A stretch of 64,000 nucleotides of DNA, taken from positions 34,237 through 98,236 of the forward strand of contig DVJB01000061.1 in NCBI GenBank assembly GCA_018710845.1, read 5' to 3'. The first letter of the stretch is position 1; each line of letters opens with the position of its first letter. The translations under genes and the position numbers were made by a program. Below are positions 1 to 64,000 of the stretch, in pieces. The notes below the pieces were generated by a model. That model worked only from the letters and a program-made list of their open reading frames with translations. It made no database searches and was not told the origin of the DNA. Source of the DNA: Candidatus Onthomonas avicola. Its GTDB lineage: Bacteria; Bacillota; Clostridia; Oscillospirales; Oscillospiraceae.

Positions 1-2
1 AC

Positions 3-134
3 ACCATTGGCGTCTATTTTGGTGCCGTCGGCATCCGCAAGACGCGCTACGCCGTGCCCGCCGCCCTGTGCGGGGATCTGGCGGGGTTTCTGGCCGCGGC
101 CTGGGCTGTGCGCTGGCTGTTTGGCTATGGGTAA
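3..134 (+). CDS. spmB: C-terminal fragment of spore maturation protein B (SpmB-like), truncated by window edge
   Basis: Frame translates to TIGVYFGAVGIRKTRYAVPAALCGDLAGFLAAAWAVRWLFGYG*, resembling the SpmB C-terminus. Confidence 0.7.
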   Translation, partial: TIGVYFGAVGIRKTRYAVPAALCGDLAGFLAAAWAVRWLFGYG

Positions 135-270
135 GAGTATAGCAGACCGGAGAGCCGAATCCGGTCGAAGGCGGTCGGCGGATAACAAAAAATAGAAAAG
201 TGGGAAGAATCAGGAAAAGGAAGGCCGTTTTTTGTCACTGCCTGCGAGATGACAGACGCGCAAAAAGATA

Positions 271-296
271 CAGCGCATCGGTCGCCCGATGCGCTG
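271..296 (-). terminator. Hairpin, possible terminator for the minus-strand pyrophosphatase gene
   Basis: CAGCGCATCGG-tcgc-CCGATGCGCTG perfect 11-bp stem, followed on the minus strand by a T-run (TATCTTTTTG). Confidence 0.5.
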
Positions 297-334
297 CACC
301 CAACAAAAGAAAGAAGAAAAGAGAGGGAGGTTTT

Positions 335-391
335 ATGATGGTCTTGCTCCTGACACTGATATCATACCGCAGACAGCTCCGCAATTGGTGA
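335..391 (+). CDS. Possible 18-aa small ORF MMVLLLTLISYRRQLRNW
   Basis: Strong RBS (GAGAGGGAGG) 5-6 nt upstream of ATG; hydrophobic then basic peptide. Confidence 0.35.
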   Translation: MMVLLLTLISYRRQLRNW

Positions 392-440
392 AGAAATAAA
401 GAACGATTTTTGAACGAATTGTGAATGGCTAACTGAACAC

Positions 441-2096
441 TCACTCCGCCGCGTTCTCAATGGCGCCGATGAGCGGGGACATCATCTGTTTCTTCCGGCT
501 GACCACGCCCGGGAGCACGACGCTGTTGGCCTCACAGTCCCGGTGGAAGGCGGCGCGGACAATCTCCTCCGTACCCGCGCCGACAAAGAGCAGCTCGGTC
601 GTCTCGTCGATGATGTTGGTCAGCATCAAAAAGAGCATGTCCAGTCCGGAGTTGGGCAGCAGATTTTTCAGGTAGGGGATCATCAGCTCCCGGAGGCGGT
701 GCAGCTCGCTCTGGCTGACGCTGGCCACCTGCGCCACGGCAAGGGATTTGCCGGCGGCGCTGTAGGGCTTGTAGTCCATGTGGAAGATCTCGTCCGGAGA
801 GCGGTCGCCCAGACGGGAGCCGGCGTTGAACATGGCGGTGGCGTGCTCGGTGATGTCGATGCCGGCGATAGCGGCGAGCATCTTGGCCACCTGCTGATCA
901 ATGATCGTGCAGGTGGGCGAGCGGAACATCAGCGTGTCAGACAGGATGGCCGAGCAGAGCAGGCCCGCGGTGGTGGCGTCGATCTCCACCTGGTTTTCCT
1001 GATACATCAGCGCGACAATGGTGCAGGTGCAGCCGAGCGGCTGGTTGCGGAAGTAGATAGGGTTGCTGGTCTCCACCGCGTCGATGCGGTGGTGGTCGAT
1101 CACCTCCACCACCTCGGCCGAGCGGATGCCGTCCACCGCCTGGTCCTTCTCGTTGTGGTCCACCAGGATGACCTGCTGATGCTCCATATCCAGCAGGTTG
1201 CGCTGGGAGATCAGGCCCATATAGGCCCCGGAGCTGTCCAGGATGGGGAAGTAGCGCACGCGCTTTTTGGACACGGCTGCCTTGACGTCGGAGACGAGGT
1301 CGTCATAGCGGAAGGTGATGAGTCCCTTCGTGCGCATGACGTGGCGCACCGGCACCGCCTGGTTAATCACCTTGGAGCAGGCGTAGGTGTCCAGCGGAGA
1401 GGCGATGATGGCGCAGTTGGCCTCCGCGGCCAGCTTGCAGATGGTGCGCGAGACCTTGGAGCCAAGGCCCACGATAATGCAGCCGGCCTTCATCTCAATA
1501 GAGCACAGCTGCGACTCATAGCGGTTGCCGAGGATGACCATGTCGTGCTCAGCGATGTAATCCTCCATCACGTCGGGGTTGGCCGCGGCGACCACCACCT
1601 TGCCCTGGGTGAAGTGGCTGTCGATATCGCCCACCACCATCTCACCGCTCAGGGCGTCCACAATATTGCGATAGCTGGTCTTGGCCTCGGCCAGGGCGTT
1701 GGCGTCTTGGTCCTCCATGTAAAAGCGGGCCACGTCGCCCAGGGTGAGGATGCCGCGCAGCTGGTTGTGCTCCTCCAGGACGGGAATGGTCTGGATGTTG
1801 TTGTCGCGCATATACTCCCATGCCCGCTTGAGAGAGAGGTGTGGGCTGATGCCGCCCACCTGGCGGTACTGCACGTCATACAGGCGCGGCTCGAGGGAAT
1901 CCACCAGCCGGGGTGCCTCCACGCCGAAGCGCTCCAGAACGTACTTCGTCTCGCCGTTTACCTGCCCGGCGCGGCAGGGGACGTACTCATTCCCCGTGAG
2001 CTTTTCCTTCAGCTTGGCGTAGCAGATGGCCGCGCAGATGGAGTCGGTATCCGGATTTTTATGCCCGATGACGATTACCGGTTTGGTTGGTGTCAT
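441..2096 (-). CDS. ppaC: Putative manganese-dependent inorganic diphosphatase with CBS/DRTGG regulatory region
   Basis: N-term VIVIGHKNPDTDSICAAICYA and DHH-type motif EVIDHHR; internal CBS-like segments. Confidence 0.88.
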   Translation of the reverse strand: MTPTKPVIVIGHKNPDTDSICAAICYAKLKEKLTGNEYVPCRAGQVNGETKYVLERFGVEAPRLVDSLEPRLYDVQYRQVGGISPHLSLKRAWEYMRDNNIQTIPVLEEHNQLRGILTLGDVARFYMEDQDANALAEAKTSYRNIVDALSGEMVVGDIDSHFTQGKVVVAAANPDVMEDYIAEHDMVILGNRYESQLCSIEMKAGCIIVGLGSKVSRTICKLAAEANCAIIASPLDTYACSKVINQAVPVRHVMRTKGLITFRYDDLVSDVKAAVSKKRVRYFPILDSSGAYMGLISQRNLLDMEHQQVILVDHNEKDQAVDGIRSAEVVEVIDHHRIDAVETSNPIYFRNQPLGCTCTIVALMYQENQVEIDATTAGLLCSAILSDTLMFRSPTCTIIDQQVAKMLAAIAGIDITEHATAMFNAGSRLGDRSPDEIFHMDYKPYSAAGKSLAVAQVASVSQSELHRLRELMIPYLKNLLPNSGLDMLFLMLTNIIDETTELLFVGAGTEEIVRAAFHRDCEANSVVLPGVVSRKKQMMSPLIGAIENAAE

Positions 2097-2428
2097 GCAA
2101 AGTCTCCTTTCTCCGATCAGCTGTTCCTGTCTCTAAGGATAGCATAGGAAAACCTGTTTTTCAAGAAAAAGAGAAAGCCGGAAGCGGTTTTCGCCGCCCT
2201 GCCCGTGTCCGCCTTTTCGAACAGCCGGACATACAATTCGCTCGCGCCGCCTGTATGAAGCGGCCTCCTGATGTAAAGACTTTTCATGTTGTGGAAATTT
2301 GCAAGGTGATGGTAAAATTTTCCTAATCAAATCCGCCGGCATGTCAAAAAGACAGACTGTTTTTGCGCACTGGTGGGTTTTGCGATCCATTGCCGCTGCA
2401 ACTGAGAAGACCAAAAGGAGGCTGTCCC

Positions 2429-3034
2429 ATGAACCGATATGCGTATGTCCGCGTCTCGACCCGAGAGCAGAGTATTGACCGGCAGTTGGCCACGCTGGAA
2501 CCGTATGACATTGCGGATCAGAACATTTACTGTGATTATTGTTCCGGAAAAAACTTTGAGCGGCCGGCCTGGCAGAAGCTGATGCGCAGGCTGAGAGAGG
2601 GCGATCTGCTGATCGTCAAGAGCATCGACCGCCTGGGGAGGAATTATAATGAGATTTTGCAGCAATGGCAGCATATCACAAAGACGCTTCACGCCGACAT
2701 TGTCGTGCTGGATATGGAGCTGCTGGACACGCGCGTCAAGAGCGGCAGTCTGACAGGCACCTTGATTGCCGACCTGGTGCTGCAGATTTTCGCGTATGTG
2801 GCGCAGACAGAGCGGGAGTTTATACGGGCGAGACAGTCGGAGGGAATTGCCGTGGCCAGGGCAAAGGGGAAACGTCTCGGACGGCGTCCGCTGGAGACGC
2901 CTCCGGAGTTTCTATATTTTTTCGAGCAGTGGAGGGCCGGAGAACTCTCCTCCCGCTCGGCGGCGCTGCAGCTGGGGATGAGCCATACGACCTTTTACCG
3001 GCGCTGCAGACAGCTTCTGACGAAAGAGGGATAA
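2429..3034 (+). CDS. Serine recombinase (resolvase/invertase family)
   Basis: MNRYAYVRVSTREQSIDRQLATL, KSIDRLGRNYNEI, AQTEREFIRARQSEGIAVARAKGKRLGRRP; C-terminal HTH; RBS AAAAGGAGG. Confidence 0.88.
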   Translation: MNRYAYVRVSTREQSIDRQLATLEPYDIADQNIYCDYCSGKNFERPAWQKLMRRLREGDLLIVKSIDRLGRNYNEILQQWQHITKTLHADIVVLDMELLDTRVKSGSLTGTLIADLVLQIFAYVAQTEREFIRARQSEGIAVARAKGKRLGRRPLETPPEFLYFFEQWRAGELSSRSAALQLGMSHTTFYRRCRQLLTKEG

Positions 3035-3251
3035 AAACATGTTTCGGTAGGTAGACTCAGCGGTACATCCGATTCCGAGTGAAATGGAGGACATAAAAGA
3101 CCGACGTCCCTCTTTTTTTCCGCTGTTCTGTCTCTGTTTTATTATAGCGTACCTGTGTTAAAAAGTCTGCAATATGAAACAGGGGACGCGTCAGCGGCCG
3201 TGGTGGGAACCAGCCTTGCACCGGCCGGCGTGAGGCGGACGGAGGTGCGGC

Positions 3252-4163
3252 ATGAAGATTGGCATTACAGGAGGCACTGGATTTATCGGACAATATCTGC
3301 TTCCGGAGCTGGCTCCGGAGCACACGCTCACCGTGATCACATCCCGGAAGGGGACGGAGGGGCTGTATCAGCATCCCAATCTGTCCTATCTCACCGCGCC
3401 ATATGACCGGGAGGGGTTCCGGCGCGCGTTTGAAGCATGTGAGGCGGTGGTCCATCTCGGCGCGAAGCGTTCCACTCCCGAGCGGGAGAAGAGCATCACA
3501 TCCTACTTTGAGAACTTGGAGACCACCGAGGCGCTCTTTGCGGCGTGCGCCGAGCTGGATATCCGCAACGTGGTGTCCATCTCCTCAGTAGCGGTCTACG
3601 ATGCCGGGCTCCTGTCGCCCTGCCCGGAGACGCAGGCGCCGTCGCCGCGGAGCAATTATGGCGTGGCAAAGCTGGCAATCGAGGGGATGGCGCGCCTCTA
3701 CAATCGCCGCTGCGGCATGCGGATCAAGTCTCTGCGCGTGGCGCAGGTGCTCGGCCTGGGAGAGCGCGGGGGGTATATGCCGGCGGTCTTTTTGGAGCGG
3801 TGTCTCCGACAGGAGAAACTCAGCGTCTATGGCCGGGGGACCGGCGGGAAGGAGTATATCTACGTCAAAGATGTCGTCCGAGCCATCCGCTGTGCTCTGG
3901 AGGCGGGGGAGAAGTGCGGCGTCTACAACATTGGGACCGGGGTGCTGACCACCAACCTGGAATTGGCGCAGGCCTATTGCGCGGCGTTTGAGAATGCGGC
4001 GGGATGGGGGCTGCTTCCGGACCGTCCAGAGGAAAAAGAGCGGTTTTACACCGATGTCACGCTGGCGGAGCGGGAACTGGGTTTCCGCGCGGCCTATCCC
4101 CTGTGCGCGGCGCTGGCGGACATGCGGGAAGCGCTGCGGGCCTCTCGGGCGCTCATCTCCTGA
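3252..4163 (+). CDS. NAD-dependent epimerase/dehydratase family protein
   Basis: GITGGTGFIGQYL Rossmann motif, YGVAKLAIE (YxxxK). Confidence 0.88.
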   Translation: MKIGITGGTGFIGQYLLPELAPEHTLTVITSRKGTEGLYQHPNLSYLTAPYDREGFRRAFEACEAVVHLGAKRSTPEREKSITSYFENLETTEALFAACAELDIRNVVSISSVAVYDAGLLSPCPETQAPSPRSNYGVAKLAIEGMARLYNRRCGMRIKSLRVAQVLGLGERGGYMPAVFLERCLRQEKLSVYGRGTGGKEYIYVKDVVRAIRCALEAGEKCGVYNIGTGVLTTNLELAQAYCAAFENAAGWGLLPDRPEEKERFYTDVTLAERELGFRAAYPLCAALADMREALRASRALIS

Positions 4164-4194
4164 AGAGCCGGACGCTCGGAAGGAGCGTGTGAGG

Positions 4195-4539
4195 ATGGAC
4201 AATCCCTATTATCTCGGCGTCGCCGTGACGGCGCTCGCCTCTGCCGTCTCCCAGATTTTGCTCAGCATCAGTGCCCGCAAGCGCTATCCGTCGAAGTGGC
4301 GGGAATATCTCAATCCCTGGGTCATCTCCGCGTACGGGATCCTGATCGGCGTTCTGGTGAGCAATATTTACCTGCTGCGCTTTATGGACTTAAAGGAGGA
4401 AAACGCGATCGCGGCGGCGTCCTATGTCTTTGTCCCCGTGCTCAGCTGTGCTGTGCTCAAGGAGCGAATGAGTTGGAAAAAAGTGCTGGGAAACGTCTTT
4501 ATTGTGGCCGGGATTCTGCTCTTTTTGCAGACGGCATAG
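4195..4539 (+). CDS. Small EamA/SMR-like membrane transporter
   Basis: MDNPYYLGVAVTALASAVSQILLS...SYVFVPVLSCAVLKERMSWKKVLGNVFIVAGILLFLQTA, four TM-like segments. Confidence 0.7.
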   Translation: MDNPYYLGVAVTALASAVSQILLSISARKRYPSKWREYLNPWVISAYGILIGVLVSNIYLLRFMDLKEENAIAAASYVFVPVLSCAVLKERMSWKKVLGNVFIVAGILLFLQTA

Positions 4540-4570
4540 ACGGAGCCCGCCGGGCCCCCAAAGGCGGAAA

Positions 4571-4613
4571 AGGTGCAGAGAGCTGTCATCTTGTCAGCTC
4601 CCTGCACCTCTTT
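4571..4613 (+). terminator. Intrinsic terminator
   Basis: AGGTGCAGAGAGCTG ... CAGCTCCCTGCACCT then CTTT. Confidence 0.6.
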
Positions 4614-4636
4614 ATCGTTCTGGCTTGCAGAGAAAA

Positions 4637-5338
4637 TCAGGAACAGAAGCGGTGATTCCCGATCACCGTGATGAGCGGGCGGCTCCAGATCCACGCGCTG
4701 GTGGCGGTGGCGGGGTTAAAATAGTAGATTGCCCCGCCGGTGGGGTCCACGCCGTTGAGCGCGTCGCGCGCGGCCTGATAGGCGGAGTCGGCCACCGGCT
4801 CGTCAAACTGCCCGTCGAGCATACAGCTAAAAGCCCCCGGCTCATAGACCACGCCGGAGATCGTGTTCGGGAAGGAGGGGTGTGCCACCCGGTTGAGGAT
4901 GACCGCGCCCACCGCGACCTGGCCGTTATACGGCTCTCCCCGCGCCTCGGCGGAGATCACCCGCGCGAGCAGGGCGAAGTCCCCGCTGCCGGTCTGCGTG
5001 CCGCCGTCGGCGTCCGCCTCCGTCTCCATGCCGAGCGCACGCAGCGTTGCCGGGCCGGCCACCCCGTCGGCGGTCAGGCCGTTGGCCTGCTGAAACCACT
5101 TGACCGCCTCTGCCGTACTGCTGCCGTAGACGCCGTCCACCTCTCCGTCATAGTAGCCCCAGCGCTGGAGCTTGGTCTGGATGGTGCGCACGGCCTCGCC
5201 GGAGGAGCCCTGCCGGTAGGTGGCGGCATACGCGGTGCGCAGGCCCGCGGCGAGAATCAGCAGCATACAAAACGCCGTCAGCAGGGCAGTCATGCCCCAG
5301 CGGATGCGTCGTCTGTCTGTCATACAAAAACCTCCCAC
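4637..5338 (-). CDS. sleB: Spore cortex-lytic enzyme-like cell wall hydrolase (peptidoglycan-binding domain + Hydrolase_2)
   Basis: RQGSSGEAVRTIQTKLQRWGYYDGEVDGVYGSSTAEAVKWFQ and LARVISAEARGEPYNGQVAVGAVILNRV. Confidence 0.88.
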   Translation of the reverse strand: MGGFCMTDRRRIRWGMTALLTAFCMLLILAAGLRTAYAATYRQGSSGEAVRTIQTKLQRWGYYDGEVDGVYGSSTAEAVKWFQQANGLTADGVAGPATLRALGMETEADADGGTQTGSGDFALLARVISAEARGEPYNGQVAVGAVILNRVAHPSFPNTISGVVYEPGAFSCMLDGQFDEPVADSAYQAARDALNGVDPTGGAIYYFNPATATSAWIWSRPLITVIGNHRFCS

Positions 5339-5384
5339 ACTGCGGCGCAGGGGCGCCGCCGGACAAAACCATGTCAGGTGGTCT

Positions 5385-5414
5385 TAGTATGAAAAGGGCA
5401 TTCGACGCTTATAA
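5385..5414 (-). promoter_or_regulatory. Possible sigma-G-type promoter of sleB
   Basis: Minus strand TTATAA-N17-CATACTA; CATACTA is an exact match to the SigG -10 consensus; about 45 nt upstream of the sleB start. Confidence 0.45.
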
Positions 5415-5422
5415 GTGGAAAA

Positions 5423-6745
5423 TTACACCATCGGCGGCACGGCGCCGGTCCCGTCCGGAACGATCCGCCCGATCAGGCGGCCGTCCTCCACGCGCTCGGC
5501 GCGGATCTGGACCAGGACGTTGTGCAGATTTCCCTCGCCCGGCGCGCACACCTCGGCGTAGTTGGGCGCATGGCCCTGCCAGAGACCGCCGCGCGCCTCC
5601 TCCAGCAGGACGGGGAGCGTCTGGCCCACCCAGTCGGAGAGATACGCCTCCTGCAGCCGTGCGGCGACGGCGGCGGCCCGGTGGGCGCGCGCCTCCTTGA
5701 CGGCGTTCGGCACCTGGTCCGGCATGGCGGCCGCCGGGGTGCCCGGGCGGCGGGAGTAGGGGAAGATGTGCATCCCGGCAAAGCGGGCCTGTTCCAAAAA
5801 GGCGAGGGTGGCGGCAAACTCCTCCTCCGTCTCGCCGGGAAAGCCGACGATCAGGTCGGTGGTGATCGCCGGGCGGTCAAACCACTGCCGCAGGAGGGCG
5901 CAGGAGGTCAGATAGCGCGCCGTGTCATATCTCCGGCGCATCCGCGCGAGCGTCGCGTCGCAGCCGGACTGGAGGGAGAGGTGAAAGTGCGGGCAGAGGT
6001 TGGGAAGCGCGCTCGCCCGGCGGCAGAATTCCTCCGTGACCGTCCGCGGCTCCAGGCTGCCCAGGCGGACGCGCGCAGAGGGGATCGCCCGGCACACCGT
6101 CTCGATCAGGTCGATCAGGGTGAGGCCGTCGCGCCGCTCCGCACCCCAGGAGGAGATCTCGATACCGGTGAGGACGATCTCGCTGTAACCCGCCTCGGCC
6201 AGGGCGATGGCCTGCTCCCGCGCCGTCTCTGGGGGCTCGGAGCGCAGCGCGCCGCGGGTGTAGGGGATGATGCAGTAGGCGCAGAAGTTGCGGCAGCCGT
6301 CCTGCACCTTCAGCATCGCCCGTGTCCGCCCCTCCAGCCCGCCGGCGGGGAGAACTTCAAAGGTGCGGCGGCGGAAGGGGTCGTCCACCGTCACGCGCGC
6401 CTCGCGCCGGCGGACCAGTGACTGCACCTCGTCCAAAAAGGCGAGCCGGTCCCCGGTGCCGGAGACGAGGTCCACCCCGAGGACGGCGGCCTCCTGCGGC
6501 TTTGCCTGGGTATAGCAGCCGCACACGGCGATCACCGCCTCCGGATGCGCGCGCCGCAGCCGTCGGATCACCTGGCGGGATTTTTTATCGCTCACGGCGG
6601 TGACGGAGCAGGTGTTGACCAGATAGAGGTCCGCATCCTCCTCGACGTCCACGAGGGTGTGTCCCGCGCCGCGCAGGATGGATTCCATCGCCTGACTTTC
6701 GTACTGATTGACTTTACAGCCAAGGGTATAGATGGCAAAACGCAT
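5423..6745 (-). CDS. mtaB: tRNA (N6-threonylcarbamoyladenosine-37) methylthiotransferase MtaB (MiaB-like radical SAM)
   Basis: MRFAIYTLGCKVNQYESQAM, radical-SAM CxxxCxxC (CRNFCAYCIIPYTRG); start corrected from the longer ORF. Confidence 0.9.
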   Translation of the reverse strand: MRFAIYTLGCKVNQYESQAMESILRGAGHTLVDVEEDADLYLVNTCSVTAVSDKKSRQVIRRLRRAHPEAVIAVCGCYTQAKPQEAAVLGVDLVSGTGDRLAFLDEVQSLVRRREARVTVDDPFRRRTFEVLPAGGLEGRTRAMLKVQDGCRNFCAYCIIPYTRGALRSEPPETAREQAIALAEAGYSEIVLTGIEISSWGAERRDGLTLIDLIETVCRAIPSARVRLGSLEPRTVTEEFCRRASALPNLCPHFHLSLQSGCDATLARMRRRYDTARYLTSCALLRQWFDRPAITTDLIVGFPGETEEEFAATLAFLEQARFAGMHIFPYSRRPGTPAAAMPDQVPNAVKEARAHRAAAVAARLQEAYLSDWVGQTLPVLLEEARGGLWQGHAPNYAEVCAPGEGNLHNVLVQIRAERVEDGRLIGRIVPDGTGAVPPMV

Positions 6746-6764
6746 ATTTTTGTAGCTCTCTCCC

Positions 6765-6793
6765 TTGCAATTGGATAGGACGGACTTTATAAT
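6765..6793 (+). promoter_or_regulatory. SigA-type promoter upstream of the HPr-like gene
   Basis: TTGCAA-N17-TATAAT. Confidence 0.6.
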
Positions 6794-6980
6794 GAAAGAG
6801 GCGTACCGCGCCCCGGAAGGGCCGGACGCCGCGCGGAGAGACCGCAGCGCGGCTTTCCCGTCGGAGATTATTATAGCGAATTTCCACGATTCTGTACACC
6901 CCGGAAACCGCCGGATGCGTGCGGCTGTCCGGGCGAATCTGTTTTCCCGCCCGCGGGCGGGGCGGAAAGGAGCCGTTCCC

Positions 6981-7229
6981 ATGAAAAAAAGAATCTGGGC
7001 CAATCTGAACTCGATTGACCGTGTCAAGGCGTTTATCGCCATGACCAATCAGCTCTCCTGTGAGATTGACGTCTGTTCCGGGCGCTATGTGGTGGACGGC
7101 AAGTCCATTATGGGCCTGTTTTCCATCGACCTGTCGGTGCCGGTGGAGCTGGTCGTGCACGGCACGCCGGAGGAAGTGGCGGACTTTGAGGAGAAGAGCC
7201 TGCCCTTCCAGGTGGAGCGCGAGAGCTAA
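6981..7229 (+). CDS. HPr-family phosphocarrier-like protein
   Basis: MKKRIWANLNSIDRVKAFIAMTNQLSCEIDVCSGRYVVDGKSIMGLFSIDLSVPVEL; HPr fold, KSIMG motif. Confidence 0.75.
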   Translation: MKKRIWANLNSIDRVKAFIAMTNQLSCEIDVCSGRYVVDGKSIMGLFSIDLSVPVELVVHGTPEEVADFEEKSLPFQVERES

Positions 7230-7814
7230 ATGGCAAGAGAAAATGCCTTTTTTGCCCTGATCGCCCGGATGCGCTACATTGACCGCTGGGCGCTGATGCG
7301 CAACACCTCGCGCGAGAACATCCAGGAGCACTCCCACATGGTGGCCGTGCTCGCCCACGCGCTGGCCGTCATCCAGAACACCTACTACGGCGGCGCGGTG
7401 GACCCGGGCCGGGTGGCCCTCGCCGCGCTCTATCACGACGCGACCGAGATCCTCACCGGCGACCTGCCCACTCCGATCAAATACGACAACCCCAACATCC
7501 GCGCCTCCTATCAGCAGGTGGAGGACGCGGCGGCCCGGCGGCTGCTGGAGATGCTGCCGGAGGAGCTGCGCGGCCAGTACGCCCCGCTGCTCCAGCCGGA
7601 GGAGGGGGAGGTCCGCGCGCTGGTCAAGGCGGCGGATAAGCTCTCGGCCTACCTGAAATGCGTCGAGGAGCTCAAGGCCGGCAACCGCGAGTTCAAGCTG
7701 GCCAAGGAACAGACCTACCGGGCGCTGGCGGGCAATCCGCTGCCGGCGCTGCAATATTTCCTGATTCACTACCTGCCCAGCTTTGAGCTGAGTCTGGACG
7801 AGCTGCAGGCGTAA
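7230..7814 (+). CDS. 5'-deoxynucleotidase, YfbR-like HD hydrolase
   Basis: MRNTSRENIQEHSHMVAVLAHAL, YHDATEILTGDLPTPIK. Confidence 0.88.
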   Translation: MARENAFFALIARMRYIDRWALMRNTSRENIQEHSHMVAVLAHALAVIQNTYYGGAVDPGRVALAALYHDATEILTGDLPTPIKYDNPNIRASYQQVEDAAARRLLEMLPEELRGQYAPLLQPEEGEVRALVKAADKLSAYLKCVEELKAGNREFKLAKEQTYRALAGNPLPALQYFLIHYLPSFELSLDELQA

Positions 7815-7854
7815 CCGCCCGGCCCGTCCGTTCATAGAAAGGAACGAAACGATT

Positions 7855-8124
7855 ATGCGAGCCATCGTCACCGTCATCGGACAGGACCGGGTGGGTATCA
7901 TCGCCGATGTCACCGCCCTGCTGGCCAAAAACCAGATCAACGTGCTGGATATCAGCCAGACCGTCCTGCAGGACTACTTCACCATGATTATGATGGTGGA
8001 TACCACCGAGAGCGAGCTGCCCTTTGCCGAGCTGGCGCAGCTCCTCGCCAAAGAGGGGGAGGAGCGCGCCCTGAGCATCCACATTCAGCGGGAAGATATC
8101 TTCAACGCGATGCATAGAATCTGA
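7855..8124 (+). CDS. ACT domain-containing protein (UPF0237)
   Basis: [46 protein letters not shown]. Confidence 0.88.
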
Positions 8125-8132
8125 GGGCCGCC

Positions 8133-9491
8133 ATGCTGAGCAGAAACGAGATCATGCAGACCATCCGGATGATTGACCAGCAGCATCTGGACATCCGGAC
8201 CATCACAATGGGCATCTCCCTCCTCTCCTGCGCCGACCCCGACCCGGAGGCCTGCTGCCGCAAGATCTACGACAAGATCTGCCGCAGGGCCGAGCGGCTG
8301 GTCCCCACCGGCGAGGCGATTGAGACGGAGTTTGGCATCCCCATCGTCAACAAGCGCATCTCCGTCACCCCCATTGCCCTGGTGGCCGCGGGATGCGAGA
8401 CGGCGGACTACGTCCCGTTCGCCAAGGCCCTTGACCGCGCCGCGCGCACCTGCGGGGTGAACTTCATTGGCGGCTACTCTGCCCTGGTGCAAAAGGGGCT
8501 GACGGAGGCGGACCGCAAGCTGATGAACGCCATCCCGGAGGCGCTGGCGGAGACCGAGCTGGTCTGCGCGAGCGTCAACGTCGGCTCCACCCGCGCCGGC
8601 ATCAATATGGACGCCGTGCGCACCATGGGCCAGGTGGTCAAAAAGACCGCCCAGCGTACCGCCGACCGCGACGGCTTCGGCTGCGCGAAGCTGGTGGTCT
8701 TCTGCAACGCGGTGGAGGACAACCCCTTTATGGCCGGCGCCTTCCACGGCGTGGGCGAGGCGGAGAGCGTCATCAACGTCGGCGTCTCCGGCCCCGGCGT
8801 GGTCTATCACGCGCTGCAATCCGTCAAGGGCCAGCCCTTTGACGTGGTGGCGGAGACGGTGAAGAAGACCGCCTTCCGCATCACCCGGATGGGGCAGCTT
8901 GTCGCGCGCGAGGCGAGCGCCCGGCTGGACACCCCGTTTGGCATCGTGGACCTCTCGCTCGCCCCGACGCCCGCCGTGGGCGACTCGGTCGCCCGCATCC
9001 TGGAGGAGATGGGGCTGGAGGTCTGCGGCACGCACGGCACCACCGCCGCCCTCGCCCTGCTCAACGACGCGGTGAAGAAAGGGGGCGTCATGGCCTCGAG
9101 CCACGTCGGCGGCCTTTCCGGCGCGTTTATTCCCGTCTCGGAGGACGAGGGGATGATCGCCGCCGCCTCCTCCGGCGCGCTGACGATGGACAAGCTGGAG
9201 GCGATGACCTGTGTCTGCTCGGTCGGGCTGGACATGATCGCCGTCCCGGGCGACACCAGCGCGGCCACCATCGCCGCCATCATCGCCGACGAGGCGGCCA
9301 TCGGCATGGTGAACAACAAGACTACCGCCGTGCGCATCATCCCCGCCCCCGGCAAGCAGGTGGGCGACCGGGTGGAGATGGGCGGCCTGCTCGGCTCGGC
9401 GCCCGTCATGCCGGTGCACAGCGGCTCGGCGGAGGATTTCATCAGCCGTGGCGGGCACATCCCCGCCCCGCTGCACAGCCTGAAAAACTGA
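8133..9491 (+). CDS. PFL family protein (UPF0210/DUF711)
   Basis: [27 protein letters not shown] ... [10 protein letters not shown]; adjacency to the ACT-domain gene is typical. Confidence 0.88.
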
Positions 9492-9584
9492 TTGCACGCC
9501 GGTGCGGACCGGGACGCCTCCCTGTTCGGGGATGTCCCGCCCGGCCGGCGTTGCCGCAAACGACCGGAAACGGAGAGAATACCT

Positions 9585-10364
9585 ATGACCGTGTCAATCC
9601 TGGTGGTGGGAGACGTCGTCTCCGAGGCGGGGCTGGACTGCCTGAGCCGCCGTCTGCGCCCGCTGCAGCGGGAGGAGAAGATCGATTTTACCGTTGTCAA
9701 CGGGGAAAACGCCGCCGGCTGCGGCCTACTGCCCTGGCAAGCGGAGGCCATTCTGGACGCCGGTGCGGACGTCATCACCTTAGGCAACCACACCTGGGGC
9801 AAGCTGAAGATTGCGGATTTCCTGGAGCGCTGCCCGCGCATCCTGCGGCCGGCCAACTATTCCTGGCGGGTGCCGGGACGGGGCTGGGGTGTCTTTGACG
9901 GGCCGCGGGGACTGCGCATCGGCGTGCTCAACCTGGTGGGCCGGGTGAATATGGACCCCAACGTGGAAAACCCCTTCACCACCGCCGACCGGCTGCTGAA
10001 ACAGGCGGAGGCGGATCTGGTGCTGGTGGATTTTCACGCCGAGGCGACGAGCGAGAAGCTGGCGCTGGGCTGGTATCTCGACGGGCGCGCCGCCGCCGTC
10101 TGGGGGACGCACACCCACGTCCCAACCGCGGACGCGCAGGTTCTGCCGCGCGGGACGGGCTACCTCACCGACCTCGGCATGACCGGCCCGGCGAGGTCCA
10201 TCCTCGGCATCCGGCCGGAGCAGTCCATCAACAAATTTCTCGGCGGCCTGCCGCAGCGCTATGAGGCGGCGGACGGCCCGTGCAAGCTGGAGGGCGCGGT
10301 GTTCACCGTGGACCCGGAGCAAAAGCGGTGCCTGTCCGTCCGTCCGGTCGCGCTGCGGGACTGA
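9585..10364 (+). CDS. YmdB-like metallophosphoesterase (TIGR00282 type)
   Basis: SILVVGDVVSEAGLDCL, VVNGENAAGCGL, TLGNHTWGK, WGTHTHVPTAD. Confidence 0.88.
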   Translation: MTVSILVVGDVVSEAGLDCLSRRLRPLQREEKIDFTVVNGENAAGCGLLPWQAEAILDAGADVITLGNHTWGKLKIADFLERCPRILRPANYSWRVPGRGWGVFDGPRGLRIGVLNLVGRVNMDPNVENPFTTADRLLKQAEADLVLVDFHAEATSEKLALGWYLDGRAAAVWGTHTHVPTADAQVLPRGTGYLTDLGMTGPARSILGIRPEQSINKFLGGLPQRYEAADGPCKLEGAVFTVDPEQKRCLSVRPVALRD

Positions 10365-10386
10365 CCGCGCGGAGGGGAGGAACTTC

Positions 10387-10965
10387 ATGTCCAGAGAGAA
10401 GCAGCCGGCGGACGGAAAGGTGCCCGGCTGGCAGGCGGAGATCTATCAGGAGCTGCGCCTGCTGGCCGTTGTGCTCGCCGTGGTCATCCTGCTCTTCCAC
10501 TTTTTTGCCCAGCTCATTGTCGTGGTGGGCGACTCGATGTATCCCACGCTGCACAACGGGGACCTGATGATCGCCTGGCGCTTTCAGTATACCCCGGAGG
10601 CGGGGGACATCGTGGTGGTTCACAAGGAGACGCCGACCATCCAGCAGACCATCGTCAAGCGGGTGATCGCCACCGGCGGCCAGACGGTGGAGCTGGACTA
10701 TGAGGAAAACGCCGTCTATGTCGATGGCGTCCGGCTGGAAGAGGACTATATCAACCTGGAGGAGACCGACCCCATGCTCCCAGTCGGGGATGTGACCAGC
10801 ATCGACGTGCCGGAGGACTGCCTGTTCGTGATGGGAGACAACCGCAACCACTCCACCGACAGCCGCTTCACCTATGATCTGGGCCTGGTGGAGGAGGGGT
10901 ACGTGGTCGGAGAGGCGGTCTGCGTCTTTTTCCCCTTCCAGCATCTCCAGTGGCTGGACAGCTGA
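10387..10965 (+). CDS. lepB: Signal peptidase I
   Basis: VVVGDSMYPTLHNGDLM, VIATGGQTV, FVMGDNRNHSTDSR. Confidence 0.93.
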   Translation: MSREKQPADGKVPGWQAEIYQELRLLAVVLAVVILLFHFFAQLIVVVGDSMYPTLHNGDLMIAWRFQYTPEAGDIVVVHKETPTIQQTIVKRVIATGGQTVELDYEENAVYVDGVRLEEDYINLEETDPMLPVGDVTSIDVPEDCLFVMGDNRNHSTDSRFTYDLGLVEEGYVVGEAVCVFFPFQHLQWLDS

Positions 10966-10983
10966 CAGAAAGGAGGAAGAGGC

Positions 10984-12162
10984 ATGCAGTACCGCAGTGA
11001 CCGGCAGGGCAGGCCGCTCTCCGTCCTCGGCTATGGCTGTCTCCGCTTCCCGCAGACACGGGGCCGCATCGACCTGGCGGAGACGGAGCGGCAGGTGCTC
11101 GCCGCGATTGAGGCGGGAGTGAACTATTTTGACACCGCCTATATCTATTCCGGCAGCGAGGAGGCGCTGGGCGAGATCCTCGCGCGCAACCGCTGCCGCG
11201 ATCGCGTCCACATCACCACCAAGCTGCCGCACTATCTGATCAAAAAACCGGACGACCTGGAGCGCTGCTTTCAGGAGCAGCTGCGCCGCCTGCGGACAGA
11301 CCATGTGGACTACTACCTGATGCACATGCTGCCGGATCTCAGCACCTGGCGGCGGCTGGAGTCCCTCGGCGTACCGGAGTGGCTTGCCGGCAAGCGCGCC
11401 TCCGGCCAGATCGGCGGCGTGGGCTTTTCCTACCACGGGAATACCAACTCCTTTCTGGAGCTGCTGGAGGCCTATGACTGGGATCTCTGTCAGATTCAGT
11501 ATAACTACCTCGACGAGCACACCCAGGCCGGACGGCGTGGCCTCCAGCGCGCGGCGGAGCGGGGCATCCCGGTCGTCATTATGGAGCCGCTGCGCGGCGG
11601 ACGGCTGGTGCATGGCCTGCCGGTGGCGGCGGTCCGCCGCTTTCAAGACGCCCGGCCCCGGCGCTCCCCGGCGGAGTGGGGCCTGCGCTGGCTGTGGGAC
11701 CAGAGCGAGGTGACGGTGGTCCTCTCCGGGATGAACTCGCTGGAGATGGTGCGCGAGAACTGCCGCGCCGCGGACGAGGCACGGCCCGGCCAGCTCACGG
11801 CGGAGGACTTCCGGATGTTTGAGGACGTGAAGGCCGCCATCAACGCCAAGATCAAGGTGGGCTGCACCGGCTGCGGCTACTGCATGCCCTGTCCGCACGG
11901 GGTGGACATCCCCGGCTCATTCCGCTGCTATAACGCGCGGTATACCGACGGGCTGTATACGGCGATGAAGGAGTACTTCCTCTGCACCACCCTGCGGGGA
12001 CGGCAGAGCAACGCCGGGCGCTGCGTCGGCTGCGGCCGGTGCGAGCGCCGCTGTCCGCAGGCGATTCCTATCCGCCAGAAGCTGCACGAGGCGGCCCGCG
12101 TGCTGGAAAATCCCGCCTATCACATCGTGCGCGCCGCTGCGCGGCTGATCGGCCGGTTTTGA
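10984..12162 (+). CDS. Aldo/keto reductase with C-terminal 4Fe-4S domain
   Basis: FDTAYIYSGSEEALGEIL; GCTGCGYCMPCPHGVDIP; CVGCGRCERRCPQ. Confidence 0.9.
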   Translation: MQYRSDRQGRPLSVLGYGCLRFPQTRGRIDLAETERQVLAAIEAGVNYFDTAYIYSGSEEALGEILARNRCRDRVHITTKLPHYLIKKPDDLERCFQEQLRRLRTDHVDYYLMHMLPDLSTWRRLESLGVPEWLAGKRASGQIGGVGFSYHGNTNSFLELLEAYDWDLCQIQYNYLDEHTQAGRRGLQRAAERGIPVVIMEPLRGGRLVHGLPVAAVRRFQDARPRRSPAEWGLRWLWDQSEVTVVLSGMNSLEMVRENCRAADEARPGQLTAEDFRMFEDVKAAINAKIKVGCTGCGYCMPCPHGVDIPGSFRCYNARYTDGLYTAMKEYFLCTTLRGRQSNAGRCVGCGRCERRCPQAIPIRQKLHEAARVLENPAYHIVRAAARLIGRF

Positions 12163-12206
12163 ATCAGCAGCCGGAGCTTTCAATTGCAAATTTTCTATGA
12201 ACGCCC

Positions 12207-12235
12207 TTGCAATTTAATTCTAAAAGAGGTATGAT
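12207..12235 (+). promoter_or_regulatory. htpG promoter
   Basis: TTGCAA-N17-TATGAT directly upstream of the CIRCE element. Confidence 0.75.
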
Positions 12236-12238
12236 ATG

Positions 12239-12265
12239 TTAGCACTCGAAAGAAATGAGTGCTAA
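12239..12265 (+). promoter_or_regulatory. CIRCE element (HrcA operator)
   Basis: TTAGCACTC-N9-GAGTGCTAA, perfect match to the CIRCE consensus. Confidence 0.95.
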
Positions 12266-12310
12266 CATATTTTGTTTGCAAAGTAGTTCCAATAGACGGA
12301 GGCATGAATC

Positions 12311-14230
12311 ATGGAAAAGCGCCAGTTTAAGGCGGAGTCCCAGCGGATGCTGGACCTGATGATCAACTCGATCTACACCCACAAAGAGATCTTCCTGCGG
12401 GAGCTGATCTCCAACGCCAGCGACGCGATTGACAAGCTGGCCTACCGCGCCCTCACGGACGACAGCGTCGGCCTGAACCGCTCCGACTTCAAGATCGTCC
12501 TGTCGGTGGACAAGGACGCGCGCACGCTCACCATCTCGGACAACGGCATCGGCATGACGGCCGAGGAGATGGAGGCCGACCTCGGCACGATCGCCAAGAG
12601 CGGCTCGCTCCAGTTCAAACAGGAGATGGCCGCCAAGGAGGGCGTCGAGGACGCGGACGTGGACATCATCGGCCAGTTCGGCGTGGGCTTCTACTCCGCG
12701 TTCATGGTGGCAGACCGGATCGAGGTGCTCAGCCGCGCCTTTGGCTCGGAGCAGGCATATCTGTGGGAGTCGGCCGGTGCGGACGGCTATACCATCACTG
12801 AGGCGTCCAAGGACAGCGCGGGCACCGATATCGTCCTGCACATTAAGGAGGACGGCGAGGAGGAGCAGTACAGCCAGTATCTGGACAAGAACCGCCTCTC
12901 CCGCCTGGTGAAGAAGTACTCCGACTATATCCACTACCCCATCACCATGCTGATGGACAAGTCCCGCCAGAAGCCAAAGCCGGAGGACGCGGGGGACGAT
13001 GATACCCCTGAGTGGGAGGACTATCAGGAGTGGGAGACCCTCAACTCCATGGTGCCCCTCTGGCAGAAGAAGAAAGAGGACGTCACCGAGGAGGAGTACA
13101 ACTCCTTCTACACCGACAAGTTCGGCGATTGGGAGAAGCCGCTGGCCAATCTGCGCGTGAGCGTGGAGGGCAACGTGACCTACGACGCCCTGCTCTATAT
13201 CCCCGGCCGCACGCCGTATGACTTCTACACCCGCGATTACAAGAAGGGTCTGCAGCTCTACTCCTCCGGCGTGCTCATCATGGACAACTGTGCCGACCTG
13301 CTGCCGGAGCACTTCCGCTTTGTCAAGGGCGTGGTGGACACCCCGGATGTCAGCCTGAACATCTCCCGTGAGATGCTCCAGCACACCCGTCAGCTCAAGG
13401 TGATCGCCAAGAATCTGGAGAAGAAGATCAAGGCGGAGCTGCTGCGCATCCAGAAGGAGGACCGCGAGAAGTACCGCCAGTTCTGGAAGAGTTTCGGCCT
13501 GAACGTCAAGTACGGCGCGGTGGCGGACTACGGCATGAACAAGGACAAGGTGCTCGAGCTGCTGATGTTTGCCTCCTCCCAGGAGCTGGAGGGGACCACC
13601 CTGCAGGAGTACAAGGACCGCATGCCCGAGAGCCAGGAGTTCATTTACTATGCCGCCGGCGAGGACGCCGCGCAGCTCGGCAAGCTGCCGCAGGCGGAGC
13701 GGATTCTGGACAAGGGCTATGAGATCCTCTATCTGACCGACGAGGTGGACGAGTTCGTGATGCAGGCCATCGGCGAGTTCGACGGCAAGAAGCTCAAGAG
13801 CATCAACGACGAGGACGCCCTCCCCGAGACGGAGGAGGAGAAGAAGGCCGCCGAGGAGAAGGCCCAGTCCGGCAAGGAGGTGCTCGACTTCCTGAAGGAG
13901 ACGCTGGGCGGCAAGATCAAGGAGGCCCGTATCTCCAAGATCCTGAAGAGCCACGCCGTCTGCATGACCTCTGACGGCCCGATGTCCATTGAGATGGAAA
14001 AGTATATGAAGCGCCAGGGCGCCGACATGGCGGGGATGCAGGCCGAGCGCGTGCTCGAGATCAACCCGGACTCGGAGGCCTACGCCGCGCTCAAGACCGC
14101 TGTGGAGCAGGACAAGGAGAAGGCAAAGATCTACGCCGAGGTGCTCTACAACCAGGCGCTGCTGATCGCCGGCCTGCCCATCGAGGATCCGGCCGCCTAT
14201 ACCGACCTGATCTGCGGCCTGCTCAAGTGA
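12311..14230 (+). CDS. htpG: Molecular chaperone HtpG (Hsp90)
   Basis: ELISNASDAIDKLAYRAL, DNGIGMT, GQFGVGFYSAFMVAD. Confidence 0.96.
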   Translation: MEKRQFKAESQRMLDLMINSIYTHKEIFLRELISNASDAIDKLAYRALTDDSVGLNRSDFKIVLSVDKDARTLTISDNGIGMTAEEMEADLGTIAKSGSLQFKQEMAAKEGVEDADVDIIGQFGVGFYSAFMVADRIEVLSRAFGSEQAYLWESAGADGYTITEASKDSAGTDIVLHIKEDGEEEQYSQYLDKNRLSRLVKKYSDYIHYPITMLMDKSRQKPKPEDAGDDDTPEWEDYQEWETLNSMVPLWQKKKEDVTEEEYNSFYTDKFGDWEKPLANLRVSVEGNVTYDALLYIPGRTPYDFYTRDYKKGLQLYSSGVLIMDNCADLLPEHFRFVKGVVDTPDVSLNISREMLQHTRQLKVIAKNLEKKIKAELLRIQKEDREKYRQFWKSFGLNVKYGAVADYGMNKDKVLELLMFASSQELEGTTLQEYKDRMPESQEFIYYAAGEDAAQLGKLPQAERILDKGYEILYLTDEVDEFVMQAIGEFDGKKLKSINDEDALPETEEEKKAAEEKAQSGKEVLDFLKETLGGKIKEARISKILKSHAVCMTSDGPMSIEMEKYMKRQGADMAGMQAERVLEINPDSEAYAALKTAVEQDKEKAKIYAEVLYNQALLIAGLPIEDPAAYTDLICGLLK

Positions 14231-14259
14231 GAGAGCGGACCGCCGCATCCGAGAAAGAC

Positions 14260-14302
14260 AACCGCCCCGCGGAGCCGAAGAACGGTTCCGCGGGGCGGTT
14301 TT
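14260..14302 (+). terminator. Intrinsic terminator after htpG
   Basis: AACCGCCCCGCGGA ... TCCGCGGGGCGGTT TT. Confidence 0.75.
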
Positions 14303-14316
14303 GTCACCCAAAGGCT

Positions 14317-14340
14317 GCGGAGCAGCCGAAGCTGCTCCGC
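14317..14340. repeat. Perfect short hairpin between htpG and the GH3 gene
   Basis: GCGGAGCAGC-CGAA-GCTGCTCCGC. Confidence 0.5.
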
Positions 14341-14355
14341 AAGGATGTTTGGAGA

Positions 14356-16944
14356 TTACTCGGCGTCCGGCGCCACATAGGAGGCGGCATACGCGTCGTA
14401 GTCGAAGTTCTGAAGCTCGCTGATCGGATCAGCGGAGTAGGTGGCGACACGCTCGTCGTCGATCACACCAGACCAGTTCATGCCGAAGGCAAAGTCATAG
14501 GTGTTGCCGGCAGCGTCGGTGTAGCACTCCATATCGCGGGGCACGTCCTCGAGCTGAGCCTCGACAGCCTCCATGGAGGCGGGCTGCTGGAAGACCAGCA
14601 GGCCGTTCGGCTCGGTCTGGCCCAGGATGATCTCGGCCACGACCTCAGTGCGCTGGCTGTTGTAGCAGGCCAGGATGACGTCGGCCATCGGCTCGACCTC
14701 AGACCAGACCATGCCGCGGTCCATCTTCATGGAGACGATGACGGGGATGTCACCGGCCACGGAGTCGGCATACTGCAGGGCCTCCAGGTCGCCGTAGTTG
14801 GGAACGGCGGCGGCGGTGTTGCCCTTGTAGGAGCGGTTCTGCTTCTCACCGTCGATGATCATACCGGAAATGGAGGGATCACGGGCGGTGTCGGCAGTGT
14901 ACTCACCATACTGCAGGTTGGGCGGGAACCAGTAGTCATCTTCGGAGAACAGGGTGCCGTTCTGATAGGCCTCCATGTAGTCCCAAGCGCTGAGATAGCC
15001 GTCATAGTAAGAGATGAGATAGGGGTTGCTCATACCGACCAGGATGTAGTCGCACGCGGCGATCTCCTCGGCGGTTGCACGGGTCAGGTCGTCCTTGGTG
15101 TAGGTGGCGTTGCCATCGGCGTCCGCCTCACCGGAGGGGTCACCCAGGGTGTCGGTGACGACGTTGAAGTACTGGCCCAGGACCTCGAGATCCATGCCGG
15201 GGGTCCAAGAGGGAGTGCCCTCGCTCACGCCGCCCATCCAGCTCACGCTGAAGCCGGTGTTGTAGACATAGGGGACATAGACGGTGGGCTTCTCAGTGGA
15301 CTCGCCCTCGGCAGCCGCGATGGTGCCGTCGTTCTTCAGCATGACGACGCTCTGACGCTGAGTCTCCAGGCCGAACTCGCTGGCCTCGCCGGTGGAGATG
15401 ATCTCATCGGCATAGGCGGAGTCGCTGTAGGGCTGGTCAAACATGTTCAGGTTCATCATGACCAGGATGTAGTTGTAGGCCGCGTGGCTGACGATCTCGT
15501 CAGCGGCCTCCTGGCCGTTGCGCTCCACCAGGACGTTGTAGGCCTCGGCCACGGTCTCCATGGTGCCATAGCCGCCCAGCAGCTCGACGCCCTGCTCCCA
15601 GCCGAACGCAATGCGCTCGGCCTCAGAGGCGAGGTCCTCAGCGCCCCAGACACCGGCGAAGGTGAAGATGCCCCAGTCGGTGATCTTCAGGCTGTCATAG
15701 CCAAACTCGTCCAGCATGCCATACATATAGGCGTTGTAGGCGCCGGCCAGCTCTTCGCCGCCGTAGGGGTTACCCTCGCCGTCCACGTTGACGGAGTACT
15801 GGGTCATGATACCGGAGGAGCCGGTCAGGCCGGGCAGGGAGAACACGCCGTCAAAATAGGTGATCAGGTGCGCTTCCAGGTTGTCGCCCGGGAACACGGC
15901 GTAGCGCGCGGAGACGTGGTGGTCATCTCGGCCACCCTCGGTCGCGCCGGCGCCGGCATAGTGCTTGGTGAAGCAGTAGACGGACTCATCGCCCCAGCCC
16001 AGATCGGTGCCGTCCTCGGCATAGGTGGACTGCATCGCGTTGACATAGGCGGTGGCAATGTCCAGCGTCAGCTGCGGATCCTCACCATAGGTGCCACCGG
16101 CACGGCTCATGGTGGGGGAGGCGATGTCCACCTGAGGACCGAGCAGGGCGGTGACGCCGGCCGCGCGGTACTGCTTGGCGGTCTCATTGCCGATCTCCGC
16201 GGCCAGCTCGGGATCCATGGTCGCGGCCAGAGAGACGGTCTCGATCATGCCGGAGATATTGGCGGGGTCGATGGAGATCATCGCGGGGATGCCGTAATAG
16301 CAGCTCTCAGCCACGGCCTGAATGGCGTTGGCCCACTTGGCGTGGTCGCCGCCGCCGCGGCCGATATTACGGGTGACGCCGCCGCGGCCGCCGGCCTGCA
16401 GATAGGTGGCGGAGCCGTCGTCAGCGGTGAGGGGATCAGTGGTGAAGTCGCCCCAGCCGCCGTGGGCCAGGATCGCGGCCATCTCGGAACCCTGCATCAG
16501 GCTGATCAGGTTCTCCGCGCGCTCCTCGCTGGACAGACGCCAGTCCTCATAGGGGTCCAGCTCGCCGTTCTGGTTCAGGTCCTTGAAGGCGTAGCCGTCA
16601 GCCTCGACGACATGGACGCCGGAGTTGGGGGACAGGCCCAGGGTCTCGCCGTCCTGGTTCTCAATCATGATCCAGCCGTCGGCGGTCTCGGTGACGGTGT
16701 ACAGGGCGCCGTCGCCGGGCTCCGGGATGTAGGTCTCCGCCGTCAGGGCGAGGGCGGGAGCCTCCTCTTCGGGTGTCTCCTCAGGGGTCTCTTCGGGGGT
16801 CTCAGCGGCATCATCAGTGGTGGTGTCACTGGTGGTGTCGTCCGCCGCAGTGTCGTCTGTCGTGGTGTCGCCGCCGCATGCGGCCAGGCTGAACACCATC
16901 ATCAGAGCGAGCAGCAGGGCCAGAAACCGGTTGCTGTGCTTCAT
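14356..16944 (-). CDS. Glycoside hydrolase family 3 lipoprotein
   Basis: Lipobox (MVFSLAACGG), acidic T/D/E linker, GH3 N-domain (GGTYGEDPQL, FTKHYAGAG, SLKITDWG) and C-domain (ETQRQSVVMLKND). Confidence 0.85.
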   Translation of the reverse strand: MKHSNRFLALLLALMMVFSLAACGGDTTTDDTAADDTTSDTTTDDAAETPEETPEETPEEEAPALALTAETYIPEPGDGALYTVTETADGWIMIENQDGETLGLSPNSGVHVVEADGYAFKDLNQNGELDPYEDWRLSSEERAENLISLMQGSEMAAILAHGGWGDFTTDPLTADDGSATYLQAGGRGGVTRNIGRGGGDHAKWANAIQAVAESCYYGIPAMISIDPANISGMIETVSLAATMDPELAAEIGNETAKQYRAAGVTALLGPQVDIASPTMSRAGGTYGEDPQLTLDIATAYVNAMQSTYAEDGTDLGWGDESVYCFTKHYAGAGATEGGRDDHHVSARYAVFPGDNLEAHLITYFDGVFSLPGLTGSSGIMTQYSVNVDGEGNPYGGEELAGAYNAYMYGMLDEFGYDSLKITDWGIFTFAGVWGAEDLASEAERIAFGWEQGVELLGGYGTMETVAEAYNVLVERNGQEAADEIVSHAAYNYILVMMNLNMFDQPYSDSAYADEIISTGEASEFGLETQRQSVVMLKNDGTIAAAEGESTEKPTVYVPYVYNTGFSVSWMGGVSEGTPSWTPGMDLEVLGQYFNVVTDTLGDPSGEADADGNATYTKDDLTRATAEEIAACDYILVGMSNPYLISYYDGYLSAWDYMEAYQNGTLFSEDDYWFPPNLQYGEYTADTARDPSISGMIIDGEKQNRSYKGNTAAAVPNYGDLEALQYADSVAGDIPVIVSMKMDRGMVWSEVEPMADVILACYNSQRTEVVAEIILGQTEPNGLLVFQQPASMEAVEAQLEDVPRDMECYTDAAGNTYDFAFGMNWSGVIDDERVATYSADPISELQNFDYDAYAASYVAPDAE

Positions 16945-17080
16945 TGGCTGTTCTCCTCCTTTTTTCTGGTCAGGCAGGCGCGCCGGAAAGTGCGGCGCGC
17001 CTGCCGTTCGTGGGTAGGTACTATACGCGCCCTGAGAGTGCCCGCCAGGGAAGGGCGCCCGTCAGGCCACGTTTCGCAAC

Positions 17081-17377
17081 TTATTGCGCGTAGGGATCAG
17101 CGTAGGGATCCTCAGCAGGAGCAGCATAGGGATCCTCAGTGGCAGCGTCGTCCTCAGCAGGCGCAGCATAGGGATCCTCCGTGGCGGCGTCATCCTCAGC
17201 GGCGGCGTCATCCTCCGTGGCGGCGTCGTCCTCAGTGGCGGCGTCATCCGTGGTGTCGGAAGTGCTGGCGCTGTCGCCGGTGTCGGCGCTGTTGTCCTCG
17301 GTGGGACCGCAGGCGACCAGGCAGAACACCATGGCCAGAGCCATCAGCAGGGCAAACAGCTTCTTGTAGGTTTTCAT
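17081..17377 (-). CDS. Small acidic repeat lipoprotein
   Basis: Lipoprotein signal MKTYKKLFALLMALAMVFCLVACG followed by repeated AATEDD / AATEDPYAAPAED units; RBS AAAAAGGAGG. Confidence 0.7.
   Translation of the reverse strand: MKTYKKLFALLMALAMVFCLVACGPTEDNSADTGDSASTSDTTDDAATEDDAATEDDAAAEDDAATEDPYAAPAEDDAATEDPYAAPAEDPYADPYAQ
17087..17250. repeat. Degenerate tandem repeat encoding acidic hexa-/deca-peptides
   Basis: Repeated GGCGGCGTCATCCTC / GCATAGGGATCCTC units. Confidence 0.7.
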
Positions 17378-17874
17378 GTTTTTTTCCTCCTTTTTTCTGG
17401 TCGCTTACATTTTGTAAGCAATCAAATCATATCATAGTGAACATTCCCAGACAATTCGCATTTTCACCAAAAAGGATGGAGTGAGTTTTGTTGGATTCTA
17501 CAATTTTGGCCGTCTGGCGGAGGGGATACTGATTCATTTTCACAAAAACGACAAAATATTCCGTCCATAAAATGCAATGAACGCACAGCGTTCATGCTGC
17601 CGGCGCATTCTGCGCCGCCGCCATGGTTTTGTCCCGTCTCTGTGCGTTTTTCCCTTCCGGCGGGGCAAAGGAGCAAAAAATGTGTTGGAAAGACTGGGCA
17701 GATTTGATAAAATCTTTCATCATTTTTTAAGGAATCTTTAGATTCCTTTTATGGATTTCGTGACATTCCCGTATTATAATGCTCTTACCCCACACAGGGG
17801 CCTGACCGGATCGCGGCGGCCGGCACGCCGCGGCCGGGCGGGATGACTCACTGTTGATAAGAGAGGTGCTCGAC

Positions 17875-18543
17875 ATGCAACGCGTGGCGAACTTGGCGTC
17901 CAGGTATTCGCACGCCTGGGTGCTCCTGTATTTCCTGTTGTACTTGCCCTGGTTTGGCTGGCTGGAGAGCCGGGACATCTCCCGGTGTACCATCGTGCAG
18001 CTGCAGGTGGATGAGCTGATTCCGTTTTGCGAGTATTTTGTGGTCCCCTATCTGCTGTGGTTTTTCTACATGGCGGCCGGCATCGGCTACCTGCTGCTCA
18101 CCCAGCCGCGGGAGAACTTCTACCGCTTTGCCGCGGTGCTCTTTGGCGGCATGACGGTCTGCCTGGTGATCTATACCTTCTTCTATACCGGGCTGGACCT
18201 GCGTCCGCAGATTGACCCGGACAAGAACATCTTCACCTGGATGGTCGCGCAGGTCTGGGCGGTGGACACCAGCACAAACGTCTGTCCCAGCATCCACTGC
18301 TTTGCGACCCTGGCCCTGCAGGCGGGGCTGAAGCGCGCGGGCCTCGACCGGCGCCATCCGGGCGTATTTATCGCCAGCGCCGTGCTGGCCGTGCTCATCG
18401 TGCTGTCCACCGTGATGCTCAAGCAGCACTCGGTGCTCGACGTGATCTGCGCCTTCCTGCTCGCGAGCGTGATGCATCGCCTGGTCTACCGCTCGCGGCC
18501 GATGTACATGCCCCGCGCCCGCCTGCGTCTGAACCGCGGGTAA
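17875..18543 (+). CDS. PAP2-family membrane phosphatase/phosphotransferase
   Basis: CPSIHCFATLALQ and KQHSVLDVICAF PAP2-like motifs; ATG at 17875 has RBS GAGAGGTG (a TTG at 17854 is possible). Confidence 0.8.
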   Translation: MQRVANLASRYSHAWVLLYFLLYLPWFGWLESRDISRCTIVQLQVDELIPFCEYFVVPYLLWFFYMAAGIGYLLLTQPRENFYRFAAVLFGGMTVCLVIYTFFYTGLDLRPQIDPDKNIFTWMVAQVWAVDTSTNVCPSIHCFATLALQAGLKRAGLDRRHPGVFIASAVLAVLIVLSTVMLKQHSVLDVICAFLLASVMHRLVYRSRPMYMPRARLRLNRG

Positions 18544-18566
18544 ACCGAAAATACAGCAAAAAGCAA

Positions 18567-18600
18567 AAAGCCTTCCTCCTGATCTTGGGAGGAAGGCTTT
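18567..18600. terminator. Intrinsic terminator, possibly bidirectional
   Basis: AAAGCCTTCCTCC-tgatcttg-GGAGGAAGGCTTT. Confidence 0.75.
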
Positions 18601-18641
18601 GCTATGCCGCTGCGCGGCGGCTGCCGGGTTTGACCGCGCGC

Positions 18642-19259
18642 TCAGCGGATAAAATTGGTGGAGATCTTCTCGTTTTCCGGGTGAGGGAGACCATTTTCCC
18701 GGCCGAGGGCGATGCAGCGCAGCAGCCAGGCCATATTTTTGCCGATGTTGTACATCGTCATCAGGCCCTCCTTGTCCTGCTGCACCTGCTCAGGCTCGTT
18801 GCCGTAGACGTGGTTCCAGTAGGTGGAGGAGACCACCGGCATGGAGCAGATGGTAAAGTATTTGTTGATGACGTCAAACGAGGCGGTCGTCCCCGCGCGG
18901 CGGGCGCTGAGCACAGCCGCGCCGGGCTTATAGGCGAAGTGACGCCCGCCGGAATAGAACGCGCGGTCGAGCACCGCCAGCAGCCGGGCGCTCGGGTGGG
19001 CGTAATAGACTGGGGAGCCGAAGACAAAGCCGTCGCAGCTCTCGGCCTTCTCCGCCAGCTCGTTGGCGATGTCGTCAAAGACGCATTTTCCCGTCTTCCG
19101 GCAGGAGCCGCAGGCGATGCAGTCGGGCAGCGGCGCGTTTCAGACCCAGATGGTCTCCGTCTCAATCCCCTCTTCGTGCAGGGCGCGTGCCACCTCGGCG
19201 AGCGCCGCTCCGGTGCAGCCGTTTTTACGCGAGCTGCCGTTGACCAGCATGACTTTCAT
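18642..19259 (-). pseudogene. Flavodoxin-like NAD(P)H-dependent FMN reductase interrupted by an in-frame TGA (19140-19142)
   Basis: Same frame reads MKVMLVNGSSRKNGCTGAALAEVARALHEEGIETETIWV*NAPLPDCIACGSCRKTGKCVFDDIANEL...TNFIR*. Confidence 0.75.
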
Positions 19260-19355
19260 GACAGTTCCCTCCTTAGGAATAGGAATACCAGTATATCACC
19301 TGGAGCCCGTTCCAGGTCAAGCGTGCGGACAGAAGTTTGGTTGGAGATTGCCGTC

Positions 19356-20261
19356 TCAGGTCTCCCCCTCCCGCGCGGGGTTGACGTGGACCATGCAGTG
19401 CTTGACGGAGGGGAAGCTGCGCTCGATCTCGTCGTGCACCTGCTGGGCGATGCCGTGCGCGGCGACGAGGGAAAGCGAGCCGTCGGCGGCGATCTCCACA
19501 TCGACGTAGATGCGCGCGCCAAACTGCCGGGTCTTGAGCAGGTCCAGGCCGAGCACGCCGGGCTGGTGGAGGATGCTGGTGCGCATCTCCTCCTCCAGCT
19601 CGGGCGAGGCGGCGTGGTCGGTGAGCTGCTCCACCGCGCCGCGGAAGATGTTCACCGCCGCCCGGAGGATAAACAGGCAGATGACCAAGCTGGCGACCGG
19701 GTCGAGCACCGGATAGCCCAGCCGCGCCCCGGCGATGCCGATCAGGCCGCCGAGGGAGGAGAGGGCGTCCGAGCGGTGGTCCCAGGCCACCGCCATGAGG
19801 GAGGAAGAGCCGCTCTTGCGCGCGGCCCGGCGGGTGTAGTGGTACATCCCCTCTTTCACGGCGATGGAGGCCGCCGCCGCCCACAGGGCGAGCAGGCCGG
19901 GCACGGCGAGCGTCCCCTCCTGCGCGGCAAGGATGTTCTGCACGCCGGCCCAGCCGAGGGCGCAACCGGTGACGGCGATCAGCGCCGAGAGCAAAATGGC
20001 CACAATGCACTCGAGCCGCTCATGGCCGTACTCGTGGTCCTGATCGGCGGCCCGGCCGGAGAGCTTGAGGCCGACCATCACCATCAGGGTGGAGAAGATA
20101 TCGGAGATGGAGTTGACCGCGTCGGAGATCATCGCTCCCGAGTGGGCGATCAGGCCCGCGGCCAGCTTGCCGGCCGAGAGCAGCAGATTGACGACAACGG
20201 TCTGCCGCGCCACGCGCATGGAAAGGGCGTAGCGGGCGGATTCAGTGTCTGGACTGGACAT
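19356..20261 (-). CDS. Cation diffusion facilitator family transporter
   Basis: GAMISDAVNSISDIFSTLM, AVAWDHRSDALSSLGGLIG; start MSSPDTES with RBS GGAGGG. Confidence 0.9.
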   Translation of the reverse strand: MSSPDTESARYALSMRVARQTVVVNLLLSAGKLAAGLIAHSGAMISDAVNSISDIFSTLMVMVGLKLSGRAADQDHEYGHERLECIVAILLSALIAVTGCALGWAGVQNILAAQEGTLAVPGLLALWAAAASIAVKEGMYHYTRRAARKSGSSSLMAVAWDHRSDALSSLGGLIGIAGARLGYPVLDPVASLVICLFILRAAVNIFRGAVEQLTDHAASPELEEEMRTSILHQPGVLGLDLLKTRQFGARIYVDVEIAADGSLSLVAAHGIAQQVHDEIERSFPSVKHCMVHVNPAREGET

Positions 20262-20316
20262 GGAGAGATCCCTCCCGGTTTTGACAGACGGCGGCAGACT
20301 TCTGTGAAAAACAGAA

Positions 20317-20350
20317 ACATCCATGGGAACAACTGGTTTCCCACGGATGT
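20317..20350 (-). terminator. Hairpin followed by a T-run on the minus strand, probable terminator for the VTT-domain gene
   Basis: ACATCCATGGGAAC ... GTTTCCCACGGATGT; minus strand continues TTTCTGTTTTT. Confidence 0.55.
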
Positions 20351-20503
20351 GTGTCTCTTCTCCGCTGCCTTACGGCCCGGCCGAAGCCTGATCAGTCTGC
20401 CAAGATATGTCAGATTGGTTTGGGATACTCTACCATGCCGCCGGCCGTAAAGTCAAGGCTAACCGGACGGGAAATTGCGACGTTCCGGGGCTATGGCCGC
20501 CGG

Positions 20504-21178
20504 TCACCTGCGAAAGCGGCGCACGATCGCGTCCTCAATCCTGTCCCCGTACTTCAGGCCAAAGTAGAACAGCAGCGCCAGCGCCAGTGCCAGCGGCGGA
20601 ATGGCCAGCGGGGGGATGGAAAACGCGCTGCCGCCGAGGGCGCAGGCCACCAGCAGCCCCCAGGGCCGGGTGAACAGGGCGATGAGGGCAAAGCGCCGGA
20701 AGGGGATGTCGGTCAGGCCGGCGAGGATGCACAACAGGTCGTCCGGGAAGAAAGGAAAGAGAAAGGTGAGCACGAGAAAGGTGTCCCGCTTGCGCTCAAT
20801 CAGGTCAAGATAGCGCGCCGAGAGCTTCTCCGAGACGAACTTCTGAGCAAACGATCGCCCGAAAAAACGCGCAAGCGCGAAGACAATGCAGCTTCCCAGC
20901 GCCACGGCGACCGCCGTGAGGAGGAAACTCGCCACCGTGCCGAACAGCAGCCCGCCCGCCGCGGCGGTGATATTGCTCGGGATGGGCGCGATGACAACCG
21001 AGAAGAGCTGGAGCAGAAAGAAGGCCGCCTCTCCCCAGGGGGAGAACTGGTCCACCCAGTCGCGGACGGATTCAGCGCTGTACCCGTCGGCAAACACCTG
21101 TGTGCGCAGGAAATAGAATGCGACGCCGGCCGCAGCCAGCAGCGGGATGAGCCAGAGCAGCCTGCTTTTCTTCTCCAT
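20504..21178 (-). CDS. TVP38/TMEM64 (VTT domain) family membrane protein
   Basis: IPSNITAAAGGLLFGTVASFLLTAVAVALGSCIVFALARFFGR; MEKKSRLLW start with RBS AGAGGTGG. Confidence 0.82.
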   Translation of the reverse strand: MEKKSRLLWLIPLLAAAGVAFYFLRTQVFADGYSAESVRDWVDQFSPWGEAAFFLLQLFSVVIAPIPSNITAAAGGLLFGTVASFLLTAVAVALGSCIVFALARFFGRSFAQKFVSEKLSARYLDLIERKRDTFLVLTFLFPFFPDDLLCILAGLTDIPFRRFALIALFTRPWGLLVACALGGSAFSIPPLAIPPLALALALLFYFGLKYGDRIEDAIVRRFRR

Positions 21179-21371
21179 CGAAACCACCTCTTCTGTCATA
21201 CTAACAGAATACCATTTTTCTATAAAGAAGGGGATAAGATTTTCTAAAAAATTTATGAAAAATTGGGGGAAGGGCGAAGCGCTGCGGACGGTGGTATTTC
21301 TGCGGCGGCTGTGATACAATATAAACTGTGAAAATCTGCCGTGTCCATACGGCGGGAAATGGGGAAACGCG

Positions 21372-24032
21372 ATGAAACTGATGGTCCTGGACGGAAACTC
21401 CATTGTCAACCGGGCCTTTTACGGGGTGCGCCTGCTCAGCACCCGCGACGGGCTGTACACCAACGCCATTTACGGCTTTCTCAATATCCTGCAAAAGCTG
21501 GTGGACGAGGAGGGGCCGGACGCCCTGTGCGTTGCCTTTGACCTCAAGGCGCCCGCCTTCCGCCATCTCGCCTATGAGGGCTACAAGGCCACGCGCCACG
21601 GCATGCCGGAGGAGCTGGCGATGCAGATGCCGGTGCTGAAAGAAGTGCTCGGGGCGATGAATATCCCCCGCTATGAGCTGGAGGGCTGGGAGGCGGACGA
21701 CCTGCTGGGCACGATCTCCCGCCGCTGCGAGGCGGCCGGCTGGGACTGCACCGTGGTCACCGGCGACAAGGACTCTCTCCAGCTCATCACGGAACACACC
21801 AGCGTCAAGCTGGTCTCCACCCGCATGGGTCAGACCACCACGCGCGAGATGACACCGGAGACCTTCCGGGAGGAATACGGCTTTGACCCGATCCATATCA
21901 TCGATCTCAAGAGCCTGATGGGGGACTCGTCGGACAACATCCCCGGCGTCAAGGGGGTGGGGGAGAAGACGGCGATGGACCTGCTACGCCGTTACCACTC
22001 GGTGCGGGAGATCTACGAGCGCTTTGACGAGCTGGAGCTGCGGCCCGCCCTGCGCAAGAAGCTGGACGAGGGGCGCGAGATGGCAAAGCTCTCCTATGAC
22101 CTCGCCACCATCCGCTGCGACGCCCCGCTGGCGTTCGCCCCGGAGGACGCCCTGCGCCGCCCGGTGGACCGCGGCGCTCTCTACCAGCTCTTTTTGAAGC
22201 TGGAGTTCACCAAGATGATTGAAAAATACGGCCTCACCCCGGAGGAGGGGGAGACCGCCGGTGAGGAGACCTATACCGGCACCGTCACCTCCGAGGTGGT
22301 GGAGGACGCCGCGCGGCTGGACGAACTGCTCGCGCTCTGGGAGCGGCAGGACGTCGTCGCGGTGCTCACCCTCCCGGACCTCGCGGGAGTGGCGGTGGTC
22401 TCTCGCCCCTCGGAGGAAGAGGAGCTGGCGAGCCTCCTGCTGCCCGGCCGCCTGGGGGAGGCGGACTGGCGCCGCGCGCTGGAGACGCTCTTCTCCGCGC
22501 GGGTGCGCAAGGCGGGCCACCAGGTCAAAGAGCTGATGGGGGACCTCCTCGCCCATGGCCTGGCCACCGACGGCTTTGTGTTCGATACGGCGCTGGCGGC
22601 CTATCTGCTCGCCCCGACGGACGGCAGCTACAGCCTGGAGAAACTGGCGATGCACTACTTTCACGCCGAGCTGCCGGACGCGAAGACCTTCACCTCGCCC
22701 GACGCCTTCGCCCCTTTGGGCGATACCCGCCAGGCGGAGGCGAACTTCCTCTGGCACGCGGGGCTCGTGCGCTGCCTGTACGATGAGCTGCGCGGCCGGC
22801 TGGAGGAGCTGGACATGCTTCCGCTCCTGGAGACAGTAGAGCTGCCGCTCTGTCCGGTGCTCGCCGAGATGGAGCGCGCGGGCTTTCTGGTGGACCGCAA
22901 GGCGCTGGCCGAGTTCGGCGAGATGCTGGCGGAGAACATTCAGACCCACCAGGCGGCGATCTACCGCTATGCCGGGCACGAGTTTAACATCAACTCCACC
23001 CAGCAGCTCGGCGCGGTGCTCTTTGACGAGCTGAACCTTCCGGCCATGAAGAAGACCAAGCGTGGCTACTCCACCAACGCCGAGGTGCTGGAAAAGCTCA
23101 GACCCTATCATCCCATCATCGGGGAGATTCTGGACTACCGCCAGCTCACCAAGCTCAAGAGCACCTATGTGGACGGGCTGACCAAGGTGATCGCCGCCGA
23201 CGGGCGGATCCACACCAGCTTTCAGAACACGGTCACCGCCACCGGGCGCCTCTCCTCCACCGAGCCAAACCTGCAAAACATCCCGGTGCGCACCCCCCTG
23301 GGGGCGGAGATGCGCAAGATGTTCCTCGCCGCGCCGGGGAACGTCCTGGTGGACGCGGACTACTCCCAGATCGAACTGCGGCTGCTGGCCCACATCGCGG
23401 GAGACGAGGCGATGCAGGAGGGCTTTCGCACCGGCGCGGACGTGCACACCGCCACCGCCGCCTGGGTCTTCGGCGTGCCGGAGGAGGAGGTCACCCGCCA
23501 GATGCGCTCGTCGGCCAAGGCGGTCAACTTCGGCATTGTCTACGGCATCTCCGCCTTCTCTCTCGCGCAGGACATCGGCGTGACCCAGCGCCAGGCGAAG
23601 GAGTACATGGACCGCTATTTTGAAAAGTACTCCGGAATCCGCGACTATGAGAAGAACGTCGTCGCCGAGGCGCGCGAGCGCGGCTACGTTTCCACCCTGA
23701 TGGGGCGGCGGCGCTGGCTGCCCGAGCTCAAGAGCTCCAACTTCAACACGCGCTCCTTCGGCGAGCGGGTCGCGCTCAATATGCCCATCCAGGGCACGGC
23801 GGCGGACATCATCAAGCTGGCGATGGTCCGCGTCCAGAACCGCCTGAAGGCGGAGGGCCTGCGCGGCCGGCTTGTATTACAGGTTCACGACGAGCTCATC
23901 GTCGAGTGCCCGGCGGAAGAGGGGAAGACGGTCGCCCGGCTGCTGGAAGAGGAGATGGAGGGGGTCATGACGCTCTCTGTCCCCCTGGTGGCGGAGGCCA
24001 AGATCGGCGTGCGCTGGGCGGACGCGCACTGA
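21372..24032 (+). CDS. polA: DNA polymerase I
   Basis: 5'-nuclease N-term (MVLDGNSIVNRAFYG) and polymerase motifs DYSQIELRLLAHIAGD, MRSSAKAVNFGIVYGIS, LQVHDELIVE. Confidence 0.96.
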   Translation: MKLMVLDGNSIVNRAFYGVRLLSTRDGLYTNAIYGFLNILQKLVDEEGPDALCVAFDLKAPAFRHLAYEGYKATRHGMPEELAMQMPVLKEVLGAMNIPRYELEGWEADDLLGTISRRCEAAGWDCTVVTGDKDSLQLITEHTSVKLVSTRMGQTTTREMTPETFREEYGFDPIHIIDLKSLMGDSSDNIPGVKGVGEKTAMDLLRRYHSVREIYERFDELELRPALRKKLDEGREMAKLSYDLATIRCDAPLAFAPEDALRRPVDRGALYQLFLKLEFTKMIEKYGLTPEEGETAGEETYTGTVTSEVVEDAARLDELLALWERQDVVAVLTLPDLAGVAVVSRPSEEEELASLLLPGRLGEADWRRALETLFSARVRKAGHQVKELMGDLLAHGLATDGFVFDTALAAYLLAPTDGSYSLEKLAMHYFHAELPDAKTFTSPDAFAPLGDTRQAEANFLWHAGLVRCLYDELRGRLEELDMLPLLETVELPLCPVLAEMERAGFLVDRKALAEFGEMLAENIQTHQAAIYRYAGHEFNINSTQQLGAVLFDELNLPAMKKTKRGYSTNAEVLEKLRPYHPIIGEILDYRQLTKLKSTYVDGLTKVIAADGRIHTSFQNTVTATGRLSSTEPNLQNIPVRTPLGAEMRKMFLAAPGNVLVDADYSQIELRLLAHIAGDEAMQEGFRTGADVHTATAAWVFGVPEEEVTRQMRSSAKAVNFGIVYGISAFSLAQDIGVTQRQAKEYMDRYFEKYSGIRDYEKNVVAEARERGYVSTLMGRRRWLPELKSSNFNTRSFGERVALNMPIQGTAADIIKLAMVRVQNRLKAEGLRGRLVLQVHDELIVECPAEEGKTVARLLEEEMEGVMTLSVPLVAEAKIGVRWADAH

Positions 24033-24072
24033 GCGCGCGGAGCCGGCGTACCTGCCCCGCAAGGAGGATCAC

Positions 24073-24558
24073 ATGGAAGAAAAACAGTACGTCTCCTACC
24101 GGCTGCGGCCGATGGACCGGGAGATGATTCCACAGATTGTCCGGCTGGAACGGGAGAATTTCTCCCTCCCCTGGACGGAGGAGATGCTGTTGGAGGAGCT
24201 GGAGAGCCTCAACAGCAGCTGCATCGCCGCCGTCACCGAGGACGGGACGGTACTGGGCTATGCCAGCCTGACCGTCGTGCTGGACGAGGGGTATATCAAT
24301 AACATCGCCGTGCGCGCCGACTGCCGCCGGCAGGGGATCGCCTCCGCCCTGCTGCGGGTGTTTTTGCGCTTTGCCCGCGCGCAGCAGCTCGCCTTTCTCA
24401 CCCTGGAGGTGCGCGAGAGCAACGCCGCTGCCCGCGCCCTGTATGACAGGTTCTGCTTTCAGGAGGTGGGGCGGCGCAAGAATTACTACGACAAGCCGGC
24501 GGAGGACGCGATCTTGATGACGCGCTACCTCACCGCCGGGGAGGAGGGGACGGAATGA
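24073..24558 (+). CDS. rimI: Ribosomal protein alanine N-acetyltransferase
   Basis: GNAT motif NNIAVRADCRRQGIASALL; between polA and tsaD. Confidence 0.88.
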   Translation: MEEKQYVSYRLRPMDREMIPQIVRLERENFSLPWTEEMLLEELESLNSSCIAAVTEDGTVLGYASLTVVLDEGYINNIAVRADCRRQGIASALLRVFLRFARAQQLAFLTLEVRESNAAARALYDRFCFQEVGRRKNYYDKPAEDAILMTRYLTAGEEGTE

Positions 24559-25574
24559 ACATCCTGGCAGTGGAGTCCTCCTGCGACGAGACCGCCGTCG
24601 CCGTCGTGCGCGACGGGCGGACGGTGCTCTCCGACGCGATTGCCTCCCAGGTGGAGATGCACACCCTCTACGGCGGCGTCGTGCCCGAGATCGCCTCGCG
24701 CAAGCACCTGGAGGCGATCGCCCAGCTCGCCGACCGCGCGCTGGAGGAGGCGGGGCTGACGCGCCGGGAGATCGACGCGGTCGCCTGTACCTACGCCCCC
24801 GGCCTGATCGGCGCGGTGCTGGTGGGGCTGAATTTCGCCAAGGCGGTCTCTTATGCGCTCGATGTCCCGCTCATCCCGGTGCACCATATCCGCGGGCACA
24901 TCGCGGCCAACTACATCACCCACCCCGCGCTCGAGCCGCCCTTTCTCTGCCTCTGCGTCTCCGGCGGCAACACGCTGATCGTGGACGTGGAGGACTATAC
25001 CCGCCTGCGCCTGCTCGGCGCGACCCGGGACGACGCGGCGGGGGAGTGCTTTGACAAGGTGGCCCGCGTGCTCGGCATCGGCTACCCCGGCGGCGGCCCG
25101 ATGGACCGCCTGGCCAAGGGGGGAGACGATCAGAAATATCCTCTCCCGCGCTCCAAGGTGGACGGCGCGCCGCTGGATATGTCCTTTTCCGGTCTCAAGA
25201 CGGCGGCGCTCAACCTGATCCACAACGCCGCGCAGAAGGGGGAGGCGCTCGACCTTGCGTCTTTCGCCGCCTCCTTCGCCGCGGCGGTGAGCGACGAGCT
25301 GGTGCCGCGCGTGATGCTGGCGGCCCGGCAGACCGGCCGGCGGAAGATCGCCGCGGCCGGCGGCGTGGCGGCCAACAGCCGCATCCGCCGCGACCTGGAG
25401 AGCGCCTGCCGGGCGGAGGGCTGTGAGCTCTATCTCCCCGAGCTGCGCCTGTGCGGGGACAACGGGGCGATGATCGGCTGTCAGGGCTACTACGAGTATC
25501 AGGCCGGCGCGCGCGCCGGGCTCGACCTCAACGGCTTTGCCAGCCGGCCGGTGGATGCCCCTGGCTGGGCGTGA
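24555..25574 (+). CDS. tsaD: tRNA N6-adenosine threonylcarbamoyltransferase TsaD
   Basis: NILAVESSCDETAVAVV, IPVHHIRGHIAA, GGVAANSRIR; 4-bp overlap with rimI. Confidence 0.95.
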   Translation: MNILAVESSCDETAVAVVRDGRTVLSDAIASQVEMHTLYGGVVPEIASRKHLEAIAQLADRALEEAGLTRREIDAVACTYAPGLIGAVLVGLNFAKAVSYALDVPLIPVHHIRGHIAANYITHPALEPPFLCLCVSGGNTLIVDVEDYTRLRLLGATRDDAAGECFDKVARVLGIGYPGGGPMDRLAKGGDDQKYPLPRSKVDGAPLDMSFSGLKTAALNLIHNAAQKGEALDLASFAASFAAAVSDELVPRVMLAARQTGRRKIAAAGGVAANSRIRRDLESACRAEGCELYLPELRLCGDNGAMIGCQGYYEYQAGARAGLDLNGFASRPVDAPGWA

Positions 25575-25598
25575 AACGGTTATGTCAACGCCGCCGGC

Positions 25599-25694
25599 TG
25601 TGGAAAACCCGTCCCGCGACGTCCACATCCGACGGGAAAAGCCTTGCGGCGGCTGGATTTTTGCTGTGGAAAAGCCTGTGCACAATGTGCATAA
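25599..25694 (-). promoter_or_regulatory. Cluster of DnaA-box-like 9-mers in one orientation
   Basis: Minus strand TTATGCACA (25686-25694), TTGTGCACA (25677-25685), TTTTCCACA (25665-25673), TTTTCCACA (25599-25607). Confidence 0.5.
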
Positions 25695-25924
25695 CTCTTT
25701 GTAGAGCGCCGGTTGCCCCCGATATTATGCCGGCGGCGGAGAAGGGGCTGTCAAGCGGGCGGCGGGAATTTCTACTTGGCCGCCTGGGATAAAATGCCGG
25801 TCGGGCGCTGTCAGACTTTGTGGGAAATGTCCGCTTGACAGCGCGCCGGCGGGAAAGGGCTATACAAGCAGTATTCGCCCCTTTTCGTCTTTGCCAGCGG
25901 CGGCAAATTTCGGCGTCTTCTGCG

Positions 25925-25962
25925 CGGGAATGATTGCCATTCCCGGCCGGGTATGCTATAAT
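25925..25962 (+). promoter_or_regulatory. trpS promoter with palindromic operator-like site over the -35
   Basis: CGGGAATG-attgc-CATTCCCG (25925-25945) overlapping TTGCCA-N17-TATAAT. Confidence 0.55.
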
Positions 25963-26017
25963 TTACTATCTGTTTGGATTTGATTTTGCACAGTTTTGGA
26001 TAAAGGTCGTGTGAAAG

Positions 26018-27016
26018 ATGGAACAAAAGGGAATTATGCTCTCGGGCATCAAGCCCAGCGGCGAGCTGACGCTCGGCTCCTATCTGGGGGCGATCAAGAA
26101 TTGGGCGGAGCGGGCCGACCAGTTTGAGTGTTATTATTTCATGGCGGACCTGCACGCCATCACCGTCCGGCAAAAGCCGGCCGACCTGCGCCGGCGCACG
26201 CTCGAGCAGCTGGCACAGTATATCGCCTGCGGGCTGGACCCGGAGCGCAACACGCTGTTCATCCAGAGCCATGTGCCGCAGCACGCGGAGCTGGGCTGGG
26301 TGCTCAACTGCTACGCCATGTTCGGCGAGCTGAGCCGGATGACGCAGTTCAAGGACAAGAGCGCGAAGAACGCCGACAACATCAACGGCGGCCTGTTCAC
26401 CTACCCGTCGCTGATGGCGGCCGACATCCTGCTCTATCAGCCGGACTATGTCCCGGTGGGAGAGGACCAGAAGCAGCACGTCGAGCTGACGCGGACCATT
26501 GCGCGGCGCTTTAACAACCTCTATGGCGAGGTGTTCAAGATGCCCGAGCCGTATGTGCCCAAGGTGGGCGCGCGCATCATGAGCCTGACCGACCCGACGT
26601 CCAAGATGAGCAAGTCGGAGGACGCCGACACCGGCCGCGTCTGCCTGATGGACCGCCCGGAGGACATCATGCGCGCCTTCAAGCGCGCGGTCACCGACAG
26701 CGAGAACACCATCCGCTTTGACCGGGAGAACAAGCCGGGCATCTCCAACCTGATGACCATCTACTCCGCCGCCACCGGCCGGAGCTATGAGGAGATCACC
26801 CGGGAGTTTGACGGCCGCGGCTACGGGGTGTTCAAAACCGCTGTGGGCGAGAGCGTGGTCGAGCTGCTGCGCCCGATCCGGGAGCAGAGCGAGCGGCTGC
26901 TTGCCGACAAGGGGTATCTCGAGTCGGTCTACCGCGCCGGGGCGGAGAAGGCGGGCCATATCGCCAATAAGACGCTCCGCAAGGTCTACAAAAAGGTGGG
27001 CTTCGTGGCCCGCTGA
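26018..27016 (+). CDS. trpS: Tryptophanyl-tRNA synthetase
   Basis: MLSGIKPSGELTLGSYLGAIKNW, KMSKSE. Confidence 0.95.
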   Translation: MEQKGIMLSGIKPSGELTLGSYLGAIKNWAERADQFECYYFMADLHAITVRQKPADLRRRTLEQLAQYIACGLDPERNTLFIQSHVPQHAELGWVLNCYAMFGELSRMTQFKDKSAKNADNINGGLFTYPSLMAADILLYQPDYVPVGEDQKQHVELTRTIARRFNNLYGEVFKMPEPYVPKVGARIMSLTDPTSKMSKSEDADTGRVCLMDRPEDIMRAFKRAVTDSENTIRFDRENKPGISNLMTIYSAATGRSYEEITREFDGRGYGVFKTAVGESVVELLRPIREQSERLLADKGYLESVYRAGAEKAGHIANKTLRKVYKKVGFVAR

Positions 27017-27104
27017 GACGGCCTGACTGCCGGAAGAGCAAGCGGCGGCGGGCGGCGAAGGCCGTCTGCCGGGCCGCGCAGAAGAAGGAGAACAATCTCG
27101 TGTT

Positions 27105-28265
27105 ATGAGCTTGACCAACTATCATTCCATGGCGATTGTCGTGGCCGCGCTGCTGCTGGCGATGGTGGTCACCATGGTCAGTATGCCGCTGGTGCGCCGT
27201 CTTGCCGTCCGGATGGGGGCTATCGACATGCCCGGCGTGGCGGGGACGGACAGCGAACGCCACCTGCACACCACCCCCACCCCCAGGATGGGCGGGCTGG
27301 CCATCTTTCTGGGCTTTTACTGCTCCATGGCGGCGTTCGTCACCATCAATCCGCAGCAGTCGGCCATGCTGCTCGGAGCGGCGGTGATTGTCCTGCTCGG
27401 CATGGTGGACGACGTGCGCGGCCTGTCGGCCAAGGTGAAGCTGGCCGTCCAGATCGTCGCGGCGGTGATCGCCGTCTCCGGCGGCAGCGTCATCAACTAT
27501 GTCAGCGTCCCCACCTGGATCTCCGAGAGCGGACACCTGAATCTCGGCTGGCTCTCTGTGCCGGTCACGGTGGTCTGGATTGTCCTGATCACCAACGCCG
27601 TCAACCTGATCGACGGGCTGGACGGCTTGGCCGCCGGCGTATCCGCCATCTCGTCGGTCTGCCTGGTGGTGGTGGCCCTGGGCTACTCCGACATCACGGT
27701 CGCGGTGATCTGCGGCGCGCTGGCCGGCGGGTGCATCGGCTTTCTGCCGTACAACATCAGCCCGGCGCGCATCTTTATGGGGGATACCGGCTCGACCTTT
27801 ATTGGCTTTATCCTGGCCGTGGCCTCCATTCAGGGCCTGTTTAAGATCTACGCGATCATCTCCTTTGTGGTCCCCTTTGTCATGCTGGGCCTTCCCATCT
27901 TTGACGTGTGCTTCGCCGTCATCTCCCGCGTGAGCCATGGGGAGAACCCGATGAAGGCCGACCGCAAGCACGTGCACTACCGCCTGCTGGATATGGGCCT
28001 GTCCAAGCAGCAGACGGTGGCGGTGCTCTATCTGGTCTCCGCCTGCCTCGGACTGACGGCGGTGCTGCTGAGCACGACCGACTGCGGCCGCCTCATTCCG
28101 CTGCTGCTGGCCGTGGTGGTGGTGGGCGCCGTCGCCTACCGGCTCTACCGCCACCGCCGCAGCCTGCTCAAGGGCGGGCAGAGACGGCCGGACCTCGACG
28201 TGCGGCCGCGGAAAGAGAACGCTGCCGACCTGGCCCCGACCGACCAGAAAGACGAGCTGGGCTGA
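27105..28265 (+). CDS. Undecaprenyl-phosphate GlcNAc-1-phosphate transferase (MraY/WecA/TagO family)
   Basis: [41 protein letters not shown]. Confidence 0.92.
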
Positions 28266-28283
28266 GCTGTCTCAGCTCAGCCC
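28259..28283. terminator. Perfect hairpin across the convergent stop codons
   Basis: GGGCTGAGCTG-TCT-CAGCTCAGCCC. Confidence 0.5.
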
Positions 28284-28553
28284 CATCAGCAGAACCAGGG
28301 CGAGGATGATGAGCCATTCCTCGTCGTCCGATTCCCGGAAGAGATAGATGAGGATCAGCAGGAGGAGGATGTCCCCCCGGTCCAAGCGGGAGAGGCCCAG
28401 TTTGTCCCAGATGCCGGGTCCTCCGGCATTTTTTGCGCCGCCGAGCAGTCCCTGCAGAAAGGAAAACGGACCGGATGCGCTGCGGCCGCCGGCCGCCGGC
28501 TCCTCCGGCTCCAGCGGCCGGTAGCCGTCGTGGGGACAGTATCGGTTATACAT
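28272..28553 (-). CDS. Small uncharacterised protein (MYNRYCPHDGY...)
   Basis: RBS-preceded ATG at 28553; C-terminal hydrophobic LLLLILIYLF...LIILALVLLMGLS. Confidence 0.65.
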   Translation of the reverse strand: MYNRYCPHDGYRPLEPEEPAAGGRSASGPFSFLQGLLGGAKNAGGPGIWDKLGLSRLDRGDILLLLILIYLFRESDDEEWLIILALVLLMGLS

Positions 28554-28947
28554 CCTCTCCCCCCTTGAACAGGCCGAGCGCCGAGCGGATGACGCGGCTG
28601 AGACGGGTGATCTGAATGGCCCGCTCCAGTTTTTCCCGCCGCTCCGGGCGCAGGAAGGGGCGAAGCGCGGCCAGAAGCTGCGTTTTTTCATCCTCGCCGC
28701 GGCGGTACTCGCCCAGCAGCGAGACCAGACGTCCCATCGTCCCCGCATCCATTTGACCGAGCAGCTCGCCCAGCGCGCCGGAGCCCGGCTCCGGCGCGGC
28801 GGACGGCTCCTCGGGCGCGGTCCCCTGCGCGTCGGATGTCTCAGACGGGTGGTCCGCGGCGGACAGGGAGTTGGCCAGCGCCATAATCTGCTCCATGGCC
28901 TCGGGTGAGGAGAGAATCTCGTTTAGTTTTTCCTCAAACTCGGCCAT
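28546..28947 (-). CDS. Uncharacterised protein (MAEFEEKLNEILSSPEAMEQIMALANSL...)
   Basis: Intact ORF overlapping the next gene's start; ALRPFLRPERREKLERAIQITRLSRVIRSALG C-term. Confidence 0.65.
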   Translation of the reverse strand: MAEFEEKLNEILSSPEAMEQIMALANSLSAADHPSETSDAQGTAPEEPSAAPEPGSGALGELLGQMDAGTMGRLVSLLGEYRRGEDEKTQLLAALRPFLRPERREKLERAIQITRLSRVIRSALGLFKGGEDV

Positions 28948-28968
28948 GCGGACGCCCCCTCTGCGCGA

Positions 28969-29241
28969 TTACCGGTCCAACTGCTGCTGCATCTGTCCCA
29001 GCGCCTGCGCCCCCTCCGGGCTGTCGCTCAGGCTGGAGAGCATGGCTTGCAGGGCGCTGGGGTCGCCCGCCTTGGCCTGACGCGCCGCCGCGTCCAGGTT
29101 GCCCTGGCGCTGCAGCAGGGCGATCAGCCGCCGTGTCTCGGGTGACTGGAGCAGGCGGCGCAGCTCGGCCGGGCGGCGCAGCAGCTCCGCGGCCTCCGGG
29201 CTGCCGAGCGGCGGAGAGCTGGAAGACGGAGATCGAGACAA
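28969..29241 (-). CDS. Uncharacterised small protein
   Basis: LLQSPETRRLIALLQRQGNLDAAARQAKAGDPSALQAMLSSLSDSPEGAQALGQMQQQLDR; operon position with two similar-sized ORFs. Confidence 0.55.
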   Translation of the reverse strand: MSRSPSSSSPPLGSPEAAELLRRPAELRRLLQSPETRRLIALLQRQGNLDAAARQAKAGDPSALQAMLSSLSDSPEGAQALGQMQQQLDR

Positions 29242-29334
29242 GAAAATCCCTCCTGACGGTTGGCTTTGTTACCAGTATATGCGCCGCCTGAGGAGATGTG
29301 ACCGGGCGCGCCGCGGCGCGGGGAGGTTGTTGGG

Positions 29335-29823
29335 ATGAAAATTCTGGTCTGTTCCGATTCCCACGGGAACCGGGAGAACCTGCGCTGTGCCATCGAGCGG
29401 GAGCGCCCCGCGGTGGTCTTCCACCTTGGGGATGGACGGGCAGATATCCTGCAGGTGATGCGGGACTGGCCGGAGATCGAGCTGCACAGTGTCGCCGGCA
29501 ACTGCGATTGGCGCAGCCGCCAGCGTACGGAGGAGCTCGTGACGCTGGAGGGCTGCCGGTTTCTGCTCAGCCATGGGCACGAGCACGCGGTCAAGAGCGG
29601 GTATGAGAGCTATTTCTCCTACGGCCTGCGCCGGCGGGTAGACGTGCTGCTGGCCGGACATACGCACGTCCCCTGCGTGAAATGGCAGCGCGGCATTCTG
29701 CTGATGAACCCCGGCTCCATCGGCATGGGCACCCGCCCGAGCTACGGCATCCTCGAACCGAGCGGCGGCGAGATCGTGACCTGCCGGATTCAGCGGCTGG
29801 AACCGGCGGTCTCGCCGCGGTGA
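29335..29823 (+). CDS. YfcE/MJ0936-like metallophosphoesterase
   Basis: MKILVCSDSHGNRENL, HLGDGRAD, LAGHTHVP, LMNPGSIG. Confidence 0.88.
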   Translation: MKILVCSDSHGNRENLRCAIERERPAVVFHLGDGRADILQVMRDWPEIELHSVAGNCDWRSRQRTEELVTLEGCRFLLSHGHEHAVKSGYESYFSYGLRRRVDVLLAGHTHVPCVKWQRGILLMNPGSIGMGTRPSYGILEPSGGEIVTCRIQRLEPAVSPR

Positions 29824-30023
29824 CGGGAAGTAGGACAACTTTTCCGGTGATTTTGTGTATTGCCGGACGTCAGTTTGATGATATAATAATATCTACCGAT
29901 GATTTGCCGGCAGATTACGCCGCGGCGGGGTACGCCCTGCCGCGGACGCGTGGCCGCCGACCCGGGCGGCTATCCATTCCGGGCCCTTGACCGCGCAGGC
30001 GCGGCCCGATCGGGAGGATCAGA

Positions 30024-30938
30024 ATGAACTCATTTGAGGCACTCAAATATGAATTGCGCCGGGCCTGCCCGGGTATCAAGCTGTTGGAACAGGTCCCTAT
30101 GTGTGAGCACACCACCTTCCGCATCGGCGGGCCGGTGGCGCTCATGGCACTGCCCCAGACGGCGGAGGAGACGCTCACGGCCATCCGTGTGGCCCGCGGC
30201 ATGGACATCCGGCCCTTTCTGCTCGGCCGGGGCAGCAATCTGCTGTGCGCGGATGGGGCGGTGTCCCGTTTCGTCATCAAGACCAACCCCGGGCTGAATC
30301 AGATCGAGCGGGTCGGTCCGACGGAGCTTCGCTGCGGCGCGGGCGTCTCTATGCGTGAGGCGGCTTGCTTTGCCCAGCGCTGCAGCCTGACCGGGCTGGA
30401 GTTCGCCCACGGCATTCCCGGCACGCTGGGCGGCGGCGTGGTGATGAATGCCGGGGCCTACCACGGCGAGCTGAGCGACGTGGTCGCCGAGACCACCGCC
30501 CTCAACCGCGAGGGGGAGATCGTCACCCTCCGGGGGAAAGAGCAGGACTTCGCCTACCGACACAGCGCGTTTCTCGACGGCGGCATGGTCGTGCTCCACT
30601 CCATTCTCCGCCTGCAGCCGGGGGACCCGGCTGCGATTCAGGCGCGGATGGACCGGCTACTCTACCTGCGCCGGGAGCGCCAGCCGCTCGAGTGGCCCAG
30701 TGCCGGCTCCACCTTTAAGCGCCCGGCGGGCGGATTTGCCGCCGCGCTCATCGACCAGTGCGGACTCAAGGGCCTCACCGTGGGCGGCGCGCAGGTCTCG
30801 GAGAAGCATGCCGGCTTTGTCATCAACCGCGGCGGGGCGACCTGTTCCGACGTGCTCCGACTGACCGACCAGATCCGCGAGCGCGTTGCACGGGAGACCG
30901 GCATTGAGCTGGAGCTGGAGATCCGCCGGCTGAGCTGA
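30024..30938 (+). CDS. murB: UDP-N-acetylenolpyruvoylglucosamine reductase
   Basis: TTFRIGGPVAL, LGRGSNLLCADG, GIPGTLGGGVVMNAGAYHGE. Confidence 0.95.
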   Translation: MNSFEALKYELRRACPGIKLLEQVPMCEHTTFRIGGPVALMALPQTAEETLTAIRVARGMDIRPFLLGRGSNLLCADGAVSRFVIKTNPGLNQIERVGPTELRCGAGVSMREAACFAQRCSLTGLEFAHGIPGTLGGGVVMNAGAYHGELSDVVAETTALNREGEIVTLRGKEQDFAYRHSAFLDGGMVVLHSILRLQPGDPAAIQARMDRLLYLRRERQPLEWPSAGSTFKRPAGGFAAALIDQCGLKGLTVGGAQVSEKHAGFVINRGGATCSDVLRLTDQIRERVARETGIELELEIRRLS

Positions 30939-30988
30939 ACGGCGGGACAGAGAACCAAATCCAATCAACAGAGCGGGGAGGGACTGCG

Positions 30989-31864
30989 ATGGAGGTCATC
31001 ATCATCTCCGGCCTGTCCGGAGCGGGAAAGAGCCGCGCGGGCGAGTTCCTGGAAGACGCGGGCTTTTACACGGTGGACAATATGCCCGCCGTGCTGATGC
31101 CGCGATTCGCCGAGCTCGCCATGAGCGGGAAGAATAGCCGCTATGAGCGCGTCGCGCTCGTGAGCGATATCCGCGGCGACCACAATTTTGAGCCGCTCTT
31201 CCAGGCCATGGCCGAGATGCGGGAGATGGGCTGCGACTGCAAGCTCCTCTTCCTCGAGGCTTCCACTGAAGCGGTCATCATGCGCTATAAGGAGACCCGG
31301 CGGATGCATCCGCTCAGCGAGCCGGGCGAGAGCCTGGAGTCCGCCATCCGACGGGAGAAGCAGCTTCTCGCCCCGGTGCGCGCGCGGGCGGACTACATCC
31401 TCGACTCCACTACCTTTAATACCACGGCCAAGCTGCGCGCGGCGCTGCTGGAGATGTTCGGCGGCGATACCTTCAGCCGCGCGGGACTGGCGGTGAGCGT
31501 GCAGTCCTTTGGCTTCAAATACGGCATCGCCCTGGAGGGGGACTGGGTGATGGACGTGCGCTTCCTGCCAAACCCCTTCTACGTGCCCGAGCTGCGCCGC
31601 AAGACGGGCCTGGACCCGGAGGTGCAGGAATTCCTCCAGGGCTGCAAGGAGACCGGGGTCTTCCTGGAGAAGATGCGCGACATGCTCGCCTTCCTCCTCC
31701 CGCTGTATGAGGAGGAGGGGAAGACCAGTCTCGTCATCGCCATGGGCTGCACCGGCGGACAGCACCGCTCGGTCGCCATGGCCCATGCCGTGGCACAGCT
31801 GGTGGGCGAGCTGGGCTATCCGGTCTCCGAGTTCCACCGGGACATGACGCGTGAACGGAAGTGA
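30989..31864 (+). CDS. rapZ: RNase adapter / nucleotide-binding protein RapZ
   Basis: IISGLSGAGKSRA, FEDAGFYTVDN-type motif, AMGCTGGQHRSV. Confidence 0.94.
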   Translation: MEVIIISGLSGAGKSRAGEFLEDAGFYTVDNMPAVLMPRFAELAMSGKNSRYERVALVSDIRGDHNFEPLFQAMAEMREMGCDCKLLFLEASTEAVIMRYKETRRMHPLSEPGESLESAIRREKQLLAPVRARADYILDSTTFNTTAKLRAALLEMFGGDTFSRAGLAVSVQSFGFKYGIALEGDWVMDVRFLPNPFYVPELRRKTGLDPEVQEFLQGCKETGVFLEKMRDMLAFLLPLYEEEGKTSLVIAMGCTGGQHRSVAMAHAVAQLVGELGYPVSEFHRDMTRERK

Positions 31865-31874
31865 GGGCGGGGAT

Positions 31875-32909
31875 ATGAACTGGAGGATCCCATCGGACGG
31901 CGGCCCGCATATCGTGACCATCGGCGGAGGCACCGGCCTCTCCACGATGCTGCGCGGCCTGAAATATTACTCGCGCAATCTCACCGCCGTGGTCACCATG
32001 GCCGATGACGGCGGCGGCTCCGGCGTACTGCGCCAGGACCTGGGCATGCCGCCCCCGGGCGACCTGCGCAACTGCCTGCAGGCGCTGGCGAATGTGGAGC
32101 CCATTATGGAGGAGCTGCTGGCCTACCGCTTCCCGGAGGGGGCGCTCGCCGGACAGAGCTTTGGAAACCTCTTTCTGGCCGCCCTGGACGGCATCTCGGG
32201 CAGCTTTGAGGAGGCGGTCGCGCGAATGAATCAGATTCTCGCCGTCACCGGCCGGGTGCTCCCGGTCACCGACAACAATGTGAATCTGATCGCGGAGTTT
32301 GAAAACGGCACCTCCGTGCGCGGCGAGAGCCAGATCTACGCCTTTAAGAAGCAGCAGCACTGCCGCATCAGCCGGGTGCGGCTTGAGCCGGAGCGGCCGA
32401 ACGCCCTGCCGCCGGTGATCGAGGCGATCGGCCAGGCAGACGTCATCATCCTCGGCCCGGGGAGCCTGTATACCAGCGTGATCCCCAATCTGCTCGTCTC
32501 CGGCGTGGTGGAGGCCATCGCCCGCTCCCAGGCGCTGCGCATCTATATCGGCAATATCATGACGCAGGAGGGTGAGACGGAGGGATACACCCTCTCTGAG
32601 CACATCCGCGCCCTGCTCGACCACGGCGTGCCCGGAATGATTGACCTGTGCCTGGCCAATTCTGCTGACATCCCGGAGGATGTGCGCGTGCGCTACCGCC
32701 CGGAAAATGCCCAGCCTATCTTGGTGGACGGCAGCGCTGTGCGCGCGCTCGGCGTGGAGCTGATCTGTGAGCCGCTCTCAGACGAGACGCGCCGCTACAA
32801 GGCCCGCCATGACCCGCAAAAACTCGCGCGCGCGATTCTCAGCGTGGTGGAGGACCGCTGTGTGCGCACCTGGACCGATCAGGGGGTCCGCTATGTCCGG
32901 GAGCACTGA
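31875..32909 (+). CDS. yvcK: Gluconeogenesis factor-like YvcK
   Basis: IVTIGGGTGLSTMLRGLK, VTMADDGGGSG, LGPGSLYTSVIPNL; rapZ-yvcK-whiA order. Confidence 0.92.
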   Translation: MNWRIPSDGGPHIVTIGGGTGLSTMLRGLKYYSRNLTAVVTMADDGGGSGVLRQDLGMPPPGDLRNCLQALANVEPIMEELLAYRFPEGALAGQSFGNLFLAALDGISGSFEEAVARMNQILAVTGRVLPVTDNNVNLIAEFENGTSVRGESQIYAFKKQQHCRISRVRLEPERPNALPPVIEAIGQADVIILGPGSLYTSVIPNLLVSGVVEAIARSQALRIYIGNIMTQEGETEGYTLSEHIRALLDHGVPGMIDLCLANSADIPEDVRVRYRPENAQPILVDGSAVRALGVELICEPLSDETRRYKARHDPQKLARAILSVVEDRCVRTWTDQGVRYVREH

Positions 32910-33843
32910 CCAACGCCGCGCCGCGGCGGAGAGCGCGGGGGAGGAGAGCTTTTCCGCTCAGGTGAAGGCGGAGCTCTGTCGGGAAAAGATGACGCGGCCC
33001 TGCTGCGCGCTGGCGGAGAGCTACGGCCTGCTGCTGTTTTGCAACACCTTTCAGCGCGGGGAGGTGCGTCTTGTCACCACCTCGCCGGCGCTGGCCCAGC
33101 GGATTCCGCGGCTGTTCCGGCGGGCGCTGGATATCCGCTTTGACCGCGCACCGCGGGACGCGGAGGCGGGCGGACAGCTCGTCTTTCAGCTCACCGACCA
33201 GGCCAAGCTCGCGCGCGTGCTCGAGGCGTATGGCCAGGGACCGGAGGAGCTGGTGAACCACCACGTCAACTATGCCCTTCTGGAGGAGAACTGCTGCCGC
33301 GCGGCCTTCCTGCGCGGGGCGTTTCTGGCCGGCGGATCGGTGACCGACCCGCGCAAGCGCTATCATCTGGAGTTTACCACCTCGCACTACTATGTTGCCC
33401 GCGAGCTCGGTCCGATGATGGCAGAGCTCGAGCTCTACCCCAAGACGTCGGTGCGCAAGTCCAACTACGTCACCTATTTCAAGCAGAGCGAGGCGATCAG
33501 TGACTTTTTAACCACTATCGGCGCCCCGTTGGCGGCGATGGACGTGATGAACGCCAAGCTGGAGAAGAATCTGCGCAACCGCGTCAACCGCCGCTCCAAC
33601 TGCGACGTGGCCAACGTGGACAAGGCGGTCGCCGCCGCACAGGGGCAGATCGCCGTGATCCGCCGCCTCCAGTCCGCGCCCGTCTGGGAGACCCTGCCGG
33701 ACGCCCTGCGGGAGACGGCTGAGCGGCGCGTGGACAACCCTGACCTGTCGCTCCACGAGCTGGCAGACCTGCTCGGCGTCTCCAAATCCTGCCTGAACCA
33801 CCGGCTGCGCCGCCTGCAGGCGCTGGAGCAGGCACAGCACTGA
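32893..33843 (+). CDS. whiA: DNA-binding protein WhiA
   Basis: FSAQVKAELCREK, AAFLRGAFLAGGSVTDPRKRYHLEF, HELADLLGVSKSCLNHRLRRL; ATG overlaps the yvcK end. Confidence 0.92.
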   Translation: MSGSTDQRRAAAESAGEESFSAQVKAELCREKMTRPCCALAESYGLLLFCNTFQRGEVRLVTTSPALAQRIPRLFRRALDIRFDRAPRDAEAGGQLVFQLTDQAKLARVLEAYGQGPEELVNHHVNYALLEENCCRAAFLRGAFLAGGSVTDPRKRYHLEFTTSHYYVARELGPMMAELELYPKTSVRKSNYVTYFKQSEAISDFLTTIGAPLAAMDVMNAKLEKNLRNRVNRRSNCDVANVDKAVAAAQGQIAVIRRLQSAPVWETLPDALRETAERRVDNPDLSLHELADLLGVSKSCLNHRLRRLQALEQAQH

Positions 33844-33897
33844 CCGGCCGCGCGCCGGTCCATCCTCCGCCCGGAGCGGAGTGGGAAGGAGCACCCC

Positions 33898-36800
33898 ATG
33901 TCCTTTGTCCATCTGCATGTCCACAGCGAGTTCTCCCTGTTAGACGGCGCCTGCCGGATTCGGGAGCTGGTGCAGCGCGTCAAGGCGCTGGGCCAGAGCG
34001 CTGTGGCGATCACCGACCACGGCAATATGTATGGCGTGGTCGATTTTTATAAGGAGTGCAAAAAGGAGGGCATCCACCCCGTCATCGGCTGCGAGGTCTA
34101 TGTTGCCCCGCGCACCCGCTTTGACAAAAATCACGACCTCGATCTCGGCGCACGCCACCTCATCTTACTCTGCCGCAACGAGACGGGCTACCGCACGCTC
34201 TCCTATCTGGTCAGCCAGGCCAACCTAGAGGGCTTTTATATGCGCCCGCGCATCGACCTCGATCTGCTGCGCGAGCACCACGAGGGACTGATCGCCCTGT
34301 CCGCCTGCCTGGCGGGAGAGATTCCCCGCCGCCTGCGCGATGGGGACTACAACGGCGCCAGAGACCATGCCAAAATGATGCGCGATCTGATGGGCGAGGG
34401 CAACTACTATATTGAGATTCAGGACCACGGCCTGGAGGCCCAGCGGGCGATTTTCCCGCAGCTGGTCTCCCTGGCGCGTGAGCTGGACATCCCGCTCGTG
34501 GCGACAAACGACGCGCACTACCTCACACGGGAGGACGCCCAGGCGCAGGACGTTCTCATGTGTATCCAGACGGGCAAGACGCTCGACGACCCGGACCGGA
34601 TGAAGTTTGAGACGCAGGAGTTCTATCTCAAATCGGAGGAGGAGATGCGCGCCCTCTTTCCCGACTGCCCCGAGGCGATCGACAACACCGCGAGGATCGC
34701 CGATGCCTGCCAGATGGACTTCCAGTTCGGCGTCCACCACCTGCCGGAGTTTCGCTATCCGCCCGGCTATGACGCCGAGCGCCTCTTCTCTGAGCTGTGC
34801 TACGCGGGGTATCAAAAGCGCTACCCCAGCGATCCCGAGGGTTACCGGGAGCGGCTGGAGTACGAGATGGATATGATCCGAAAGATGGGCTTTGTGGACT
34901 ACTTCCTCATCGTGGCGGATTTTGTCGGCTACGCGAAGCGCCAGCAGATTCCTGTCGGGCCGGGCCGCGGCAGCGCCGCGGGCTCGATGGTCTCCTACTG
35001 TATGGAGATCACCGACGTGGACCCGATGAAGTACGCCCTCTACTTCGAGCGCTTTCTCAACCCGGAGCGTGTGACCATGCCGGACATCGACATGGACTTC
35101 TGCTACCGCCGCCGGGGAGAGGTGATCGACTACGTCAACGAGAAGTACGGAGAGGACCATGTAGCCCAGATCGTCACCTTCGGCACCATGGCCGCCCGCG
35201 GCGTGCTGCGCGATGTCGGCCGGGTGATGAATCTCCCCTACGGCGAGGTGGACCAGCTGGCCAAGCTGGTGCCCGCCCAGCCGCTGCACATCACGCTGGA
35301 CGAGGCGATGCGGGTCTCCAAGCCCCTGCGGGAGCGCTATGAGAGCGACGAGCGCGTCCGGCTGCTGATCGACACGTCGAAAAAAATCGAAGGGATGCCG
35401 CGCCACGCCTCCAAGCACGCCGCCGGCGTCGTCATCACCCGCAAGCCGGTCTATGAATACGTCCCGCTCGCGCGCAACGACGAGAGCATGGTCACCCAGT
35501 ATGTCATGACCACGCTGGAGGAGCTGGGGCTGCTGAAGATGGACTTCCTCGGCCTGCGCAACCTCACCATTCTGGACGACGCGCAGCGGATGATCCGCCG
35601 CCGGGAGCCGGACTTTGATCTGCACCGCATCCCGGAGAACGACGGGGAGACCTTCCGCATGATTTCGGAGGGGAAGACGGCGGGCGTGTTCCAGATGGAG
35701 TCCTCCGGCATGACGGGGGTCTGCCTGCAGATGCGCCCGCAGTCCATCGAGGACATCACCGCCATTATCGCCCTCTACCGCCCCGGACCGATGGAGTCCA
35801 TCCCGCGCTTTATCGCCTGCAAGTCCGACCCATCCAAGATCCGCTACAAGCACCCCATGCTGCGCGACATCCTCTCGGTCACCTACGGCTGCATCGTCTA
35901 TCAGGAGCAGGTGATCGAGATCTTCCGCCGGCTGGCCGGCTTCTCCCTGGGACAGGCGGACATGGTGCGCCGCGCGATCTCGAAAAAGAAGGCCAAGGAG
36001 ATCGAAAAGGAGCGCAAGAGCTTTGTCTACGGCGACCCGGAGCGCCAGATCGACGGCTGCGTCAACCGCGGGATCCCCGCCGAGACGGCGGAGGCGATCT
36101 ATGACGAGATCTACGACTTCGCCAACTACGCCTTCAACAAGGCCCATGCGGTCTGTTACGCCATCGTGGCCTATCAGACGGCTTACTTCAAATGCCACTA
36201 TCCGCAGGAGTATATGGCCGCCCTGCTCACCAGCGTGCTCGACTCCAGCGGCCGGGTGGCGGAGTATATCTCCGCCTGCAAGGACATGGGCATCGCCCTG
36301 CTCCCGCCGGATGTGAACCGCTCGGGCGCGGACTTCACGGTGCAGGGCCAGGATATCCGCTTCGGCCTGGCCGCCGTCAAGGGCGTGGGCTGGGGCGTGA
36401 TTCAGAACCTGGTGCGCGAGCGGGAGCGAGGCGGACCCTACCGCTCCTTCCAGGAGTTCTGTGAGCGGATGTTTGACCAGGAGCTCAACCGCCGCGCGCT
36501 GGAGAACCTGATCTGCTGCGGGGCGTTTGACAGCCTCGGTAACCGGAGAAGCCAGCTCATCGCGGTGATGAACACCATTCTGGACGGCATTGCCGACAGC
36601 CGCAAGCGCAACCTGGAGGGGCAGTGCAACCTCTTTGGGGATACGCCGCAGTCTTCCGGCGGGCAGGACACCGTCCCGCTGCCGGATATCCCTGAGTTCA
36701 CCGCCGTGGAGCGGATGAATATGGAGCGGGAGATGACCGGGCTGTATCTCTCCGGCCACCCGATGGACGAGTACCGTGAGGCGGCCCATCGCGCGCAGGC

Positions 36801-37395
36801 GGTGCCGATGGGGCGGATTTTGGACGACTTCGCGCGCGAGGACGGGCCGGAGCAGTTCTTTGACGAGCAGCGGGTCCGCCTGGCCGGCATTGTCCTCTCC
36901 AGCCGGACGCGCACGACGCGCAGCAACACCCTCATGGCCTACGTCATGCTGGAGGACGACACCGGCTCGATGGAGCTGATCGTCTTTGCGCGCCTGCTCG
37001 AGCAGTGCGGCGGCCTGCTGACGGAGGGCCGCGCCGTAGTGGCGGAGGGCCGCATCTCGGTGCGCGATGAAAAACAGCCCCAGCTGGTGTGCGACCGCCT
37101 CTTCCCGCTCGATGGGCGGGAGACGGCCGTCGGCGCGGGCGCACCGGTGCCCGCGGTACCGGAACAGCCGGGCGTCGTGCCCGGAGCACGGCGGATTTAC
37201 CTCAATCTTCCGGCGCTGGAGGACGCGCGGGTGGAGAGAATAAGAAAGATGCTCATCATGTTCCCAGGAAACGGGCAGATCGTCTTCTGCTGCCGGGACA
37301 GCGGACGCCGCTTCGGCGCGCCCTGCCTGATCCACACCTCCCTGATCCGGGAACTGCGCGCCCTGCTGGGAGAGGAGAATGTAGTCGTCAAATGA
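33898..37395 (+). CDS. dnaE: DNA polymerase III subunit alpha (DnaE)
   Basis: FVHLHVHSEFSLLDGACRI, GPGRGSAAGSMVSY, MPDIDMDFCYRRR. Confidence 0.96.
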   Translation: MSFVHLHVHSEFSLLDGACRIRELVQRVKALGQSAVAITDHGNMYGVVDFYKECKKEGIHPVIGCEVYVAPRTRFDKNHDLDLGARHLILLCRNETGYRTLSYLVSQANLEGFYMRPRIDLDLLREHHEGLIALSACLAGEIPRRLRDGDYNGARDHAKMMRDLMGEGNYYIEIQDHGLEAQRAIFPQLVSLARELDIPLVATNDAHYLTREDAQAQDVLMCIQTGKTLDDPDRMKFETQEFYLKSEEEMRALFPDCPEAIDNTARIADACQMDFQFGVHHLPEFRYPPGYDAERLFSELCYAGYQKRYPSDPEGYRERLEYEMDMIRKMGFVDYFLIVADFVGYAKRQQIPVGPGRGSAAGSMVSYCMEITDVDPMKYALYFERFLNPERVTMPDIDMDFCYRRRGEVIDYVNEKYGEDHVAQIVTFGTMAARGVLRDVGRVMNLPYGEVDQLAKLVPAQPLHITLDEAMRVSKPLRERYESDERVRLLIDTSKKIEGMPRHASKHAAGVVITRKPVYEYVPLARNDESMVTQYVMTTLEELGLLKMDFLGLRNLTILDDAQRMIRRREPDFDLHRIPENDGETFRMISEGKTAGVFQMESSGMTGVCLQMRPQSIEDITAIIALYRPGPMESIPRFIACKSDPSKIRYKHPMLRDILSVTYGCIVYQEQVIEIFRRLAGFSLGQADMVRRAISKKKAKEIEKERKSFVYGDPERQIDGCVNRGIPAETAEAIYDEIYDFANYAFNKAHAVCYAIVAYQTAYFKCHYPQEYMAALLTSVLDSSGRVAEYISACKDMGIALLPPDVNRSGADFTVQGQDIRFGLAAVKGVGWGVIQNLVRERERGGPYRSFQEFCERMFDQELNRRALENLICCGAFDSLGNRRSQLIAVMNTILDGIADSRKRNLEGQCNLFGDTPQSSGGQDTVPLPDIPEFTAVERMNMEREMTGLYLSGHPMDEYREAAHRAQAVPMGRILDDFAREDGPEQFFDEQRVRLAGIVLSSRTRTTRSNTLMAYVMLEDDTGSMELIVFARLLEQCGGLLTEGRAVVAEGRISVRDEKQPQLVCDRLFPLDGRETAVGAGAPVPAVPEQPGVVPGARRIYLNLPALEDARVERIRKMLIMFPGNGQIVFCCRDSGRRFGAPCLIHTSLIRELRALLGEENVVVK

Positions 37396-38990
37396 AACAG
37401 AGAATTCCCAAAGAGCTCTCCGAGCTGAAATACACCAGCCGCCGGCGCAGCATCTTCAGCCAGCTGGCCAAACTGCTGACCCACCGGGTCTTCTTCGTCG
37501 GCCTGTTTATTGTCCTGCAATTGGCGGTGCTGGTGCTGATGGTGGCCTATTTTTCCAGCTACTTCATCCAGTTTTATATCTTCTGCGTGGTGATCAGCTG
37601 GATCAGCGTCCTGTGGATCGTCAACCGCAACAGCCACCCGGACTACAAGATCGCCTGGATCGTCCCCATCATGGCCTTTCCGCTCTTTGGCGGGCTGTTC
37701 TACCTCCTGTTCGGCGGCAATCAGCTCTCTCAGTGGAACCAGCGCCGGATGGAGCGCCTGGGCAAGATGACGCGCGAGGCGCTCAAGCGCGAGGGGCAGG
37801 AGGCGGAGAACATCATCGCCTCCAACCCCGCGGCGGGAAACCAGTCGCGCTATCTCTTCCGCACGAGCGGCTGCCCGCCGCATGTGCGCACCGACGCGGT
37901 CTATTTCCCCACCGGGGAGGCGGTGTGGAAGAGCATGCTCGAGGAGATTTCCAAGGCTGAGCACTTTGTCTTCCTGGAGGTCTTTATCATCGAGGAGGGC
38001 GTGATGTGGAACACCATGCTCGATATCCTGGAGGAGAAGGCAAAGCAGGGCGTGGACGTGCGGCTGCTCTATGACGACATTGGTAGTCTCTTCACCGTCC
38101 CGAAAAACTATGCCAAGCAGATGCAGCAGCGCGGCATCTCCTGCGCGGTCTTCAATCCCTTCCGCCCGGTGGTCTCCATCCGCCTGAACAACCGCGACCA
38201 CCGGAAGATCTGCGTCGTGGACGGCCACACCGGTTACACCGGCGGCATCAATCTGGCCGACGAGTATATCAACGTGAAGGAGCGCTTCGGCTACTGGAAG
38301 GACAACGGCATCCTCCTGCGCGGCGAGGCGGTGTGGAACCTGACGGTGATGTTTTTGGCCAATTGGGACTACACCACCGGCATGCATGAGAGCTTTGAGG
38401 CGTACCGCCCCGCCGTGTGGCCCGGAGAGCCGTATACCGGTCCCGGCGTGATCCAACCCTACAGCGACAGTCCGCTCACCCAGGAGGCGGTGGGCTGCAA
38501 CGTCTATCTCAACCTGATCAACCGCGCCACCCGCTATATCTATATCACCACGCCCTATCTGGTGATTGACCATACCCTCACCGTCGCCCTTCAGACGGCG
38601 GCCAAGTCGGGCGTGGACGTGCGCATCATCACGCCGCATATCCCGGACAAGAAAAAGGTCTTTGAGGTCACGCGCGCGCACTATCCCGCCCTGCTGGAGG
38701 CGGGGGTCAAGATCTATGAGTTTACGCCCGGCTTTATCCACGCCAAGACCTTCGTCGTCGATGACCTTTACGGCGTGGTGGGCACGATCAATCTGGACTA
38801 CCGCAGCCTCTACCTGCACTTTGAGTGCGGCGTGTGGATCTATGACCATCCGGTGGTCCACGACATCCGCGACGATTTCCTGGAGACAATGTCCCAAAGC
38901 CAGGAGGTCTGCCTGGAGAGCGCCACCCGCCTGGGCTGGCTCAAGCGGTTCTACCGCGCGCTGCTGCGGCTGTTTGCGCCGCTGCTGTGA
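37392..38990 (+). CDS. cls: Cardiolipin synthase
   Basis: Two HxK(x)4D motifs: DHRKICVVDGHTGYTGGINLADEY and HAKTFVVDDLYGVVGTINLDYRS; two N-terminal TMs. Confidence 0.93.
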   Translation: MKQRIPKELSELKYTSRRRSIFSQLAKLLTHRVFFVGLFIVLQLAVLVLMVAYFSSYFIQFYIFCVVISWISVLWIVNRNSHPDYKIAWIVPIMAFPLFGGLFYLLFGGNQLSQWNQRRMERLGKMTREALKREGQEAENIIASNPAAGNQSRYLFRTSGCPPHVRTDAVYFPTGEAVWKSMLEEISKAEHFVFLEVFIIEEGVMWNTMLDILEEKAKQGVDVRLLYDDIGSLFTVPKNYAKQMQQRGISCAVFNPFRPVVSIRLNNRDHRKICVVDGHTGYTGGINLADEYINVKERFGYWKDNGILLRGEAVWNLTVMFLANWDYTTGMHESFEAYRPAVWPGEPYTGPGVIQPYSDSPLTQEAVGCNVYLNLINRATRYIYITTPYLVIDHTLTVALQTAAKSGVDVRIITPHIPDKKKVFEVTRAHYPALLEAGVKIYEFTPGFIHAKTFVVDDLYGVVGTINLDYRSLYLHFECGVWIYDHPVVHDIRDDFLETMSQSQEVCLESATRLGWLKRFYRALLRLFAPLL

Positions 38991-39004
38991 GTGACAACCA
39001 AGAG

Positions 39005-39219
39005 CAGACTGTCGAAAAAGGTCTCACCGAGTTTGGCTCGAAGAGCCAAATAGAGTTCAATTCATTTTTGGCACGGGCGTGTACCGGGCCAAAAATACTG
39101 ATAGTCCGGCAAGTGTACGGATTTTTGGAACAAAAATCCGTGCGCGCGGTCGGACTGCAGACTCGCGCAAATGCTTGCATTTGCGCGAAAGGCTGTCAAA
39201 AATACTTTTTTGACAGCCT
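39005..39219. mobile_element. MITE-like dispersed element, copy 1
   Basis: 15-bp TIRs (AGACTGTCGAAAAAG / CTTTTTTGACAGCCT), flanked by the exact 10-bp direct repeat CAACCAAGAG (38995-39004 and 39220-39229); homologous to 54215-54476. Confidence 0.85.
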
Positions 39220-39237
39220 CAACCAAGAGACCGCCGT

Positions 39238-39272
39238 CCCCGCCGCAGGCCGAGCCCGCGGCGGGGATTTTT
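39238..39272 (+). terminator. Intrinsic terminator of cls, displaced by the MITE-like insertion
   Basis: CCCCGCCGC-aggccgagccc-GCGGCGGGG-ATTTTT. Confidence 0.75.
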
Positions 39273-39410
39273 GCGCTGGGCAGAGTGGGAGGCGGCCTTT
39301 TTTGGGCGGGAGGACAAAAAATGATTGCCTTCACCGATGGAATGTGCTAAACTGTTCACAATCTGTCAAAACACCATGAATAATCTGTGAACGAGATGGG
39401 AGGAACTGTT

Positions 39411-40973
39411 TTGGACAGCACTGCAATTCAAAACCTGATCGCCATGATCTGTTATATGGCGATTGTCATCGGGATCGGCGTCTATTTTGCCCGCCGGGCC
39501 AACCGGAGCTCGGAGGACTACTTCATCGGCGGCCGGACCCTCGGCCCGTGGATCGCCGCGATGAGCGCGGAGGCCTCCGATATGAGCGGCTGGCTGCTGA
39601 TGGGCCTACCCGGCGTGGCCTACTGGTGCGGCATCGCCGACGCGGCCTGGACGGCGATCGGCCTAGGCGTCGGTACGTATCTCAACTGGCTGCTGGTGGC
39701 CAAACGCCTGCGCCACTACTCCTATGTGGCGGGCAACGCGATCACCCTGCCCGACTTTTTCAGCAACCGCTTCAAGGAGAAGAAGAAGGTCCTGATGCTG
39801 ATCTCCTCGCTCTTTATCCTGATCTTCTTTGCAGTCTACGCGGGCAGCTGCTTTGTCACCTGCGGCAAGCTCTTCAGCACCCTGTTTGACGCGGATTACC
39901 GCATGATGGTGGTGGTCGGCGCGGTGTTCGTGCTGATCTATACCTTCCTCGGCGGATTTCTGGCCGAGAGCGCCTCTGACTTTATGCAGGCGATTGTGAT
40001 GGTCGGCGCGTTGGTGATCGTGCTGGTTCTGGGCACGGCGAACGCCGGCGGCCTGGGCGCGGTGATCGCCAATGCTGAGAGCATCCCCGGCTTCTTCACC
40101 TTCTTCGGCATGGCTACCCCCGAGCTGGGTGCGGACGGCCTGCAGGTGGTCTCCGAGGCGGGTGCGCCTGTCTTCGGCGCGGCGTCTGAGTACAGCCTGC
40201 TTACCATCCTCTCCACCGTCTCCTGGGGCCTGGGCTACTTCGGCATGCCGCAGGTGCTGCTGCGCTTCATCGCCATCCGCGACGCCAAGGAGCTGACCAA
40301 GTCCCGCCGGATTGCCACCGTCTGGGTGGTCATCTCGCTGACAGCCGCCGTGATGATCGGCGTGGTGGGCCGCGCCATGCTGCCCACCGCCCACCTGACT
40401 GCCTCGGATGCGGAGAATATCTTCGCCTCCATGGCTAATGTGCTGATGCACCCGCTGCTGGCCGGCATCGTCATGGCCGGCATTCTCGCCGCGACCATCA
40501 GCTCGTCTGACTCCTATCTGCTCATCGCTGCCTCCTCGCTGGCGAAAAACATCTATCAGGGCGTGATCCGCCGGGATGCCAGCGACAAGCAGGTCATGTG
40601 GATCAGCCGTATTGCTCTGATTGTGCTCGCCGTGGTGGGGATTGTGATCGCCATGGATGAGGACAGCGTGATCTTTACTATCGTCAGCTTTGCCTGGGCC
40701 GGCTTTGGCGCGACCTTTGGCCCGGTGATGCTCTTCTCCCTGTTCTGGAAGCGCACCACCCACGCCGGCGCGGTCGCCGGTATGCTCGGCGGCGGCTGCA
40801 TGGTGTTTATCTGGAACCTGCTCGTCCGCCCGCTCGGCGGCGTGCTGGATATCTACGAGCTGCTGCCTGCCTTCCTCTTCTCCTGCATTCTGATCGTGGT
40901 GGTCTCTCTGGCGACGCCGGTGCCCTCCACCGAGATCCAGGCGGAGTTTGAGACGGCCAAGCGCGCGCAGTGA
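39411..40973 (+). CDS. putP: Sodium/proline symporter-like SSS family transporter
   Basis: SSEDYFIGGRTLGPWIAAMSAEASDMSGWLLMGLPGVAY; TTG start with RBS GGGAGG (alternative GTG at 39387). Confidence 0.9.
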   Translation: MDSTAIQNLIAMICYMAIVIGIGVYFARRANRSSEDYFIGGRTLGPWIAAMSAEASDMSGWLLMGLPGVAYWCGIADAAWTAIGLGVGTYLNWLLVAKRLRHYSYVAGNAITLPDFFSNRFKEKKKVLMLISSLFILIFFAVYAGSCFVTCGKLFSTLFDADYRMMVVVGAVFVLIYTFLGGFLAESASDFMQAIVMVGALVIVLVLGTANAGGLGAVIANAESIPGFFTFFGMATPELGADGLQVVSEAGAPVFGAASEYSLLTILSTVSWGLGYFGMPQVLLRFIAIRDAKELTKSRRIATVWVVISLTAAVMIGVVGRAMLPTAHLTASDAENIFASMANVLMHPLLAGIVMAGILAATISSSDSYLLIAASSLAKNIYQGVIRRDASDKQVMWISRIALIVLAVVGIVIAMDEDSVIFTIVSFAWAGFGATFGPVMLFSLFWKRTTHAGAVAGMLGGGCMVFIWNLLVRPLGGVLDIYELLPAFLFSCILIVVVSLATPVPSTEIQAEFETAKRAQ

Positions 40974-40999
40974 CGACGGATCTAAATCGACGGTTTCCA

Positions 41000-41028
41000 G
41001 GGCCGCCCTCCCAGATGGAGGGCGGCCC
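41000..41028 (+). terminator. Hairpin downstream of putP (weak U-tract)
   Basis: GGGCCGCCCTCC-cagat-GGAGGGCGGCCC. Confidence 0.5.
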
Positions 41029-41282
41029 TATGTCCGGCCTGGACGTCAGAAAGTCTGTCAGCCCATCAGACAAAAAGTGGGGAAAGTTGGTCGATAGTGA
41101 CAGGAAGCGCCCGATTTCCTTCGATTTCTTTAGAAATGTGATTCCTTGTATTTCGACGGCCCGATTGGTATAATGAACAGGCAAGTTCACTTCCGCCCGG
41201 TCCTGCCGCGGCGGTTTGCATTGTTAGGGAGCCGGAGCGCGTCTCCGGCGTTTTGCACGGATTGGGAAAGGAGAACGACCGC

Positions 41283-42449
41283 ATGTTTCGCATCAAAACC
41301 CTCAATAAAATTGCGCCGGCCGGCCTGCGGGAGCTGGAGGCGGACCACTTTGAGGTCCGGGACGATCTGGAATCCTACGACGGGATTCTGGTCCGCTCCG
41401 CCAGCCTGCACAACGCGGACTTTCCGGAGGAGCTGCTGATCATCGCGCGGGCGGGTGCCGGCGTGAACAATATCCCGATCAGCCGCTGTTCTGAGCAGGG
41501 GATTGTGGTGCTCAATACCCCGGGCGCCAACGCCAACGCGGTGAAAGAGCTGGTGCTGGGGGCGCTGGTGTTCTCCTCCCGCGATATCTTCGGCGGCAGC
41601 CAGTGGGTCAACAACCGTGTGCTCGAAGGCGTGGACGTGACCACCGTGGTGGAAAAGGGCAAGGCGGCCTTTATTGGCCCGGAGATCTCCGGCAAGACGC
41701 TGGGCATCATCGGCCTGGGCGCGATCGGCGCGAAGGTGGCCAATGCCGCCGTGGCGCTGGGCATGAAGGTGATCGGCTATGACCCCTATCTGACGGTCCA
41801 CGCGGCGCTGGGGCTGGACACCCATGTGAGCCACACCACCGTGCTTGACGATGTGCTGCGCACGGCGGACTATATCACCATCCATGTGCCCTATAACAAG
41901 GAGACGGCCAACACGATTGACGCGGAGGCCATCGGGAAGATGAAGGACGGCGTGCGCATCATCAACTACGCGCGCGGCGAGCTGGTGGATAACGCCGCCA
42001 TGATCGACGCGCTGAATGCCGGCAAGGTGGCCCGGTACGCGACCGACTTTCCCACCAATGAGCTGGCCCGGACCCGCAATGTCATCTGCACCCCGCATCT
42101 GGGCGCTTCCACGCCGGAGAGCGAGGAGAACTGCGCCGTCATGGCCGCGCGGGAGCTGCGCGATTACCTGGAGAACGGCAATATCCTCAACTCGGTCAAT
42201 CTTCCGTCCGTCTCCATGCCGCGCAGCGGGGTCTGCCGGGTGTGCGTGATTCACCGAAATGTCCACTCCGTGCTGGCCAGCATCATGGGGATCTTCGGTC
42301 AGCTGGGTATTAACGTGGAAAACCTGACCAATAAGTCCCGCGGCGAGTACGCCTATACGATGGTGGACCTCAACACCGTGGTCGGGGCGGAGGTTGCCGC
42401 CCGGATTGCCGCCCTGGAGCAGGTCATCCGGGTGCGCGTGATTGACTGA
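41283..42449 (+). CDS. serA: D-3-phosphoglycerate dehydrogenase with ACT-like C-terminus
   Basis: LGIIGLGAIGAKVANAAVALGMKVIGYDPY, INYARGELVD; C-terminal GQLGINVENLTNKSRGEYAYTM. Confidence 0.9.
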   Translation: MFRIKTLNKIAPAGLRELEADHFEVRDDLESYDGILVRSASLHNADFPEELLIIARAGAGVNNIPISRCSEQGIVVLNTPGANANAVKELVLGALVFSSRDIFGGSQWVNNRVLEGVDVTTVVEKGKAAFIGPEISGKTLGIIGLGAIGAKVANAAVALGMKVIGYDPYLTVHAALGLDTHVSHTTVLDDVLRTADYITIHVPYNKETANTIDAEAIGKMKDGVRIINYARGELVDNAAMIDALNAGKVARYATDFPTNELARTRNVICTPHLGASTPESEENCAVMAARELRDYLENGNILNSVNLPSVSMPRSGVCRVCVIHRNVHSVLASIMGIFGQLGINVENLTNKSRGEYAYTMVDLNTVVGAEVAARIAALEQVIRVRVID

Positions 42450-42452
42450 CGG

Positions 42453-42495
42453 ATGCCCAACGCCGGCGATATTCCGCAGGCGTTGGGCATTTTTT
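42453..42495 (+). terminator. Intrinsic terminator after serA
   Basis: ATGCCCAACGCC ... GGCGTTGGGCAT TTTTT. Confidence 0.85.
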
Positions 42496-42524
42496 GCGTT
42501 TTGGCCAAAATTGGGAAGAAGATT

Positions 42525-42552
42525 TTGACAAACATAGTCCTTGTGGTATAAT
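42525..42552 (+). promoter_or_regulatory. SigA-type promoter for the LytTR regulator
   Basis: TTGACA-N16-TATAAT. Confidence 0.75.
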
Positions 42553-42598
42553 TGAAGCGATCCGGAGCGGTATATGGACACGGAAAGGGAGTGAGCGG

Positions 42599-43309
42599 AT
42601 GATTCGGATTGCCATCGTGGAGGATGAGGAGGCCTCTGTTCGCCAGCTGGAGGAATATTTGAAGATTTACCAGCGGGAGAGCGGCAATGAGCTGCGCGTG
42701 ACCGTGTTTGGCGACGGGGAGGAGATCGTCCGCCGCTATCAGCCCAATTTTGACATTATTCTGATGGATGTGCAGATGAAGCAGGTGGACGGCATGACCG
42801 CCGCCGAGATCATCCGCGGACAAGACCCGGAGGTAGTGATCCTCTTTATCACGAATATGGCCCAGTATGCCATCCACGGCTATGCGGTGGACGCCTTGGA
42901 CTACCTGCTCAAGCCGGTGAGCTATTTCGCCTTTTCCCAGCGGCTGGACCGGGCCATCGAGCGTCTGAAAAAGCGGACGACCCGCTATATCACCCTGCCC
43001 GTCCGCGGCGGCAGCCGGAAGCTGGATATCTCCGACATCCGCTATATCGAGAGTCAGGGACACAACCTGACGGTACACGTCCACAACGGGACGGTCACTG
43101 TCTCCGGCACGATGCGGGAACTGGAGGATGAGCTGGGACCCTACGGGTTCTTTCGCTGCAATAAGGGTTACCTGGTCAATCTGGAGCATGTGGACGCGGT
43201 GCGCGACGGCTGTGCCATTGTGGACGGGGAGTCTCTGCTCATCAGCCGGGGCCGGAAGAACGCCTTCCTCGAGGCGATCGCGAGCCATATGGGCGGGAGG
43301 CTGAAGTGA
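42599..43309 (+). CDS. LytTR-family response regulator
   Basis: IRIAIVEDEEASVRQLEEYL receiver, IILMDVQM; C-terminal LytTR (DIRYIESQGHNLTVHV...FFRCNKGYLVNLEHV). Confidence 0.92.
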   Translation: MIRIAIVEDEEASVRQLEEYLKIYQRESGNELRVTVFGDGEEIVRRYQPNFDIILMDVQMKQVDGMTAAEIIRGQDPEVVILFITNMAQYAIHGYAVDALDYLLKPVSYFAFSQRLDRAIERLKKRTTRYITLPVRGGSRKLDISDIRYIESQGHNLTVHVHNGTVTVSGTMRELEDELGPYGFFRCNKGYLVNLEHVDAVRDGCAIVDGESLLISRGRKNAFLEAIASHMGGRLK

Positions 43310-44634
43310 CAACGGAAGTCTTCCCCACCATCCCGAGGCTCTACACCGCCTTGGCACAGTGGCTGGCCTGCCTGCTGCTCATCCTGCACTACCACCGCCA
43401 GCGACGCCTGCATGGCCGGCGGCTGGTGCTGGTCAGCGCGCTGGCGCTGGCGGCGCTGGCGCTGGAGCTGGTGCTCACCGGCGGCCTGCCGGTGGCGTTC
43501 TGGATTCCGAGTATGATGGGGTCGGTGGCGCTGATGTACGCCTATCTTTCCGCCTGCCTTGATGTCTCCCCGGTCAGTGCGGGGTACTACTGCGTGCGCG
43601 CCTTCCTGCTCTCCGAGCTGGCCGCGTCACTGGAGTGGCAGCTCTACTACTACGGCGTGACCTATCTCGGCGTGCCCGCCGTGCCGTGGGTGGAGTGGAC
43701 GACGCTGGTGGTGATCTACGGCGCGGTGTTCTGGCTGGCCGTGCTGCTGGAGCGCCGGTGCAGCGACGATGGACGCAGCTACCCGGTGACTGCGCGGGAG
43801 CTGCTCTCCTGTGCCGCGATTGGGATCGCCGCCTTCTCCATCAGTAACCTGAGCTTCGTCTCATCAAACACGCCGTTCAGCGGCCGGGTGGCCCAGGAGG
43901 TCTACATTATCCGCACACTGGTGGATATCGGGGGTGTGGCGATCCTCTATGCCTACCACCTCCAGCGCCGCGAGCTGCGCCTGCGTTACGAGCGCGATGC
44001 GATTCAGAACGTCCTGCAGACGCAGTACACCCAGTACCGCCAGTCGCGCGAGAGCATCGACCTGATTAACCGGAAGTACCACGACCTGAAGCACCAGATC
44101 GCCGCCCTGCGCGCCGAGGGAGACCCCGCGCGCCGTGCCGCCTGGCTGGACGAGATGGAGAGCGATATCGCCGTCTACGAGGCGCAGAACAAGACGGGCA
44201 ACGGCGTGCTCGACACCGTCCTAACCGGCAAGAGCCTCTACTGCCAGAAGCACCAGGTCAACCTCACCTGCGTGGCGGACGGCTCGCTGCTGGACTTTAT
44301 GGACGTGATGGATATCTGTACCATCTTCGGCAACGCGCTGGACAACGCCATCGAGTCTGTCCTCCAGATTGCCGATAAGGACAAGCGGCTGATCCACCTG
44401 TCCGTGTCCGCGCAGCGCGGCTTTCTGCTCATCCAGGTGGAGAACTACTTTGAGGGGCACCTGGAGTTTCAGGAGGGCCTGCCGGTCAGCACGAAGGGGG
44501 ACAGCCGTTTCCACGGCTATGGCCTCAAGAGCATCCGATACTCCGCCGAGCGCTACGGGGGCACCCTGAGCGTGAGCGCGGAAAAGCAGTGGTTTAATCT
44601 GAATATTTTGATCCCGCTGAAACGCGCGGCCTGA
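43306..44634 (+). CDS. GHKL-domain sensor histidine kinase
   Basis: Multiple TMs; YHDLKHQI phosphoacceptor box; IFGNALDNAIESV N-box; GYGLKSIRY G-box. Confidence 0.9.
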   Translation: MTTEVFPTIPRLYTALAQWLACLLLILHYHRQRRLHGRRLVLVSALALAALALELVLTGGLPVAFWIPSMMGSVALMYAYLSACLDVSPVSAGYYCVRAFLLSELAASLEWQLYYYGVTYLGVPAVPWVEWTTLVVIYGAVFWLAVLLERRCSDDGRSYPVTARELLSCAAIGIAAFSISNLSFVSSNTPFSGRVAQEVYIIRTLVDIGGVAILYAYHLQRRELRLRYERDAIQNVLQTQYTQYRQSRESIDLINRKYHDLKHQIAALRAEGDPARRAAWLDEMESDIAVYEAQNKTGNGVLDTVLTGKSLYCQKHQVNLTCVADGSLLDFMDVMDICTIFGNALDNAIESVLQIADKDKRLIHLSVSAQRGFLLIQVENYFEGHLEFQEGLPVSTKGDSRFHGYGLKSIRYSAERYGGTLSVSAEKQWFNLNILIPLKRAA

Positions 44635-44671
44635 CAAACGGCTTGAATCGCGTGTGCTGCGGGGACATAGC

Positions 44672-44714
44672 ATCCCTGGACGTCAAAATGCACAAAAACG
44701 TCCGGGGATTTTTG
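44672..44714 (+). terminator. Intrinsic terminator after the histidine kinase
   Basis: ATCCCTGGACGT ... ACGTCCGGGGAT TTTT. Confidence 0.75.
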
Positions 44715-44855
44715 TATAACTTATGGATATTGCATGGCATCTTACGCAAGAAAATGAACAATTTGTGAAAAAAGACTTTTCTGCAAGCCGGAACTGTGCT
44801 ATACTGTGCAATGCTTAGGAAGCGACTTTATGTAAAAGAAGGAGGAAAACAAACC

Positions 44856-47822
44856 ATGCTAGCAATCAACTGGAACGACGTATGGAATGTGGTCAGCCTG
44901 GTCTTACCCCACCTGATCGCCATCGTTGTTGCGCTCATCGTGATGATCGCAGTGATCGTCGCGGTGATGAAGCAGCCCAAGCCCCTCAAACGCCTCATCC
45001 GGGGCGAGGCGGGCGTGGCCTTCGTCCTGGTGGTCCTGATCGTGGTCAACCTGATGACTGGTCCGCTGGAGACCCTGCTCACGTCCGTGGCGGGCAAGCC
45101 CCTGCGCGAGATCAGCGAGGAGAGCACCACCACCGCCACCGAGCTGGCGGCGGAGATCATCGCGGAGGGCACCGTTCTCCTGGAGAACGAGGACAACCTG
45201 CTGCCTCTGGGCTCCGACATCACGCTGAACGTGTTCGGCTGGGCGTCCTACAGCCCTGTCTACGGCGGCACGGGTTCCGGCTCCCTGAACGCGTCCTATC
45301 CCACCACCACCCTGATCGACGGCCTGAATCAGGCCGGCATCAGCACCAACACCGAGCTGACCGACTTCTACGCCGAGTACTGCGCCAGCCGTCCCTCCGT
45401 GTCCATGGGCGCCCAGGACTGGACGCTGCCCGAGCCCAACGTGAACCTGTACACCGATGAGATGATGACCAGCGCCAAGGAGTTCTCCGACACCGCGATG
45501 GTGGTCATCGGCCGTGTCGGCGGCGAGGGCGCGGACCTGCCCACCGACATGATGTCGGTAGTGAATGGTACCTGGATGAGTGAAAATACTCAGGGCGGCC
45601 TGAGCGCTTACTACAACGGCACCTACAACGAAGACCTCAACGAGGGCGCTGACTGGGACGAGGGCGACCACTTCCTGCAGCTGTCCAACCGCGAAGAGGA
45701 CCTGCTCGACCTGGTGTGCGAGAACTTTGACAACGTCATCGTCCTCTACAACGGCGCCAACCCCTTCGAGCTGGGCTTCGTGGAGGAATATCCCCAGATC
45801 AAGAGCGTCCTCTGGTGCGCCGGCGCCGGTCAGCCCGGCTTCACCGGCCTGGGCCAGGTGCTCTCCGGCGCGGCGAACCCCTCCGGCAAGCTGATCGACA
45901 CCTATGTGTACGACCTGACCACCACCCCGACCTGGAACAACTTTGGTAACTTCGGTTACACCAATATGGAAGAGTTCCGCTGCACCGCTGGCTTCAGCGA
46001 GGACGGCGTCCCCACCTTCGTCAACTACAACGAGGGCATCTATGTCGGCTACAAGTTCTATGAGACCGCCGCAGCCGAGGGCCTGATCAACTATGAGGAG
46101 ACCGTCCAGTATCCCTTCGGCTATGGCATGAGCTACACCTCCTTCACCCAGGAGATGCAGAACTTCGCCTTTGACGGGACCAACGTCACCTTCGACGTCG
46201 TCGTCACCAACACCGGCTCGGTCGCCGGCAAGGACGTGGTCGAGGTTTACTACAACCCGCCTTACACCAACGGCGGCATTGAGAAGGCGTCTGCCAACCT
46301 GATCGACTTCGGCAAGACCGGCCTGCTCGAGCCGAACGCCTCTGAGACTATCAGCTTCAGCATCGCGGCGGAAGATTTCGCTTCCTATGACTATCAGACC
46401 GCCGGCTGCTATGTGCTGGAGGCGGGCGACTATGTCATCTCCATCAACGCTGACTCTCACACCGTTCTCGACTCCGAGACCTTCTCCATCGAGAGCCCCA
46501 TCACCTATGACGAGAACAACAAGCGCGAGAGCGATCAGGTCGCCGCTGTCAACCAGTTCGACTTCGCCCGCGGTGAGTTCACCGTCCTCTCCCGCGCCGA
46601 CGGCTTTGCCAACTATGATGAGGCGACCGCCGCTCCCACCAACTTTGAGATGGATGAGGAGTCCAAGGCCGGCTTCTATCACACCAGCTATGTGAACGAC
46701 GACAGCGCCTCCATCGCCGATGAGGACCCGGATGCCGAGCCCATCACCACCGGCGCGGACAACGGACTGCAGCTCGCCGACCTGCGCGGCGTGGCCTATG
46801 ACGATCCGCAGTGGGATCTGCTGCTCGACCAGCTCACCCTGGAGGAGATGACCGACCTGATTGCCCTGGGCGGTTATCAGACTCTGGCCATTGAGTCCAT
46901 CGGCAAGTACCGCACGAACGACTGCGACGGCCCGGCCTCCATCAACAACAACTTCACCGGTCAGGGCTCCGTCGGCTTCCCGGCTGGCGTCATGATCGCC
47001 GCCACCTGGAGCAAGGACATCGCCTATCGCTTCGGCTCCTCCATCGGCGACATGGCCAACCAGATGGACACCGCCGGCTGGTATGCCCCAGCGATGAACA
47101 TCCACCGCAACGCCTTCGCCGGCCGTAACTTCGAGTACTACTCCGAGGACGGCGTCCTCTCTGGCATAATCGCCTCCCAGGGCGCGATGGGCGCCGCTCA
47201 GTACGGTGTGTACGCCTACCTGAAGCACTTCGCCCTCAACGACCAGGAGGGTAACCGGAACACCATGCTCTGCACCTGGGCGGACGAGCAGACCATCCGT
47301 GAGATCTATCTGAAGCCCTTCGAGATCTGCGTGAAGGACAACGTCGAGATGGGCGGCGCCACCGCCGGCTATCCTCTGGCCATCATGTCCTCCTTCAACT
47401 ACATCGGCAACCGCTGGACCGGCGGCTGCAACGAGCTGTGCAACGTCGTCCTGCGCGATGAGTGGGGACTTCAGGGCATGGTCCTGACCGACTATTTCGG
47501 CGTGTACGGCTACATGAACGCCGACCAGGCCATCCGCAACGGCACCGACTTCTGCCTGGTCAACTATGAGACCGAGACCAGCCGGGTTCGCTTCCAGGAG
47601 ACCAACGGCGCGCAGCAGGCGATGCGCACTGCCACCAAGAATATCCTCTACACTGTGGTCAACAGCCGCCAGTACAGCGAGGATGGCATCGCTTACTCCC
47701 TGACCCCGAACCGCTGGGAGACCATCCTGACCGGCGTCAACATCGGCGTGGGTGTGGTTCTGGCCGCCTGGGAAGTGCTGCTGATTGTCAACTACATGAA
47801 GCGCAAGAAGGCCGCGAAGTAA
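44856..47822 (+). CDS. Membrane-anchored GH3 glycosidase with permuted domain order
   Basis: N-terminal TMs, then GH3 C-domain (EGTVLLENEDNLLPL) and FnIII-like region (YPFGYGMSYTSF), then TIM-barrel (LTLEEMTDLI ... KHFALNDQE ... VLTDYFG), then C-terminal TM (VVLAAWEVLLIVNYMKRKK). Confidence 0.88.
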   Translation: MLAINWNDVWNVVSLVLPHLIAIVVALIVMIAVIVAVMKQPKPLKRLIRGEAGVAFVLVVLIVVNLMTGPLETLLTSVAGKPLREISEESTTTATELAAEIIAEGTVLLENEDNLLPLGSDITLNVFGWASYSPVYGGTGSGSLNASYPTTTLIDGLNQAGISTNTELTDFYAEYCASRPSVSMGAQDWTLPEPNVNLYTDEMMTSAKEFSDTAMVVIGRVGGEGADLPTDMMSVVNGTWMSENTQGGLSAYYNGTYNEDLNEGADWDEGDHFLQLSNREEDLLDLVCENFDNVIVLYNGANPFELGFVEEYPQIKSVLWCAGAGQPGFTGLGQVLSGAANPSGKLIDTYVYDLTTTPTWNNFGNFGYTNMEEFRCTAGFSEDGVPTFVNYNEGIYVGYKFYETAAAEGLINYEETVQYPFGYGMSYTSFTQEMQNFAFDGTNVTFDVVVTNTGSVAGKDVVEVYYNPPYTNGGIEKASANLIDFGKTGLLEPNASETISFSIAAEDFASYDYQTAGCYVLEAGDYVISINADSHTVLDSETFSIESPITYDENNKRESDQVAAVNQFDFARGEFTVLSRADGFANYDEATAAPTNFEMDEESKAGFYHTSYVNDDSASIADEDPDAEPITTGADNGLQLADLRGVAYDDPQWDLLLDQLTLEEMTDLIALGGYQTLAIESIGKYRTNDCDGPASINNNFTGQGSVGFPAGVMIAATWSKDIAYRFGSSIGDMANQMDTAGWYAPAMNIHRNAFAGRNFEYYSEDGVLSGIIASQGAMGAAQYGVYAYLKHFALNDQEGNRNTMLCTWADEQTIREIYLKPFEICVKDNVEMGGATAGYPLAIMSSFNYIGNRWTGGCNELCNVVLRDEWGLQGMVLTDYFGVYGYMNADQAIRNGTDFCLVNYETETSRVRFQETNGAQQAMRTATKNILYTVVNSRQYSEDGIAYSLTPNRWETILTGVNIGVGVVLAAWEVLLIVNYMKRKKAAK

Positions 47823-47860
47823 TTCAAGGCAATCGTATCCTGCGTCCCTGCAAGCTTTTC

Positions 47861-47956
47861 GGCTCCCCGGTCCAACCGGCCGGGGAGCCCCCACATCCGC
47901 CGCCTGACGGATGTGGGCCTGTCCAAGAGGCCCGGCAACGGGCTTTTTGGACAGGC
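47861..47956 (+). repeat. Three consecutive hairpins between two GH3 genes
   Basis: GGCTCCCCGG/CCGGGGAGCC; CCACATCCG/CGGATGTGG; GCCTGTCCAA-gag-GCCCG-gcaa-CGGGC-ttt-TTGGACAGGC. Confidence 0.65.
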
Positions 47957-48009
47957 TGGACCGGACCTGTCCGGGCGAGAACTGTATCAACGTGTAGAGG
48001 GAGGATATC

Positions 48010-50436
48010 ATGCTGAAACATCAAGACCTGATTGAACAAATGACATTGGAGGAGAAATGTTATCTGCTCTCCGGACGGGATTTCTGGGCCAGCAGAAGCG
48101 TTTCGCGCCTGGGCGTGCCGAGCATGAGCATGTCCGACGGACCGCACGGCCTGCGCAAGCAGGAGGGCTCCGGTGACCAGCTGGGCCTGAACCCGTCTGC
48201 GCCGGCGACCTGCTTCCCCACCGCGGCGACCGTCGCCAACTCCTGGGACCCGGCGCTGGGCGAGGAGATCGGCAAGCTGCTGGGCGAAGAGGCGGTCTCC
48301 CAGGATGTGTCGGTTGTCCTCGGCCCCGGACTGAACATCAAGCGCAGCCCTCTGTGCGGCCGTAACTTTGAGTACTTCTCTGAGGACCCCTATCTGGCCG
48401 GCAAGATGGCGGCCGGCTATGTCCGCGGCATCCAGTCCAAGGGCGTCGCCGCCTGCCCGAAGCACTTCGCCTGCAACTCGCAGGAGCTGCGGCGCATGGC
48501 CTCCAACTCCGTCGTGGACGAGCGGACCCTGCGGGAGATCTACCTGACCGGCTTTGAGATCGCCGTCAAGGAGAGCGACCCGCTGGCGCTGATGACCTCT
48601 TACAACCAGGTCAACGGCGTCTACGCCAACGAGAACCGCCACCTGCTGCGCGAGATCCTGAAGGACGAGTGGGGCTTCAACGGATACGTCGTCTCCGACT
48701 GGGGCGGCTCGAACGACCACGTCGCCGGCGTGCTGGCCGGCTCTCACCTGGAGATGCCCACCAGCGGCGGCGACTCCGACCCCGAGCTGATCGAGGCGGT
48801 CCAGAGCGGCAAGGTCCCGGAGGAGTGGCTGAACACCATCGTGGACGAGTTCCTCGACGTGGTCCTGCGCACGCACCCGGCTGTGGCCGAGGGGCAGGGC
48901 AAGCCCTTTGACAAGGAGGCTCACCACGCCGCCGCCCGCCGCGCCAGCGAGCAGTCGGTCGTTCTGCTGAAGAATGAGGACGGGATTCTCCCCCTGTCCG
49001 CCGGCACCCGCGTCGCCCTGATCGGCGACTTTGCCGAGACGCCGCGCTATCAGGGCGCCGGCTCCTCCGTGGTCAACCCGATCAAGCTGGAGAGCACGAA
49101 GGACGTCATCGGCGACAGCGGGCTGGACTGCATCGGCTTTGCCCGCGGCTACACCCGTACCGGCGGTCCGGACGCCGCGCTGCAGGAGGAGGCCTGCCAG
49201 CTGGCTGAAAAGGCGGACGTGGTCCTGCTGTGCATCGGCCTGGACGAGATCTCCGAGGCGGAGGGCCTGGACCGGAAGCATATGCGCATCCCCGACTGCC
49301 AGATTCAGCTCCTGGAGGCCCTGGCCCGGGTGAACCAGAAGATCGTCGTTATTTTCTCCGGCGGCTCCGCCGTTGAGATGCCCTGGCTGGGCAGCTGCAA
49401 GGCACTGGTGCACGGCTATCTGTGCGGCCAGGCGGGCGCGGCCGGCGTGCTCAACGTCGTCACCGGCAAGGTCAACCCCTCCGGCCGTCTGGCGGAGAGC
49501 TATCCCATCCGCTATGAGGATGTCTCCTCTGAGCCGTATTTCCCCAGCGAACAGCGCTCCTCCGAGTATCGCGAGAGCGTCTATGTCGGCTATCGCTACT
49601 ATGAGACGGCGAATGTGCCCGTCCTCTTCCCGTTTGGCTTTGGCCTGAGCTACACCACCTTTGCCTATTCCGACCTGAAGGTCACCGGGAAGCAGGCCAC
49701 CTTCACCCTCAAGAACACCGGCGTGGTGGACGGCGCGGAGGTCGCGCAGCTCTATGTTTCCCGCACCGATGGAAAGGTGTTCCGCCCGGTCAAGGAGCTC
49801 AAGGGCTTCCAGAAGGTCTTCCTGAAGGCGGGAGAGAGCAAGAAGGTCACCATCCCGCTTGACGACAAGGCGTTCCGCTACTTCAACGTCAAGACCAACC
49901 GCTTTGAGATCGAGGGCGGCACCTATCAGGTGATGATCGGCGCGTCTGTGGCTGACATTAAGCTCAGCGCCCCCATCGAGGTGAAGGGCACGGACGCCCC
50001 GCTGCCGTACGACCCGGCGACCCTGCCGAGCTACTACTCCGGCAAGATCACCGCCGTCTCCGACGCGGAGTATGAGACGCTTTACGGCGGCCCGGTTCCG
50101 GACGGCCATTGGAACTCCGGCGGCCTGCTGGAGATGAACGACGCGCTGTGCCAGATGTACTACGCGAAGAACCCGATCGCCCGCCTGGTCTATAAGATTC
50201 TGACCAGCCTGATCGAGAAGGCAGAGGCCAAGGGCAAGCCCGACCTGAACCTCCTGTTCATCTACAATATGCCCTTCCGCGGCATCGCCAAGATGACCGG
50301 CGGCGCGTGCACGATGGAGATGGCGGAGGGCATCCTGACCATGGTCAACGGCCACTTCTTCAAGGGCGTAGGAAAGGTGCTGGGCGGCCTGGGCCGTGCC
50401 GGCAAGAAGCAGAAGAAAGCCAGCGAGATGAAGTGA
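48010..50436 (+). CDS. GH3 beta-glucosidase-like protein with FnIII-like domain and C-terminal extension
   Basis: MTLEEKCYLLSGRDFW, SMSDGPHGLRKQEG, KHFACNSQELRR, YVVSDWGG, SEQSVVLLKNEDGILPL. Confidence 0.93.
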   Translation: MLKHQDLIEQMTLEEKCYLLSGRDFWASRSVSRLGVPSMSMSDGPHGLRKQEGSGDQLGLNPSAPATCFPTAATVANSWDPALGEEIGKLLGEEAVSQDVSVVLGPGLNIKRSPLCGRNFEYFSEDPYLAGKMAAGYVRGIQSKGVAACPKHFACNSQELRRMASNSVVDERTLREIYLTGFEIAVKESDPLALMTSYNQVNGVYANENRHLLREILKDEWGFNGYVVSDWGGSNDHVAGVLAGSHLEMPTSGGDSDPELIEAVQSGKVPEEWLNTIVDEFLDVVLRTHPAVAEGQGKPFDKEAHHAAARRASEQSVVLLKNEDGILPLSAGTRVALIGDFAETPRYQGAGSSVVNPIKLESTKDVIGDSGLDCIGFARGYTRTGGPDAALQEEACQLAEKADVVLLCIGLDEISEAEGLDRKHMRIPDCQIQLLEALARVNQKIVVIFSGGSAVEMPWLGSCKALVHGYLCGQAGAAGVLNVVTGKVNPSGRLAESYPIRYEDVSSEPYFPSEQRSSEYRESVYVGYRYYETANVPVLFPFGFGLSYTTFAYSDLKVTGKQATFTLKNTGVVDGAEVAQLYVSRTDGKVFRPVKELKGFQKVFLKAGESKKVTIPLDDKAFRYFNVKTNRFEIEGGTYQVMIGASVADIKLSAPIEVKGTDAPLPYDPATLPSYYSGKITAVSDAEYETLYGGPVPDGHWNSGGLLEMNDALCQMYYAKNPIARLVYKILTSLIEKAEAKGKPDLNLLFIYNMPFRGIAKMTGGACTMEMAEGILTMVNGHFFKGVGKVLGGLGRAGKKQKKASEMK

Positions 50437-50457
50437 GAATTTGAGGAGGAATGTGCA

Positions 50458-51042
50458 ATGAGTTTTTTCAGTAATTTTGCGGAGAAGCACCCCAAGGCAG
50501 CCCAGTGGATCCGGGAGGGCGGACTGTTCCTGATTTTCAGCTATGTGGTCACCTTTATTAAGATGCTGCTGCTGATGTTCCTGCCGGCGTTCTATCGCGG
50601 CCTGGTGGGCGATGCGGAGTGGCTCTGGCCCGGGATTCCGGTCTCCCTGTTCGGCGTGGACTTCAGCCTGGCCATCATCGGCAACGACCTGGCCAGCGGC
50701 GGCCTGGCGTACACCCTGGCCAACCTGACGGCCATCGTCTTCGGCGAGTGCATCAACTTCCCCCTCCAGCGCAACGTGACCTTCAAGAGCCATGGACCTG
50801 TGGTCCCGCAGATTATCTGCCACGCGGTGGCGACCGTGGCGGTGTTCCTGGTCATGAACCTCTTCACCTGCGTCTGGAACCCGGTCACCAATGCGCTGAT
50901 TGCCAACGAGGCCCTGCGCAACACTATCCAGAGCATCGTGACCACCGTGGTCACCGGCGGCGTGGCGATGATCATCATCTTTGCCGTGGACAAGACCATC
51001 TTTGCCCCCGGCTTTGGCAAGAAGGACGCGCAGAAGAGCTGA
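50458..51042 (+). CDS. GtrA-like membrane protein
   Basis: FLIFSYVVTFIKMLLLMF, ECINFPLQRNVTFKS; four TM-like segments. Confidence 0.65.
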   Translation: MSFFSNFAEKHPKAAQWIREGGLFLIFSYVVTFIKMLLLMFLPAFYRGLVGDAEWLWPGIPVSLFGVDFSLAIIGNDLASGGLAYTLANLTAIVFGECINFPLQRNVTFKSHGPVVPQIICHAVATVAVFLVMNLFTCVWNPVTNALIANEALRNTIQSIVTTVVTGGVAMIIIFAVDKTIFAPGFGKKDAQKS

Positions 51043-51072
51043 TTGCTCCTGTTGTTCCCTGACAGATGAAAC

Positions 51073-51114
51073 AGCCGGAAATCGGATTTGCTGTCCGATT
51101 TCCGGCTGCTTTTT
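51073..51114. terminator. Intrinsic terminator between convergent genes
   Basis: AGCCGGAAATCGGA ... TCCGATTTCCGGCT GCTTTTT. Confidence 0.8.
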
Positions 51115-51119
51115 GCGCT

Positions 51120-52292
51120 TCACACCTGTTCGGCGGATTCCGGTTTGGCCGGAGCGGCGTCGGCCCGGCGGCCGCGGGTGAGCAGGATGCCGCTGGTGAG
51201 GGCGGTGAGCGGCGCGACAGTACACAGGCCAAAGCTGCCGACCACCGTGTGCAGAATCTCAGAGGCGACGTATTTCAGATTAAAGATGGTGGACAGCGGC
51301 GTGCCCTGCGCCATAAAGACCATCATCAGGGCAATAAAGCCGCCCGAATAGGCCAGCAGGAGGGTGGTGGTCTGGGTGCCGAGGGCAGCCCGGCCCACCG
51401 TCATGCCGGAGCGCACCGCCTCGCGCCAGCCGATTTCCGGCTTTTTCTCCACCACCTCGTGTACGGCGGAGGTGATATCCACTGCCAGATCCATCACCGC
51501 CCCGGAGGCGCCGATGAAGATGCTGGCCATAAAGATCTGGGTCAGGTCGAGATACTGATAGCCGGCATAGAGCAGGCTCTCGGAGTAGCTCATCACCGCT
51601 CCGTGGATTTTGAAAGAGGTGGTGAACAGGATGCCGGTGATGCAGGTCACCGCGATGCCGAGGGCGCACCCGGCGATGGCGGCGAGGGCGCGCCGGTCAA
51701 AGCCGTAGACCATGGTCACCACCGCCACCGTGATGAGCAGCACTACGCCGAGGCCCACCCAGACCGGATTCCAGCCGCGCAGGAAGCAGGGGACCAGCAC
51801 CTTCCAGATGGTCAGGATCGCCAGCACAAAGGACAGCAGCGCCCGCAGGCCGGTCTGCCCGGCAAAGAGGAGGAGCAGGGCGCAGAACAGCCCGGCCAGC
51901 AGCAGCTCACCGGGGACGCGGTAGTGGTCGATCATGCTGACAGAGAGGATCTCCTCCCCGTCGTAGTTGATGCGCACCAGCGCGGTGTCTCCCACCTCAA
52001 AGACCTTGTCCTGTTCCAGTGAGCCGTTGAGCATATTGACGCCGGTGGCCGTCTGCCCCGCGAACAGGCCGGACTGAATTTCCAGCTCGCAGCGCTGCTC
52101 GCCGCTGCGCACCAGACCGGTGTCAATAATGGTGGAGTTGTCGCAGGAGAGGACGCGGGCCGGCTGAATATCCGACTCCTGATAGACCAGCGCGTCCTCA
52201 TAGCCGGTCGGCAGCCAGATCAGGACTGCGATTAAAATCAGGCAGAGAAGTACCGGCAGATGGTAGCCCCACCGCCGCTGGAGATGTTTCAT
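51120..52292 (-). CDS. YibE/F family membrane protein
   Basis: N-terminal TM plus multiple TMs; SIFIGASGAVMDLAVDITSAVHEVVEKKPEI. Confidence 0.82.
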   Translation of the reverse strand: MKHLQRRWGYHLPVLLCLILIAVLIWLPTGYEDALVYQESDIQPARVLSCDNSTIIDTGLVRSGEQRCELEIQSGLFAGQTATGVNMLNGSLEQDKVFEVGDTALVRINYDGEEILSVSMIDHYRVPGELLLAGLFCALLLLFAGQTGLRALLSFVLAILTIWKVLVPCFLRGWNPVWVGLGVVLLITVAVVTMVYGFDRRALAAIAGCALGIAVTCITGILFTTSFKIHGAVMSYSESLLYAGYQYLDLTQIFMASIFIGASGAVMDLAVDITSAVHEVVEKKPEIGWREAVRSGMTVGRAALGTQTTTLLLAYSGGFIALMMVFMAQGTPLSTIFNLKYVASEILHTVVGSFGLCTVAPLTALTSGILLTRGRRADAAPAKPESAEQV

Positions 52293-52367
52293 CGTTGTTT
52301 CTATCCTCCCAAAAGATTTGCCGCGCCGGCGAACCGGCGCGGCAGCTTGATCGGTGGTATGCGTGGC

Positions 52368-53993
52368 TTACTGAACGCCGGTCAGGGCGGCCAGCTTGTT
52401 GTAGATGTCGGTGTTGTCGTAGTAGCCGTTGAAGTTCTCGGCGCCCACGCCATCGGCGAAGACCGCCACCGGCAGGCCGGTGTGGCTATAGGAGGTGAAG
52501 TCCACGCCGGACTTGTTGTTGAGGATGTGGGTGATGGTCACAGAGAAGGGGTTGTAGGTGCCGTAGAGGACGTACTGCTCCTGGGTGTAGGTGCTCGCGT
52601 CGTAGTCCGTCATGGACAGCTCATAAGCGGTGCGCAGACGCTCCACCTCGTAGTCGGTGAGCACCAGCCGGTCATCCTCTTCGCCCTCCAGCTTCAGGCC
52701 GAACAGCTCCTCGACGTCCGCCATGGCCTCTTCGAAGGAGGTGCCGTTCTCTTTGTAGGCGTTGACGTACTGCTCGTCAAACTGGATGAAGGAGATGGTC
52801 TGGTTCTCCAGCATGGACAGGTAGGTGTCGTAGTCCGTGCCGGCAAAGCCGATGGTCAGACCGCCGGTCTCGTGGTCGCCGGTGACCAGGATCAGCGTCT
52901 CGTCCGGGTGCTCGGCGGCAAAGTCGATGGCCACCTGCACGGCGTCGGCCAGAGCCAGCGTGTCGTTGATGGTGGAGGCGGCGTCGTTGGCGTGGCAGGC
53001 CCAGTCAATCTTGCCGCCCTCGCACATCATGAAGAAGCCCTCGTCGTTGTCCAGCACTTCGATGCCCTTGGAGACGTAGTCGGCCAGGGCCCAGGTGCCC
53101 TCTTCGCGGTCGAGCTCATAGTCCAGAGAGTCGGCGTCTGCCAGCTGCTCGCCGATGAGCAGGACCTTCTCGTCCTCGGCGGAGATCGCCTCGGCGTCGG
53201 CCTGGGTGTTCACCACGGTGTAGCCGGCGTCCGCCGCCAGCTCGTACAGGTCGGTCTGGTCGCCCTCGCTGCCGGTCGGGTCGAGCAGGCCGCCGCCGGC
53301 GAAGTACTCAAAGTCGGACTCTACCAGCTCCAGGCCGATCTCATAGTAGTCGTTCCGGCTGGCCTGGTGCGCGTAGAACGCGGCGGGGGTGGCGTGGTTG
53401 AGGTTGACGGAGGTGATGACGCCGATCTTCCAGCCCATCTGCTCGTGCAGCTTCTCCGCGATGGTCTCGTAGGCGGTGGTGCCCGTCTCGTCCATGTTGA
53501 TGGTGCCGGAGTAGGTCTTGTGGCCGGTGGAGATGGAGGTGGCGGTGGAGGCGGAGTCGGGGGCGAAGCTGTTGCTGTCGTAGGTCACGGCGGAGCCGGC
53601 GGCCTCGAAGTTCATGAAGTTCAGCGCCACCGGGCCGTCGAGCACGGCGCCCTGGTTGTCATCCAGGCTGGGCTCGGCGAGCATGTAGTCCTCGTCAGCC
53701 AGCGCGCCCAGATAGTCCGAAGTCGCCTGGAACTGCGGATAGCTCATGCCGTCGCCAATGAACAGGAAGACGTACTTCGGAGCGGCAGCGGTGGATGTGC
53801 TCTCGGTCGTGTCCGTGCTCTCGTCAGGATTGGCCTGGAGCTCCTGGGCGGTGGTGTCGGAGCTCTCCGATTCCGCGGTCTGGGCGGCGGTGTCTTCGCC
53901 GGCGGAGGCGTCGTCCGTCGTGGGGGTGCCGCAGGCGGTGAGGCTGGTGAGCAGCATCACCGTCATCAGCAGGAACGCGATCAGTCTTTTCAT
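52368..53993 (-). CDS. phoA: Alkaline phosphatase, lipoprotein form
   Basis: Lipobox LTSLTACG; FLFIGDGMSYPQ; FAPDSASTATSISTGHKTYSG; VTGDHETGGLT. Confidence 0.9.
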   Translation of the reverse strand: MKRLIAFLLMTVMLLTSLTACGTPTTDDASAGEDTAAQTAESESSDTTAQELQANPDESTDTTESTSTAAAPKYVFLFIGDGMSYPQFQATSDYLGALADEDYMLAEPSLDDNQGAVLDGPVALNFMNFEAAGSAVTYDSNSFAPDSASTATSISTGHKTYSGTINMDETGTTAYETIAEKLHEQMGWKIGVITSVNLNHATPAAFYAHQASRNDYYEIGLELVESDFEYFAGGGLLDPTGSEGDQTDLYELAADAGYTVVNTQADAEAISAEDEKVLLIGEQLADADSLDYELDREEGTWALADYVSKGIEVLDNDEGFFMMCEGGKIDWACHANDAASTINDTLALADAVQVAIDFAAEHPDETLILVTGDHETGGLTIGFAGTDYDTYLSMLENQTISFIQFDEQYVNAYKENGTSFEEAMADVEELFGLKLEGEEDDRLVLTDYEVERLRTAYELSMTDYDASTYTQEQYVLYGTYNPFSVTITHILNNKSGVDFTSYSHTGLPVAVFADGVGAENFNGYYDNTDIYNKLAALTGVQ

Positions 53994-54185
53994 ACACGAT
54001 CTCCTCACTTATGTCAGATAGAGTGTTCCCTCGCAGCGATGAGCGGAGGGGAAGAGGGCAGCGCCGCTCTTCGCAGGTCAGTATATCAGAGGGAAAGAAA
54101 AGCAGCTATCACGGCGCGGTAAGAAGTTCGTAAAACTAAATATAAAAATGTAAATGACGGTAAATTAGCTCTGAGACAGGTAAAA

Positions 54186-54213
54186 GGGGCGCCGCACCCT
54201 GGTGCGGCACCCC
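54186..54213 (-). terminator. GC palindrome adjacent to the MITE-like copy 2; terminator-like on the minus strand
   Basis: GGGGCGCCGCACCCTGGTGCGGCACCCC; minus strand followed by TTTTAC. Confidence 0.6.
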
Positions 54214-54214
54214 A

Positions 54215-54476
54215 CAGACTGTCAAAAAAGGTCTCACCGAGTTTGGCTCGAAGAGCCAAATAGAGTCCAATTCATTTTTGGCACGGGCATGTACCCCCCA
54301 GGGGGCCTTCTCTCGCCCCTGCGGGGCGATTCACCTTGACCGGGCCAAAAATACTGATAGTCCGACAAGTGTGCGGATTTTTGGGACAAAAATCCGTGCG
54401 CGTGGGAGGACTGCAAAACTCGCGCAAATGCTTGCATTTGCGCGAAAGGCTGTCAAAAACACTTTTTTGACAGCCT
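54215..54476. mobile_element. MITE-like dispersed element, copy 2 (with a 46-bp internal insertion)
   Basis: TIRs AGACTGTCAAAAAAG / CTTTTTTGACAGCCT; near-identical to 39005-39219 apart from 54296-54341. Confidence 0.82.
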
Positions 54477-54478
54477 CA

Positions 54479-54506
54479 GGGGTGCCGCACCCCGGTGCGG
54501 CACCCC
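54479..54506. repeat. Second copy of the 28-bp GC palindrome flanking the MITE-like copy 2
   Basis: GGGGTGCCGCACCCCGGTGCGGCACCCC, 26/28 identical to 54186-54213. Confidence 0.8.
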
Positions 54507-54523
54507 AAAGATCATGTGCTGTA

Positions 54524-55711
54524 TTATGGCAGGAGGCTGATCGCCGCTTCGCTCAGGGGCTCCTCCTGCCCGTCTGCGGCGTCCGTGTCTGAACTGTCCG
54601 GGGCGGCGTCCTCCTCCGGGCTGTCGGGACAGGCCGGATAGCGCTCGGCGTCCCAGGTATAGCGCTGGGCGATCTGACTGTCGGTGCAGAGAAACTGTCC
54701 CTGTTCCAGCCCGGCGGTCACGTCCACGTGCCGCCAGAGGTCCTCCTCCAGTTCGACGAGGTTCCACCAGTGCGGCGAGCCGTCCAGTGTGCCCTGAATT
54801 AACTGGCAGGTCAGGCCGGAGCGCTGGCACAGCAGCTGATAGGCCAAGGCGATCCCCTCGCTGTCGGCTGAGCCGTCCACCAGGGCGGCGTGGACGCTGG
54901 GGGAGGCCTCGGCGTCGTAGGTGACCAGGTCTCCCAGGCGGGAATAGAGCAGCCAGTAACCCACCTCTCCCTGGGCAGGGGAGGGCCCGGCCAGCGTGGC
55001 GGCGGCCTGTGCCACCGCCTCTGCCTGCGCCAGCAAGGTGGCCTGCCCGGCAGAATAGGTAAATTGCAGCTCCACGATCCGCTGCGTGCCGCCCTGAATG
55101 TCCTGTGGGTAGATCGTCACGGCCATGTCCGGCAGGCCGAGGGCGTGGGCCGGGTCGTCATAGTAGGCCTCCTGCAGCAGATCGTAGAGCCGGTCCTTTT
55201 GGGCGTAATAGGTGCTGGTCTGCAGGACCAGTGTGTCCTCGTAGCCCGCGAGCGCCTCGCCCAGCACATCACGGATGGCGACGGTGCCGGTGGTCTGCCG
55301 GATGGAGGCGACCTGCTCGGCCGAGCGGCGGTAGCGGAAGGTGAAGGTACACTCATAATAGGAGACGATCCGGCTGGAGTCCCAGCGGATATCCCGCAGG
55401 GCGTAGGAGCCGAGCGGGTCCTGGCCGAGCACCTCGTCGCAGGCCTCCTGCAAGTCCTGTTCTACGTCGCCGGAGTACTGGTAGAGATGCACCGTCCCCT
55501 CCGCGGCGTGGAGGGAGACGAAGTACTGCACGCTGTTGACCAGGTCGGAGTAGGTCTCCACCCGCAGGACGGAGGCATCCTCCGTGTCGGCGCGCTGGGA
55601 GATGTGGCGGCTGACGGAGGAGTAGTCGCGGTTGAGCAGGCTGCCGCAGCCGGTCAGCAGCAAGAGCGCGGCCAGCAGCGCCGGCAGGCGGACGAGCGCG
55701 GCTCTCTTCAC
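54524..55711 (-). CDS. Transglutaminase-like lipoprotein
   Basis: Lipobox LLLTGCGS; GIALAYQLLCQRSGLTCQLIQGTLDGSPHWWNLVELEEDLWRHVDVTAG (transglutaminase core-like). Confidence 0.75.
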   Translation of the reverse strand: MKRAALVRLPALLAALLLLTGCGSLLNRDYSSVSRHISQRADTEDASVLRVETYSDLVNSVQYFVSLHAAEGTVHLYQYSGDVEQDLQEACDEVLGQDPLGSYALRDIRWDSSRIVSYYECTFTFRYRRSAEQVASIRQTTGTVAIRDVLGEALAGYEDTLVLQTSTYYAQKDRLYDLLQEAYYDDPAHALGLPDMAVTIYPQDIQGGTQRIVELQFTYSAGQATLLAQAEAVAQAAATLAGPSPAQGEVGYWLLYSRLGDLVTYDAEASPSVHAALVDGSADSEGIALAYQLLCQRSGLTCQLIQGTLDGSPHWWNLVELEEDLWRHVDVTAGLEQGQFLCTDSQIAQRYTWDAERYPACPDSPEEDAAPDSSDTDAADGQEEPLSEAAISLLP

Positions 55712-55738
55712 GGGCGGGGACCTCCTTTCCCAATGGGG

Positions 55739-57976
55739 TTATCCGAGTGTGAGCTGCTCCTCTCCCCGATCTTCCGGGCGCAGCAGCGCGCCGGCGATGG
55801 GGAGGGATTTGGCGCGGTAGCGGGTCGGACGGGTGATGGCGCTCTCCTCCACGGGGAGCACCCGGTCGAGCCGGTACTTCGGCTTGAGGGTCATGACGGC
55901 GACGCCCTGCGTCGTGCGCGTGCTCTTCTCCAGCAGGGCAGAGGTGTGGAAGATCAGGCAGCGCCCCTCCGTGGAGATCACCGCCAGCTCTCGGTCCTCC
56001 CGCAGCAGGAAGGCCGCGCGCAGCGGGCTCTGCGCGCAGTAGGCGCCGGTGAGCTTCTTGCGGCGCGTGACCGTCTGGTACTTGGAGAGGGAGACGCGGG
56101 CGGCCTTGCCGTTTTCAAAGAAGAAGAGCAGGCTCCCGGCGTAGTCCCCCGGCAGGCACGCCCAGAGGACGCTCTCCCCCTCCTCCATGCCGAGCGCGCT
56201 GGGCAGAAAGCTGCCGAGCACGCTCGCCTTGGTGTCGGCAAAGTCGGACAGGCGCGCCTTGTAGCACTGCTGCAGGTCGGTAAAGACCATGAGCTCGGCG
56301 CGGTTCGTGCTCTCCCACTGGAGGAAGGGGCCGTCCCCCTCCTTGTACTTCTGCTCGCCCGACATGCGCAGCGACTGCGGGGTGATCTTCTTGAAGTAGC
56401 CCTCGCGGGAGAGAAAGGCGGTGACGGGGTAGTCCGGTGCCTCCTCCTCCGGCATCTCCGCCTCCTCTTCAAACTCATAGAGGATCTCGGTGCGGCGGGG
56501 CTGGGCATACTTCTTTTTCACCGCCTGCAGCTCCTGGGAGATGATGCGTCTGCGCCGGGCGGGGCGCTCCACCACGTCGCGCAGGTCCTCAATCTCGCGG
56601 GCGAGCTCGTCCACCTCCTGCGTGCGGCGGAGGATATACTCCTTGTTGATATTGCGCAGGCGGATTTCGGCGACAAACTCCGCCTGGGCCTGGTCAATGC
56701 CAAAGCCGATCATCAGGTTGGGCACCACCTCGGCCTCCGACTCCGTCTCACGGATGATGCGGATGGCCTTGTCGATGTCCAGCAGAATGCGCGCCAGGCC
56801 CTGCAGGAGGTGGAGCTTGTCCTGCTTTTTCTGCATGTCGTGGAAGGCGCGGCGGCGGACGCACTCCATGCGCCAGGCGGTCCACTCCTCCAGAATCTCC
56901 CCAACGCCCATCACGCGCGGGACGCCGGCGATCAGGATATTGAAGTTGCAGGAGACGGAGTCCTGGAGCGGCGTGACGCGAAAGAGCTTTTGCATCAGCC
57001 GGTCCGGGTCGGCCCCGCGCTTGAGGTCGATGGCCAGCTTCAGGCCGGTGAGGTCGGTCTCGTCGCGCATGTCGGCGATCTCGCGGATCTTGCCCGCCTT
57101 GATCTGCTCGGCTACCCGGTCCATGATCGCCTCCACCGTGGTGGTGTAGGGGATCTCGTAGACCTCAATGATGTTCTCGCTTTTCAGATAGCGCCAGCGG
57201 GCGCGCACCTTAAACGAGCCACGCCCCGTCTCGTAGATCTGCCGCAGCTCGCTCTCGCGGTAGAGCAGCTGCCCCCCGGTGGGGAAGTCCGGGGCCTTCA
57301 GGATGGTGAGCAGGTCCGCCTTGGGGTCTTTCATGCGCGCGATCGCCGCATCGCACACCTCGGCGAGGTTGAAGCCGCAGAGGTTGGAGGCCATGCCCAC
57401 CGCGATGCCCTGGTTGGCCGAGACGAGCACGTTGGGAAAGGTGGTGGGCAGCAGCGTCGGCTCCTTCAGCTTGCCGTCGTAGTTGTCCACAAAGTCAACC
57501 GTGTCCTTGTCAATGTCCTGGAAGAACTCGGCGCAGATGGGGTCCAGGCGCACCTCGGTGTACCGGCTGGCGGCGAAGGCCATGTCGCGGGAGTAGACCT
57601 TGCCGAAGTTGCCCTTGGAGTCCACCGGCGGGTGGAGCAGCGCCCCGTAGCCGCGCGAGAGGCGGACCATCGTCTCGTAGATCGCCGCGTCGCCGTGGGG
57701 ATTGAGCTTCATCGTCGCGCCCACCACATTGGCCGACTTGGTCCGCGCTCCGCCGAGCAGGCGCATCTGGTACATGGTGTACAGCAGCTTGCGGTGACTG
57801 GGCTTGAAGCCGTCGATCTCCGGGATGGCGCGCGAGACGATGACGCTCATCGCGTAGGGCATATAGTTGATCTCCAGCGTCTCAGTGATGGGCTGCTCGA
57901 GCACCTCGGGCCGCAGGCCCATGACGTTGGGGTTATTCTTCTTTTCGCTCTCTCTGGGGGCTCTTTTTCGTGCCAT
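55739..57976 (-). CDS. parC: DNA topoisomerase (ATP-hydrolysing) subunit A, GyrA/ParC family
   Basis: MSVIVSRAIPEIDGFKPSHRKLLYTM, NPHGDAAIYETMVRL; paired with a nearby parE-like gene. Confidence 0.9.
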   Translation of the reverse strand: MARKRAPRESEKKNNPNVMGLRPEVLEQPITETLEINYMPYAMSVIVSRAIPEIDGFKPSHRKLLYTMYQMRLLGGARTKSANVVGATMKLNPHGDAAIYETMVRLSRGYGALLHPPVDSKGNFGKVYSRDMAFAASRYTEVRLDPICAEFFQDIDKDTVDFVDNYDGKLKEPTLLPTTFPNVLVSANQGIAVGMASNLCGFNLAEVCDAAIARMKDPKADLLTILKAPDFPTGGQLLYRESELRQIYETGRGSFKVRARWRYLKSENIIEVYEIPYTTTVEAIMDRVAEQIKAGKIREIADMRDETDLTGLKLAIDLKRGADPDRLMQKLFRVTPLQDSVSCNFNILIAGVPRVMGVGEILEEWTAWRMECVRRRAFHDMQKKQDKLHLLQGLARILLDIDKAIRIIRETESEAEVVPNLMIGFGIDQAQAEFVAEIRLRNINKEYILRRTQEVDELAREIEDLRDVVERPARRRRIISQELQAVKKKYAQPRRTEILYEFEEEAEMPEEEAPDYPVTAFLSREGYFKKITPQSLRMSGEQKYKEGDGPFLQWESTNRAELMVFTDLQQCYKARLSDFADTKASVLGSFLPSALGMEEGESVLWACLPGDYAGSLLFFFENGKAARVSLSKYQTVTRRKKLTGAYCAQSPLRAAFLLREDRELAVISTEGRCLIFHTSALLEKSTRTTQGVAVMTLKPKYRLDRVLPVEESAITRPTRYRAKSLPIAGALLRPEDRGEEQLTLG

Positions 57977-57994
57977 GTAATTCCTTCCCTGTCA

Positions 57995-58357
57995 TCAGTC
58001 TCGCAGGAGCACGGTGTCAAACCACCGCTCCTGAAACCATACCTGTGATAAAATCTCCCCGTCGGAGGGGAGCGGCATATCCGGCGGCAAAACGACCCAT
58101 TTGTCCTCTACGTCGTCCCGCCGGTGCAGGATCGCGGCCACCCGGCCGGTGAATTGCGCGACCGGCTCGGACACGCCGAGGAGATAGGCGTCCTGTGCCT
58201 CGCCGTCCCCGGCCAGCGTGCCGGGAATATAGCCGTAATTCACCGGGTAGATCAGCTCAGGGTGTTCCGGGTGGGCGCTGCCGAGCGGGCGGTCGATCAC
58301 CACCGTGACCGTCCGGCCGAGGGCGGAGCAGTCGGGGCGGGATGGCGTGCGGGGCAT
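57995..58357 (-). CDS. Inorganic pyrophosphatase-like protein
   Basis: TVTVVIDRPLGSAHPEHPELIYPVNYGYIPGTLAGDGEAQDAYLLGV. Confidence 0.82.
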   Translation of the reverse strand: MPRTPSRPDCSALGRTVTVVIDRPLGSAHPEHPELIYPVNYGYIPGTLAGDGEAQDAYLLGVSEPVAQFTGRVAAILHRRDDVEDKWVVLPPDMPLPSDGEILSQVWFQERWFDTVLLRD

Positions 58358-58539
58358 GGCCGCTCCTCCTCCCTGTGTCCTGTTCTGTTGGTAGTATATC
58401 ACACGGGGCGAAAGGTTGCAAGAAAGCGGAAATGGGCCGCCCATTTCGGATGGACGGCCCGGGGAAGATGAGGTATATTTCAGCGCGTACTGGCCGACGC
58501 TTCTAGGAGGAGAGACGGCCCTTTGCGATTCCGCGGGGA

Positions 58540-58878
58540 TCATGGGTGCGGAGACAGCACCGAAGGGCGGCAAGGACCTCTCACAGGACTGTAAAGCAGA
58601 TACCATTGTCCCGAGGCGGATCGGGCCGGAGTGCCGCGGGAGCGCCGGAAGTGGCGGTAGCAGTACCGCCGCAGATGGGACAGACGCGCTCTATACCGGA
58701 AGGACGCGAGGCCGGTGGAGATGGTTGCGCTGTCTGTGTGACCCGAACAGGTATACCGGGAGGAGAGGAGCAGCTCTCCCGCGGAGCAGCTGGCGCCGGC
58801 CGCGGCATTGAGTATGCACCCGCCCAGCAAAAGCAGGGGGAGCAGCAGGGTCAGTGCCCGGCCAATTCCCTTGTTCAC
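58540..58878 (-). CDS. Putative small lipoprotein, GTG start
   Basis: VNKGIGRALTLLLPLLLLGGCILNAAAG lipobox-like; preceded by GGAG; lies downstream of a strong minus-strand promoter. Confidence 0.4.
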   Translation of the reverse strand: MNKGIGRALTLLLPLLLLGGCILNAAAGASCSAGELLLSSRYTCSGHTDSATISTGLASFRYRARLSHLRRYCYRHFRRSRGTPARSASGQWYLLYSPVRGPCRPSVLSPHP

Positions 58879-58897
58879 GGCATCCCATCTCCATCCT

Positions 58898-58968
58898 AGT
58901 ACTTGGAAGTACTGATGTGACAAGTATAGACGTAAAGTGTGCTATTGTCAATAGTATCTAAAAGTACT
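58898..58968. promoter_or_regulatory. Divergent control region: paired operator and minus-strand SigA promoter
   Basis: AGTACTTGGAAGTACT (58898-58913) and AGTATCTAAAAGTACT (58953-58968); minus strand TTGACA-N17-TATACT between them. Confidence 0.75.
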
Positions 58969-58986
58969 AAACGGAGCTGAAACACC

Positions 58987-59208
58987 ATGTATCTCTATTT
59001 TCGACGCCTGCGGGAACTGCGGGAAGACGCAGACCTGTCTCAGCGAGAGGTCGCCGCCCTGCTGGGGATTCAGCAGACCGTCTACTCCAGATATGAGCGG
59101 GGCTTTCAGACCATTCCCCTGGAACATCTGATCACCCTGGCGGACTATTACCGGGTGTCCACGGACTATATCCTCGAGCGGACCAATCGCTCCGAGATCA
59201 ACAGATAA
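58987..59208 (+). CDS. XRE-family HTH transcriptional regulator
   Basis: LRELREDADLSQREVAALLGIQQTVYSRYERGFQTIPLEHLITLADYYRVSTDYIL. Confidence 0.92.
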   Translation: MYLYFRRLRELREDADLSQREVAALLGIQQTVYSRYERGFQTIPLEHLITLADYYRVSTDYILERTNRSEINR

Positions 59209-59238
59209 CCGCGCCGTGTTTGCAACGGCGCGGTTATC
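59204..59238. terminator. Bidirectional terminator-like hairpin
   Basis: GATAACCGCGCCGT ... ACGGCGCGGTTATC. Confidence 0.65.
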
Positions 59239-59244
59239 GTCCGC

Positions 59245-59385
59245 TTATCCCAGAAAATGGACGAGTACGGCGATCACCGCCGCCACCACCCCGACGATCA
59301 ACAGGAACGCGAGAAGGTGGAGGAGGGCGCCCAGCCGCAGCACGGTCAGGACGGTGTGGCCCGGCTCTTCACATGGTTTTTTCAT
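59245..59385 (-). CDS. 46-aa putative membrane protein
   Basis: MKKPCEEPGHTVLTVLRLGALLHLLAFLLIVGVVAAVIAVLVHFLG*, 30 nt downstream of the parE-like stop; below the ORF-track length cutoff. Confidence 0.5.
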   Translation of the reverse strand: MKKPCEEPGHTVLTVLRLGALLHLLAFLLIVGVVAAVIAVLVHFLG

Positions 59386-59415
59386 GGTAGTATGCCCCCA
59401 TTGCCCGCTGACGGC

Positions 59416-61398
59416 TCACGAGATATCCGCCAGCTCCAGATATTTATACCCGTTGTCCGCGATGTGCGCCTTGCGCCCGGCGAGGTTGTCGCCCAGAAGG
59501 AGGTCGAACACCTGCGCCGTGCGCTCCACGTCCTCCGGCATCACCTTGATCAGCCGCCGCGTCTCCGGGTTCATCGTGGTCAGCCACATCATGTCCGGCT
59601 CGTTCTCGCCCAGGCCCTTGGAGCGCTGGACCTCCAGCTTTTTGCCGGGGTTGGCGGCCAGGATGTCGTTTTTCTCCTTGTCCGAGTAGGCAAACCAGGT
59701 CTTTTCCTTCCAGGTGATCTCATAGAGGGGGGACTCGGCGATATAGACGTAGCCCTGCCGGATGAGCTCCGGCGTGAGGCGGTAGAGCATGGTGAGCACC
59801 AGGGTGCGGATCTGGAAGCCGTCCACGTCGGCGTCGGTGCAGATGATGACCTTGTTCCAGCGCAGGTTCTCCAGGTCAAAGGAGGCCATGTCCGCCGCCT
59901 TCTTGTGGTGGCCCTGCAATTCCACGCCGCAGCCCATCACCTTGATCAGGTCGGTGATGATCTCGTTCTTGAAGATCTTGTTGTAGTCCGCCTTGAGGCA
60001 GTTGAGGATCTTGCCGCGGATGGGCATGATGCCCTGGAACTCTGCGTCCCGGCTGAGCTTGCACGCGCCCATGGCGGAGTCTCCCTCGACGATATACAGC
60101 TCACGGCGGGAGACGTCGCGCGTGCGGCAGTCCACAAACTTCTGCACCCGGTTGGAGATGTCCACGTTGCCGGAGAGCTTTTTCTTGATGTTCAGCCGGG
60201 CCTTCTCCGCCGTCTCGCGGCTGCGCTTGTTCACCAGCACCTGGGCGGCGACCTTCTCGGCGTCAAAGGGGTTCTCGATGAAGTAGACCTCCAGCGAGCT
60301 GCGCAGGAACTCCGTCATCGCCTCCTGCACAAACTTGTTGTTGATCGCCTTTTTCGTCTGGTTCTCGTACGAGGTCTGGGTGGAGAAGTTGTTGGAGACG
60401 AAGATCAGGCAGTCCTGAATGTCGTTCCAGGTCACCTTGCTCTCGTTTTTCTGATACTTCCCCTGCTTTTTCAGATAGGCGTCCACCGCGGAGACAAAGG
60501 CGGAGCGCATCGCCTTCTCCGGCGAGCCGCCGTGCTCGAGGAAGGAGGAGTTGTGGTAGTGCTCCACCACGTTGACCGTGTTGGAGAAGCAGAAGGACAT
60601 GCTCAGCTTGACCTTGTACTCCGGCCGGTCGGCGCGGTCGCGCCCCTGGCGCTCCGTCTGGTAAAAGACGGGCTGGGTGAGCGCGCCCTCCCCGGCCAGC
60701 TCGGTCACGTAGTCGGTGATGCCGTTGGGATAGCAGAAGTCGGTGACCTCAAACTGTCCGTTGACCTGGTTGCGGAAGCGGAAGGTGACCCCGGCGTTTA
60801 CCACCGCCTGGCGCTTGAGCACGTCGAGGTAGTACTCCGCCGGGATGTCGATGTCGGTGAAGACCTCCAGGTCGGGCCGCCAGCGAAAGCGCGAGCCGGT
60901 CTTGTGTCGGGGGCAGTCCTCCGACTTCAGGCCGCCGATGTTCTCCCCCTTTTCAAAGTGGAGGGTGTAGCGCTTGCCGTCGCGGTGGATGACGGCGTCA
61001 AAGTATTCTGAGGCGTACTGCGTAGCGCAGGAGCCCAGGCCGTTCAGGCCGAGGGAATAGCCGTAGTCGTCGCCGTACTTGCCGCCGGCGTACAGCTCGC
61101 AGAAGACCAGCTCCCAGTTATACCGGTTCTCCTTCGGATTCCAGTCCACCGGGCAGCCGCGGCCGAAATCCTCCACCTCAATGGAGCGGTCGGCGTAGCG
61201 GGTGACAATGATGAGGTCGCCGTGGCCCTCCTTCGCCTCGTCCACCGCGTTGGAGAGAATCTCAAATACCGCGTGCTCGCAGCCCTCCAGATTGTCCGAG
61301 CCGAAGATGACGCTCGGGCGCTTGCGCACCCGGTCCGCCCCCTTGAGCGAGGAGATGGACTCGTTTCCGTAGCTCGGCTGCTTCTTTCTTGGCGCCAT
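59416..61398 (-). CDS. parE: DNA topoisomerase IV subunit B / GyrB-family
   Basis: VFEILSNAVDEAKEGHGD, YIVEGDSAMGACKLSRD, ICTDADVDGFQIRTL; MAPRKKQ start at 61398 (longer ORF to 61410 possible). Confidence 0.92.
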   Translation of the reverse strand: MAPRKKQPSYGNESISSLKGADRVRKRPSVIFGSDNLEGCEHAVFEILSNAVDEAKEGHGDLIIVTRYADRSIEVEDFGRGCPVDWNPKENRYNWELVFCELYAGGKYGDDYGYSLGLNGLGSCATQYASEYFDAVIHRDGKRYTLHFEKGENIGGLKSEDCPRHKTGSRFRWRPDLEVFTDIDIPAEYYLDVLKRQAVVNAGVTFRFRNQVNGQFEVTDFCYPNGITDYVTELAGEGALTQPVFYQTERQGRDRADRPEYKVKLSMSFCFSNTVNVVEHYHNSSFLEHGGSPEKAMRSAFVSAVDAYLKKQGKYQKNESKVTWNDIQDCLIFVSNNFSTQTSYENQTKKAINNKFVQEAMTEFLRSSLEVYFIENPFDAEKVAAQVLVNKRSRETAEKARLNIKKKLSGNVDISNRVQKFVDCRTRDVSRRELYIVEGDSAMGACKLSRDAEFQGIMPIRGKILNCLKADYNKIFKNEIITDLIKVMGCGVELQGHHKKAADMASFDLENLRWNKVIICTDADVDGFQIRTLVLTMLYRLTPELIRQGYVYIAESPLYEITWKEKTWFAYSDKEKNDILAANPGKKLEVQRSKGLGENEPDMMWLTTMNPETRRLIKVMPEDVERTAQVFDLLLGDNLAGRKAHIADNGYKYLELADIS

Positions 61399-61484
61399 AG
61401 TTGTCTGCACACTCCAAATCCATAGAATTAGTTTATTTTACCCCGTTTAGCCCCGCCCTGTCAAGAAAGGGAGGGAAACGGGAA

Positions 61485-61559
61485 TAGTAAACCAAATCCA
61501 AAATGCGGTTGACAAATGGCCAAGGCAATTGTATACTCGTTGATATGTTTGGTTTACAA
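61485..61559 (+). promoter_or_regulatory. bioY promoter with tandem BirA-like half-sites
   Basis: TAGTAAACC, GGTTGACAA, TTGTATACT, GGTTTACAA at 61485, 61507, 61529, 61551; promoter TTGACA (61509)-N17-TATACT (61532). Confidence 0.65.
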
Positions 61560-61579
61560 TTGATGGGAGGAAGTAGAAA

Positions 61580-62134
61580 ATGACAGGGAAAAGCAAGACG
61601 GCCGACCGCCCGGCGGTCCATTCGATGGCGAGCACGGCCCTGATGGCGGCGGTGCTCTGTTTGCTCGGGCCGGTGTCCCTTCCGATTGGGCCGGTGCCCA
61701 TCTCTCTGGGGACGCTGGGCATTTACCTCGCGCTCTACCTGCTGGGGTGGAAGCGCGGGACGGTGAGCGTGCTGATTTACCTGCTGCTCGGGCTGGTGGG
61801 CCTGCCGGTGTTCAGCGGCTTTGCCGGCGGGCTGGCGCGGCTGATCGGGCCGACGGGGGGATACCTGATGGGCTATCTGCCGATGGCTTGGATTGCCGGG
61901 GCCCTGATGGACCGGCTCCCCGGTCGGGTGGGGGTACTGGTTGCCCTGGGGACAGGGACAGCAGTCCTCTATATCTGTGGCACAGCCTACTACTGCTTAC
62001 TCACTGACGCGGAGGTGAAGACGGCCATAGGACTGTGCGTGCTGCCGTTCCTGCCTGTGGACGGGGGAAAGTTGGCCCTGGCGGCGCTAGTGTGCCCGGC
62101 AGTTCGGGCGCGGCTGGGCAAGGGGGCGGGGTGA
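61580..62134 (+). CDS. bioY: Biotin transporter BioY
   Basis: GPVPISLGTLGIYLALYLLGWKRGTVSVLIYLLLGLVGLPVFSGFAGGLARLIGPTGGYLMGY. Confidence 0.93.
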   Translation: MTGKSKTADRPAVHSMASTALMAAVLCLLGPVSLPIGPVPISLGTLGIYLALYLLGWKRGTVSVLIYLLLGLVGLPVFSGFAGGLARLIGPTGGYLMGYLPMAWIAGALMDRLPGRVGVLVALGTGTAVLYICGTAYYCLLTDAEVKTAIGLCVLPFLPVDGGKLALAALVCPAVRARLGKGAG

Positions 62135-62266
62135 CCCGTTTTATTCTCCCGGGACGCTGTGTTGCGTTTTCAGGCGGCATGTGGTATAAAAGAACAAACG
62201 GCTCTCTTGGCGCGGATAGGGTGCTGGGCGGGGCCGGAAAAACGAGCAGAGAGAGGAGTATTTGCT

Positions 62267-62323
62267 ATGAAAAAATATGAAGCTTTTGCGAAGACAGGTA
62301 CAAGGGGGGTATTTGTGAAATAA
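62267..62323 (+). CDS. Possible 18-aa leader peptide MKKYEAFAKTGTRGVFVK
   Basis: RBS GAGAGGAG 8 nt upstream of ATG; sits before the ABC transporter ORF. Confidence 0.3.
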   Translation: MKKYEAFAKTGTRGVFVK

Positions 62324-62354
62324 AGTGCCCTCCGGATTTTGTTTGGAGGAACTT

Positions 62355-63890
62355 ATGAGATCTCAATTTACCAAGGAACGCTTACGGAAATTTTTGTCCT
62401 ATTACCATCCGCACAGGAAGATTTTTGTAATGGATATGTCCTGTGTGGTGTTGTGCGCCGCTGCATTTCTGCTGTTTCCCCTGGTTTCCGGCTACATCAC
62501 CCAACAGGTTCTGGCCGGAGGAGAGGCATCCCTGCAGAAGCTGTTGCTCGGAGGACTGGTACTTTTGGCGCTGTATCTGGTGCGGGTGGTCTCTGAGGTG
62601 GCATACGCTTATTTGGGGCACACTATGGGCGCCAAAATGGAGCGTGCTATGCGCGAGGAGCTGTTTTGTCACTATCAGGAGCAGTCCTTTGCCTTCCACG
62701 CCAAAAACAGCGTGGGTAAGCTGATGACAGTGATTTCCCATGACCTGACCGGCATGACGGAGCTGTTCCATCACGGCCCAGAGGATCTGGTGATGTCTCT
62801 GATCAAATTTGTGGGGGCATTTACCATCCTGCTGTGGATTAACATACCGCTGACGCTCATCGTGTTCGGCATGCTGCCCATTCTCACCCTCATCACGCTG
62901 CGGATGGATCAGGCGTTTGAACAGGTGAACCTGCGCAGCCGAGCTGATTTGAGCGCGATGAACGAATGCCTGGAGGACACCCTCTCCGGCATCCGCACGG
63001 TGAAGGCATTTGGCGCTGAGCAGGCGGAATACTGCCGCTTTTCAGAGCGGAACGATGTATACACCCGGAGCAAATGCCAGTTCTACAAGCTGGAATCCTA
63101 CTTTTATAACACCCTCTCCTCCTATCCTCAGTTTCTTACCATGCTAGCAGTCTTCTTTGGGGCGCTGTTTTTGAGCGGCGGCGGACTGGATGTCCCGGTG
63201 CTGGTTACATTCCTGCTGTATGTGGGCAGCATGGCGGAGCCGGTGAACTATCTGCTAAACTTTATGCGTCTATATGAGGAGGGAAAGGCCGGGTTCCTGC
63301 GGTTTATGGAGCTGATGGAGACGCAGCCCTCTGTGAAGGAGTCACCCAATTCCGTAGAGCTGCCTCAAGTGAGGGGAGAAATTGCCTTTCATGACGTGTC
63401 CTTCCGCTATGAAGATGCGCCAGAGCATGTGCTAGAACACCTCTCTTTTTGCATCCACCCAGGCCAGTGCGTTGCTTTCGCCGGGGTCTCCGGCATTGGG
63501 AAAACCACCGTCTGCGCTTTGATGGCCAGATTCTATGACCCTACGGCGGGCAGCGTTACACTGGACGGCGTCGACCTGCGCCAGCTCTCCTTCCGCTCTC
63601 TGCGGGAGGCGGTAGGCGTGGTACAGCAGGAGGTGTATCTCTTCAACGGCACCATCCGGGAAAATATCTGCTACGGTAGACCGGATGCCACAGAGGAGGA
63701 GATCACGCGCGCTGCGGAGCTGGCAGATATCCACAGCTTTATTTCCTCCCTGCCGCAGGGCTATGACAGCTTGGTGGGCACCAAGGGAATCAAGCTCTCC
63801 GGCGGACAGCGCCAGCGGATCAGCCTGGCGCGGCTCTTTCTCAAGGACCCGAAGATTTTGATTTTAGACGTAAACTGTAGGATAGCTTAG
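62355..63890 (+). pseudogene. ABC transporter (fused permease/ATPase), 3' truncated at Walker B
   Basis: Walker A GVSGIGKTT, signature LSGGQRQRISLARLFLKDPKILILD then non-homologous VNCRIA*; catalytic Glu, D-loop and H-loop missing. Confidence 0.8.
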
Positions 63891-64000
63891 AGTGTGTTTT
63901 GCGTGTATGGAGTTGGAAAGGAGCAGAGGATAACCACACGATACACAGAAGAAAGAGGGAAATGTATATACAGTAAGGGAGGAGCAGGTGAAAGAATGGA

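What the first reader, a model, noticed from the sequence alone, without database searches (positions are those of the whole stretch)
38995..39229. MITE-like, five-hairpin element with 15-bp TIRs and an exact 10-bp target-site duplication
Seen directly: between cls and putP lies a 215-bp block bounded by near-perfect inverted repeats (AGACTGTCGAAAAAG / CTTTTTTGACAGCCT). Just outside is the exact direct repeat CAACCAAGAG on both sides. Internally it is a chain of hairpins: TTTGGCTC-gaa-GAGCCAAA; ATTTTTGGC...GCCAAAAAT; CGGATTTTTG-gaa-CAAAAATCCG; CGCGCAAATGC-tt-GCATTTGCGCG; GGCTGTCAAAAA...TTTTTGACAGCC. A second copy lies 15 kb away. Several loop bases and linkers differ while the stems are kept, which points to selected structure. 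No long coding frame is shared. Inference: a non-autonomous transposon family, possibly also a structured RNA.
Basis: partly seen in the sequence, partly recalled or inferred. Interest (0 to 1): 0.82.

Follow-up and report, generated by a model that had tools for sequence, protein, structure and literature searches.

The report
Folded mini-transposon duplicating terminator hairpins
This is one copy of an abundant gene-less mobile DNA element, probably moved by IS1182-family transposases, that usually lands at the foot of a hairpin such as a gene's terminator and leaves a copy of that hairpin on each side; its folded core is kept by compensating mutations across an order of gut bacteria.

Summary
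In detail: 39005-39219 is a 215-bp element with inverted-repeat ends, five hairpins (z -11) and a 9-10-bp direct repeat. It belongs to a family with about 57 matching places in this 2.39-Mb genome. The 10-bp duplication is the exception: 36 of 48 fully bounded copies (22 of 30 in this genome) are flanked by two copies of a whole, locus-specific stem-loop, cut within about 0-2 nt of the stem foot. An orthologous site in a congeneric genome has one hairpin and no element. IS1182-family insertion sequences of relatives have matching ends (CAGnnTGTCAAAAA) and the same duplications (8 of 12 bounded copies, seven exact, 21-41 bp), so they are the likely mobilisers. The described members IS1272/TnSha1 also attack terminator hairpins but delete them. 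The folded core (hairpins 1-2, loop GCRTGTA) was found in 15 of 148 genera sampled in the order, with changes on both sides in 12 of 21 base pairs. It is absent from the IS1182 elements examined, so this is not a simple IS deletion derivative. Its role as RNA or DNA is untested. New variant of a known kind.

The parts
39005..39219 (+). The element, 215-bp subtype (may end at 39220)
38995..39004 (+). Left direct repeat CAACCAAGAG
39220..39229 (+). Right direct repeat CAACCAAGAG (possibly 9 bp, 39221-39229)
39005..39020 (+). Left end CAGACTGTCGAAAAAG, like IS1182 ends in relatives
39205..39219 (+). Right end CTTTTTTGACAGCCT; congeneric IS1182 ends TTTTTTGACAGGCTG
39017..39104 (+). Conserved core, covariance model R1
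39032..39050 (+). Hairpin 1
39064..39096 (+). Hairpin 2 with conserved loop GCGTGTA (39077-39083)
39098..39159 (+). Hairpin 3, long stem with internal loop
39163..39188 (+). Hairpin 4
39190..39219 (+). Hairpin 5, made from the right end and an inverted copy of it
39237..39267 (+). Stem-loop just downstream, probable terminator of cls, single copy here
54215..54476 (+). Second copy, 262-bp subtype
54185..54214 (+). Left copy of the duplicated hairpin AGGGGCGCCGCACCCTGGTGCGGCACCCCA
54478..54507 (+). Right copy of the same hairpin, 28 of 30 identical

Best explanation
A non-autonomous element moved in trans by an IS1182-family DDE transposase that recognises CAGnnTGTCAAAAA ends and picks targets by shape, not sequence. 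It recognises a stem-loop, often a terminator, and joins the element's ends at the foot of the stem; gap repair then leaves a whole copy of the hairpin on each side. Where the target is a terminator, the copy farther from the gene keeps the T tract, so the insertion should do little harm and the element becomes part of the 3' untranslated region. At non-palindromic sites, as at 39005, it leaves 7-10 bp. The folded core is kept by selection on the element. SHOWN: the copies, the ends, the hairpin duplications, one clean empty site, the same anatomy in IS1182 elements of relatives, covariation. INFERRED: mobilisation in trans, recognition of a cruciform or single-stranded hairpin, harmlessness, and the reason the core is kept.
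For: About 57 places in the genome. 36 of 48 bounded copies have whole-hairpin duplications of 21-42 bp; median fold energy -25.8 kcal/mol, reached by 0.15% of control segments. Empty site in G025 with a single 38-bp hairpin. IS1182 transposase (NF033551, 393.9 bits) elements with matching ends and whole-hairpin duplications in 8 of 12. Congeneric IS1182 with right end TTTTTTGACAGGCTG. Covariation.
Against: The reported copy itself has a non-palindromic 9-10-bp duplication, and 12 of 48 copies lack a hairpin duplication. The own genome holds only a truncated IS1182. Only the outer 14-16 bp are shared with the IS; the core is not. T tracts are only moderately enriched beside the targets. No transposition data.
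Confidence: 0.83

Rival explanations
1. The element is primarily a functional structured RNA (3'-UTR or small-RNA module) that spread by transposition; selection on the RNA keeps the fold.
For: Strong covariation and a conserved loop across genera; placement at gene ends would put it in transcripts.
Against: No Rfam match; dozens of divergent copies per genome and fixed transposon ends fit a mobile element; no expression data.
Confidence: 0.2
2. Stems look conserved only because hairpin arms repair each other (templated correction), without selection.
For: Long inverted repeats can be homogenised this way (general knowledge).
Against: A constant A-G mismatch inside hairpin 2, the conserved loop GCRTGTA and conserved unpaired CTC[GA]C[CA]GAGTT persist while stems change.
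Confidence: 0.12
3. The flanking hairpins are parts of the element and not duplicated target.
For: Most copies have a hairpin on each side.
Against: The hairpin sequence differs at each locus, and the G025 empty site has one copy of it without the element.
Confidence: 0.02
4. The family is moved by another transposase with 10-bp duplications, and the hairpin pattern is a side effect of homology at terminators.
For: The reported copy has a 9-10-bp duplication; two others have 7 and 8 bp.
Against: Most copies, and the IS1182 elements with the same ends, have exact whole-hairpin duplications.
Confidence: 0.05

Closest known systems
IS1272 / TnSha1 (IS1182 family, staphylococci; PMC5678879, PMC4923244)
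   Same: IS1182-family transposase, targets are hairpins including confirmed terminators, no sequence preference.
   Different: Those replace or delete the target stem-loop and leave no duplication; here the whole stem-loop is duplicated, a pathway that PMC5678879 drew only as a possibility.
IS1182-family elements of Oscillospiraceae (for example in CCNA10, AP018533)
   Same: Same end motif and same whole-hairpin duplications.
   Different: About 1.5 kb with a transposase gene; no folded core.
Pneumococcal BOX, RUP and SPRITE repeats and other bacterial MITEs (PMC3049150, PMC10969869)
   Same: Small, abundant, gene-less, folded intergenic repeats.
   Different: From the passages read and general knowledge, not described as duplicating whole terminator hairpins; sequence similarity was not tested.

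Membership tests
MITE (non-autonomous transposon) | Short, no coding capacity, terminal inverted repeats | tested here: met
   203-305 bp, ends conserved
MITE (non-autonomous transposon) | Many dispersed copies | tested here: met
   About 57 places
MITE (non-autonomous transposon) | Target duplication and empty-site allele | tested here: met
   Copy L013 against G025; not obtainable for the reported copy
Mobilised by IS1182 family | Ends shared with autonomous elements | tested here: met
   Outer 14-16 bp
Mobilised by IS1182 family | Same target duplication as autonomous elements | tested here: met
   8 of 12 bounded IS copies
Mobilised by IS1182 family | Intact transposase in the same genome | tested here: not met
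   Only a truncated one; an intact copy could be lost at the many assembly breaks
Mobilised by IS1182 family | Transposition in trans demonstrated | not testable with these tools
   Needs an assay
IS1272-type stem-loop replacement | Target hairpin removed, no duplication | tested here: not met
   Hairpin present on both sides
Known Rfam RNA family | Match at the gathering score | tested here: not met
Structured nucleic acid under selection | Compensatory changes above controls | tested here: met
   12 of 21 pairs, 53 cells against 11.5 shuffled, 0 of 500 (MAFFT alignment); 18 of 21 in the model-fitted alignment

The most novel reading that the evidence does not exclude
An order-wide superfamily of folded elements whose conserved core (hairpins 1-2 with loop GCRTGTA) has a function of its own, as an RNA or as a folded DNA signal, and which uses IS1182-type transposases that insert at the feet of stem-loops and duplicate the whole hairpin.
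Probability: 0.35. Interest if true: 0.75.

Novelty: new variant of a known kind. Interest (0 to 1): 0.6.

Why it matters
Duplication of a whole target stem-loop by IS1182-type transposition had been drawn only as a possibility; here it is a pattern seen in dozens of insertions and in the autonomous elements too. Because the duplication length follows the hairpin, target geometry can be read directly from genomes. The covarying core gives a concrete object for testing whether gene-less mobile elements carry selected folds and what those folds do.

Tried and rejected
Rfam at the gathering score and at E up to 5: nothing credible. Simple IS deletion derivative: rejected because the core is absent from the IS1182 elements examined (the one credible hit, in L114, lies about 2 kb from the transposase match). 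Flanking hairpins as element parts: rejected by the empty site. Empty site for the 39005 copy: G025 has no element beside either gene, but cls and putP lie on different contigs there, so there is no clean allele. Literature searches found no such element described in Oscillospiraceae and no paper on whole-terminator duplication by an IS, within an open-access library only.

Full report
OBSERVATION. The block at 39005-39219 is as described, with 9-10-bp repeats at 38995-39004 and 39220-39229. Its five hairpins are in the minimum-free-energy fold, -105.8 kcal/mol against -58.8 in shuffles, z -11. The upstream gene has phospholipase-D domains (consistent with cls) and the downstream gene is a sodium:solute symporter (consistent with putP).

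FAMILY IN THE GENOME. The genome (G000, 2.39 Mb, 72 contigs) holds about 57 matching places counted over four searches. Some are halves at contig ends, and the searches score only part of their candidates. Subtypes are about 204, 215, 257-262 and 295-305 bp. At least 15 contig ends lie inside a copy.

THE TARGET IS A HAIRPIN. Of 48 bounded copies from G000, G025 and one other relative, 35 meet the criterion of a palindromic duplication of 20 bp or more (21 of 30 in G000; L017 was assigned by eye because its loop differs in length). L023, an imperfect palindrome, makes 36 (22 of 30). Lengths are 21-42 bp. The duplicated sequence differs at each locus and starts and stops within 0-2 nt of the stem foot in nearly all cases. 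Median fold energy is -25.8 kcal/mol; 0.15% of random segments from the same flanks reach it. Three G000 copies have short non-palindromic duplications of 7-10 bp (L001, which is the reported copy, L003 and L055); nine of the 48 have none that is clear.

EMPTY SITE. In G025 (same genus) the site of copy L013 is intact: the two flanks align over 1.2 kb each, at 90% and 96%, and overlap by exactly one 38-bp hairpin. The site of L020 also has one hairpin, although its left flank has diverged. For the reported copy no clean allele exists, because cls and putP lie on different contigs in G025 and neither has the element beside it.

LIKELY MOBILISER. The genome has one truncated IS1182; its right end GGTTCTTTAACAGTCTG is followed by a hairpin. 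Relatives in Oscillospiraceae carry intact copies. The transposase of L096 (strain CCNA10) scores 393.9 bits to NF033551 and has DUF772 and DDE domains. Their ends (CAGnnTGTCAAAAAAC and GTTCTTTGACAGnCTG) match the element's outer 14-16 bp, and 8 of 12 copies with both ends carry whole-hairpin duplications, seven of them exact. Two congeneric copies over the family cut-off (L199, L200) end TTTTTTGACAGGCTG. That the transposase acts on the mini-element in trans is inferred.

THE FOLDED CORE. Divergent relatives keep CTC[GA]C[CA]GAGTT, hairpin 1, a linker, and hairpin 2 with loop GCRTGTA, while the stem sequences are replaced. On an unfitted MAFFT alignment of 31 cores, 12 of 21 pairs show changes on both sides, 53 cells against 11.5 in shuffles, 0 of 500; sliding the partners destroys the signal. 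On the model-fitted alignment of 73 matches it is 18 of 21 pairs and 96.7% paired (fitted, so it leans towards the structure). A scan of 295 genomes of the order found matches at E<=1e-5 in 26 genomes, 15 of 148 genera and four families. Several distant copies also sit between duplicated palindromes (L229, L238, L241, L249). The core was not found in the IS1182 elements.

MECHANISM AND PRIOR ART. PMC5678879 proposed that IS1272 replaces a target stem-loop and noted that joining the 3' ends at the 5' feet would instead duplicate it. PMC4923244 showed TnSha1 deleting part of the target hairpin without duplication, with several targets confirmed as terminators. The anatomy here fits the duplication pathway. 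Since the copy farther from the gene keeps the T tract, termination should survive (inference). T tracts are only moderately enriched and occur on either side, so the element goes in both ways round and not all targets need be terminators.

CAVEATS. Copies are related, so the shuffles overstate significance. Arm-to-arm repair could produce some compensation, although the persistent A-G mismatch and the conserved loop argue against it as the whole explanation. E-values of the home-made model are rough. There are no expression or transposition data here.

Noticed in passing
window 54295-54339; also L024, L026, L027, L054, L055: The 257-262-bp subtype seen in the window has a 45-nt insertion, itself a hairpin, at the tip of hairpin 2. 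Its origin is unknown.
   Followed up: partly
L007:1266-1404, L061:576-638; also L082, L087, L242, L249: A second, related repeat subfamily with a changed core (CCCTCCGCAG in place of CCTCGCAGAG) occurs in this and related genomes.
   Followed up: no
G000 contigs such as C28, C36, C42, C63-C66, C70, C71: Many contigs begin or end inside a copy of the element, so the repeat breaks the assembly and intact insertion sequences may be missing.
   Followed up: no
window 38990-39390: The reported copy sits between two genes that are not neighbours in the congeneric genome G025 (contigs C29 and C34), so it lies at or near a rearrangement breakpoint.
   Followed up: partly
L097 flanks; also L005, L017, L037: The two duplicated hairpins often differ in the loop; in L097 the loop reads AGAT on one side and ATCT on the other, its reverse complement, which may reflect loop inversion.
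   Followed up: no
window 44796-47819 and 48010-50433 (+), 14356-16944 (-): Three genes with glycoside hydrolase family 3 domains; the first has the C-terminal domain ahead of the N-terminal domain.
   Followed up: no
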